A DNA stretch of 40,440 nucleotides. Source: a virus. The notes under the pieces are model-generated. The model made no database searches, was not told where the DNA came from, and saw only the letters and a program-made list of their open reading frames with translations. Of this stretch, positions 1 to 40,440 are shown in pieces (position 1 is the first letter of the stretch; each line of letters starts with the position of its first letter). The stretch is taken from IMG/VR virus record IMGVR_UViG_3300014838_000038, positions 1-40,440 of that record; one strand, written 5' to 3'. Both the position numbers and the translations under genes were made by a program.

Positions 1-3000
1 AAGCGCTTACAACAGGAGGCATTGTTGATGCAAAACTAGCGGTAGTTGCGAACGAAGAACTTACAGCATTGAGAATATAAGAAGCACTTATTGCCTGACT
101 AGAATAACTGCTTGATAAGGCATAGCTGGCCGTTGCTACCGTTGCTTCATTTAGTGCGTAACTAGCGGTTGTTGCAAATGAAGATGATACGGATTGACTG
201 CTTGATAAGGCATAGCTGGCCGTTGCTTGTTGTGCAACATAGGATGCGCTTACGGCTTGATTAATGTAGCTAGCAGTTATTGCAACACTACTTGATAAAG
301 AATAAGAAGCCGTTTCTTGTTGTGCAACGTAACTTGCGCTTATAGATTGTTGAACATAAGAAGCTGTTGAAGCAAACGATGAACTTATGGCCTGTAAAAC
401 ATACGAAGCTGTTGGAACGGATGTTGGAATAGGAGCATAAGAAGAGGATATAGATTGACTACTTGATAAAGAATAGGAAGCACTTGTTGTAATAGAAGAA
501 TAACTACTCGACAACGAATATGAAGAACTAATAGCATTTGATGCCCAACTGCTAGTTCCATATAATGAGCCAGTAATATTGCCACTAGCAGATATATGGG
601 AAGCTGTTAAATTAGTTACACTAATATTTTCTGGAATTGATGAAGCAAAAGCGCTGGTTATAGCAAATGAAGCGGATAAAGCATAAGAAGAACTTGTTGC
701 ATTATTAGCCCAGCTGCTTGTTCCATATAATGAACCTGTTATTCCTGAACTTGCTGAGATATTTGATGCGGTTAAATTAGTTACACTTATGTTATCTGGA
801 ATGCTTGAAGCATATGCACTCGTTGTAGCAAAAGAAGCGCTTATTCCGTAGCTGCTTGATAAAGCATACGAAGCACTAGTTGTAAATGAACCTGATAGAG
901 AATAAGAAGCACTTATGGCCAGGCTAGATGTTCCATATAATGAACCAGTAATATTACCACTGGCAGAAATATAGGAAGCAGTTAAACTAACAACAGAAAT
1001 ATTTGGCGGAATAGCCAACGCATATGATGACGTTGTGGCATTTGATGAAGACAATGCATAACTGCTTGATAAAGCATACGAAGCACTTGTTGCCTGACTA
1101 GAATAACTGCTTGATAATGCATACGAAGCGCTTGTTGCCATTGAACTTGAAAAGGAATAAGACGCGGACAATGTATAACTGCTTGATAAAGCATAAGAAG
1201 CGCTTCCAGCTTGATCAGAATAATTAGCATATGATGCACTTATTGAACCAGTTCCGCTTGAACCCGAAGAATTTCCAGCATAAAGAGCATAACTACTCGT
1301 TAAAGCATATGATGCACTAATAGTGATGCCCGCTGTCGTAGCATATGTTGCGGTACCAGCAGATGTAGCAAACAAGGAATCTCCCGTGGTTGCGTTGCTA
1401 TATAATGTATCTCCATATTCATCAAAATTTATTATTTGATTTGGAAAAGTATAAACCAAAGTTGAATTAACATCGAACAATTCAAATTTTAATTCAAATT
1501 GTTCATTCTTAATAGTAATAGGAAATGGTATTCTTGTTATATACAAATCAGGAGAACTGCCGAAATCCGAATAAGTATATATGTTCCAATTTGCTATTGT
1601 AAAGGATGATAAATTTATAGGAACCATATAAATTGTACCAATTAAATCTTCATTGAAGGAAAATAGTGTTCCTATATTTTCTGCTGAAAAAGTAGCTGTA
1701 GAATTTCCACTGCTTATATCATACTCAGCTAGTTTAATTCCTTTTCCTGGAACATAAGTCGATTCATTAGATAAATAAGGAGTATTATATGAACCTGTGA
1801 AATAAAATATTAATTTGGAACCTATTGCAGGATTCAAGGAATTCAATGTTAAATCAGTAGAAAATAGATAATTTGTCTGGCCATAAAATTTGATAAAGTT
1901 ACTATCATAAGATGCTCCTTTTTTATTAAAAAATGAAGCAGAATCATATGGAAGATATTTAGAACCCGATATAGACGTAACAAGCGACGAATTATTTTTT
2001 AATATTATATAATCATTCCCACCAACATTACCACTCAGTCCTGCACAGTTTACTATCATTGAATTTAATGCTTGGGAAGAATTATATGATAAAATAATAT
2101 TAGTAGAACTTGTATAATAATATGTGTTTATGTGAGATTGATTATAATAGACACCAAGATTTTTATATGCGCTGTTTATTGTTACATCATCAATCAATAT
2201 ATTCGTATTCAATAGAGGCTCATCAGCTACACATTCCCATCCCGACGATTTGTTCAAACTCCGAACATAAATTTTATGCCTAGCAACATTTCCCGTGAAT
2301 GGTTTGATGCCTGTATAAATTACATCCAAAAATCCGCTCTGAATTATGACAGGAGCATTTGAAGATGTTATGGTTTGATAGACAAGAGGATTTGGTACTC
2401 CATCAACATTAGTAATTGATGGTAATAATTGAGAAGCTGTAATATAGGTAGAAGAAACATAATTATTTACAAATGAACCGTTAATAATGGGAACTATCTG
2501 GGTTATACCTGCATATGAGTAAGTAAATGGATCATTCAATATAATTGTATTGTTATTTAATATTTCTTGAATTAAGAAAGATTGTGTGAGATTTACATTA
2601 GCCGTTAATATATTTCCCATACCATCAATATAAGCTATTTGGCTTGCATATATGTCAATCGGAGTATTTAAATTTTCTATATCAAAAACGCTATCAGTTA
2701 CAACAGTTGATGATATATTATTTGAATATATTTGGTATAAAAAGTCCGTGGTTTTTTTGTCAAAAGAATTGTAATCTGAATAATTTTCTGGATAAGCCGA
2801 TGAACCCGTTATATTTCCTGTTAAAACGGCGGATTTTTGAATAGTCGTGGAAAGGCTTTCATTCAGAATATATGTTAATACTTGTTGTGTTTCAACAGCG
2901 GGTGTACCAAAAAACAAAGTTCTTGAGGAATTTGTAAGAGCAGGATTTATCTTTATGTTGGTAGTCCACCTTACCACTTTATTATCGGAAGTTGTACCAA

Positions 3001-3343
3001 CCAATACAATTTTACCAAGACCTGCTATAATGTTATCGGATACCGTTACGGCTACAACAAGATCTGTAGTGTCTTTGTAAGGTGTATATCCCGAAAGCGG
3101 TACTTCATAATAAAGAACGTTACCGCTAGAATCCAAAACCTCTATTTGAATATTCGAATTTTTCTTTAAAGCACTGGAACCATTGATTGTAAAGAATGTA
3201 TTACCCGCTTCTAAAGTATCCCCTAAATCTGATATAGTAAAATAATTGGATCTATAGCTAGTATCCTCAATATCAACTGCCAAAGCTAAAAGGTTGTATT
3301 TTGTACCAGCAATAGTACGGACATTCGTATTAGAATTAGACAT
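1..3343 (-). CDS. Long tail-fibre-like virion protein with Ser/Ala/Tyr repeat stalk (partial, C-terminus outside window)
   Basis: Open frame from ATG at 3343 running off the left edge, at least 1114 codons (reads MSNSNTNVRTIAGTKYNLLA at the start). Residues 1 to about 650 look globular and beta-rich. From about residue 650 on the protein becomes a stalk of short repeats of the type SASYALSSSYA, interrupted by three longer units carrying PxNISVxxLTASxISAS and ITGSLYGTSS. Such Ala-Ser-Tyr repeats are common in phage fibre and structural proteins, so adhesion or a virion stalk is the likely role; the receptor is unknown. It follows the SbcDC gene by 20 bases and may be cotranscribed. No Shine-Dalgarno is visible. 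The repeats at DNA level would favour recombination and length variation. Structural/fibre assignment is inference from composition; that the frame is coding is well supported. Confidence 0.8.
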   Translation of the reverse strand, partial: MSNSNTNVRTIAGTKYNLLALAVDIEDTSYRSNYFTISDLGDTLEAGNTFFTINGSSALKKNSNIQIEVLDSSGNVLYYEVPLSGYTPYKDTTDLVVAVTVSDNIIAGLGKIVLVGTTSDNKVVRWTTNIKINPALTNSSRTLFFGTPAVETQQVLTYILNESLSTTIQKSAVLTGNITGSSAYPENYSDYNSFDKKTTDFLYQIYSNNISSTVVTDSVFDIENLNTPIDIYASQIAYIDGMGNILTANVNLTQSFLIQEILNNNTIILNDPFTYSYAGITQIVPIINGSFVNNYVSSTYITASQLLPSITNVDGVPNPLVYQTITSSNAPVIIQSGFLDVIYTGIKPFTGNVARHKIYVRSLNKSSGWECVADEPLLNTNILIDDVTINSAYKNLGVYYNQSHINTYYYTSSTNIILSYNSSQALNSMIVNCAGLSGNVGGNDYIILKNNSSLVTSISGSKYLPYDSASFFNKKGASYDSNFIKFYGQTNYLFSTDLTLNSLNPAIGSKLIFYFTGSYNTPYLSNESTYVPGKGIKLAEYDISSGNSTATFSAENIGTLFSFNEDLIGTIYMVPINLSSFTIANWNIYTYSDFGSSPDLYITRIPFPITIKNEQFELKFELFDVNSTLVYTFPNQIINFDEYGDTLYSNATTGDSLFATSAGTATYATTAGITISASYALTSSYALYAGNSSGSSGTGSISASYANYSDQAGSASYALSSSYTLSASYSFSSSMATSASYALSSSYSSQATSASYALSSSYALSSSNATTSSYALAIPPNISVVSLTASYISASGNITGSLYGTSSLAISASYSLSGSFTTSASYALSSSYGISASFATTSAYASSIPDNISVTNLTASNISASSGITGSLYGTSSWANNATSSSYALSASFAITSAFASSIPENISVTNLTASHISASGNITGSLYGTSSWASNAISSSYSLSSSYSSITTSASYSLSSSQSISSSYAPIPTSVPTASYVLQAISSSFASTASYVQQSISASYVAQQETASYSLSSSVAITASYINQAVSASYVAQQATASYALSSSQSVSSSFATTASYALNEATVATASYALSSSYSSQAISASYILNAVSSSFATTASFASTMPPVVSA
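555..973 (-). repeat. Three imperfect DNA repeats inside the fibre gene
   Basis: The block beginning ttccatataatga recurs at about 556, 721 and 931, each followed by a sequence encoding the reverse of ITGSLYGTSS and a preceding NISVxxLTAS segment. Unit spacing differs (about 166 and 210 bases) because the intervening Ser-Tyr-Ala repeats vary in number. These are in-frame protein repeats rather than a mobile element. Confidence 0.75.
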
Positions 3344-3363
3344 ATATTACATATATATATCTA

Positions 3364-6300
3364 TTAATATACTATTTTAGAGAATCCATTTTCCTTTGTT
3401 ATTTCCATCCGTGTATCAACAAAATCTCGCATCGCATCTAAATGACTTATTATAATCAAAAAGTCAAATTGAAGTTTAAGAACAGAAAACAACGTTGATA
3501 ATGCTGGTAAATTCGACGCGTCAAGAGCTGAAAATCCTTCATCCACCACCAAGAAGTTTGGCCGCGGCAAATTGGATATATTAATCAATGCCGTTCTAAT
3601 TGCTATAGAACTTATAAATCTCTCCATTCCGCTGGATAATTCTAAAGGCCAACGTTTATCTGGATAACAAATATATGTGATGACATTTTTACCATCTGTT
3701 TGAATATTTACGGTAAATTCTACGATTTGACTCAATATTTCATTAACCTCTTTTTCAATGATTGGAACTGCTTGAGAAATTAAATCAAACGGTATACCAT
3801 CTCGTGATATGGAAAAATTATAATATTCATAAGCAGATTTTTGAGCTTCCAATTCCTTGATTTTTTGAACATTTTTTTCGTGAATTTCCTTGTCCTTTTT
3901 GAAAGAAACCAACTCAGAATTTATAGAAATAACTTCTTTATTTTTATTCTTTATCTTTCCCTCAAAATTTCCAGCCTTTAACTCAAGATCTTCTATGATC
4001 CTTTCAACTAAATTATTATTTTCTATATCGTCCTTTTGCTGATAATAAAGAGCAATATTATTTTCAATGCCTTCTTTTTCCGCAGAAGAAGAGGATATAA
4101 AGTTTTCCAACCGCAGAACAGAGTTACAAACATCTTTTATAGAATTTTCCAATTCATTTTTAGATTCTATATTTTTTTCATAAATTGAATGCTCATCTAA
4201 TAAACAAGCATTATCACTTGTTTTTTGTTCAAGGCCATCCAATTCATTCATAAAAATTGTTACATCCTCCTTATCTTGATTAATAGTATCCCTTGCTACC
4301 ATAGCATCCTTTACAAATTCATTATTTACACAATACTTGCAATTTGGATCATATTCGTGCTTCTCTAATTTCTTTATCTTATCCAATTTTGATTTAATAA
4401 CAATTTTTTTCTTTTCTAAATCATTACGTTTTTCTTTCAAATCTTCAACCAACTTTTCAAAATCTTCAAATTGTTTATCTATGTCCCTATCAACATCAAC
4501 TTTAATCTTAGCCAACACAGAATTTAAATCGTTTTGTAATGAAGATGTATTATCTTTCAACTCTTTCATAGATTTATGAAAATTAGCAATCTTAGTTTCT
4601 ATAGAATTCTTTTTCGAAAGTAGATCATTTACATCTTTTGGAACATTTGTATCAAGAGCTATTAACTTTTTATTCTGCTCTATTATCTGTTCATTCAAGG
4701 AATTTCTATCAGATTGTAACAGTTCATATAGAGAAGATTCTTTCTTATACAGGTCTTCATTTCGCTGTATTTTATCAGTTAATAAGTTAATTTCTTCATA
4801 AACATCGGTATCGGAAAGATTAAATGCTTTCAATTCTGAATTTATTTCCTTCAACTTATCTGATGATTTTTGATATAGAAGATCAAATATAGTAAGGCCC
4901 ATAAATTGTGACAAGAGATCTTTTCGTTCTGTCTGACCCATATCTACAAACGATCCCATTTTATTATTTTGAATGGAAAGAGCGGTTAAAATGAAATCAT
5001 CATATGTTCCAAGATAATCTCTAATAATATCATTGGTGCTTCGACGCGCCTCACCATTAAGCTCTGTAGTCTTTCCATTCTCCACTTTCCAAAACTTAAC
5101 ATCAACCTTTACATTTCCTTTTTTATCTGCTGTTCCTGAACGTTCTATGAAAAAGTCAACACCATTTATTTCAAAATTAAATTTACAATCAAATGACATT
5201 TTTTCGCTATTTAATACATGCGCTGCCTTAAAAGCCCTATCACATTTATCAAAAATACAAAAACTCAAGGCTGATAAAATAGAAGATTTTCCTGAAGCAT
5301 TATTAGCAAAAAGACCAATAGTATTCTTCATATTAGTAAAATCAATAACATTTCCCTCACCATAACTAAACATATTGTTAAATTCAAATTTCTTGGGCTT
5401 CCAGCGAATATTTCGAACCAGATTGTCCTTTTCAATCAAAGCATTAAGTTGTTTATTTATCTCAAAAATCTGAGCAAACTCAACATCCGTAATGGTTTTA
5501 TCGGTCAATTTTTTCTTTAAGAATGTTTTAATCAATTCATTTTGATAATCAACAGAACTAATATCGCTTAATTTTAAATCGGTGGAATTGATGATATTTT
5601 TTATCTGAGAATCCTCAGAATCAACTCTAAAATATACAACTTCTGATACATCCGTGTTCTCTTTTATGGATGATAACACTGCCTTTACTTCTGATGCAAC
5701 AGATTCAAAACATTTTATTCGTAGCCTAGCCTTCTTTGGAATATCCGAAATATCCGTTACTAATTTTCCCTTATTAACTTCTACCGTATAAAAGCCATAT
5801 TCATTGGCAATCTCAAAATGTCTGAATGCTTTTGATTTTAAATTCCACACGACATAACCATGTCCTGTTAAATCTTCTCCGTGATTTTGTTGTAAAAATG
5901 AACCAGGATAGACTATGACCGGTTTATTAGCATTAGAATTATATCTTTGGAGCAATTGGTATTTATGGATGTCACCGAGCAACACAATGTCGTGCCCATC
6001 AAATGTATCTACCGTAATATTTCTATTACTTATAACATACCCTATATCCGATATAGCATTGTTTACGGGGCCGTGAAATAATCCAATTAAATAATTGGTG
6101 TTATTTCTATATAAAGAAGGAATTTCCGACGCGGATATATAATCTTCTGGTGGAGAAAAAACAGACATATTATTAAACAACACATCGCCTATAATATAAA
6201 GACCTGTATCCCTTAAATAATACAAATTTGAATGATTTAAAGCATTTACAATTGGTGTTAGACTATCCAATCTATTTCTGTTTGATAGAGTGGCATCGTG

Positions 6301-6576
6301 ATTTCCTGCTACTAATATGGTCGGTCTTATATCCGCTACATTTTTAAGAAATTCACTGGCAAATTTTACACATTCCGGACTTAAATCCGATTTTGAGTGA
6401 AACAAGTCACCAAGAATAGCTACAATGGTTTCCTTGGGTGTTAATTTTATAGCAGAATATAGCTTATCAAATGCAGCTAAACATTCATCGTGCCTTTTTG
6501 TTAATCGAATGTGAATATCTGCTACATGCAATATTCCTACAAAGTTTTTAATATCGTTTTTTAAATATGTGGCCAT
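3364..6576 (-). CDS. SbcD-SbcC (Mre11-Rad50, T4 gp47-gp46 type) fusion nuclease/ATPase
   Basis: A single 1070-residue protein holding both subunits of the recombination/repair nuclease. Residues 14-240 are a calcineurin-like phosphoesterase: D20-x-H22, GD57, GNH93D, H168 and GD-x-H204 are the expected metal ligands. Residues 395-1070 are a Rad50/SbcC ATPase: Walker A around 424-432 (NNASGKSS), long coiled-coil arms about 570-920, a zinc-hook C746-x-x-C749, the ABC signature SSGME at 981-985, Walker B LVVDEG ending at 1014, and H1045. In T4 the two parts are separate proteins (gp47, gp46) that process DNA ends for recombination-dependent replication; here one chain would do both. The ATG start overlaps the end of the primase gene by 29 bases, indicating translational coupling. 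No frameshift or stop is seen in the linker (about 245-395), so the fusion is real in this sequence. Confidence 0.93.
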   Translation of the reverse strand: MATYLKNDIKNFVGILHVADIHIRLTKRHDECLAAFDKLYSAIKLTPKETIVAILGDLFHSKSDLSPECVKFASEFLKNVADIRPTILVAGNHDATLSNRNRLDSLTPIVNALNHSNLYYLRDTGLYIIGDVLFNNMSVFSPPEDYISASEIPSLYRNNTNYLIGLFHGPVNNAISDIGYVISNRNITVDTFDGHDIVLLGDIHKYQLLQRYNSNANKPVIVYPGSFLQQNHGEDLTGHGYVVWNLKSKAFRHFEIANEYGFYTVEVNKGKLVTDISDIPKKARLRIKCFESVASEVKAVLSSIKENTDVSEVVYFRVDSEDSQIKNIINSTDLKLSDISSVDYQNELIKTFLKKKLTDKTITDVEFAQIFEINKQLNALIEKDNLVRNIRWKPKKFEFNNMFSYGEGNVIDFTNMKNTIGLFANNASGKSSILSALSFCIFDKCDRAFKAAHVLNSEKMSFDCKFNFEINGVDFFIERSGTADKKGNVKVDVKFWKVENGKTTELNGEARRSTNDIIRDYLGTYDDFILTALSIQNNKMGSFVDMGQTERKDLLSQFMGLTIFDLLYQKSSDKLKEINSELKAFNLSDTDVYEEINLLTDKIQRNEDLYKKESSLYELLQSDRNSLNEQIIEQNKKLIALDTNVPKDVNDLLSKKNSIETKIANFHKSMKELKDNTSSLQNDLNSVLAKIKVDVDRDIDKQFEDFEKLVEDLKEKRNDLEKKKIVIKSKLDKIKKLEKHEYDPNCKYCVNNEFVKDAMVARDTINQDKEDVTIFMNELDGLEQKTSDNACLLDEHSIYEKNIESKNELENSIKDVCNSVLRLENFISSSSAEKEGIENNIALYYQQKDDIENNNLVERIIEDLELKAGNFEGKIKNKNKEVISINSELVSFKKDKEIHEKNVQKIKELEAQKSAYEYYNFSISRDGIPFDLISQAVPIIEKEVNEILSQIVEFTVNIQTDGKNVITYICYPDKRWPLELSSGMERFISSIAIRTALINISNLPRPNFLVVDEGFSALDASNLPALSTLFSVLKLQFDFLIIISHLDAMRDFVDTRMEITKENGFSKIVY

Positions 6577-7519
6577 ACTGAATCTTTAATTTTACTATAT
6601 CAGACATTGAATGAGGCTTGGAATTATCAATCATCTCTGATATTTTTTCAAATCCTATTTCGGATGGATCTTTCCCCTCTAAAATTATAATATGTACTCC
6701 GCTTACACCCATCGAACACAATTCATCATAGATTCTTATAGCATCATTAATAGCATCATTATCCAAAACCACATTTACTCTGTTTACTTTATTTTCTATG
6801 ATGCATGTTTTAAGTTTATTGGACATACTTTTTCCGAACAATGGTATGACGTTGTATCTTATAGAAATTCCATCAAATGGTCCCTCACATAAAGTAACAG
6901 GCTCTTTCCAATAAATATTGGATTCAAAACCAATAATATCTTTAGAAAATACACAATTTTCATATTTTAGATAAACATCCTTAAACCAGCTTCTACCCGA
7001 ATAAAAATTCAAATTATTATTAGCATCATATGAAGGTATAATAATTCGATTAGCAAATTTTCCTGTTTCACAATATCCTATATTATATCGGTATACATCA
7101 AATTTTGTGATTCCTCTCTTTTTTAGATAAGCAATAGCGTGCCTGTATTCTATTGATTTCTGAGGAATATACATAGGTTTAAATTCTTTTGGCAAAACAT
7201 TGATAATGTCTCTATCTTTTATTTTTATATCAAACAAGTGTTCAATATCATCGTCTTTTGGTGCTCTGAAATGACTTTCATTAATTATACTATAAAACTC
7301 CAAAGGAGCACTAAGCTTTTTAAATAAAGTTCGGAATGATAAACCGCTAAATCCACAAACCCAACAATGATACTTACCTGTCATTATATTTATTTCAAGT
7401 TTTCTTTTATAATGTGAACAATTTGGGCAAAAATACACAAGATCTTCGCCTCTTCTCAATCTACCTTTCTGTTTCAAGAGTTTATTTAAAACGGATATTA
7501 TATCTTCCTGCAATATCAT
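6548..7519 (-). CDS. DnaG-type DNA primase (zinc finger plus Toprim)
   Basis: 323 residues. The N-terminal zinc-binding domain has C31-x-x-C34 and C52-x-x-C55 (FCPNCSH and YHCWVCGF), the CHC2-type finger that recognises the priming site. The catalytic Toprim core is visible as CEGPFDG (E212, D216) and VLDND (D253, D255), which bind the metals for RNA primer synthesis. Length is close to T4 gp61 (about 340 residues) and shorter than cellular DnaG, which carries an extra helicase-binding domain. It would make primers for lagging-strand synthesis with the phage helicase, which is not in this window. It overlaps the SbcDC gene downstream, so replication and recombination genes form one unit. Upstream are three TATAAAT boxes. 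ATG start with no good Shine-Dalgarno. Confidence 0.9.
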   Translation of the reverse strand: MILQEDIISVLNKLLKQKGRLRRGEDLVYFCPNCSHYKRKLEINIMTGKYHCWVCGFSGLSFRTLFKKLSAPLEFYSIINESHFRAPKDDDIEHLFDIKIKDRDIINVLPKEFKPMYIPQKSIEYRHAIAYLKKRGITKFDVYRYNIGYCETGKFANRIIIPSYDANNNLNFYSGRSWFKDVYLKYENCVFSKDIIGFESNIYWKEPVTLCEGPFDGISIRYNVIPLFGKSMSNKLKTCIIENKVNRVNVVLDNDAINDAIRIYDELCSMGVSGVHIIILEGKDPSEIGFEKISEMIDNSKPHSMSDIVKLKIQYGHIFKKRY

Positions 7520-7551
7520 ACAACAAGTTTACCACGAAAATCAATTTGGTC

Positions 7552-7596
7552 GATTTATATTAAATGCTACGATTTATATTAACCTATGTATTTATA
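7552..7596 (-). promoter_or_regulatory. Tandem TATAAAT(A/C) boxes and 13-bp direct repeats upstream of primase
   Basis: Read on the minus strand, TATAAATA lies at 7596-7589, TATAAATC at 7578-7571 and again at 7559-7552, spaced 18 and 19 bases (about two helical turns). The latter two are part of a perfect 13-bp direct repeat, cgatttatattaa on the plus strand at 7551-7563 and 7570-7582. TATAAATA is the known T4 late promoter box; here it would read toward the primase start at 7519. The same region separates the divergent GIY-YIG gene, so it may control both. Confidence 0.45.
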
Positions 7597-7991
7597 TGGA
7601 ATATGGACACTGGAAAATAAAAGAAGAAATGCCCCCTGATAGCATTGGCTTCATTTACCTTATAACTAATCACGCACACAACAAAAAGTACATTGGTAAA
7701 AAACTACTAAAGTTTAAAAAAACTAAAGCGCCCCTAAAGGGTAGAGTAAACAAGCGCCGTTCAAATGTCGAATCTGATTGGAAAACCTACACAGGTAGTT
7801 GTAAACGATTAAATGAGGACATCAAACAAGAAGGTATAGGCAACTTTTCCTTTGAAATTTTAGTATGGAAGAAAAATAAACCAGAACTTAATTACGAAGA
7901 AATGAAACAAATAATTCAAGCTAATGCATTGTTTCAAAAAGATTATTACAACGAATATGTTGGTGGCCGAGTAAGAATACGAAAGGATTAA
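7596..7991 (+). CDS. GIY-YIG family nuclease
   Basis: 131 residues and the only convincing plus-strand gene. The GIY-YIG signature is seen as G18-F-I-Y-L-I and K31-Y-I-G-K-K, followed by a basic stretch (LKGRVNKRR, about 47-55) and a W-K-x-Y-x-G-S block typical of this phage subgroup; GIY-YIG enzymes cut DNA with a conserved Tyr/Arg/Glu site. It is short and has no obvious DNA-binding extension, so it could be a phage repair/degradation nuclease or a freestanding homing endonuclease. Its position on the opposite strand, between primase and a repeat protein, is typical of an inserted nuclease gene. ATG preceded directly by TATTTAT, no Shine-Dalgarno. Its TAA overlaps the stop of the convergent gene by 4 bases. 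Confidence 0.8.
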   Translation: MEYGHWKIKEEMPPDSIGFIYLITNHAHNKKYIGKKLLKFKKTKAPLKGRVNKRRSNVESDWKTYTGSCKRLNEDIKQEGIGNFSFEILVWKKNKPELNYEEMKQIIQANALFQKDYYNEYVGGRVRIRKD

Positions 7992-8467
7992 GGAAAGTAT
8001 TTCTTTCCTAATATCTGTTTTGATTCCGCAGAGGAATTATAAACAGATAAAATAGAACTATTTTTTGGCTTGGAAAGTTTAGTATCATTTGACTTGTTAT
8101 AAATATCCACTATAGAAGTTTGTGTTTGCTTGGAAAGTTTGGAATCTCCTGATTTATTATAAATGTCCATAATAGATGTTTGTGTTGGTTTTGAAAGCTT
8201 GGAATCCGTTGATTTGCCGTAAACATCTTCTATGGATGGACCGCTTTGTGGAATTTTTACAATCTTAGAATCGGGAGAACTATTATAAATATTCACCAAA
8301 GAATTAGGCTTTGGTGGCTTTGGTAAAGAAGAATCCTTGGATTTTTGATATATGCCTAAAATAGGATTTTGATTCGGCTTAATTTTAGCAACGCGTGAAT
8401 CAGAAGAACCAAGATAAATATCCTGTAAAGATTCATTTGCTATCGTAAGAATTCCTGACTTTGCCAT
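7988..8467 (-). CDS. Seven-repeat small protein (IYxKSxDSKLSK repeats), unknown function
   Basis: 159 residues made almost wholly of seven imperfect repeats of 20-23 residues with the consensus S-I-x-D-I-Y-x-K-S-x-D-S-K-L-S-K-P. The three central copies (about 78-138) are the most alike, suggesting recent duplication. No membrane segment, signal peptide or known catalytic motif is seen. Basic and Ser-rich with a regularly placed Tyr, it could be a multivalent ligand that strings several partners together, for example a virion or DNA-associated scaffold, but this is speculation. It sits just downstream of a large virion protein gene (gap 18 bases), so a late structural role is plausible. The leader has ATATTTAT five bases upstream of the ATG. 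I do not recognise a family. Confidence 0.75.
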   Translation of the reverse strand: MAKSGILTIANESLQDIYLGSSDSRVAKIKPNQNPILGIYQKSKDSSLPKPPKPNSLVNIYNSSPDSKIVKIPQSGPSIEDVYGKSTDSKLSKPTQTSIMDIYNKSGDSKLSKQTQTSIVDIYNKSNDTKLSKPKNSSILSVYNSSAESKQILGKKYFP

Positions 8468-8472
8468 ATGCC

Positions 8473-8480
8473 TATAAATA
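8473..8480 (-). promoter_or_regulatory. Start-proximal TATTTATA element
   Basis: On the minus strand TATTTATA (with ATATTTAT) ends 5 bases before the ATG at 8467. It is one of a recurrent set of such elements at gene starts in this window. Confidence 0.4.
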
Positions 8481-8485
8481 TAAGG

Positions 8486-11400
8486 TTACACATCAAATCG
8501 AATGAGAAAGTTCAATGGAAATACCCCTTGATTTTTGATCGGTGTTCCCAATTTAGCCACGGCCACCAAATCTGCTCCATTATACAAACCAATCGTGGTT
8601 ATATAGGGAACCAAATATGATGCTGATATATTTGTAATGGAAGCAGATATAGGTATATCATAGAAATATGGCAAAATCGTCCCAGGTTTGCCATTTCCTG
8701 TTTCTTGTGATAGATATGAGTATATCAAATCATAGGTATTTCTGCTAGAAATAAGAGTCTGTGAAGTTTGATAAGCTTCATAATTGTTTATGGTCAATAC
8801 ATTTGTAAAATATTTCCATAGTAAGTTCATATCCAAATAATCAGCAATACCGTCATCATTTATGTCCAATAGAGAATCGTATTCTTCAATCAAATCATTA
8901 ATTGCCGCTGGGGATGTAAATTTAGTGGAAACAGGCAGTATATTATTCAAGTACATCTTAAACAAACTAAATGATACAGAATCATCTGTTGTGTAAAAAG
9001 CCGATGGAGACACAAAATTTCCATACATATCTGTATAATTAAAATACTGCCACCACGCTTCATTTCCTGTGAATTTATAATTTATTAATCGTAGAAGTTT
9101 ATCACAATCATCAAAATTAAACACTCCATTATGATCCAAATCAAAATCCGAGTACGGTTCATATGTGTAAGATGTGGGATTTGTACTATAGTTAAATTCT
9201 CCTGGATTTGCCGTGCATATGATTTCTTTTTGATAACGTTTTAGGCTGTTATTAAATGTAATTTCGTATTTGGGATAAATATTTACAGGAGATTTAAATA
9301 TATGATCAAATATAGAACCGCTCGTTGATGTTATAATCTTGCCTGTCTGATAAAAAACATTACCAATATAATGTGTCTGATCATAATCGGTAAGATTGAA
9401 TATGTTAAAATTCCCACAAAGATTTTTTAGATATTGAATTTCATCCGGATAAAAATTTGTTGGAACAGTATTATTGTTATCCACGACTACTACAGGATTT
9501 CCTGTTATAATATTATCATCGTATAAGGAAAGACTGTATCCATAAAAATTATAAGGCTGTCCATAAATTTTATTGGTCTTATATTTTACATACGTATTCC
9601 AATTACCGATATTATCTTCTTGATATACATAAAACATTCCAACGTTTTGTGTTTCTTCCAAATCATCAAAGTTAAAAGGTTCCAAAAATGTATTATATAC
9701 ATAATCCGTTGTATACTCTGAAAAATATTTCGGACAAGATACTATAAGATTATTTCCCCATATATCAACGGAAGAACCAAACTTGTTTTGCAAAAATGCA
9801 TCATAATCTCCCGATATTCTACTTTGATTAAAAAAGAAAGATGAGGAAACAATAGTAGAGCCACTCTGTAGTGTGCAATTTTTATTTTCATATATATACA
9901 CCGCACCGTTTTTATAACATCCAGAACCCGTAAATTGATAAACAGTCCTATCAAAAGGTGCACCAACTGCTATCTTTATATCCGTTGAAGACGAACAATA
10001 AATTGAAACAGCCGTTCCAAAACCATCAACCGTATTTAAAAATGTATTACTTGGAAGAACAGGCAAGAAATTCAAATTATCTACTTGCTTTGTTGGGTTG
10101 AATTTTTGTGTCTGAACCCACTTACTACCTGACAATTCAAATAAATAAACACTTCCCGAACCAATGGTATCATCACCGTTTCCAACAACCAATTTATTGT
10201 AATTTTTATCCAATTTTAAGCATTTTCCAAATAATACATCATTGGGAATATTGCTTCCGGTAAGTTGTGAATGAAATGTATAACCTGTGTTTATGCTTCC
10301 TGAAAGCATATAAACACAACCATTATAAGAACTACTTATTGAACCAATCTGATATGTGTGAGGACAACCAATGGCTAAAAATTGGTCATTTATCGAAATA
10401 GCCCAGCCAAATGTTCCACTGCCTGTCTGATAGGAAGATGGTATTATAGAAGATGAAATGGCATATACAGGAGATGTGTATGAATTATTCAAATTATAAA
10501 TTTCTATTATGCTAGAATCTGTATATAGAACATTAGAACCGGATGGATAAATATATTGTGCATAAATTGAAGAAACTGCTGCCACATTTTCAATCAAGTC
10601 AACGGACCTTCCAAAATCAGAATTTAAAACAATCCTGGGTGCCGTTCCTGACGTATTAAACGTCTGTCGTACTAATGATTCATCATAAAAAAATTTATTA
10701 CTTAATTGAGAATTATAGATATAAACATCCACGCTTCCTGATGTTCCGAACAATTCAAAACAAGGATTTCCAATTAATGAAAATCTATCATTGATAGAAA
10801 CAGAATATCCCTTATTTCTGTTTATTATTGTAGAATTTGATGATGGAACTTTTTTATTGACATCATCAACATAAAATGAAAACATTGAGCTACTTGCTTT
10901 TAAATTTCCCATCCCATCGTCCGTAATTGTATAGGAAACAATACCAGTATCTTCATTGATTATTACGCTATTTTCTACGATTCTATCACCGTAAAATAGT
11001 TGAGGTATCGTAGCAACTTTAATTTTATCATACAGAACTCTGTTCTTATTGTCCAATAAAATATCCAAGTTATCCAGTCCAAGCATTTTTGTTGGATCTT
11101 TTATATCCGGATAATACAAATTTTTGTACTGATTATAAACAACTCTTTTATATGATTCATCAACATTCTGTTGTTCTGTAATGGGATTGAAGAGTATATT
11201 AGAATTTACTTTTACGCCTTCTTCAATATATACACTATCAGGCCAATGTTGTTCCAAGGCCAAAGAATAAGAAGATGCTGTTGGGTAATTTTTTACGGCT
11301 TGTACATAATAAGGAAGAAGAAAATAAGGATTTAAACTATTATTTATATTAGGAGTATACGATTCAAGAAATACAAATGTATCATCAACATCTGTTAAAA

Positions 11401-11533
11401 CATATTGGAGAGAACTAGATTCAGTTAATACCAAAGAACCACTTATTACATTAATGACAGAATTACAATAGTCATATAACCAATTTGGACCATAATCAAT
11501 GTATTCTCCACCAATAGCAATTGTATCACTCAT
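8486..11533 (-). CDS. Virion protein with predicted seven-bladed FG-GAP beta-propeller and dockerin-like repeats
   Basis: 1015 residues. Seven FG-GAP-like blades recur about every 65-80 residues, near residues 244, 311, 378, 441, 514, 591 and 671 (for example FGSSVDIWGNNLIVSCP and FGTAVSIY...IAVGAP). This fits an integrin-alpha-type propeller. Two Ca-binding dockerin/EF-hand-like loops follow, DLDHNGVFNFDD at about 802 and DINDDGIADYLD at about 888. The last 40 residues (YITTIGLYNGADLVAVAKL) closely match the C-terminus of the next upstream gene. The composition (Ser/Tyr/Asn rich, few Cys) is like the surrounding tail proteins. A role as a tail or fibre component binding host surface is inferred; no enzyme motif is seen. 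ATG preceded by ATATTTAT. Confidence 0.72.
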   Translation of the reverse strand: MSDTIAIGGEYIDYGPNWLYDYCNSVINVISGSLVLTESSSLQYVLTDVDDTFVFLESYTPNINNSLNPYFLLPYYVQAVKNYPTASSYSLALEQHWPDSVYIEEGVKVNSNILFNPITEQQNVDESYKRVVYNQYKNLYYPDIKDPTKMLGLDNLDILLDNKNRVLYDKIKVATIPQLFYGDRIVENSVIINEDTGIVSYTITDDGMGNLKASSSMFSFYVDDVNKKVPSSNSTIINRNKGYSVSINDRFSLIGNPCFELFGTSGSVDVYIYNSQLSNKFFYDESLVRQTFNTSGTAPRIVLNSDFGRSVDLIENVAAVSSIYAQYIYPSGSNVLYTDSSIIEIYNLNNSYTSPVYAISSSIIPSSYQTGSGTFGWAISINDQFLAIGCPHTYQIGSISSSYNGCVYMLSGSINTGYTFHSQLTGSNIPNDVLFGKCLKLDKNYNKLVVGNGDDTIGSGSVYLFELSGSKWVQTQKFNPTKQVDNLNFLPVLPSNTFLNTVDGFGTAVSIYCSSSTDIKIAVGAPFDRTVYQFTGSGCYKNGAVYIYENKNCTLQSGSTIVSSSFFFNQSRISGDYDAFLQNKFGSSVDIWGNNLIVSCPKYFSEYTTDYVYNTFLEPFNFDDLEETQNVGMFYVYQEDNIGNWNTYVKYKTNKIYGQPYNFYGYSLSLYDDNIITGNPVVVVDNNNTVPTNFYPDEIQYLKNLCGNFNIFNLTDYDQTHYIGNVFYQTGKIITSTSGSIFDHIFKSPVNIYPKYEITFNNSLKRYQKEIICTANPGEFNYSTNPTSYTYEPYSDFDLDHNGVFNFDDCDKLLRLINYKFTGNEAWWQYFNYTDMYGNFVSPSAFYTTDDSVSFSLFKMYLNNILPVSTKFTSPAAINDLIEEYDSLLDINDDGIADYLDMNLLWKYFTNVLTINNYEAYQTSQTLISSRNTYDLIYSYLSQETGNGKPGTILPYFYDIPISASITNISASYLVPYITTIGLYNGADLVAVAKLGTPIKNQGVFPLNFLIRFDV

Positions 11534-11538
11534 ATAAC

Positions 11539-11546
11539 TATAAATA
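11539..11546 (-). promoter_or_regulatory. Start-proximal TATTTATA element
   Basis: TATTTATA on the minus strand, 5 bases before the ATG at 11533. A little further upstream is TAAATTTG with a TTTG 22 bases before it, resembling the Bacteroidota TTTG/TAnnTTTG promoter pattern, which is suggestive but unproved. Confidence 0.4.
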
Positions 11547-11612
11547 TTCCAAATTTAAAGTTTATTGCGTCAATAAGTTCAAACACTATTTATTCTTAAT
11601 TGAAGAAAGACC

Positions 11613-12704
11613 TCAAAAATCGAGTCTTATCCTCAAAAGTAGCTCGTTCTGATTATTCTTCATAGTAGGCTGACTTAATTTAGCTACTGCAACCAATTCA
11701 TTTAGGTCATCATACAATCCGACTGTTGTAACATATGTCTGAGGATTTGCTACCATTGATGAAATTATATCACCCTGACTATAACTGCCAGATGGATCGT
11801 TTGTTTGATATGCAAATGTAGGATTATTTGAGAAATTAAAGTCTTGATTTTTCACTCTACAAAAATAATGGGTGGACGGAACAAATTCCGATTTTCGAAC
11901 ACGCATTTGAACATTAGCATTTATTATATTATTAGCAAACAAGTAATCATTTTTCGAAGAAGCAACAGATATACTTCCTGTGTTCCAACCGACTCCCACT
12001 AACGCGTTGATGGTACTAGCATTAAATATCATTACACCATTTCTAGGATAAAACAATCCAATTGCACCATAGCCACCGGAACCTGCTACGGTTTGGCCTG
12101 TTACACTATCAAATGAACCAGATATTATTTCATAAACAAGACTATTTGCTTGTTGCTGTGATGGAGACAGCAAAGGAAAATCATCTATAAAGGAAAATAG
12201 ACCATTTGAACCACTCAATGATATGTTCCATTGGCCCGGATCAATTTGTCCTGACATTAGTTGTGCGGAAAAATTAATGATGTATATGCTAGGAGATTCT
12301 ACATAGACATCTGTACTAACAGATCCTGTTCTAAACGAAAATAATCCATCAGGATTTCCTGTTCCCAATAAAACATTTCTATATTGTGAGTGTATTGTTT
12401 GTGTGTTAGGAACAGGACTACCTAAGAAAGATCCACTATTATTGGCATCACCATAAGAAACACTAAACATTAATTGTGGATCCGTTGCACTATTATTAAA
12501 AAGATTAGTATAATATAATCCATTAAGAACATCATATTGATTTCCACCAGGAGCAACTGTTTGGGTTTGTAAAGGCGATGTTAAAAGAGAAGATTGAGAA
12601 TAATAAACATTTCCATCAGGAAAAAATCCGCTGGAAATTTGATTTGTTTTTCCAACAATTATATCCGTTGATTCAAATGGTTGATATACTAAAAATGTTG
12701 CCAT
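11613..12704 (-). CDS. Tail/baseplate-associated virion protein
   Basis: 363 residues, beta-rich and rich in Ser, Asn and Gly, no signal peptide or membrane segment. It ends in YVTTVGLYDDLNELVAVAKL and then a basic LLLRIRLDF tail, the same C-terminal module as in the 1015-residue protein encoded next. The N-terminus (SSGFFPDGNVYYSQSSL) looks like a repeated start seen in large-phage structural proteins. The module shared by two adjacent genes suggests both dock to the same site of the virion. It lies in the late tail operon, 13 bases after the 211-residue gene. It ends with TGA rather than TAA. The precise role is not recognisable. Confidence 0.7.
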   Translation of the reverse strand: MATFLVYQPFESTDIIVGKTNQISSGFFPDGNVYYSQSSLLTSPLQTQTVAPGGNQYDVLNGLYYTNLFNNSATDPQLMFSVSYGDANNSGSFLGSPVPNTQTIHSQYRNVLLGTGNPDGLFSFRTGSVSTDVYVESPSIYIINFSAQLMSGQIDPGQWNISLSGSNGLFSFIDDFPLLSPSQQQANSLVYEIISGSFDSVTGQTVAGSGGYGAIGLFYPRNGVMIFNASTINALVGVGWNTGSISVASSKNDYLFANNIINANVQMRVRKSEFVPSTHYFCRVKNQDFNFSNNPTFAYQTNDPSGSYSQGDIISSMVANPQTYVTTVGLYDDLNELVAVAKLSQPTMKNNQNELLLRIRLDF

Positions 12705-12717
12705 ATCGTTAAATTAT

Positions 12718-13353
12718 TTAAGGTACCGTTACCGTTATTGGAATAGTATTTCCACCACCACTTTCATTTCCTATTATTGTCAATGTCGTTGATGTCGTAT
12801 TTTGTAAATTACTAGAAGGAATAAAAGCAAATTCCAAACCAATTAATGTTTGAGAATTAGCAGTATTAATATCTCCCGCAAACACCGCTGTGGTTCCTGA
12901 GCTAGCATTAACAGATGGAGCTTGTGTAGTTACAACAAGACTTCCTACAGCACTATTACCAAGAATAGCAGTGTATCCTAAATTAGAATTATAGTTTGCT
13001 GGTGTTGTCGATGGAGAAATAACCACTCTACCTGTGTATGTGTAACTTACCGTGATGCTTCCTTGGGATATTGTTATAGTTGGTATAAATGTTGTTCCTT
13101 CATCCAACGTAACCAATTTATATTTTAATGCTTGTGTCTCATCTGATACAGGTTCGAATACAGGAGTATTTACCAAAGCAATATCAGTTAATTGAGCCGA
13201 TGGAGCATTTGGATTAAACAATGAGTAATCAATTTCATCATCGGCTAAGGCAAACGATGTTATGTTAAGACTTCCATTTGTCGCCAATAATTGTCTACCT
13301 TTATTTGTTAAAACCGCATCTACAAATATTGAATTGTTATCTAAATATGACAT
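12718..13353 (-). CDS. Small tail/baseplate structural protein
   Basis: 211 residues. The start SYLDNNSIFVDAVLTNKGRQ followed by FALADDEIDYSLF is a pattern found in virion proteins of large myophages; the rest is Thr/Ser/Val-rich and predicted beta. No enzymatic motif is seen. It has one of the few clear Shine-Dalgarno sequences in the window (AAAGGA, 7 bases before ATG), a TATTTATT element 13 bases upstream and a TATAAATA box 40 bases upstream of the start, so it probably has its own late promoter and heads a unit with the two following large tail genes. The exact role is unknown. Confidence 0.72.
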   Translation of the reverse strand: MSYLDNNSIFVDAVLTNKGRQLLATNGSLNITSFALADDEIDYSLFNPNAPSAQLTDIALVNTPVFEPVSDETQALKYKLVTLDEGTTFIPTITISQGSITVSYTYTGRVVISPSTTPANYNSNLGYTAILGNSAVGSLVVTTQAPSVNASSGTTAVFAGDINTANSQTLIGLEFAFIPSSNLQNTTSTTLTIIGNESGGGNTIPITVTVP

Positions 13354-13366
13354 ATATCGTTCCTTT

Positions 13367-13374
13367 AATAAATA
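13367..13374 (-). promoter_or_regulatory. TATTTATT element upstream of the 211-residue gene
   Basis: Minus-strand TATTTATT 13 bases before the ATG at 13353, separated from it by the AAAGGA ribosome-binding site. A weaker member of the start-proximal set. Confidence 0.25.
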
Positions 13375-13392
13375 GTATCAAAATATCTTTTT

Positions 13393-13400
13393 TATTTATA
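13393..13400 (-). promoter_or_regulatory. T4-late-type TATAAATA box
   Basis: Minus-strand TATAAATA in the 84-base gap between two structural genes, 39 bases upstream of the ATG at 13353. In T4 this exact octamer is the late promoter recognised by gp55-containing polymerase, and a gp55-like gene is present at 33097-33990. A transcript would start about 10 bases further on and include the AAAGGA site. Confidence 0.5.
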
Positions 13401-13437
13401 TATTTTCTTTGTTAATGACATATATAAATTCATCCTT

Positions 13438-16400
13438 TTAGGGTGTTGTTCCACCAGTTCCAGCCACTCCAGCATTTACAACGACACTTGAACCACCCAA
13501 CCCTGTTGTATTAATACCAACGTTATTGCCTGATGTGCCTATCTGTGATGTGTTGACAACGCCACCAACCGTTGTTGATATAATAGGGCTTCTATTTGTT
13601 GTTCCCAAGTCATTAATAGTAGTTGTATTGGTTTCACGAGATTTCACAAACCAAGACGGTGCTTCAGCATATGTTATGGTAGTTGAAAAATTTGCAAATG
13701 ATTTTTTTCTAAATGGTATAAGCTTATGAACCAAACTGTGATAATAATTATATTTATAAAATGCATAATTTGCAGGAGCCGGAGCATTAAAAACTGAGCC
13801 AGTAGGTACCAAATCTATTTTTGTAAATATTCTTGATGACACATCTGTTAGATTAATACCATCCGTGTATCCGTTTTCTGCTGTATAATTCACCAAATAT
13901 GTAAAATATTGAATTCCATTATACTGGGTTATACCACTCAATGAATCAACAAAAACTCCCAATTGATAATCATCTGGAACATCTTTTATATTTGAAAATC
14001 CCGTATAAGTATTTTCTACATACGAATTATCATATGGATATTTTCTTGTAATTATATTATCGGATAGCAAATTAATAAAATTTGCACTGCTCTTCGGTTT
14101 AAATACTATATTGTCACTTAAAACACTTATGTTTTCCACGAATGGTGGGAGATTAGGTATCTTTGATCTTTCCAAAATTGTAGGCTCTATTAACAATCCA
14201 GTATAAATTTTATTTCGTGATGGTAAAATATTCGTCAGTGTATCAAAAATGCTTTTATCAACATATATGTTGTATATTGTAAACAATTCATTAAATAACA
14301 CTTTATATTTGTTAGCATAATTATAAAAATTATTACGAAGAGTTTGATAAGAAGTATATCGTGATGTAGATGTCCATCTATCATCCGGACAAGCTACCGA
14401 CGAAATGATATTGGTATTTCCATAGAAATTCAACATATCTGTATTTCTTTCATCCGTTGGAGCCAAGAAAATTCCCAAAATGTTCGTATCAGAATAGTAA
14501 TTTTCAGAATTTTTATTAGCTGTAGATTTATACGGTGATAATGTATCATTGAATCTGTTCTCTGAAATTTTATTTATCTTGATATTTTCAAGACGTGACG
14601 GACCCACTCCGCTGACATCATAAACAATTACCGTTTCAAAATTCATTGTCTGAAAAGGAAATACTGATACAGACTGAGACAAGCAAGAAGATGTGTTGAA
14701 AAATTGAACATAATTGCTTCCTGAAAAATTATACAATGATGCTGTTATAAGTGGGTATGTTATATTATCATTATAAACTTGATAACCATTTATAGAAAAT
14801 GAGGCGGTACTAATATCAATGGGCGGCGTCGATATAGAGAAATTAAACAATGAGTTTAATGAACTAGAAGATGGTAATCCATCATAATAAGAGTATATGT
14901 TTTTACTTTTTGTAAAAAATACATCATCAGATATAGGTGATGTATCATATGAAAATCTATCCATCACACCGATAAAATTGGAAATGGAATATCCAGGAAT
15001 TATAGAAGAAATATTAAAAAACTGTCCACCTGGTTGAAGAGAAGATTCTATATTACCAAAAATGTTGTAATTATTTATATCAAATATATCATTAAATGAT
15101 GATGAAAGATAGAAAGAATATTCATAACTATCCGTGTTCAATTCATCGCTTCTCTTGCATACGCAAATATCATATTGTGTTGGAATTACGCTTGGATCCA
15201 AAGTTTCTTCAAATTTTGAATTAATGGAATTCTGTCTAAATAAAATTCCTGTTATATCATTCGTAAACAAATTGAAAAATTCTGTTGTATATGAAAATGT
15301 ATTAGTTCCTTGGATAAGTATGACATATATGCTTCCCAATGTATCCGATTCCTTTATAAATCCCAAGGAAAAAACCTGATTACCATTACCATCATATTTT
15401 GAAAATAACTGAACTAAAGTATTATCGGAATAATTATCCGTATCTATCCAAAACTTAAAGTCAACTGAACTGTATGGACAGAATTGAAGTCCTTGTATAT
15501 TCACATATTCATTATTATTTCCAATAAATTCCAATAAATATATGTCTTCGGCTACTTCATTCCACGCACTTATATTCGGTTTGTTATACCCACCACCAAA
15601 TTCTTTTATTTGTATAAAATTTCGTGGAATTCCATAACAAGATAAAATATATCGTATGGATTCCTGAGTTCCTTTGGATTTATATATGATAGGCAAATTA
15701 CTTAAAATTCTCTTCCAAATTGTTTTTGTTTTATCATCCAAAGAAATTGCATATGAACCAGAAAAACTTGGTGAGGATATATTGGACAAATATGCAATAG
15801 CTACATCAGATTCATCAATATTTCCGGATAGACTTGGGGGAATATTAAATCCAAAAGAGTTCAATATACTGCTTAATAATCCACGATTAAGACCATCATC
15901 TACAGTATTACCTGTCTCTTTATATAAATAAAAATTAGAAACATAAATGTAAATATTATCAAAATGATGACCAATCATACCTAGAAACTTTAAATACTCA
16001 TCGTTATCAGTGTTTGTAGAAATAAATTCCGGTGTATTATTAATTAAACTATCACGGTTACTCTTATCGTATTGTGAAGCATTTATTTCCAAATTTGATA
16101 TGTAATTTGATGGTTGTGGATTAGGCAATCCAACATCTTCTGATTCAACAAACTGTTTAGTGTTTATATCATATGCAAAGTTATCATTAAGGTATTGCAT
16201 ATAAAGATAAGATTCATAAAAGTCAAAGGAACTTATGATATTATTTTGTTGTGTAACCGCATCGCTATATACATCTAGAACAATTGTATTATTAAATCCA
16301 TCTGCTTGTGTAAATGTTCCGGGTGTCTGACCACCATTCGATAAATTTATGAGATTTTGACCTAATAAAGCTAATTTTATTATCTTGTTTTCAAATATTT

Positions 16401-18168
16401 TAACACGAAGATATGCTGAAGAAAACACAACAAAATTAGAGAAATCTGTATAATCTATGTTAAACTTTTTTGTATTTTGAGATATCGAAATACTATTGTT
16501 TATATCAGATGATGCACTTAATTGTGTTGATGTATAATATGGAGTAGGTTTGGATACAGACGTTTCATCTTCTGTTACTATGGAAAAATTTGGCGGGGCC
16601 AATCTTATGCTCTGTGTAGCAACCGCTTGAGAAAAATTTACTTTTTGAAAAATAGGTTCTATTGAAATATTTATAACATTACAAGTAGTTCCTACATCAT
16701 AAGTACTATCTAGAGGATTTTGTAGTTTTACAACATATATTAGATTATTAGGGTCCGTATAATCTATATAAGAAATTAAAATAGGAGCAATATTTTCATT
16801 GTCGAAATGTAATGCATTTTTCAGAGGCGATTGAAACTTACTGATATAATCCGATTTTACAAATAGCTGGGATAATAAAAGAAAATTATTAAATAAATTT
16901 GTAAGAAAAGTTAAGGAATCCGAATAATATTGCATATACAACGGCGTAGAAGACGAATTTGCGTTAATATTTGTCAAAGTTAGCCAGCTATCTACAACAT
17001 ACACATTTATAGCATTTATTTGATTCAAAAATGATGTACTGTCGCCAAGAAATTCATAATTGAATTTCATAAAATCCAAAATATATTCTTGTATGCCTGT
17101 AAAACTTACCTGTTTTTTCCGTTTTGTATCATAATAAGACTCACCATAATATAATATATTAACCAAATTTGATAATTGTGTTGGTGTTTTAATATTCAAA
17201 AAAAGATACAATGAATTTAATTTATCGGTATTTTCCATCATCGCCGTGTCTATTGCGTCTATTGTATTGAAAGACGATAGATATGAAGACATTAATGAAT
17301 AAATTCTCTTATACAAAAATTTATCAGAATCTAATCCCAAAAACTCCACATTAGATTTTAATGTATCTGGGTCTATAACATCTAAGAAATTTATCTTAAC
17401 ACCACAATTCGTGTACATATTATTGTAAACATATAACGTTGATGGAAATGAATCATCCGAAGCATCTATTACAATTTGTCCAGCAGAAGATTTAAATATG
17501 ATATTTTTTGTATAAGCTATACCACCAGCATATAATGCCCCGTCTGTAGTTTGACTAAACGCAACTTGATCAAAATTATTTGCTACATTGATTGTGTATA
17601 CAATTCCTTTTGATAACGTAATTTCTATTGATCCACTTAAAAATATTTGTTGTCCGTTAAAGGAAAGAGATATTGTATCCGTTACATTTTCCTGAGTAAA
17701 ATTTGGTGACAATTGTATTTCTGTCCGTGAATTACTTACAGCCTTTATTGTTAGAGGAGAATCAACAGAAAATAATTCTATGACAGGGCTGACAAGCACA
17801 TAAAAAACATCCGATGATATGCTTCCAACGTTATCTATTGCTGTAGATAGGTCAAACAATACATTTTTTTCTGTATCTTGTATGAAGTTATTCTTATAAT
17901 AAGAAAATTGATCCAAAAAGGAATTGCCATCTATATCTTTATAAATGTATTGAATTAATTGCTTATTAAACGACCCCGTCAATACATTAAATGTTATATT
18001 TTCTTCATTGGTGTCAAATAAACCAAAATATATTTTACTATTCTCATCATCTCCAAAAAACAATTCCGTAGAAGAAGAAAGGGATACGGACGCGCTTTGA
18101 AATGCAGACAAATAACTTAACGAATTGATTTGATTTGGGGTTTCTTCTAATATGTTAAAAGATATCAT
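13438..18168 (-). CDS. Giant baseplate/tail protein, candidate T4 gp7 / P2 gpI counterpart with LamG-like insert
   Basis: 1576 residues, the largest gene in the window. Near residue 820 it has LPIIYKSKGTQESIRYIL followed by YGIP, resembling the KGT...AL...G signature of P2 tail protein I, whose T4 counterpart in the wedge is gp7 (1032 residues). It lies in the same cluster as gp6- and gp25-like genes, which supports a wedge role. Just after it, about 870-1010, is a concanavalin/LamG-like beta-sandwich (for example FCPYSSVDFKFWID). The N-terminal 800 residues are Ser/Asn/Tyr-rich, and the C-terminal 60 are a Gly/Val/Thr low-complexity tail. No membrane or signal segment. Baseplate wedge is an inference from one motif plus position; tail structural protein is safer. 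Confidence 0.68.
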   Translation of the reverse strand: MISFNILEETPNQINSLSYLSAFQSASVSLSSSTELFFGDDENSKIYFGLFDTNEENITFNVLTGSFNKQLIQYIYKDIDGNSFLDQFSYYKNNFIQDTEKNVLFDLSTAIDNVGSISSDVFYVLVSPVIELFSVDSPLTIKAVSNSRTEIQLSPNFTQENVTDTISLSFNGQQIFLSGSIEITLSKGIVYTINVANNFDQVAFSQTTDGALYAGGIAYTKNIIFKSSAGQIVIDASDDSFPSTLYVYNNMYTNCGVKINFLDVIDPDTLKSNVEFLGLDSDKFLYKRIYSLMSSYLSSFNTIDAIDTAMMENTDKLNSLYLFLNIKTPTQLSNLVNILYYGESYYDTKRKKQVSFTGIQEYILDFMKFNYEFLGDSTSFLNQINAINVYVVDSWLTLTNINANSSSTPLYMQYYSDSLTFLTNLFNNFLLLSQLFVKSDYISKFQSPLKNALHFDNENIAPILISYIDYTDPNNLIYVVKLQNPLDSTYDVGTTCNVINISIEPIFQKVNFSQAVATQSIRLAPPNFSIVTEDETSVSKPTPYYTSTQLSASSDINNSISISQNTKKFNIDYTDFSNFVVFSSAYLRVKIFENKIIKLALLGQNLINLSNGGQTPGTFTQADGFNNTIVLDVYSDAVTQQNNIISSFDFYESYLYMQYLNDNFAYDINTKQFVESEDVGLPNPQPSNYISNLEINASQYDKSNRDSLINNTPEFISTNTDNDEYLKFLGMIGHHFDNIYIYVSNFYLYKETGNTVDDGLNRGLLSSILNSFGFNIPPSLSGNIDESDVAIAYLSNISSPSFSGSYAISLDDKTKTIWKRILSNLPIIYKSKGTQESIRYILSCYGIPRNFIQIKEFGGGYNKPNISAWNEVAEDIYLLEFIGNNNEYVNIQGLQFCPYSSVDFKFWIDTDNYSDNTLVQLFSKYDGNGNQVFSLGFIKESDTLGSIYVILIQGTNTFSYTTEFFNLFTNDITGILFRQNSINSKFEETLDPSVIPTQYDICVCKRSDELNTDSYEYSFYLSSSFNDIFDINNYNIFGNIESSLQPGGQFFNISSIIPGYSISNFIGVMDRFSYDTSPISDDVFFTKSKNIYSYYDGLPSSSSLNSLFNFSISTPPIDISTASFSINGYQVYNDNITYPLITASLYNFSGSNYVQFFNTSSCLSQSVSVFPFQTMNFETVIVYDVSGVGPSRLENIKINKISENRFNDTLSPYKSTANKNSENYYSDTNILGIFLAPTDERNTDMLNFYGNTNIISSVACPDDRWTSTSRYTSYQTLRNNFYNYANKYKVLFNELFTIYNIYVDKSIFDTLTNILPSRNKIYTGLLIEPTILERSKIPNLPPFVENISVLSDNIVFKPKSSANFINLLSDNIITRKYPYDNSYVENTYTGFSNIKDVPDDYQLGVFVDSLSGITQYNGIQYFTYLVNYTAENGYTDGINLTDVSSRIFTKIDLVPTGSVFNAPAPANYAFYKYNYYHSLVHKLIPFRKKSFANFSTTITYAEAPSWFVKSRETNTTTINDLGTTNRSPIISTTVGGVVNTSQIGTSGNNVGINTTGLGGSSVVVNAGVAGTGGTTP

Positions 18169-18204
18169 AAATTACTAGCAATATATATCAAATGTTCTAA
18201 AATC

Positions 18205-19134
18205 TTATGATGCAGAACCAGATAATATAGCTTTCTCCAATGAAAGAAGCTCAATATTTGATAATGTTTTCTTTCCATCTGTACTAAAAGAAGTAACAAT
18301 AGGATTACCAATCTTATATTGTTGTTTTATCAATTTTATGTTTGCTGCACTAAGCATCCCATTTCCATTAGTATTAAACTTGGATAACAAGGTTTCTTTC
18401 GTATTTATTTTATCAACATTTGCATAAAAAATATTAATAATTAATTGTAAATCAGACGCTGTTAAAGGTTTAGTATTATCTGTTCTTCCAAGAGTATTCA
18501 ACAAAACTGGGTTTCCTATTTTATACTGCTTTTGTATATTTTTAATTTCATTCGTTTCCAACATCAAATCTCCATTCAAATCAAATATGGATAAAGGATT
18601 TGGATTAACTGAACTTGTTATCGTCGTTGAAGAAGTAATTGGTTCTATGGAAGGCGAAACAATATTACTTGTTGTAGATGGAGCATTCAATGGCAGATAT
18701 GGAAAATCCGTAGAAAAATCATCGGTTGTAGTTCCTTGTCCCAATAAAATTCTCAAAGATATAATTATATCTTTGGAACTACTAGCATTTGTAATCAAAT
18801 CAGAAATTATATTTGCATCAACACCTGCCGTGGCAAGTTGGTCCTGTAAAGATTGAATCTGATCATTTAAAGAATCTACAAGAGAAGAATAGTCTATGCT
18901 AGAGGATACAGGCTGCTCTGTAAATTCAGAAAAAGTTAAATCATAAAAATTTGACAAAGCATTATCATCATAATTAAAATTAGAACTGGAAATTTTCAAA
19001 AATGTTTGATTAAAAACGACATTTTGGTCCGTAAAAAACAAATTTCCAACGGAATCAAAACTGTATTCATAATCCAAAACATCATTTCTAAAATTTGATA
19101 TAAAGGTGTTAAATGTATTTAAATTATCGCTCAT
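18205..19134 (-). CDS. Virion protein with EF-hand/dockerin-like C-terminal repeats
   Basis: 309 residues. The C-terminal third carries Ca-loop-like motifs FDLNGDLMLETNEI (about 191-204) and FNTNGNGMLSAANI (about 257-270), each followed by the matching phrase KQYKIGNP, plus a degenerate third loop near 293. The pairs resemble dockerin type I / EF-hand repeats. The N-terminus is Asn/Phe/Asp-rich, with a short coiled-coil-like stretch at about 85-95. It lies 36 bases before the giant gp7-like gene and directly after the 720-residue gene (1-base gap). A calcium-stabilised adaptor between tail proteins is a possible role; the function is not known. Confidence 0.7.
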   Translation of the reverse strand: MSDNLNTFNTFISNFRNDVLDYEYSFDSVGNLFFTDQNVVFNQTFLKISSSNFNYDDNALSNFYDLTFSEFTEQPVSSSIDYSSLVDSLNDQIQSLQDQLATAGVDANIISDLITNASSSKDIIISLRILLGQGTTTDDFSTDFPYLPLNAPSTTSNIVSPSIEPITSSTTITSSVNPNPLSIFDLNGDLMLETNEIKNIQKQYKIGNPVLLNTLGRTDNTKPLTASDLQLIINIFYANVDKINTKETLLSKFNTNGNGMLSAANIKLIKQQYKIGNPIVTSFSTDGKKTLSNIELLSLEKAILSGSAS

Positions 19135-19135
19135 A

Positions 19136-21298
19136 TTATCTTACAATTTTAAATATAGCATTACTATCATATATGTCCGTGGATTCATCTGTAATAACTT
19201 TTATTAATATTTTGTAATACCGTTCTTGTGGAAGACTTGTCGTATCAAACATAAAGAAGTTTCCATTCAAATCACAACTTACTTTTGTACACTCATCGAA
19301 GTTCACAATATTTTCTGAACTTTCCATATCTTTTATTGCATAATAACTTGATGATGGTAAATATTTTGGCTCTATATAAACCGTTTGCAGTCTTTGAAAT
19401 GATCTACGTGGATATAAATCTCTAGCATACACATCAAAACGAACTATTGAACCAAATGTATATTGTGTTTTCAAATTCTTAATAGACACAGACGTTCCAA
19501 CACTAGATGTTATCGGAGAAAGATTTCCTGTGGAAAATGTAGAATCATCCCATTGTATATCAATATATGGGTAATAAATTGTGTTGGTTTCCTTTGAAAA
19601 GAAATGCAAAAAACCATTTGTATCACCCGTAGAAATTTCATCGGAACTTAGCAATATCAATCCATTATTTTCAACTGCTCCAGCCATCCAAGCCTTACAA
19701 ATTTCCGTTATATCCATAGTTATATCGGATTTTTGATAATAATCAAAAGATTGAGAACATATCAATGAGCTTCCTGTCCACAAAGAAGAAAAATATTGTG
19801 AAGCATAATATGGTTGTGAAGCAGTTAGTGCTTCTTGATATGTATAATCTGCAATTACTTGAATCTCTTCATCAAAATAATTGATAAAGCTAGAAGAAAA
19901 TACATTAAAAATATTAAAATTAAATTGAGATTGTAAAATTTCAAGAGAAGAAGACATTACATATGGTGTTATACTATCATATACGAATCCTATTTCCCCA
20001 GATTGAAGAGGTCCTAATAAACTAGAAGTATACAAAAAATTCGCATATAAAGCAGCAGCAGCGGGATTAGTAGCTTCTGTAAAATCTGTGTTATCGTAAT
20101 AAATACCATATATGCCCGCGACTCCCTCTACACTTCCTGTAACGCATGGGGAAATATTCGATGTCAATAAAAAGCAAGCTTGTGATCCTGTATTTATTCC
20201 ATTAATAACATCCGTATAAAAATTTATATATGTATTGTAATCATTTAAAGCATTGATGCTACTTGTTATATTTTGATTGTTAATAAGATTTAATTCGGCA
20301 TAAACGTTGCTGTATATTTCACAACTACTAGAAAGATTACTAACCAATTGTAAAACATAAGCATAAGAACTTGAAGCATACGAACTAGATTGTTGTAAAA
20401 ATGCCAAACCTGATTGCAAACTTGCTGAAAGACTTGCTAGAAAACATACACTTGCATCCACTTCAAATTGTTCTGCATCCGATAATACTACAGAAATATT
20501 TGATGTTACATTGTTATAGATTGTTATAGCCACCGTTTCCAAATCATTATAAGCATTTTGTAATTCTATATTTTCATTATAAAAATCATTCAATACAGAC
20601 GCGAAACTTGCACTTAATATGTTATCAAAACTTGCCGTTAAATTTGTCTGTAAACTTGATGAATATATTTGCTCAAAATTTGAAGCAGTAAGATTAAAAA
20701 ATGTTGTTTGAATGCTGGATGTTGGTTGTGTAAAATTATTAGGAATAGTATAATACCACACACCACCACCCATTAAAAATGATTCTGTAGATGGATAATC
20801 CAGATAATTATCGGTTGGTATATACGATATGTCTATATTTGAATACCAAGCAGATGATGTATCAGGATAATTCGAATAAACCCAATTTACACCAACATCC
20901 TCACCACCGAACGCATAAACTCCACTTCCTTGCTGCCACGCAGAGGAAAGAGGATAAGCATAAATTTTATATTTTAATGGTAAAGCAGTTGCATCCGTGG
21001 TTTTTAAGTTTAAGGTGAATATAGGATTTACTATGTCACCATTTACCAATGCTGTATAAATATCACTTAAATCAAACTGTATTAAGCTTCTTTGTAGTGT
21101 TCTTTGATTTTCTTCAAGAAATCTACTTGCTGAAATAGAATAGCTTCCTGATGCAAATCCACTTAAAATACCTGAAAAATCATTTAAACTTCCAGAAAAT
21201 CCATTGATGGAACCCGTAAAAGAACCACTGACGGAACCGCTTATACAGGTATTTGTTATAATACCCGTAAAAATCTCAGAATTAAATGATAAAGACAT
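19136..21298 (-). CDS. Tail structural protein with split DNRLRE-like domain and Ser/Tyr-rich insertion
   Basis: 720 residues. It starts with Gly-Ser-Phe repeats (GSVSGSFTGSINGFSGSL). Residues about 62-150 (RSLIQFDLSDIYTALVNG, then YKIYAYPLSSAW) look like the first half of a DNRLRE domain, the Asn-Arg-Leu-Arg-type beta-sandwich of secreted and fibre proteins. The second half (DITMDITEICKAWMAG, NNGLILLSSDE) appears only at about 525-560. The 370 residues between are a helical, Ser/Tyr/Ala-rich segment, probably a coiled coil that projects from the sandwich. The C-terminal 120 residues look Ig-like. This layout fits a tail-side fibre or sheath-decorating protein. A terminator precedes it, so it probably starts its own transcript; ATATTTAT lies 6 bases before the ATG. 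Confidence 0.7.
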   Translation of the reverse strand: MSLSFNSEIFTGIITNTCISGSVSGSFTGSINGFSGSLNDFSGILSGFASGSYSISASRFLEENQRTLQRSLIQFDLSDIYTALVNGDIVNPIFTLNLKTTDATALPLKYKIYAYPLSSAWQQGSGVYAFGGEDVGVNWVYSNYPDTSSAWYSNIDISYIPTDNYLDYPSTESFLMGGGVWYYTIPNNFTQPTSSIQTTFFNLTASNFEQIYSSSLQTNLTASFDNILSASFASVLNDFYNENIELQNAYNDLETVAITIYNNVTSNISVVLSDAEQFEVDASVCFLASLSASLQSGLAFLQQSSSYASSSYAYVLQLVSNLSSSCEIYSNVYAELNLINNQNITSSINALNDYNTYINFYTDVINGINTGSQACFLLTSNISPCVTGSVEGVAGIYGIYYDNTDFTEATNPAAAALYANFLYTSSLLGPLQSGEIGFVYDSITPYVMSSSLEILQSQFNFNIFNVFSSSFINYFDEEIQVIADYTYQEALTASQPYYASQYFSSLWTGSSLICSQSFDYYQKSDITMDITEICKAWMAGAVENNGLILLSSDEISTGDTNGFLHFFSKETNTIYYPYIDIQWDDSTFSTGNLSPITSSVGTSVSIKNLKTQYTFGSIVRFDVYARDLYPRRSFQRLQTVYIEPKYLPSSSYYAIKDMESSENIVNFDECTKVSCDLNGNFFMFDTTSLPQERYYKILIKVITDESTDIYDSNAIFKIVR

Positions 21299-21304
21299 AT
21301 ATGA

Positions 21305-21312
21305 TATAAATA
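21305..21312 (-). promoter_or_regulatory. Start-proximal TATTTATA element
   Basis: Minus-strand TATTTATA ending 6 bases before the ATG at 21298, directly after the terminator at 21354-21383. Because transcription from the right should stop at that terminator, some promoter is needed here, and this is the only conspicuous element in the gap. Confidence 0.45.
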
Positions 21313-21353
21313 TAACGTTTTATATGTTTTAATCTTGATATTTAGAAAATAAA

Positions 21354-21383
21354 ATGCCTCTGAACGTTTCCATTCAGAGGCAT
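21354..21383 (-). terminator. Rho-independent terminator
   Basis: Perfect 11-bp stem ATGCCTCTGAA / TTCAGAGGCAT with an 8-base loop, followed on the minus strand by TTTTATTTTC. It lies 18 bases past the stop of the 220-residue gene and ends the exported-protein block. Confidence 0.9.
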
Positions 21384-21401
21384 TGTATGATTTATTTATT
21401 A

Positions 21402-22064
21402 TTAAATTCTAAGCCGTATTGCAAGTCCTATGTTATATACATGTTGTGGTAGACCTGTCCAATCTTCCGCATCAGCAACAGCATAAATACTAACATTCTT
21501 ATCGGAGTATATAGAAGCTGCTCCACCTACACCAGCAATACCAATTGGCCCTGTACCTAGATTGTTTTTTCCAGGTAATGTAGTATTTCCCAAGGATAAT
21601 CCACTAAGAGGATAACCTACACCACCATATACTAGGGGTGTAAATGTGAATTGTTGCCACGATTTACCTGTACCTATAAATTGAAGGGGGTGTATAGGAT
21701 ATTGTAATGTCATAGTACCGTTAGGAATCCACCAACCACCGTCTAACCATTCCAAACGTGCACCAGCCATAACATACTTATTTATGTTATAAAATGCACC
21801 GATGCCACCACCAACTGTTCCATTTTTTGCTCCAGGAGCAATAACTGCAAATGGTACAAATGTCCAATTCGTTTTTGAGTTAAGAAATATATTGCCGAGA
21901 TCTGACAAAACACTTCCCAGTGATGGATCTGTTGTTGGTACGTTACTATCTGTTAGCAGGGATGAATGAACAGAATTGGTGTCTGCTTTTGCATTGAATG
22001 TGCAAGGCAACATCAATAATCCCATTGTAAGAACGCCTGCGATTAATTTTGATATTCTACTCAT
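21402..22064 (-). CDS. Secreted outer-membrane-like beta-barrel protein
   Basis: 220 residues. The N-terminus MSRISKLIAGVLTMGLLMLP followed by CTFNAKA is a classical Sec signal peptide with a likely cut after AKA (residue 27). The mature part has alternating Gly/aromatic strands (FVPFAVIAPGAKNGTVGGGI, YVMAGARLEWLDGGWW, FTPLVYGGVGYPL) and ends in a strand IGLAIRLRI, as in small 8- to 10-stranded outer-membrane barrels, although the usual terminal Phe is absent. Such a product would go to the cell envelope of the infected host, not the virion, and could alter phage adsorption or the envelope. It has AAGGA 11 bases before ATG, a 126-base upstream gap and a strong terminator downstream, so it is probably a single-gene transcript. 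Barrel identity is inference. Confidence 0.68.
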   Translation of the reverse strand: MSRISKLIAGVLTMGLLMLPCTFNAKADTNSVHSSLLTDSNVPTTDPSLGSVLSDLGNIFLNSKTNWTFVPFAVIAPGAKNGTVGGGIGAFYNINKYVMAGARLEWLDGGWWIPNGTMTLQYPIHPLQFIGTGKSWQQFTFTPLVYGGVGYPLSGLSLGNTTLPGKNNLGTGPIGIAGVGGAASIYSDKNVSIYAVADAEDWTGLPQHVYNIGLAIRLRI

Positions 22065-22190
22065 AGTTTTTATAATTCCTTTTTTTGTTAGATTTTACAT
22101 CTTATGAAGTGTAAAAATACTTGTCTATATTAAATAGTAAAACCATTTCCATTTAAATTTTTTTATTTAAGTTTATAACCACTTCACACT

Positions 22191-25100
22191 CTAAAACTTA
22201 GGAGTTTGAATGATTGGATTGGAACCACCAACAGCTATAAAAGATCTATTCTTCGTTTGGTATTGATCGTAATACCCCACTTCATCCGTTAAAATTCTTT
22301 GAGACATATTGTTTCCAAATATATCTTTAAGAATGCATCCAGCTGGTAATAACAATGGATATGTCTCTCCTTCGTGCGCCCACATAAATGTTCGATAAGG
22401 TGCTACACCGGAATTTGTTGAAACACAAGTTACAACGCATTGACGATTATTTGTAGTTATTACCGTAACATTATAATTTTTTAATAAATTATTTAACATT
22501 AAAGTAGCAGATGCTCGGGGTGTAATGCCTCTATAACCCTCCCATCCATTTATCTCTATAGTAAAGTCTCCACCTGGTTGTGCATAAAATTGATGCTGAA
22601 GCCATAAATTTGCATTATTTGCTAAAAATATTAATCCACGTTTAAGAACTCTATTTGAAGCTGTTCTCCAATCTACTTGACCATCATTATAATAGGAATT
22701 AGATTGACGCATATCAGGTTGATCAGTTATAGCACTACGAGCAGTATATTCTGTTTCGTTTACCTGTATAACCATATTTGTACCAACTAGTGAACGTAAA
22801 TGACTTATTTGAGAAATAGTAGTCTGTCCTGAATATAAATTATACGGTTCATCTGGGAAATCTGTTGGTAATACATTAATCCCTCCATCATGAAATGAAA
22901 TCGCTGACATAATATTAGTTAGTCCTCTATTAGCTAACATCATTCCTAAGTCATAGGAATCTACTATAGATTGAGATGATGGACCAACAAGTTTTGCATT
23001 ACTTCCTAAACTAGCTCTTACTTGTGCTGCAGTAGCTACTAAATCACAATAAGCATTTAAATAATTTGTATATGCTATCTCACATGGAGGAGAGTTATTA
23101 ATATCTGAATATCCATTAGTTACAACTACACAACCAGAATGATTAAATGGGAGTTCTCCCCAAGTACCATTTGCACCCATCCATGTATCGATCCATGGTT
23201 CATTCCATATTTCTATATATAAATTATTAGATACTGCTAATGGATTATATCTAGTCATTACTGATCCTACATAATTAGTCCACATAGACCATGTAAAAGT
23301 AGAATTAGTAGAATAATATAATGGAAGTTGAAACATACAAGTATCATAATTTGCTCCAGATGGTATATGATTTGTAACATCTTGACCTCCTGTTTGAGAA
23401 TCCCATGACCAATTAGTTGGATTACTACCATATACAGTTCCAGGATTTACAAGATTCATTTCTGATATATATGCTTGTCCATTTAATGCTGGTACATCAT
23501 TTGAATAACTCCAATATCCAGTTAAATAATACAAAATATTACCACTGATATCATTTGATTGTGCTCCTAAAAAGTATGTAGGAGATAATCCAGCTATTCC
23601 TTTTTGCATAGCAATATCAACATATGCAACTACATCAGTCGGATCTCCTAATCCTAATTCACTAGCAAATATTGGTAATCCACCTGACCAATAATTAAAA
23701 TTATCAACACATGACGCTAAATTTGTCATAAAATATGGATAACTATAATTTCCAGATGGAGAATATCCTCCATTACCAGACCAAGTCCCAGACATACGAT
23801 AATCATGATAAGTAACTACATCAATATTTGTAAATCCCCCAGCTAATGAAAAATACATCATAAAAGTATTGTCATAAGGAGAAGATAATGATGGAGCACC
23901 TACTCCTACATTAGAATCAATATCATGTATAGCTCTTCTAACATACTGACAAATCTGTGCTACAAACCATGCAGTATTAGATACTGTAGTACATCCAGGT
24001 AATACATTACTACCTATTCCATCATAAGGTTCATTAACTGGTTCTATCCAAGTTATATAGTCATGACCGTATTTAGAGATCTCATGAGTAAGAATAGCTT
24101 TCACTAAATTAGTCTCTGCATTAATATATTGTGCCTGAGTACAATTAGTATATATTAACCAAGAAGGAGGTTGAATAATATTAAACATTATTTTTGGTTG
24201 AGCACAATTAGTCAAATATGATCCACCAGGTAATACATTAGGAATATTAGTAATAATATTTTGATCTAACCAATTATCAAAACTTCTACAGATCATAGCT
24301 CCATAAAAGAAATCTGTAGTTATACTGGTATTATTAAAATTATAAAATCCTGGAGATGTCTCGATACTTCTCCAACCTACTATTTGTTCACGCATCCAGG
24401 TATTAGTTTGTCCATTTAGAATTTTCCCAAAAATATCATGTAATTCATTATTATCAGTACCACTAGCTGAATCAGTTCCTTCCATTATCGTTCCAATATT
24501 TGGTCTTAAATATAATAAAGAATCATCAGCAATACTCCTCCAAGTATGTGGATTAAGTTGTGTATATACTCTTCCTATAGTTGAACTCCAATCAACATTC
24601 GCTAAAGCATCTAATCCAAACCATGAAGCTGATGACCAACCAACTGGTAATACTACGAACTGACATCTATCATTTGAATTTTCTACAAAATAATGTCCAA
24701 CGGAAAGACTTGTTAATAAAGCCGGAGAAGTTCCTGAATATACTGTTTGGCAAACACCTGTAATAACTGTCATTACATGTATAGCAGAATTATCAGCACT
24801 TGTTAAAGCTACTGATTCTCCATAAGTATACATTGCAGTATCTCTAAAAGCTATCCGACATACTCCTCCAGTATTTAAAAATGTATTCTGCCAACATAAT
24901 ACAGTGTTTCCAACTAATGAATTATAAGCATTATTCACACCATCTGTACAATTTATATTTTCTATCCAATAAACAGGTGTACTTGAGATTGTCGATGGAA
25001 GAGCATTACTGGATATATCCGTAACGGTTCTTTGAATATGTTGTGTATATGAACCATTTGCTATAACTTCAAAATGCGAAATTTGAATTCCATAAATATT

Positions 25101-25235
25101 AGTTTCACCATTATCAGTCCATCCTGATAACGTAAAAATTGTATTATTTGTTGAATAAGTAGCACTATGCGCAAACAACTTATTACTAATACCAATGAAT
25201 AAAAACAATAAAAAAATTAATGTATATTTTTTCAT
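22191..25235 (-). CDS. Secreted protein with two tandem clan-A glycoside-hydrolase-like barrels
   Basis: 1014 residues with a Sec signal peptide (MKKYTLIFLLFLFIGISNKL, cut near residue 22). Two TIM-barrel-like halves each carry the clan GH-A acid/base signature: W396-I-E-P-V-N-E402-P, with a possible nucleophile in FASE526LG, and EIWNE679P, with VNE827TEY as possible nucleophile. WRSIETSPGFYNF at about 288-300 is the typical start of such barrels. Families GH39, GH30 or GH5 are all compatible; I cannot choose. The substrate would be a cell-surface or extracellular polysaccharide. Cys is frequent (at least 15) in contrast to neighbouring virion proteins, which suggests disulfides in an exported protein. 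It follows the lipoprotein gene by 3 bases and stops with TAG, unlike its neighbours. Unlike a tailspike depolymerase, it has a signal peptide. Acquisition from a bacterium is likely. Confidence 0.72.
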   Translation of the reverse strand: MKKYTLIFLLFLFIGISNKLFAHSATYSTNNTIFTLSGWTDNGETNIYGIQISHFEVIANGSYTQHIQRTVTDISSNALPSTISSTPVYWIENINCTDGVNNAYNSLVGNTVLCWQNTFLNTGGVCRIAFRDTAMYTYGESVALTSADNSAIHVMTVITGVCQTVYSGTSPALLTSLSVGHYFVENSNDRCQFVVLPVGWSSASWFGLDALANVDWSSTIGRVYTQLNPHTWRSIADDSLLYLRPNIGTIMEGTDSASGTDNNELHDIFGKILNGQTNTWMREQIVGWRSIETSPGFYNFNNTSITTDFFYGAMICRSFDNWLDQNIITNIPNVLPGGSYLTNCAQPKIMFNIIQPPSWLIYTNCTQAQYINAETNLVKAILTHEISKYGHDYITWIEPVNEPYDGIGSNVLPGCTTVSNTAWFVAQICQYVRRAIHDIDSNVGVGAPSLSSPYDNTFMMYFSLAGGFTNIDVVTYHDYRMSGTWSGNGGYSPSGNYSYPYFMTNLASCVDNFNYWSGGLPIFASELGLGDPTDVVAYVDIAMQKGIAGLSPTYFLGAQSNDISGNILYYLTGYWSYSNDVPALNGQAYISEMNLVNPGTVYGSNPTNWSWDSQTGGQDVTNHIPSGANYDTCMFQLPLYYSTNSTFTWSMWTNYVGSVMTRYNPLAVSNNLYIEIWNEPWIDTWMGANGTWGELPFNHSGCVVVTNGYSDINNSPPCEIAYTNYLNAYCDLVATAAQVRASLGSNAKLVGPSSQSIVDSYDLGMMLANRGLTNIMSAISFHDGGINVLPTDFPDEPYNLYSGQTTISQISHLRSLVGTNMVIQVNETEYTARSAITDQPDMRQSNSYYNDGQVDWRTASNRVLKRGLIFLANNANLWLQHQFYAQPGGDFTIEINGWEGYRGITPRASATLMLNNLLKNYNVTVITTNNRQCVVTCVSTNSGVAPYRTFMWAHEGETYPLLLPAGCILKDIFGNNMSQRILTDEVGYYDQYQTKNRSFIAVGGSNPIIQTPKF

Positions 25236-25238
25236 ATC

Positions 25239-26309
25239 TTAATAAGTCCATGATCTTCCCCAAGTATATCTTGCGCCCCCAAAATATTGAGTACTTATTG
25301 GATATCCCATTAATTGAGGTTTCATTAAAAATCTTATAATACTTCCTGGAGACATCACGGCATTTATGGTATTAGTCCAGTATTGGTTAAAATAAGTATT
25401 TGAAGATGTTCCACTACCAACTCTCGTATCGTTTGTATATATCGGAGAGTTAGCCAAAAATACTCCACCAGTAGAATCAAATATATTAAGATATAACTGA
25501 TAAGCAAATACCTCATTTGTAACAGAATACCAACGAGTTGATATAACTATGTTTGATTTACATCCGCCGCCGTTTCCCATCCACCACAACCCATAATTAA
25601 GGTCATTTGTTAAAACCTTAGATAGTTGAAGTTCGAGTTGTCCAACAGGCCAACTAGAGTAAAAAATGCTAAACGCTGGTAAATATCCACCGATTGTGCC
25701 ATTGAATGGAGAACCCCAATAATCAATAGAATTGGCTAAACTAACTGATAATGGCCACTCATATCCCCCTGAATTACTAGATGTAAATGCATTTGTAGAA
25801 AGTAAAATATAAGTAAGTCCATTTATATTTGTTACGGTTATACTGCCTATGGTTGAATTTGTATAAGCAACAACAATAACAGCACTTGTTGATGCATATC
25901 CCGTAATATCTTGCCAGATAGTAGGCTGTATACCATAAATATATACTTTTCCTGTGTTATTTGATACAGATAAACCAGGCGCACCGCTAACGTCTACATT
26001 AGCAACATTACCGCTACCTCCAGGCAAATTATTTATTAAATTAGAAAAATAATTACTTAAAACACTAAGATTGTTTGTATTACTGAAATAATTGGCGTGA
26101 AATCCATCCAAAAAATCCGCATTAAATCCAGTCCATACCGCAGAATCATCTGCGGAATGAGTTGCCAAATTTAATCTATAAGATTGTGGCGCTGCATGTT
26201 CCTGCAGTCTATCCACCTTTAACGTTGATTGTGAAGATGCAGTTGCACAAGACATTAAGCATATAAATAATAGTATAAATGGAAAAATAAATAGTTTGTT
26301 TGTTTTCAT
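25239..26309 (-). CDS. Predicted lipoprotein with a tail-fibre-like motif
   Basis: 356 residues. The N-terminus MKTNKLFIFPFILLFICLMS is followed by Cys21 in the lipobox L-M-S-C, so it is likely to be acylated. Residues about 58-75 (VWTGFNADFLDGFHANYF) match the LDGxHAxxF motif common near the N-terminus of phage tail-fibre repeat proteins. This is unusual for a lipoprotein. The rest is beta-rich with many Tyr/Trp/Asn and no catalytic motif. It immediately precedes the secreted glycoside-hydrolase-like gene (3-base gap) and follows small baseplate genes. Possible roles are an envelope-anchored partner or receptor mimic that blocks superinfection, or a fibre whose N-terminus has been replaced by an export signal; neither is proved. 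Confidence 0.68.
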   Translation of the reverse strand: MKTNKLFIFPFILLFICLMSCATASSQSTLKVDRLQEHAAPQSYRLNLATHSADDSAVWTGFNADFLDGFHANYFSNTNNLSVLSNYFSNLINNLPGGSGNVANVDVSGAPGLSVSNNTGKVYIYGIQPTIWQDITGYASTSAVIVVAYTNSTIGSITVTNINGLTYILLSTNAFTSSNSGGYEWPLSVSLANSIDYWGSPFNGTIGGYLPAFSIFYSSWPVGQLELQLSKVLTNDLNYGLWWMGNGGGCKSNIVISTRWYSVTNEVFAYQLYLNIFDSTGGVFLANSPIYTNDTRVGSGTSSNTYFNQYWTNTINAVMSPGSIIRFLMKPQLMGYPISTQYFGGARYTWGRSWTY

Positions 26310-26321
26310 ATAGTTTTGACC

Positions 26322-26738
26322 TTATGGTTCTTCTTCGAGTATTGGATCGCCGTCTACATATATTGCAATTCCACCGGTTGTCGTAAATATTATTTTGGTA
26401 TTTGGGTTATATGGTGAAATTAATCCTCTTTGTGTTATCATATATGCAAACACCGATGGCGTAATATCAATCCAAGTATTTCCGTCATATGTTCTTATGT
26501 TAGCGGAAACTATTGCTTCATTTTGGAAATATCCTGGAGATATCCACATATCCCACAAAGATGGATTAGATGGCTCAACAAATGTTTCATAAACAGAAAG
26601 AAAACCGTATGCACCCAATGACCGTATAACTGATTCTCTAAATTCAAATATTTGATTTGTAATAGAGCCCGTTGTAGTCAAATTGACTATAGAAGGCGCT
26701 ATGTCATCAGGAAAAACAGTTGAATCTGGTTGTGCCAT
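26322..26738 (-). CDS. Small tail/baseplate-region protein, unknown
   Basis: 138 residues, acidic C-terminus (DPILEEEP). No signal peptide, membrane segment or recognisable motif. It begins one base after the preceding gene's stop and ends 12 bases before the lipoprotein start, so it belongs to the same transcript as the baseplate genes. Its middle (SLWDMWISPGYFQNEAIVSA) suggests a small beta-rich structural or adaptor fold. Coding potential is good from frame length and tight packing; the function is unknown. Confidence 0.65.
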   Translation of the reverse strand: MAQPDSTVFPDDIAPSIVNLTTTGSITNQIFEFRESVIRSLGAYGFLSVYETFVEPSNPSLWDMWISPGYFQNEAIVSANIRTYDGNTWIDITPSVFAYMITQRGLISPYNPNTKIIFTTTGGIAIYVDGDPILEEEP

Positions 26739-26739
26739 A

Positions 26740-27294
26740 TTATATTAATATCCAATAGTTGTTAGGCAATATAAATAGATTGTAGATATTTGAATCAGAA
26801 CACAGATTCGTATCTTGAACATTTAAAATAAATGTATATTGACCAGAACCCGTAGGTGTACCAGAAATAGATGCGGTGTTATTGCTTTGTGTAAATTGTA
26901 ATCCCAAAGGTAAAGAACCACTTGTTATATTATAGATATACGGTATAAATCCTCCGATACCAAGTATTGATGAAGAAAAATATACAGACGATGTGGCATT
27001 TGCAGTTAAATTTGAAAGATAAAAATTATAACTACAATTAAAGCACTCATACACAGATCCCGTAATGAAATTGGCTACACCACACTCTCCACCAATTAAT
27101 ACACCATTAAAATTTGATAAATTTATATAAGACGTATCACCATCTATGTCTTCTATAGAAAGAGCTTCATTTACCAAGACCGGTTTAGACTTTACAGAAA
27201 TAACCAAAGAATCAGAACCACCAAAATTATTTAAAATATATTTTGGATTATTTGTTATGTAAGCATCTGAATTTGGATAAAGGTGATAGTGCAT
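26740..27294 (-). CDS. Virion-type protein with putative Ig (He_PIG-like) domain, paralogue of its neighbour
   Basis: 184 residues with the ATG at 27294. A longer frame extends upstream to 27372, but it overlaps the preceding gene by 74 bases and lacks ATG. The start MHYHLYPNSDAYITNNPKYI aligns with the start of the preceding gene (MHKKIYPIQDTYIENSSTYY), so the two are paralogues and 27294 is the right start. The shared central phrase (NLSNFNGVLIG versus NVSNFSGSLIG) supports this. The C-terminal part (GSLPLGLQF, ASISGTPTGSGQYTFIL) is a putative Ig domain of the He_PIG type, absent from the paralogue. It starts 4 bases after the neighbour's stop. Probably a structural component of the baseplate region. 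Confidence 0.7.
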   Translation of the reverse strand: MHYHLYPNSDAYITNNPKYILNNFGGSDSLVISVKSKPVLVNEALSIEDIDGDTSYINLSNFNGVLIGGECGVANFITGSVYECFNCSYNFYLSNLTANATSSVYFSSSILGIGGFIPYIYNITSGSLPLGLQFTQSNNTASISGTPTGSGQYTFILNVQDTNLCSDSNIYNLFILPNNYWILI

Positions 27295-27298
27295 ATGA

Positions 27299-27625
27299 TT
27301 ATGGTGATTGTAAATAAACTTGTAAGGATGCACTTGGAACATAAACGGAGTCAGGAACAATAACGCCCTCACAAGAAATTACCGTTCCGTTTATATTTTT
27401 AGCGGTCCCTTGATTAAAGCCAATAAGAGAACCAGAAAAATTGCTTACATTAAAATTAATAATTTCTTGATTTATATTTTCCAAGAGAATCATTTCATTT
27501 AAAGTTTGAACGGTTGAATCAATAGCAGATATATTTAAAATTTCCGTTCGTGATAAATCTTTAAGATAGTATGTAGAAGAATTTTCTATGTATGTATCTT
27601 GTATTGGATATATTTTTTTATGCAT
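27299..27625 (-). CDS. Small virion-type protein, paralogue of the following gene
   Basis: 108 residues. The N-terminal KIYPIQDTYIENSS and later NVSNFSGSLIGFNQGTAKNI match the following 184-residue gene, so the pair arose by tandem duplication. The YPxxDxYI start resembles the opening strand of DNRLRE-type beta-sandwiches. Its ATG overlaps the last base of the gp6-like stop, which indicates translational coupling to the baseplate wedge gene. No signal or membrane segment is seen. Probably a minor structural protein near the wedge; the exact role is unknown. Confidence 0.68.
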   Translation of the reverse strand: MHKKIYPIQDTYIENSSTYYLKDLSRTEILNISAIDSTVQTLNEMILLENINQEIINFNVSNFSGSLIGFNQGTAKNINGTVISCEGVIVPDSVYVPSASLQVYLQSP

Positions 27626-29595
27626 TATAGTGCAGAACCTTTAATGTCGGTTGAAAAATTTTTAACTTCAAATATAGCAGGGTCAATAGATGGATATACA
27701 ATATTATTCTTTGTAGCTGCGTTTATATCATAGGAAAATATAGAATAGTTTCCATCATCTATAGTAAGATTTACTATATCCAAGTTTGCTACGGACTGGA
27801 CACCGTCATTATTAGCAATTTCAAGTTGTAACTGACCAATGTTGATAGGTTGTCCAATTTGCCAATTATCTATATTAAAGAAATTTTGAATTGATGAAAT
27901 ACAATTTGTTAAAACCTCCTTCTTATTATAATTTGAATATACTATGATTTGAAAGTTCACACCAATGTTAATAATATATGCATCAACAATGTTTATACGA
28001 TCCGATACAATTCTAAATTTTGATAGATATGTTCGTAGATTGTATGAGAGAGCATCATTTATTGTTGTTAAATTTTGATTATCATCATATGAGAGAACAT
28101 ACAAATTAACACCAAGGGGGTTAGTTCCCTCTAAATTTACCCTTCTAAAATTCTTTTGGGTACTATCTATGACAAAATTATTATTTTGATCAAGCAATCC
28201 CTTTATATAAGTTGAATTATTTGTATACAAATTTGTTTCGGATGATACATAGACCTTTGCAACAGATCCATATTGTGCAGGCATACTATAAACTGCTGAA
28301 ATATAATCCTCTTTTGTTACAATTCTATTTTGTGTAGAAAAATTAGCAATAGCATTTTGTTTAATTTTATAAATGGATTCCTGACTTTCACCGCCGACAC
28401 ACGGCGTGGAATTTGTCACTTTTATACTACTTTTTATAGTATTTACCAATGATATTTCAGACGGCAAATAATTTTGTAATTCATTAACCGTCAATGATGT
28501 AATATTTGTTACACCATTTATATTTGCATTTGATGATAAACCTCCACCAACTATATAGGTAACCGTTAAAGTGGTGTTGGTTGGGGAAATGCCATAAGCT
28601 GATGATTTTACAAATGATGTTGGATCCAAAACAAAATTATAAAGACTGATATTCGAAAATCCTACGCCAAGAGTTTTCGATGATGGTGTTATAACCTCTT
28701 CGTTTACGGTGTCAAGAGAACTACCAAACTGTAAATATGTATTATTATTTTCGTCAACGGTCACTATATATCGTCTATTGGTTCGCAAGTATTGCAGTAT
28801 AGATGGAACTGTAGAGTTATACAGAGAATATTCTTCAAAATTAATCTGATTATTTTCGACAGGCATTTCTACTAAATCCTGTGCTAAATAATCTACCTGA
28901 TACCAAATATTATTATCGGAATCCGTAACATTTAATATTTGTATTACATTGTTTCCATTTAATTGTAATTTCAAATCAGCATTTTGTGAAGAAAGACCAA
29001 ATGTTTGCGTTACAATCTGTCCGGAATAAATAGGCACGGATTTTTGCAACAGATAAAATTCCGGCTCATTATTAGAATTATATGAATATATTTCATCAAT
29101 CCTAGGACTAGCTCCTGTATTTACAGAAAAATCTACCTCACCATTTGTGACAAATGATATGCCATTTTGAGAAGATACTTGCATTTGTGATGAAATTTTA
29201 AAAGCATAGTAAGTATCAGGAGAAAATGTACCATCAGAATTTCGTACAGATGGAACAATCTGATATACGTCAAGTATGCCCGTAGAAGGTTTTGATGGTT
29301 TTGGTATGTATCCAAGATATCTAGCCAGCTGTATTACATTTTTTCGTTCACTGGCATAATTGATAAGGCCTTCATTAAACTGATAATCTATATAGTAAGA
29401 TAGAACATCACCAACATATGCTGCCATATCAATATACATCATTCCTGGAGAAGCATCATTAAAATCTTGGTAAGTTTTTGAATAATAATTTTGAGCAAAG
29501 TCTATAAGATTGGCTTTAAATTGATTAAAGTCTTTTCCCAGATATTTTATCACTTTTTGTTGTGGAGCAAAGGTTTTATTTAGTATTTTTGACAT
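27625..29595 (-). CDS. 6: Baseplate wedge protein, T4 gp6 / baseplate J type
   Basis: 656 residues, matching T4 gp6 (660) in length. The N-terminus has the gp6-type YLGKDFNQFKANLIDFAQNY followed by FNDASPGMMYIDMAAYVGDV and LARYLGYIPKPSKPS, the conserved beginning of the family. The central region ends with QESIYKIKQNAIANFSTQNR and VTKEDYISAVYSMPAQYGSV, the baseplate J-like core. In T4 two gp6 copies per wedge form the inner ring that clamps gp7 and transmits the contraction signal. The gene lies 3 bases after the gp25-like gene, the same neighbours as in T4 and P2 (W-J-I order), and before the two small paralogues. ATG in the context TAATTTATG, no Shine-Dalgarno. Confidence 0.92.
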   Translation of the reverse strand: MSKILNKTFAPQQKVIKYLGKDFNQFKANLIDFAQNYYSKTYQDFNDASPGMMYIDMAAYVGDVLSYYIDYQFNEGLINYASERKNVIQLARYLGYIPKPSKPSTGILDVYQIVPSVRNSDGTFSPDTYYAFKISSQMQVSSQNGISFVTNGEVDFSVNTGASPRIDEIYSYNSNNEPEFYLLQKSVPIYSGQIVTQTFGLSSQNADLKLQLNGNNVIQILNVTDSDNNIWYQVDYLAQDLVEMPVENNQINFEEYSLYNSTVPSILQYLRTNRRYIVTVDENNNTYLQFGSSLDTVNEEVITPSSKTLGVGFSNISLYNFVLDPTSFVKSSAYGISPTNTTLTVTYIVGGGLSSNANINGVTNITSLTVNELQNYLPSEISLVNTIKSSIKVTNSTPCVGGESQESIYKIKQNAIANFSTQNRIVTKEDYISAVYSMPAQYGSVAKVYVSSETNLYTNNSTYIKGLLDQNNNFVIDSTQKNFRRVNLEGTNPLGVNLYVLSYDDNQNLTTINDALSYNLRTYLSKFRIVSDRINIVDAYIINIGVNFQIIVYSNYNKKEVLTNCISSIQNFFNIDNWQIGQPINIGQLQLEIANNDGVQSVANLDIVNLTIDDGNYSIFSYDINAATKNNIVYPSIDPAIFEVKNFSTDIKGSAL

Positions 29596-29598
29596 AAA

Positions 29599-30027
29599 TT
29601 ATATATTAACGTTCTGTACCGAAAATGTTATATTGTTCTGTGTTTGTGTTTGAATAACAACATAATAAACAGATACTTCTATTTTATAATTATCTACATC
29701 ATTCAGGTTTTGTGTGTTATTAATGGATATATTTGTAATACTGATTTGTGGTATCCATTGTTGTAGTTCCGTTGCTATAATGTTCTTAGCAATCTCTATG
29801 CTACTCTTATCAAGTTGATTAAACAATAATCCGTATAATTTGGTACCAAATGTTGGCGCCATTCTTCTTTCCCCTGGACGTGTATTAAGAAAATTAGTCA
29901 AATTTTGTTTTATCTGTGTATTTGTATCAAAAGATTGAGCAAAATATCCATTATTACCATCTGTGAATGGCATTAGCAAACCTATCGGATAAAAAGATGA
30001 TGATATATCTCCATCGGTTATTATCAT
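29599..30027 (-). CDS. 25: Baseplate wedge protein, gp25 / GpW type
   Basis: 142 residues, like T4 gp25 (132). The family signature is plain: LNTRPGERRMAPTFGTKLYG at about 47-66, with the RPGER loop and conserved Phe-Gly. The N-terminal part (IGLLMPFTDGNNGYFAQSFD) also fits. gp25 sits at the top of the wedge next to gp6 and nucleates the tail sheath; it has a lysozyme-like name in old annotation but no proven lytic activity. It overlaps nothing: 3 bases to gp6 downstream, 3 bases from the preceding gene. Start context TAATTTATG, no Shine-Dalgarno. This is one of the firmest calls in the window. Confidence 0.95.
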   Translation of the reverse strand: MIITDGDISSSFYPIGLLMPFTDGNNGYFAQSFDTNTQIKQNLTNFLNTRPGERRMAPTFGTKLYGLLFNQLDKSSIEIAKNIIATELQQWIPQISITNISINNTQNLNDVDNYKIEVSVYYVVIQTQTQNNITFSVQNVNI

Positions 30028-30030
30028 AAA

Positions 30031-30417
30031 TTAATGCCTGTGCTGATTAGCCTTTTTATCAACCAATTTTAAAAGCTTAGAATAATCTTTATTCATAACA
30101 TCCGGCAGAACAGCCTTTATATCAACTCCAACCGTTTCGGAACGAATGGATCCGCCCATAGACACATCCGAACTGGTTGGAATTTTTACAGTTGTTTCAT
30201 TTAAAATTTGATTCAAAAGAGGATTTTTTGTGTAAGTTTTAAATTCTCTTTTTGGTACTTCTTCAGATATTTCTTCAGTCTCCGACAAAACATTTTTTAG
30301 GTTTGTAGTGGGATTCTTATCTCTTTTAAAATATTCATTTAATATCTTGGGTAGAGCTCTTTTTAGTTCAGCAGAAACTTCTTCTTTTATGATTTCTCTA
30401 AATTGGTTGATATTCAT
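30031..30417 (-). CDS. Small baseplate-cluster protein, unknown
   Basis: 128 residues, basic and hydrophilic. The N-terminal 30 residues (NINQFREIIKEEVSAELKRA) form an amphipathic helix, followed by a flexible acidic linker (TEEISEEVPKREF) and a second short segment NPLLNQILNET. No catalytic motif or membrane segment. It lies between the proline-rich gene and gp25-like gene in the baseplate operon and may be an assembly factor or minor wedge component, but no family is recognised. TATTTATT ends 3 bases before the ATG. Confidence 0.65.
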   Translation of the reverse strand: MNINQFREIIKEEVSAELKRALPKILNEYFKRDKNPTTNLKNVLSETEEISEEVPKREFKTYTKNPLLNQILNETTVKIPTSSDVSMGGSIRSETVGVDIKAVLPDVMNKDYSKLLKLVDKKANQHRH

Positions 30418-30420
30418 ATC

Positions 30421-30428
30421 AATAAATA
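30421..30428 (-). promoter_or_regulatory. Start-proximal TATTTATT element
   Basis: Minus-strand TATTTATT ending 3 bases before the ATG at 30417, in the 47-base gap after the proline-rich gene. A variant of the ATATTTAT element seen at other starts. Confidence 0.3.
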
Positions 30429-30464
30429 GATAATATTATACTAAATTATTACAGAAAAATATTA

Positions 30465-30941
30465 TTATACTGTAACGGTTGGTATAGAAAAGGAACTGGT
30501 TGTAGATGTTTGTACCGTTACACTATTAGATGTGACGTTTATCGGTGGTAATATAGAAGCATTGACAGTTGAAGGAATTCCAACGGGAGGAAGCCCAGCA
30601 TTAACTCTTGCGTTTGCAATCATCGAAGGTATATTTGCCTTCAATGTAGTTTTTATCATTGTTGCCGTTATGGTCGGCGAAGGAACTTGAGCGGATAAAT
30701 TCAAAGAATATGGTTTTGGTATGGATATGCCTGGTATTGGTGGCAAAGCTGGTACTGGAGGATATGATGGAACTGCTGGTAGTTTAATACTTGCGAGAAC
30801 TTTCCATGCAGTAGGCATAGTAGGAATTACCGGATTTGGTAAAGTAAAATTTTGTGGAATATATGGTAGAGGAGAATTAGGCAAAGCAGGAGTCAATTGA
30901 GAAACATCAACTGTTGGAAGTGTTAATTGTGGAGTTGCCAT
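30465..30941 (-). CDS. Proline-rich baseplate-cluster protein
   Basis: 158 residues, about one fifth proline in the N-terminal half (LPNSPLPYIPQNFTLPNPVI and later YPPVPALPPIPGISIPKPY), with no Cys and few charged residues. The C-terminal half is Thr/Ser/Val-rich. Such a sequence is likely to be extended, perhaps a linker or tether along the tail tube or hub. It starts one base after the stop of the spike-like gene, so the two are probably coupled in translation and may act together. No PAAR motif is present, so it is not the usual spike-tip partner. Function unknown. Confidence 0.65.
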   Translation of the reverse strand: MATPQLTLPTVDVSQLTPALPNSPLPYIPQNFTLPNPVIPTMPTAWKVLASIKLPAVPSYPPVPALPPIPGISIPKPYSLNLSAQVPSPTITATMIKTTLKANIPSMIANARVNAGLPPVGIPSTVNASILPPINVTSNSVTVQTSTTSSFSIPTVTV

Positions 30942-30942
30942 A

Positions 30943-32661
30943 TTACGATATAGAATTATCTATTGCGGATTCGATGGCAGAAGTTATATCTGCATCACTC
31001 ATCACACCAATGTTTGCATTTATAAAATTTGAAATAAGAGATGTTGCATTGGAAACAATGGAAGAAACTGCTCCTGTATTATCATTTAATACTCCATCCA
31101 CTCTTCTAGTTCTTCCGCTCCATCCTCCTGGAATACCAGATGGTGAAGTTTCTCCTTCTATTTTTGTAATTTGAATACTATTTGTTCCCGCGCCATTAAA
31201 TCCTGGAGCATATCCACCCCCTGTCAAAAATACTCTTCTACTCATAATACTATGTAATCTATCACGAATCGACATTAAATCCAGTGTAGCAGTATTTGTT
31301 GGAAAATCTTTTGGTGATTTTGTTACAAGTGGATCCGCATTGGGATCGTGTATATGGTCATGCGAATGCGTATGATTCAATATCCAATTACACAAATCAA
31401 ACAATAAATCGGAAAGAGTTTGTCCTAGGACAGCAGGTTCATTTGTGTTACCATATTGGCCCAAATAAATTGCTGGAGAATTAATTACTGTTTTATTGTT
31501 TGTATTAAGAACGATCTGATTCTGTGCATCTACAACATACTCATCATCCGTGACTATCATATATCTCTTTTTAGAAAAATGCATTGTTTCATTTGCTTTT
31601 GATGAAATTATTATCCGATCAGAATTCATTACAATTTGATCACCCGTCAATTTTGGAAATTTAAAATTAGTTCCCTGTGTAAAAATACTCTTGGTTGTTG
31701 TTTGTGAAAATACTGATTGAGTTAAGCCCGATGTAATATGAATGGACGTTCCATCTGCATTTACATCTTCAAGGATATAACCGCCTACATTTACTTCATT
31801 TGGTGCCAAATTATTATTATTAAGAAGATGTTGTCTGTTCCTAATGAGTATCATAGGATTACCGCCGCCAGCAGGAAGATTGTTATAACTATTTATTGTG
31901 CCATCACCTTTATAATCCGTGTTAGTTCCTATGTCATTTTTTCTCTGAGAATCATATGATCCAAATCTAATGGATTGTCCAAATCTGCTTTCAATAACCG
32001 TATCACCCTCGAATCTTCTTAAATTTCTAATTTTTCTATTAAACCAAAAATAATTTCCTAAAAGTCCTCGAAAATATGGATTTGTTTTTACATTCGTAAC
32101 AGAATCAAGTTTTGACTCAGGTCCGAGAAGTACCGTTGTAGTTCCGTCAGGCGTTTTATAACCTGTATTTTGTTTCACTTCCGCATAAGAAGGATTAAAA
32201 CGAAAATCTGCGGATGTATTTGCTAGATTTTTATAATTGATTTTATTTGTATAAAAATATTGGTCTAAATACTTTATAACACCTACCAATTCATTTAGAA
32301 GAGGACATGAAGAAAATTCCTTATCAATTGGATAAGCATAAATAACCTGTTCTTTCTCCTGTTTATTCTGAGACAAACACAGTCTTATTAAAGCAATTCC
32401 TACTTCAGCATAACTTCGATCCATTGGATTTGCTTGTTTATCATTATATCCAAGTGGCCATATATTAGGGTTATTTATGTTTCCGAGGCCTTTTTTAAAT
32501 AGATAATGAGAATCATCCAAAATAATATCAAGAACTATACCGGGTTCCCACTCCATTTCCGACAGGGAATTATGAATATATTTTAAATCACGTTTTGTAG
32601 CTAAAAAATTTTCATCTTCTATATCGTAATTAAATAATTGATTTTTTAAAAGTGTGCCCAT
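30943..32661 (-). CDS. Baseplate hub / tail spike-like protein (T4 gp5 or gpV role)
   Basis: 572 residues, as large as T4 gp5 (575) but with no lysozyme motif seen. Around residues 210-232 it has FEGDTVIESRFGQSIRFGS, a phrase typical of OB-fold/spike baseplate proteins of large phages. Repeated beta-strand turns follow (FTQGTNFKFPKLTGDQIVMN, IIISSKANETMHF, VLNTNNKTVINSP) that suggest a trimeric beta-helix. A histidine cluster HTHSHDHIHD at about 431-440 recalls the His-x-His metal site of gpV-type spikes. The C-terminus is Gly/Ser-rich. It would form the cell-puncturing hub at the tail tip. It directly abuts the preceding gene (no gap). Hub/spike is a family-level inference; T4 gp5 equivalence is less sure. 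Confidence 0.78.
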   Translation of the reverse strand: MGTLLKNQLFNYDIEDENFLATKRDLKYIHNSLSEMEWEPGIVLDIILDDSHYLFKKGLGNINNPNIWPLGYNDKQANPMDRSYAEVGIALIRLCLSQNKQEKEQVIYAYPIDKEFSSCPLLNELVGVIKYLDQYFYTNKINYKNLANTSADFRFNPSYAEVKQNTGYKTPDGTTTVLLGPESKLDSVTNVKTNPYFRGLLGNYFWFNRKIRNLRRFEGDTVIESRFGQSIRFGSYDSQRKNDIGTNTDYKGDGTINSYNNLPAGGGNPMILIRNRQHLLNNNNLAPNEVNVGGYILEDVNADGTSIHITSGLTQSVFSQTTTKSIFTQGTNFKFPKLTGDQIVMNSDRIIISSKANETMHFSKKRYMIVTDDEYVVDAQNQIVLNTNNKTVINSPAIYLGQYGNTNEPAVLGQTLSDLLFDLCNWILNHTHSHDHIHDPNADPLVTKSPKDFPTNTATLDLMSIRDRLHSIMSRRVFLTGGGYAPGFNGAGTNSIQITKIEGETSPSGIPGGWSGRTRRVDGVLNDNTGAVSSIVSNATSLISNFINANIGVMSDADITSAIESAIDNSIS

Positions 32662-33063
32662 TTATTTACCATCTACTTTTATTGTTGCCTTTGGTATGGA
32701 TATTTCTTCGGAAGATTTAGTAAGCTCTTCTACCGATTTAAGCAATTCTTTCTTCTCATCATCTGTTATCAAAAGAGAATCTTCTTGTCCAGAGGAATCG
32801 TTTCGTGTTATAATCTTTTGAATAACTGCTGCTAATTTAACAAGCTGTTCATCATTCTTTACACCAACATCAAAATAATCGTTTAATATAGGAACAATTA
32901 CAATAGCTTCTTCAACGGTTTTTATTAAGGGTCGTAATTCTTCAATGAGAACATTGAGTTGATCCTTTTTTGATTGTTGATTTACAACAATTTCCCTGCA
33001 TAAAGAAGCAAAACTTTTACCCTTATAAATTTCAAACTCATCTAAATTTATGTTCATAGACAT
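32662..33063 (-). CDS. Small helical phage protein, unknown
   Basis: 133 residues, mostly helical and acidic. Recognisable phrases such as YKGKSFASLCREIVVNQQSK and GVKNDEQLVKLAAVIQKII look like a family conserved in large myophages, but I cannot name its function. A small adaptor or chaperone for the hub is possible from its position: the spike-like gene begins at the base after its stop. An alternative start two codons in (MNINLDEF) cannot be excluded. ATATTTATG includes the start codon itself. Confidence 0.7.
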   Translation of the reverse strand: MSMNINLDEFEIYKGKSFASLCREIVVNQQSKKDQLNVLIEELRPLIKTVEEAIVIVPILNDYFDVGVKNDEQLVKLAAVIQKIITRNDSSGQEDSLLITDDEKKELLKSVEELTKSSEEISIPKATIKVDGK

Positions 33064-33068
33064 AAATA
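33061..33068 (-). promoter_or_regulatory. Start-overlapping ATATTTATG element
   Basis: On the minus strand the sequence CTATATTTATG has ATG of the 133-residue gene as its last three bases. The same ATATTTAT core as at other starts, but placed directly on the initiation codon. Confidence 0.3.
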
Positions 33069-33096
33069 TAGAGATATGTAAACATTTTACAGAGGA

Positions 33097-33990
33097 TTAT
33101 ACGGAAATAGTTCCATTATTTATATAATCATTCTTGATTTGCTTCTGATATAAGTTCATCTTATTGATAACTTTTGTTATCATTTGAGTTTTACATCCAG
33201 AGATTTCCCTTATGTAAAGATACAAAGCTTTCTTATTGAAAGCATCAATCTTATCAATGTTTCTGAAAAGTTCTATGACAGCATTAGCGATGGATATATC
33301 GCGTTGCTTTTTAAAGATTTTATCTATATTTTTATCCCAATAGTTAATCATTAAATCCAAAAACTCTCGGGTTTGAACATTTTCATGATGTTTATCTCGG
33401 ACCTGTAAGCGAACTCCGTGATCTTCATGTTCTTCTGTAATATCGACATGCATATTGAAATGCCTATAATTATTATTATTATGAAATATCAAATAATTTT
33501 TAGCAATGATACTAAAATAAGAAAAAGCTTTTCCTTTCCGTTCCTCATATTTGTCCATATTAGCGACAAGATGTGATACGGTTTCCTTTTGTGTATCAAG
33601 TGGTCCTACGGCAAAATATGTGAACTTAAAAGTATTTAATACATTTTCAACAAGTTTATCAAATGCAAATTTAATTTTCGTATCATAAATTTCATTTCTC
33701 TTTATAGGATCTATTTCCTTATTATACGCAACAATAGCATCTTGGGTATCCTTAGTAAAATACATTTTTTCAATAGAAGGCTTTCTCTTGGAAACAACGG
33801 TCGTGATAGGTATTACGGGTATTACGACAGTTTCTTCCTCAATTTTTTTAAATTTCTTTACAATTTTTTTCAATTTCTTTACAATGGTCTTGACCCGTTT
33901 TTGTTTTTTATGAACTATAATCGGTTTTGTCTTTTTATTCGATTTAATTGCATGAACCTTTTTCTTAATATAGTATTTCTTTTTCTTCAT
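33097..33990 (-). CDS. Late-transcription sigma factor, T4 gp55-like
   Basis: 297 residues. The core from about residue 75 has sigma region 2 features: FTKDTQDAIVAYNKEIDPIK, IKFAFDKLVENVLNTFKF, and KGKAFSYFSIIAKNYLIFHN, the last matching the gp55 pattern of a region 2 helix that contacts the promoter and core polymerase. T4 gp55 (185 residues) directs host polymerase to TATAAATA late promoters together with gp33 and the clamp; this protein probably redirects transcription to late structural genes. The first 60 residues are an unusual Lys-rich arm (KKKKYYIKKK, KKLKKIVKKFKKI), not in T4 gp55. A C-terminal helical region (about 225-290) may be region 4-like. It starts 3 bases after a small membrane-protein gene. 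Confidence 0.78.
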   Translation of the reverse strand: MKKKKYYIKKKVHAIKSNKKTKPIIVHKKQKRVKTIVKKLKKIVKKFKKIEEETVVIPVIPITTVVSKRKPSIEKMYFTKDTQDAIVAYNKEIDPIKRNEIYDTKIKFAFDKLVENVLNTFKFTYFAVGPLDTQKETVSHLVANMDKYEERKGKAFSYFSIIAKNYLIFHNNNNYRHFNMHVDITEEHEDHGVRLQVRDKHHENVQTREFLDLMINYWDKNIDKIFKKQRDISIANAVIELFRNIDKIDAFNKKALYLYIREISGCKTQMITKVINKMNLYQKQIKNDYINNGTISV

Positions 33991-33993
33991 AAT

Positions 33994-34263
33994 TTATTCT
34001 ATTTCTTTTTCCAACTCATCTATAATATTTAACATCGATGTAAAAACAAACCCTACATCATCGTCCTTCTCAAACATTTGTTTGTCGTCAATTTCTTTCA
34101 GACGTAAATATGTTTTTTTACAAGAATCAAGAGTAGATAAAATCCACCCTTCATAAACACCAATCTTCATTAAACTATTTTTTATTATTATTCCCTGCGC
34201 TATATTAATTCCAACGGAAACCAATAGAAATAATATCAATGCTATTACATATAACCAAATCAT
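33994..34263 (-). CDS. Small single-pass membrane protein
   Basis: 89 residues. Residues 2-24 (IWLYVIALILFLLVSVGINI) are a strong transmembrane segment, followed by a charged cytoplasmic-type helix ending in acidic residues (NIIDELEKEIE). The topology with an N-terminal anchor and no signal cleavage suggests an inner-membrane protein. It sits directly before the sigma gene and after the 49-residue gene (5-base gap). No lysis motif is seen, so holin or spanin roles are not claimed. Function unknown. Confidence 0.7.
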   Translation of the reverse strand: MIWLYVIALILFLLVSVGINIAQGIIIKNSLMKIGVYEGWILSTLDSCKKTYLRLKEIDDKQMFEKDDDVGFVFTSMLNIIDELEKEIE

Positions 34264-34268
34264 TATGT

Positions 34269-34418
34269 TTACTCCATTCTATTTTCTTCTTTTTCATCCA
34301 CAAGAAATTCATCCAAATATTCGATTGCTTCCTCCACAGAATCGAAATCTTCGTACTTAATCGCCTTCTTCAATAATTCTATTATATCGTTTATATCTGT
34401 TTGTGTTATATTGTACAT
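34269..34418 (-). CDS. 49-residue acidic protein, unknown
   Basis: A short frame reading MYNITQTDINDIIELLKKAI and then a Glu/Asp-rich helix ending ENRME, stop TAA. It has the best Shine-Dalgarno in the window, AGGAG 4 bases before the ATG, and lies in a gap otherwise unexplained between a membrane-protein gene and the 89-residue gene, in the same direction. A possible promoter (TTGCTT, 17 bases, TATTTT) precedes it. Helical and strongly acidic, it could be an anti-host or regulatory peptide, but nothing in it identifies a role. Confidence 0.7.
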   Translation of the reverse strand: MYNITQTDINDIIELLKKAIKYEDFDSVEEAIEYLDEFLVDEKEENRME

Positions 34419-34472
34419 TATTCTCCTATTAAAATATCCGAATAATAGAAATAAAGCAATTTATTTTATTAA

Positions 34473-35414
34473 TTATTTATAAAACCTGGCAAAAGGTTTT
34501 CTTATAATTTTTGAAAATCCGTCTAATTTACTACTTTTTGATGGTTTATCGTCTTGTTTAATTTCTGTTACGGGTGGTATTTCTGTTTTTTCTTCTTTTT
34601 TCGATGACATTTCATCGTCACCAAAGGTTAAATGTTCATAAACAATACTATTATACGCTAATAGCATAGCAATTGCTAGAGGGTCAAATACAAATATTAA
34701 AGCTAATATAAACCACTTAACAACGGAATTTATATTCATACCAAGAGCATCTGCTACAAATTGAAATGTTGTTATATCTCTTTTTTCCAAGGATTTTATT
34801 TTTAGTTGGGATACTTCATCATCAAGTTTTGATATGCTTGTAGTATACTCCTGTACTTTTTTATTTTCTGTGTCAACATCATCATCAGACTTTTTAATCA
34901 GATCCGCTGTTTGACCTTGAACTTCCTGTAATTGCACGATATTTTTTGCAATTTGTTCATTCTGAAGCATATCCGTAAGACGTTTTTCTTGTTCCGCACG
35001 AAGCTTTCCAATGAACTCTATTCTTTTATTTGATTGATCAATTCTATCAATAATTAATTTCTTTTGGGTATCTATAAGTTGAACGTGTTCTACCAATATT
35101 TTATTTTCCGTGGAAGACTTTTGATAGGCAGCGGAGAGATAACCAAATATACCCATTGATGTTATAATTAACAACATTATGACGCCCAACAACATATACG
35201 TTTTTAAAAAAGTCTTGGTCTTATTCCAATAACGAAAAAGAAAACTACTACAGATTAGTTTGGCCGCTTCTAGAGCACCCGCCATTATAGACACAGATAT
35301 AAGAGCACCACTAAATAAGCTGGAAATACCATAAACAGAAAAGAATGCCGCACAGAAGGATAGGATTAAAGCTGATATAAGTAAAAGGGTAGCGAAGAAT
35401 TTGTTTTGTTGCAT
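34473..35414 (-). CDS. Multi-pass membrane protein with coiled-coil loop
   Basis: 313 residues with four predicted transmembrane segments: about 6-28, 33-57, 70-92 and 231-255 (KWFILALIFVFDPLAIAMLL). Between the third and fourth is a 110-residue coiled-coil (ILVEHVQLIDTQKKLIIDRI and so on), probably outside the membrane. The C-terminal tail is Lys/Glu-rich and disordered. The VFDPLA phrase in the last segment is found in membrane proteins of large phages of unknown function. It could organise the host membrane or act in lysis control or exclusion. A terminator precedes it, so it likely begins a new transcript; its promoter is not clear. Confidence 0.75.
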   Translation of the reverse strand: MQQNKFFATLLLISALILSFCAAFFSVYGISSLFSGALISVSIMAGALEAAKLICSSFLFRYWNKTKTFLKTYMLLGVIMLLIITSMGIFGYLSAAYQKSSTENKILVEHVQLIDTQKKLIIDRIDQSNKRIEFIGKLRAEQEKRLTDMLQNEQIAKNIVQLQEVQGQTADLIKKSDDDVDTENKKVQEYTTSISKLDDEVSQLKIKSLEKRDITTFQFVADALGMNINSVVKWFILALIFVFDPLAIAMLLAYNSIVYEHLTFGDDEMSSKKEEKTEIPPVTEIKQDDKPSKSSKLDGFSKIIRKPFARFYK

Positions 35415-35454
35415 GTCTATATGGTTACGAATCTATATATAGTCACAAAAACAA

Positions 35455-35480
35455 GAAAACCGCTAATCAAAGCGGTCTTC
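35455..35480 (-). terminator. Terminator hairpin
   Basis: Stem ACCGCT / AGCGGT (35459-35464 with 35471-35476, loop aatcaa), extended past one mismatch by GAA/TTC. On the minus strand it is followed by TTTTCTTGTTTTTG. It lies between the 80-residue gene and the membrane-protein gene. Confidence 0.8.
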
Positions 35481-35504
35481 TCAATTTTAACTTGTTTATT
35501 TATA

Positions 35505-35747
35505 TTAACTTATAGGTTTCCAGCAAATAGGAACGCCCTGCTCGTCCGAATACATTTCTTCTCTCATACTATTATCACTCCACCATGTTCCGCCATTTGT
35601 ACAAGTAGAAAGTAAACTGTGGGTCGTAAAATAACAATTTTGTTCAATAAATGAATCATTTACAATTTTATACATTCCATTTATTTTGGGCTTATCAAAA
35701 TTCCATCCGTCTTTTAAAAGATCTGATACCCAATCTTTTATTATCAT
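35505..35747 (-). CDS. Small protein, unknown
   Basis: 80 residues from ATG at 35747 (a longer GTG-started frame to 35765 exists). The ATG overlaps the TGA of the HD-like gene in the classic ATGA arrangement, so this start is preferred and translation is probably coupled. Trp- and Cys-containing (GGTWWSDNS, CYFTTHSLLSTC), it looks like a compact domain rather than a shadow frame. No motif is recognised. A terminator hairpin follows 25 bases past the stop. Confidence 0.68.
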   Translation of the reverse strand: MIIKDWVSDLLKDGWNFDKPKINGMYKIVNDSFIEQNCYFTTHSLLSTCTNGGTWWSDNSMREEMYSDEQGVPICWKPIS

Positions 35748-36400
35748 AGATTCTCTTGCTTCCACCCGTCAATGCCTACTCTAGATGCCAAATGGCACGC
35801 GTGATGCAACACAAAAGGCAAATTTGTCTTTAAATCATTTTCTATAGAATATGCTTGCAAGTATGATTTATTAGACTCCGTATACATTCCATCATGCAAT
35901 TTTATTGCTAAGTATTCAGATTTGGAAACAGAAATATTGTATTTCTGAAGAAGGTATAAAGACCGGTCAGGAATTGCCATATTTTGTAGCTGTACATTTA
36001 TTTTATATATTTCACTTCTATTTTTTATGAGCCAATCGTTGTCTTGTGCAAGATAAAATTCTCCATTTTCATCACCAAGTTTTCCAAGACTAAAATGCAA
36101 TGCTGAAAATATCAATTCTTCCTCGGTAAAATCAATCATCGCTCCCATTGCTTCCCACAACTTTTTTACACCAAACGCAGATTTACATACACACATAATA
36201 TGATCAAGATAACCACCAGCATAACATTTATATAAATATTCCTTTGAAGATGCTGGAGCCAATGCGGCTCTGTAGCCATATTCTTCCTCAGAATACAATT
36301 TCAATAATTTTTCCAGCCTATCTCCGGAAAAATGTGATTTTATAAATTCAATAAATGAGTTAAAATTTTCTTTGATTTGGGGTTCTGTATAATTCTTCAT
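35744..36400 (-). CDS. HD-fold protein with altered HD motif
   Basis: 218 residues. The pattern AGGYLDH67, then ALH102FSLGKLGD, KLH169DGMY and LH199HACHLASR follows the spacing of phage HD-domain metal phosphohydrolases. The second motif normally reads HD, but here it is HF, so one metal ligand is missing. The remaining His/Asp may still bind a metal, or the protein may have become non-catalytic. Family members in large phages are thought to act on nucleotides, but the substrate here is unknown. It has a sigma70-like promoter only 10 bases upstream (TTGAAT, 17, TATAGT), so it may be an early gene. Its stop overlaps the next start. Confidence 0.72.
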   Translation of the reverse strand: MKNYTEPQIKENFNSFIEFIKSHFSGDRLEKLLKLYSEEEYGYRAALAPASSKEYLYKCYAGGYLDHIMCVCKSAFGVKKLWEAMGAMIDFTEEELIFSALHFSLGKLGDENGEFYLAQDNDWLIKNRSEIYKINVQLQNMAIPDRSLYLLQKYNISVSKSEYLAIKLHDGMYTESNKSYLQAYSIENDLKTNLPFVLHHACHLASRVGIDGWKQENL

Positions 36401-36409
36401 AACAAAGAA

Positions 36410-36438
36410 ACTATACCATAAAGTTGAATGGAATTCAA
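36410..36438 (-). promoter_or_regulatory. Sigma70-like promoter with very short leader
   Basis: Minus strand TTGAAT at 36438-36433, 17-base spacer, TATAGT at 36415-36410, followed by TTC. A start point about 7 bases on would leave only about 3 bases before the ATG at 36400. It overlaps the hairpin 36420-36442. Confidence 0.45.
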
Positions 36439-36442
36439 CTTT
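36420..36442. terminator. Perfect hairpin between fibre-like and HD genes
   Basis: AAAGTTGAAT / ATTCAACTTT, 10 perfect base pairs with GGA loop, placed right after the stop of the 373-residue gene. The tail is T-rich on the plus strand (TTTTT) and weaker on the minus strand, so it may be a terminator, a processing site, or an operator for the overlapping promoter. Confidence 0.6.
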
Positions 36443-37564
36443 TTATACGAAGGAATATAACAGAGTAGAACCAGGATATATTAGTGTTGTACCGGCGCCT
36501 GGTCCTTGTCGTTTTATATAATTAAAGGTTATGGATTGAATTCCAATAAACGAACCCATTATCAAATATCCACGAGCCGTGACTATACCGGGATAACAAT
36601 TATTACCCCAATTTAATGTGAAGAAATTGGATGCGCCAGGTATTCCACTACCAACCATCGGTGTATTAAAATATTGATAGAAACTTTGACCCGGAGCAGC
36701 TCCATTACCATTGGAATTATTTAATGATCCGCCACCCCGAATCATTCCACAAGTTAGCGCATAAGTTGTTCCGGCAGGAGCACCAACATAAAATGCTAAA
36801 TCAAGACCATTATCACTTCGATATGGAGCCATAAAATCTATAAAAACGGTTTGACCAGATACAACGGATATTGTAATAGAATCAGGAACCCAACCACCTA
36901 TCGCCTGCCAACCATAAAAGTTATCATACGAAAGATATGATGTTAGACTTGATATGCCTGCGGTATTAATAAGTTTTTGTACTTGACCAGATATTGAACT
37001 TATCGATATATAACTTGCCGTTAATGCTAAAGCTGCTGATCCAGCCGTTGTTGCATAACTTGCTGATGTAGCCGTTGTTGCTGAACCAGCCGTTGTTGCT
37101 GAACCAGCCGTTGTTGCATAATTTGCGGTTTGTACATTACCAAGAAGATATGATGCCGTTTGTGCATAATTGATTGTTCCTCCTGCTGAACCTGCCGTTA
37201 AAGCATATACAGCAACTGCTGATTGTCCTGCATTTGTAGCATATGATGCACTCGTAGCTAAAAGAGGTATTCCGCCTAATCCAATGGTTGTATATGCAAA
37301 AGATGCCGTTGCTGCATTTTTTGCTTGAACAGCATAACTTGCTGTGTTTGCTAGGCCAGCTGTAGAAGCATATCCAGATACATTGGAAGTTATGGCATTA
37401 TTCGGAACAAGATTGGCCGTTAAATAAGCTTCTAGTTGATTGACCGGCAAGGATTTTGTTTGACCAACACTAACATCTGCCATCGCAAACAAATCTTGCT
37501 CGGATAAACTAGCAGATGTTAATACAACTAAATCTGTTATTTTTTTAGAATCGCATTGAGCCAT
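36443..37564 (-). CDS. Fibre-like virion protein with ATAGS/ATSASYA repeats
   Basis: 373 residues. The start MAQCDSKKITDLVVLTSASL and SVGQTKSLPVNQLEAYL are a type of N-terminal anchor seen in phage head/tail fibre proteins. Residues about 60-195 are short repeats (ATTAGSATTATSASYATTAG), related to the stalk of the partial fibre gene at the left end. The C-terminal 170 residues are a globular, Gly-rich beta domain (for example FYVGAPAGTTYALTCGMIRG and PGQSFYQYFNTPM), possibly the receptor-binding head. Located away from the main tail cluster, just after phoH. A receptor-binding role is inferred from architecture only. No depolymerase motif. Confidence 0.72.
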   Translation of the reverse strand: MAQCDSKKITDLVVLTSASLSEQDLFAMADVSVGQTKSLPVNQLEAYLTANLVPNNAITSNVSGYASTAGLANTASYAVQAKNAATASFAYTTIGLGGIPLLATSASYATNAGQSAVAVYALTAGSAGGTINYAQTASYLLGNVQTANYATTAGSATTAGSATTATSASYATTAGSAALALTASYISISSISGQVQKLINTAGISSLTSYLSYDNFYGWQAIGGWVPDSITISVVSGQTVFIDFMAPYRSDNGLDLAFYVGAPAGTTYALTCGMIRGGGSLNNSNGNGAAPGQSFYQYFNTPMVGSGIPGASNFFTLNWGNNCYPGIVTARGYLIMGSFIGIQSITFNYIKRQGPGAGTTLIYPGSTLLYSFV

Positions 37565-37575
37565 ACATTATATTC

Positions 37576-38307
37576 TCACTTATAAGTATGTGAAAAATCG
37601 ACTTTTTTGATTTTTTTAATAATAAATTGTACTAAGGCAGAGCGAACTACATCGTCTTCCGTAAATGTAAAGGTATATATTCCATTTTTCCTGCTTTCTT
37701 CATCATCGAAACTATCGAAGACTTTCAAAAAACCACTCTTGGAATTAATATCAGATTGATATGGATCACCAAGAACAAGAATCTTACTGAATTCTCCTGT
37801 TCTTGTTATAAGTGTTACGAGCTCCCGCGCAGACATATTTTGTGCTTCATCAGCTATAATAAATTTTGTATTCCAATTTAATCCACGCAAAAATCCAACG
37901 TGTATGGCATTAATTCTACCATCTTTCATTAAAAAATCTATTTCACCTTTTGATAAAAATTCTTCTAGTTTATCCACAAGTGGTTGTATATATGGTGCTA
38001 ATTTATCCTCTTTTTCACCAGGCAAAAATCCCATTTTTGAATCGGCACTTTCGACAACACTACGAACATAAATGATATCGCTTATTTTTTTATCATCAAG
38101 TAATTTAAGGGCACTATAAACAGCCATATAAGTTTTTGCTGTTCCAGCAGGACCAGAAACGAATATCATCTTTACATTTTTATCAAGAACGAGTTGTAGA
38201 AATTCCTGTTGTTTTTCTGTAAATACACGCTCTCTAATATTCAGATGTTGTTTTATTTTAGAAGCTTGATTTACAATTGGACTTCTATCCAACTTTTTTG
38301 TTTTCAT
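37576..38307 (-). CDS. phoH: PhoH-like ATPase
   Basis: 243 residues covering the whole PhoH domain. Walker A is GPAGTAKT (52-59), the PhoH form with Ala before Lys; YVRSVVESADSKMGFLPGEK is the family's hallmark stretch; Walker B is FIIADEAQN (D153, E154), followed by LVLGDPYQSDI. PhoH proteins are phosphate-starvation inducible P-loop ATPases, related to helicase cores, and are common in large phages, where the function is uncertain; RNA handling has been proposed. It overlaps the previous gene by 23 bases and lies 11 bases before the fibre-like gene. ATG start, stop TGA. Confidence 0.93.
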   Translation of the reverse strand: MKTKKLDRSPIVNQASKIKQHLNIRERVFTEKQQEFLQLVLDKNVKMIFVSGPAGTAKTYMAVYSALKLLDDKKISDIIYVRSVVESADSKMGFLPGEKEDKLAPYIQPLVDKLEEFLSKGEIDFLMKDGRINAIHVGFLRGLNWNTKFIIADEAQNMSARELVTLITRTGEFSKILVLGDPYQSDINSKSGFLKVFDSFDDEESRKNGIYTFTFTEDDVVRSALVQFIIKKIKKVDFSHTYK

Positions 38308-38680
38308 TTAATATTTGAATTAACTTGGATACCCTTGGACATAGTTCATAATATTCATTTTGAATATAAAGGTTATAGATTTTTTCTATGTTCTGTTTGA
38401 AATGCGCCCTACTAATAGTAATTAAAAATTCATTGTTATCAAAGGTAAATACTTCTGCCATATGAATATTATTTTTTATTGCATATTCCACAGAAGATAT
38501 AACAGCCTCCATCAATTTAACTTTATTATTTGCAATATATTTGCATAACTCATCATTTCCGGAAGGTAAGGACATTGGAATAAATTCCTTTATTTTAAGT
38601 TTAGTGGAAGGAATAATCTTTAGACTCTTGGCCTTCTTTATACTAAAAGATTTTTTCTTTATAGCAGTCATAGCAACCAT
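38285..38680 (-). CDS. Basic small protein, unknown
   Basis: 131 residues from ATG at 38680 (MVAMTAIKKKSFSIKKAKSL). A TTG-started extension to 38719 would run into the terminator hairpin, so it is rejected; a third start at 38671 is also possible. The N-terminal 40 residues are Lys-rich and probably bind nucleic acid; the middle (HMAEVFTFDNNEFLITISRA) suggests a small alpha/beta domain. Its end overlaps the phoH start by 23 bases. TATTTATT lies 3 bases before the ATG and is preceded by TTGCGTC, a pair also seen before the gene at 40104. Stop TAG. Function unknown. Confidence 0.68.
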   Translation of the reverse strand: MVAMTAIKKKSFSIKKAKSLKIIPSTKLKIKEFIPMSLPSGNDELCKYIANNKVKLMEAVISSVEYAIKNNIHMAEVFTFDNNEFLITISRAHFKQNIEKIYNLYIQNEYYELCPRVSKLIQILNENKKVG

Positions 38681-38683
38681 AAG

Positions 38684-38691
38684 AATAAATA
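38684..38691 (-). promoter_or_regulatory. Start-proximal ATATTTATT element
   Basis: Minus strand TTGCGTCCTTTGATATTTATT, ending 3 bases before the ATG at 38680. It lies just after a terminator, so a promoter here is expected. The upstream TTGCGTC recurs at the gene start at 40104. Confidence 0.45.
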
Positions 38692-38710
38692 TCAAAGGAC
38701 GCAACAAAAA

Positions 38711-38731
38711 ACACATCAATAATTGATGTGT
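38711..38731 (-). terminator. Terminator hairpin
   Basis: ACACATCA / TGATGTGT with a 5-base loop, followed on the minus strand by TTTTTTGTTG. It ends the transcript of the small genes to its right. Confidence 0.85.
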
Positions 38732-38756
38732 CTCTTATTTTATATAATAATTTAAT

Positions 38757-38960
38757 CTATTTCTTTACTTTTTTTGTGGTTTCTGCTATAAAAGAATTTA
38801 AACGGTTATTAGCTGTTCTTTGCCATGAACGTTTTGTTTTTTCCGAAACATATTTATAGCCTTTACCTTCTTCAAGCAAACTCGAAATTTCCGTTTCGTT
38901 TTTTGCTTTCGTCAACCGCTCACGAATACCTGTTGAATTTTTTATTATTTCAATTGTCAT
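38757..38960 (-). CDS. Small basic protein, unknown
   Basis: 67 residues, highly charged (MTIEIIKNSTGIRERLTKAK, ending ETTKKVKK), helical, no Cys. The SEKTKRSWQRTANNR portion suggests a nucleic-acid- or protein-binding helix. It overlaps the preceding gene by 4 bases (coupled), stops with TAG and is followed by a terminator. Start context TAATTTATG. No function can be given. Confidence 0.68.
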   Translation of the reverse strand: MTIEIIKNSTGIRERLTKAKNETEISSLLEEGKGYKYVSEKTKRSWQRTANNRLNSFIAETTKKVKK

Positions 38961-39151
38961 AAATTATATATCCTATGCAATTTTGAATCTTTTTTAACGA
39001 TGGAAATTTTTGTTCCATCGGGCCAATCTGTCACAAGTTTCTGCCAATAATCGTATTCATTTATTGCATCGTCCCGATGAGAATATTCCTTTTCGGAAAC
39101 CCGAATGTTATCACGAACAACGACGAATACATCTTTCTTTTTTATAGCCAT
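38957..39151 (-). CDS. Small protein, unknown
   Basis: 64 residues (MAIKKKDVFVVVRDNIRVSE at the start), likely a compact alpha/beta fold with an alternating strand VFVVVRD, then a helix around DDAINEYDYWQKLV and a strand KISIVKKD. AAGGA lies about 5 bases before the ATG, a fair Shine-Dalgarno. It starts one base after the stop of the preceding gene and overlaps the next by 4 bases, so it belongs to the same short operon. Function unknown. Confidence 0.68.
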   Translation of the reverse strand: MAIKKKDVFVVVRDNIRVSEKEYSHRDDAINEYDYWQKLVTDWPDGTKISIVKKDSKLHRIYNL

Positions 39152-39152
39152 A

Positions 39153-39632
39153 TTATTCCTTGTTATCTAACAACAACTTTCTTTTGTCTTTTGTTTTGGT
39201 TTTGGATTTTTTAGAAACTTTCTTTTTTTGAAATTCTTCGGACTTAAAATGGAATTCTTTTTTATCCTTGCTACCATCGAAATCCAGTTCAAGTTGTTTA
39301 TTTAGTTCTTGCGGAGGTTCATCAGGAAGAACAGGAATAAGAATATCTGCTACAACATCTATAAAAGCATTATTTTTATCGGTATTCTGACAATAATCAA
39401 ATACTCTCTTCAATTCAGGCTTTGTTAAAATAACCGATTCGGTCCACGGTTTTCCTGTTTTTATTATCCACCATATCCAGCGAAGCTTATCCATAAGGGA
39501 TAATGTTCTATTCTTAATATCAAATGGTATCATCCTTAAACAATAAGAATTGTATGTCCTGTTAAAGAACACTTCCAAGGTATCGTGGCTAAACGATGAA
39601 TTAATTAAAATACTATCATTGTTTTCATTCAT
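39153..39632 (-). CDS. Conserved phage protein of unknown function
   Basis: 159 residues from ATG at 39632; a TTG-started extension to 39668 would swallow the promoter, so it is not preferred. The part SLMDKLRWIWWIIKTGKPWT followed by ESVILTKPELKRVFDYC belongs to a type often seen in large phages without known function. The C-terminal 45 residues are Lys/Asp-rich and disordered (KKKVSKKSKTKTKDKRK). It follows a sigma70-like promoter and precedes the 64-residue gene by one base. It may bind nucleic acid through the basic tail, but this is a guess. Confidence 0.7.
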   Translation of the reverse strand: MNENNDSILINSSFSHDTLEVFFNRTYNSYCLRMIPFDIKNRTLSLMDKLRWIWWIIKTGKPWTESVILTKPELKRVFDYCQNTDKNNAFIDVVADILIPVLPDEPPQELNKQLELDFDGSKDKKEFHFKSEEFQKKKVSKKSKTKTKDKRKLLLDNKE

Positions 39633-39639
39633 ATTGGAA

Positions 39640-39668
39640 AGTATATAACAATTGGTGTACAGAGTCAA
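39640..39668 (-). promoter_or_regulatory. Sigma70-like promoter, nearly leaderless
   Basis: Minus strand TTGACT at 39668-39663, 17-base spacer, TATACT at 39645-39640, followed by TTC. The predicted start point is about one base before the ATG at 39632. It resembles the promoter at 36410-36438 in both sequence and distance. Confidence 0.5.
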
Positions 39669-39675
39669 GATATAA

Positions 39676-40104
39676 TTAACGAAGAGATTTTATAAAATCT
39701 TCTAGGCTTTCGCCGTTGACAGAACCATCTGAACCAATTTCGGCATATCTTGTAGAATGACGAATTTTTCTAGACATCATAATTACTATTTTTTGATACG
39801 GATCTTCTTCGCTTTCTTCAGGAGAATGTGTGTCCCGTTCAAAGCCAAGGTCATCCAAATATTTTACACATTTTTGTTGCTCTGGTGTTTCTCTGCCCCA
39901 TCCTGCCCAATCTCCAACACCTTCTTGCATGGAATTATCCGGAACGGTTTCACCTTCCGTGGAATTTATATAAGGATTATCAGCCATTGGTGTAACATCA
40001 AGAGGATTAACACGAATGACATTTCCCGGCATATCATCCCAACGAAATGGATCCTTGTCTTTGAATATGTATTCTTTTATAAGACTTTTAAGTTTAATCT
40101 TCAT
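39676..40104 (-). CDS. Acidic phage protein, unknown
   Basis: 142 residues. The basic N-terminal helix MKIKLKSLIKEYIFKDKDP is followed by a disordered acidic middle (NSTEGETVPDNSMQEGVGDW) and a C-terminal domain around QQKCVKYLDDLGFERDTHSP and IVIMMSRKIRHSTRYA. The short basic start of the type MKxKLKxLIKE is frequent in small proteins of large myophages; function unknown. Its leader is the structured RNA 28 bases upstream, and ATATTTATT ends 4 bases before the ATG. Confidence 0.7.
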   Translation of the reverse strand: MKIKLKSLIKEYIFKDKDPFRWDDMPGNVIRVNPLDVTPMADNPYINSTEGETVPDNSMQEGVGDWAGWGRETPEQQKCVKYLDDLGFERDTHSPEESEEDPYQKIVIMMSRKIRHSTRYAEIGSDGSVNGESLEDFIKSLR

Positions 40105-40108
40105 CTAT

Positions 40109-40116
40109 AATAAATA
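40109..40116 (-). promoter_or_regulatory. Start-proximal ATATTTATT element
   Basis: Minus strand TTGCGTCTTTATATTTATT, ending 4 bases before the ATG at 40104. The TTGCGTC and ATATTTATT pair is shared with the gene start at 38680. Confidence 0.45.
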
Positions 40117-40131
40117 TAAAGACGCAAAAGA

Positions 40132-40313
40132 AAAGAGCGATATGTTTATTTGTTACCTGATGAAGAGTCTCGCTTCAACTCAAAAACTTTTTCATTGGTT
40201 GTTTATCCTAGTCGTGGTCTTCGATGAAAACAATGTTCATCTACTTCTTGTCCACGGACGGACCATTCTATCCATAGTACGGTCTTTGTATGTGTAGGTA
40301 CATATCGCTCTTT
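40132..40313 (-). ncRNA. Candidate structured noncoding RNA or leader with 14-bp closing stem
   Basis: The ends of this 182-base segment pair perfectly: AAAGAGCGATATGT at 40132-40145 and its complement at 40300-40313. Inside are further stems: GTCGTGG (40211-40217) with CCACGGAC (40252-40259, one bulge), enclosing a perfect GATGAA/TTCATC hairpin (40223-40241); GACC/GGTC (40261-40264 with 40281-40284); and TGAAG/CTTCA (40161-40177). On the minus strand the closing stem is followed by TTTTCTTTT, as in an intrinsic terminator, so minus-strand transcription is preferred. No long open frame is credible on either strand. It may be a stable small RNA or the 5' leader of the gene at 40104. I do not recognise a family: no tRNA T-loop, tmRNA or hammerhead core was found. 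Confidence 0.5.
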
Positions 40314-40440
40314 AATCTCATTGAATATATAAAATCATTATTGAGTAACCTTGTTTGGTGCGTTGTTTCCCAAGCTTATTTCATCTTGACCTTTCTACGT
40401 CAAATACCAGACTTTATTACAAGGTGTCTTATATTCAAAA

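Follow-up and report, generated by a model that had tools for sequence, protein, structure and literature searches.

Several phages are known to encode small exported proteins beside genes for receptor-binding or structural proteins. In T5, the gene for Llp adjoins that of the receptor-binding protein, and the Cor-type lipoproteins, known from T1-like phages, lie downstream of gpJ (PMC9586334), while the Lpp lipoproteins of the mEp phages are encoded inside the structural cluster (PMC11893012). Signal-peptide proteins that follow the Bacteroidetes Q rule, with cleavage exposing a Gln, are reported for Porphyromonas phages, which are temperate phages of another group; in the excerpt of that report, neither placement in a tail operon nor a glycosidase is part of the description (PMC10367356). 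Lom of phage lambda (Ail/Lom family, PF06316) is carried as optional cargo. Most of the known glycan-degrading enzymes of phages either belong to the particle, as tail spikes, or serve as metabolic cargo. Viral GH5 enzymes occur as auxiliary enzymes, one of them an active endomannanase (PMC6786970), and the GH32 enzymes of Bacillus phages have no signal peptide (PMC4595243).

The DNA analyzed here (the window, 40,440 nucleotides) is a metagenomic fragment of a T4-like phage that is known solely from metagenomes; the host group of these T4-like phages is probably Bacteroidota. As in the systems above, exported proteins are predicted beside structural genes. The initial annotation had named no described counterpart for them, a view that does not hold given Llp, Cor, the mEp Lpp proteins, the signal-peptide proteins of Bacteroidota phages, Lom, and viral GH5 (PMC9586334, PMC11893012, PMC10367356). 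Exported phage cargo is already known; no description seems to exist, however, of a site at this position that repeatedly receives genes for exported sugar-cutting enzymes.

Gene Order and Occupancy of the Slot

Three consecutive minus-strand ORFs for proteins of 356, 1014, and 220 residues lie, as first annotated, in a row and in the same orientation between gp6/gp25-like baseplate genes upstream and conserved tail genes downstream (Table 1). Two N-terminal modules follow the gp6-like gene; most relatives have the first of these fused to their 19136 homolog. The intergenic gaps are 12 nt 5' of the 25239 gene and 3 nt between it and the glycoside hydrolase (GH) gene, which fits cotranscription of both with the upstream genes.

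Table 1. Features of the slot and its borders in the window
Feature	Position	Strand	Basis
gp6-like baseplate wedge protein, upstream border of slot	27625..29595	-	PHROG baseplate wedge match, E 2e-16
N-terminal module of 19136-type protein, first copy	27299..27625	-	comparison with relatives
N-terminal module, second copy	26740..27294	-	homologous to the N-terminal part of 19136-type proteins in relatives
138-aa protein without signal peptide, directly upstream of the block	26322..26738	-	homolog 70% identical, in L002/L003 only
356-aa protein, signal peptide then WTGFNADFLDG motif	25239..26309	-	ORF; N-terminal test; L002/L003 homolog
1014-aa predicted secreted glycosidase-like protein	22191..25235	-	ORF; signal test; homologs in L091/G028
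GH5 domain (Pfam PF00150 Cellulase) in 1014-aa protein	23595..24167	-	profile match above cut-off and motifs
Second glycosidase-like domain in 1014-aa protein	22461..23444	-	motifs IWNEPW (E679), SFHDG, ETEY (E827/E829)
Moron-like segment: 126-nt leader, 220-aa gene, terminator	21345..22190	-	window compared with L174/L091; exact borders inferred
220-aa predicted exported protein	21402..22064	-	signal peptide residues 1-27 (AKA↓D)
Intrinsic terminator just 3' of 220-aa gene	21353..21384	-	14-pair stem, 4-nt loop, TTATTTT tail
TATTTAT element 5' of 19136 gene, late-promoter-like	21306..21312	-	kept in L091
Conserved tail protein, downstream border of slot	19136..21298	-	DRNLRE-type domain; weak NCBIfam DNRLRE match

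In most relatives, nothing separates gp6 from the 19136 homolog: of the 52 loci that hold both borders, 48 have an empty slot and 3 contain only the two split N-terminal modules. Two complete genomes, Immutovirus (Flavobacterium phage immuto) and Microcystis phage Mel-JY01, show the same order, gp25-gp6-19136 homolog-18205-like-13438 homolog, with gp6 and the 19136 homolog directly adjacent and with homologs of the three proteins found nowhere in either genome. In the close relative L091, the slot is occupied by two or more tandem homologs of the GH protein, and the 220-aa gene is absent. The L091 homologs are at L174:523-2676 and, as a C-terminal piece, at L174:2-466. The complete homolog has a signal peptide and is about 40% identical to the window protein, and the GH genes of L091 have a G+C content of 47-49% in a 31% genome, which argues that they were acquired from elsewhere. 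L003, the closest gp6 relative, keeps a 25239 homolog, whereas L092-L094 and nearly all other loci have none of the three genes. These loci rule out the suggestion that the three genes are retained or lost together as a single cassette, and the gain or loss of the 220-aa gene was independent of the others. An origin of the block as bacterial DNA joined by misassembly was rejected because relatives hold 25239 and GH homologs in the same place.

Export Signals

Export was called from a hydropathy test, the cleavage-site pattern, and conservation in homologs. Each of the three proteins has a Sec-type N-terminus, with K/R, a hydrophobic core, and a cleavage site, and none has a second strong hydrophobic segment. 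The 356-aa and 1014-aa N-termini exceed by far what composition would give: their hydrophobicity was matched in 10 and 12 of 20,000 shuffles, respectively, and hydrophobicity plus K/R in 1 and 3 of 20,000. The N-terminus of the 220-aa protein is weaker, with 667 of 20,000 shuffles matching it and 189 of 20,000 doing so with K/R, yet its cleavage site is clean. The export signals initially read in all three proteins are thus upheld, with weaker shuffle support for the last.

Signal peptides are unusual for this tail operon. None of 555 tail-region ORFs from 80 related loci has a Sec-type signal. Among 161 ORFs from 49 other loci, a signal was seen only in the 25239 homolog of the closest relative, plus one artefact due to an over-long start. 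Diverged homologs of two of the proteins, 25239 (L002/L003) and the GH protein (L091), have retained the signal peptide, which argues that export matters.

A Predicted Secreted Glycosidase

The 1014-aa protein comprises a signal peptide (residues 1-22), an N-terminal domain, the GH5 domain, a second glycosidase-like domain, and a C-terminal domain; its homologs in L091 and G028 are 38-42% identical over residues 33-232 and 597-1010. The excised first domain matches PF00150 with 26.3-26.8 bits against a cut-off of 23.5 (E 4.5e-6 to 6.3e-6), a match that was also recovered by family search and was missed in a scan of the full 1014-aa chain. The catalytic glutamates expected of GH5, assigned here from motifs (NEP; E.G; ends of strands 4 and 7), are present inside the matched stretch as VNEP (400-402, E402) and ASELG (524-528, E526). 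By profile and motifs, domain 1 is a GH5 domain. It belongs to the same family as the viral auxiliary enzymes, from which the window protein differs in its signal peptide, its two glycosidase-like domains per chain, and its fixed slot in the baseplate operon.

The L091 homolog, about 39% identical, has the same putative catalytic glutamates as domain 2 (in IWNEPW and ETEY). Domain 2 and its homolog gave no Pfam match at E 10, hence none to a clan A family, and domain 2 gave no match in the PDB. The conserved motifs are consistent with a glycosidase-like domain that is a candidate for GH clan A. Of the two glycoside-hydrolase-like domains first proposed, one is therefore backed by a profile match above cut-off and the other by motifs only. 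An internal duplication is not supported, as the alignment of the two domains is not above shuffles (102/1000).

Cysteines are frequent in the GH protein (18, or 1.8%, compared with 0.3% in gp6), and six of them are identical in the L091 homolog. The protein has no obvious outer-membrane export signal. A single-sequence AlphaFold model was unusable (pLDDT 29). Searches by sequence of viral contigs, genome contigs, and phage and plasmid records found no homolog directly, and EIWNEPW as a DNA pattern in viral contigs returned unrelated proteins only; the L091 homolog was reached only via the neighboring gene 12718.

A Predicted Exported Protein with a Tail-Fiber-Like Motif

The signal peptide of the 356-aa protein is encoded at about 26232-26309, and the WTGFNADFLDG motif resembles tail-fiber sequences. 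The L002/L003 homolog is 40% identical over residues 1-130, with the signal peptide kept, and in L003 it has the motif in the form WTGFNADxLDG together with repeats. A PHROG tail-fiber match is weak (E 0.05), and a DUF4995 match, which is below cut-off and covers the signal peptide, was disregarded. No relatives were found for the C-terminal part, and WTGFNAD as a DNA pattern in viral contigs recovered the L003 homolog and otherwise unrelated proteins only.

This protein had been taken for a lipoprotein, which is now doubtful. Tested against the lipobox consensus [LVI][ASTVI][GAS]C, the LMSC of the window protein comes near, with Met at the second place, and the L002/L003 homolog has LFC and VYC only and no valid lipobox. 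A Gln aligns at a possible signal peptidase I site in both proteins, which suggests cleavage by ordinary signal peptidase I before this Gln. The site in the L003 homolog (..VYC↓QT) is of the Q-rule type described for the Porphyromonas phage proteins (PMC10367356). With 356 residues and a fiber-like motif, the protein differs from Llp, Cor, and Lpp, to which it shows no homology; a conserved lipobox is also missing.

A Moron-Like Insertion

Morons typically carry their own terminator. The 220-aa gene sits, as expected for a moron, between two genes that adjoin in L091 (GH and 19136), where the GH stop lies 62 nt before the start of the 19136 homolog and the segment is missing. It also has its own terminator (21384..21353; -23 kcal/mol, z = -6.9), and its G+C content is 39% compared with 31% for the backbone. 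From its sequence context the gene looks like a separate, moron-like insertion. The strong terminator that had been assigned to the whole block is present but belongs to this gene. The leader is AT-rich, has no strong site in a sigma-70 scan, and contains ACTATTTAATA, one base off an element found before other genes.

The outer-membrane-like barrel first proposed for the 220-aa protein was not confirmed, and a barrel fold is only a guess. In a crude test, six amphipathic 9-mers were counted against a shuffle mean of 4.7, and 99 of 300 shuffles reach six. The protein has no match to Ail/Lom or any other Pfam family and none in PHROGs; NCBIfam returned transporters and enzymes only, at E 0.003 and worse, far below cut-off, and these were disregarded. 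Searches by sequence of viral contigs, genome contigs, and phage and plasmid records found no homolog, and a single-sequence AlphaFold model was unusable (pLDDT 33). The gene is like lom in being optional cargo; it differs in the missing sequence match to Ail/Lom, in a barrel fold that is a guess, and in the T4-like genome that carries it.

Possible Role of the Slot

We consider it somewhat probable that this is an accessory slot for Sec-exported proteins and that the glycosidase attacks glycans of the envelope or outside the cell at a late stage of infection. The slot between the gp6-like gene and the 19136 tail gene would take up genes for such proteins, in the window one with a tail-fiber-like motif and a two-domain glycosidase, and the 220-aa gene, which has its own terminator, would have been inserted later and separately as a moron. 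The 25239 and GH genes would be read with the baseplate genes and hence late, and the products would reach the periplasm, where disulfides could form in the cysteine-rich glycosidase. Before or at lysis, the glycosidase may cut glycans in the envelope, the capsule, or the matrix around the cell, and progeny would leave and spread more easily as a result. Late expression, actual export, enzyme activity, substrate, and benefit are all points that we infer. Lysis would release the GH protein even without a signal peptide, so that a role before lysis or a need for periplasmic folding must be assumed.

An exported glycosidase could also act as an auxiliary metabolic enzyme that breaks environmental polysaccharide (mannan, glucan) and feeds the infected cell, with no surface remodeling. 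Viral GH5 genes are known in this capacity, one with confirmed endomannanase activity (PMC6786970), and the foreign G+C content of the L091 GH genes is what host-derived metabolic genes would show. The position of the GH gene among late structural genes, at a spacing of 3 nt, fits action at the close of infection better than a feeding function; we regard the metabolic role as unlikely, although sequence alone does not separate it from surface remodeling. We give still less weight to the possibility that 25239 and the GH protein are virion appendages, that is, tail fibers or spikes in which the hydrophobic N-terminus has an assembly function or only mimics a signal peptide. Their location in the baseplate operon, the motif and repeats of the L003 homolog, the weak PHROG tail-fiber match, and the N-terminal agreement of 25239 with its homolog over residues 1-130 all speak for appendages, but the surrounding tail proteins lack such N-termini, the signal peptide with its cleavage site is kept in both diverged homologs, the GH protein is cysteine-rich, and the slot is empty in most relatives.

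Superinfection exclusion by exported phage proteins encoded beside tail or receptor-binding genes is described (PMC9586334, PMC11893012), and 25239 and the 220-aa protein might likewise coat or alter the cell surface and block adsorption of further phages, as Llp, Cor, and other small phage lipoproteins do; an exported protein resembling a fiber could hide the receptor that the phage itself uses. This seems improbable, as searches of Pfam and PHROGs linked neither protein to Llp, Cor, Lom, or any other exclusion protein, 25239 has no conserved lipobox, and the glycosidase is left unexplained. Equally speculative is a scheme in which, from a dedicated baseplate-operon slot of a T4-like lineage, the exported fiber-like protein binds and the exported glycosidase cuts the surface glycan of the cell itself, such that receptors and capsule are cleared before lysis, progeny re-adsorption and superinfection are prevented, and the GH gene is replaced when the glycan of the host changes.

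If the slot repeatedly takes up signal-peptide glycosidases, as the favored accessory-slot reading would have it, the infected cell itself would be a source of free depolymerase, and these genes would be concrete candidates for how T4-like phages of, probably, Bacteroidota handle capsule and exopolysaccharide. The GH arrangement varies between close relatives, from one two-domain chain to tandem single-domain genes, which suggests adaptation to changing surface glycans.

Tail operon layout

The 40,440-base IMG/VR virus record is a piece of a larger T4-like genome, whose tail genes are encoded on the minus strand and so are transcribed from high to low coordinates. Following the gp6-like gene, the operon runs through genes 27299, 26740 and 26322 (named by coordinate), the three ORFs encoding putative exported proteins, and then 19136, 18205, 13438, 12718 and 11613, the last five of which have relatives in other phages.

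Features of the tail operon and a nearby plus-strand gene
Feature	Position	Strand	Remark
gp25-like	29599-30027	minus	
gp6-like	27625-29595	minus	PHROG baseplate wedge
25239	25239-26309	minus	356 aa
22191	22191-25235	minus	1014 aa
21402	21402-22064	minus	220 aa
19136	19136-21298	minus	conserved tail protein
7596	7596-7991	plus	sole plus-strand gene in its part of the window; PHROG matches named NAD synthetase and homing endonuclease

Predicted export signals

As the initial annotation had proposed, all three proteins carry a Sec-type signal at the N-terminus. Each was shuffled 20,000 times and N-terminal hydrophobicity was scored, alone or with K/R near the N-terminus; the native value was matched by 10 shuffles for 25239 (1 with K/R), 12 for 22191 (3 with K/R) and 667 for 21402 (189 with K/R). 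Comparable Sec-type N-termini were found in none of 555 tail-region ORFs (at least 80 aa; 80 related loci), a set in which the glycoside hydrolase (GH) gene of relative L091 is 5′-truncated, so that this gene was read separately. A second comparison covered 49 other loci, with 161 ORFs of 100 aa or longer lying downstream of gp6; there, such an N-terminus occurs only in the 25239 homolog, on two contigs (L002 and L003) of the closest relative (gp6 79% identical), one further apparent signal having been set aside as an artefact of a too-long start. The shuffles and, with more weight, these comparisons indicate that the predicted export is real and unusual for this operon. The L003 contig (G001) has more small signal-peptide genes outside the tail region (15910-16269, 18196-18441, 24277-24630 and 33699-34256), two with apparent lipoboxes.

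The 25239 homolog (40% identity over residues 1-130) has kept both its signal peptide and the WTGFNADxLDG motif, but has no valid lipobox. A Gln occupies the same alignment column in the two proteins (..ATASS↓QST and ..SVYC↓QT), consistent with predicted signal peptidase I cleavage following the Bacteroidetes Q rule, which PMC10367356 describes in phages of Porphyromonas; the lipoprotein first proposed is therefore doubtful. The motif and subsequent repeats in L003 (ASNAINAAHSTNSDWATTAVL) are tail-fibre-like; database support for a tail fibre is weak (PHROG E 0.05; one short phage match, E 0.4). Both contigs stop within the repeats, and the rest of this relative's slot lies outside them.

The putative glycosidase

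The excised middle domain of 22191 matches Pfam Cellulase (GH5) above cut-off, with NEP and SELG where the two catalytic glutamates are expected. The third part contains the motifs IWNEPW, SFHDG and ETEY; because no profile match was found for it and the two domains align to each other no better than shuffles, we call it only glycosidase-like, on its motifs. Thus, of the two GH-like domains originally reported, one is backed by a profile.

Through the conserved neighbour gene 12718, a relative was reached (L091/G028) whose slot encodes a 717-aa protein with a signal peptide (MNIIKRYLAYLIIVALLTFVGNAQA), homologous to 22191 residues 33-232 (42%) and 597-1010 (38%) and without the GH5 domain. This protein agrees exactly with 22191 at the NEP and ETE glutamates and at six cysteines, and its gene is preceded by the C-terminal end of a second GH homolog. 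These tandem genes (L174/G028, 2-2676) have a G+C of 47-49% in a 31% phage genome, which argues for recent acquisition from elsewhere; the window GH gene has the composition of its own genome (GC3 0.14).

A variable slot between gp6 and 19136

Both borders are present in 52 loci. In 48 of these, nothing separates gp6 from the 19136 homolog; one carries a 171-aa gene there, and three (L092-L094) carry a pair of short genes with homology to the N-terminal part of the long tail protein of other relatives. The window has the same two modules (27299 and 26740), followed by the insert. The tail protein is a single long chain in most relatives (such as L004, L005, L007, L008 and L035) and split in the window lineage (26740-27625 plus 19136-21298; L092-L094), where its form is two short N-terminal modules plus the 19136 protein. 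Since L092-L094 have the modules alone and the window has modules and insert, the long protein was probably split before the exported genes entered the gap. Two cultured phages, immuto of Flavobacterium and Mel-JY01 of Microcystis, share the window's gene order but lack the insert, and no homologs of the three proteins were found in them.

Judged by gene content, the three slot genes vary independently, not as the unit once envisaged: a 25239 homolog is seen in L003, whose GH part lies outside the visible contig, L091 has GH genes without the 220-aa gene, and the window has all three.

In L091, 62 nt separate the GH stop from the start of the 19136 homolog, an interval with the same AT-rich promoter-like stretch as the window (ATTAAAACAYATAAAACRTTATATTTATA). 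The corresponding window interval holds a 126-nt leader, the 220-aa gene and a strong terminator, a moron-like layout; the terminator reported to close the block is present, as part of a segment that L091 lacks. The 220-aa protein has an AKA↓D cleavage site, and its gene a raised G+C (39%). No search found a relative, and amphipathic strands were not above shuffles in a crude test, leaving the suggested barrel a guess.

Host, proposed role and timing

A Bacteroidota host is suggested by the lack of a Shine-Dalgarno sequence at most starts, signal peptides ending ..SAQ on the sister contig, and a cultured relative infecting Flavobacterium.

Most likely, the three would be accessory exported proteins produced together with the baseplate genes, the glycosidase folding with disulfides in the periplasm and acting on glycans of the envelope, capsule or matrix around lysis. 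Sequence alone does not separate this role from metabolic cargo, virion appendages or superinfection exclusion. Counterparts, of which the initial annotation knew none, are on record: surface proteins that are exported and encoded beside tail genes (Lom; Llp and Cor, PMC9586334; mEp Lpp, PMC11893012) and viral GH5 enzymes (PMC6786970). A limited literature search found no recurring slot for exported glycosidases within a T4-like baseplate operon.

Operon position and a TATTTAT element before neighbouring genes suggest late timing. The element occurs at 6 of 29 starts (expectation 0.36; random draws, 0 of 2000) and looks like a candidate late promoter so near the ATG that transcripts would have almost no leader. 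Its minus-strand sites (40116, 30428, 21312, 13374, 11546 and 8480) lie about 10-16 nt upstream of genes heading transcription units, and several of these genes have also kept it in L003 and L091-L094.
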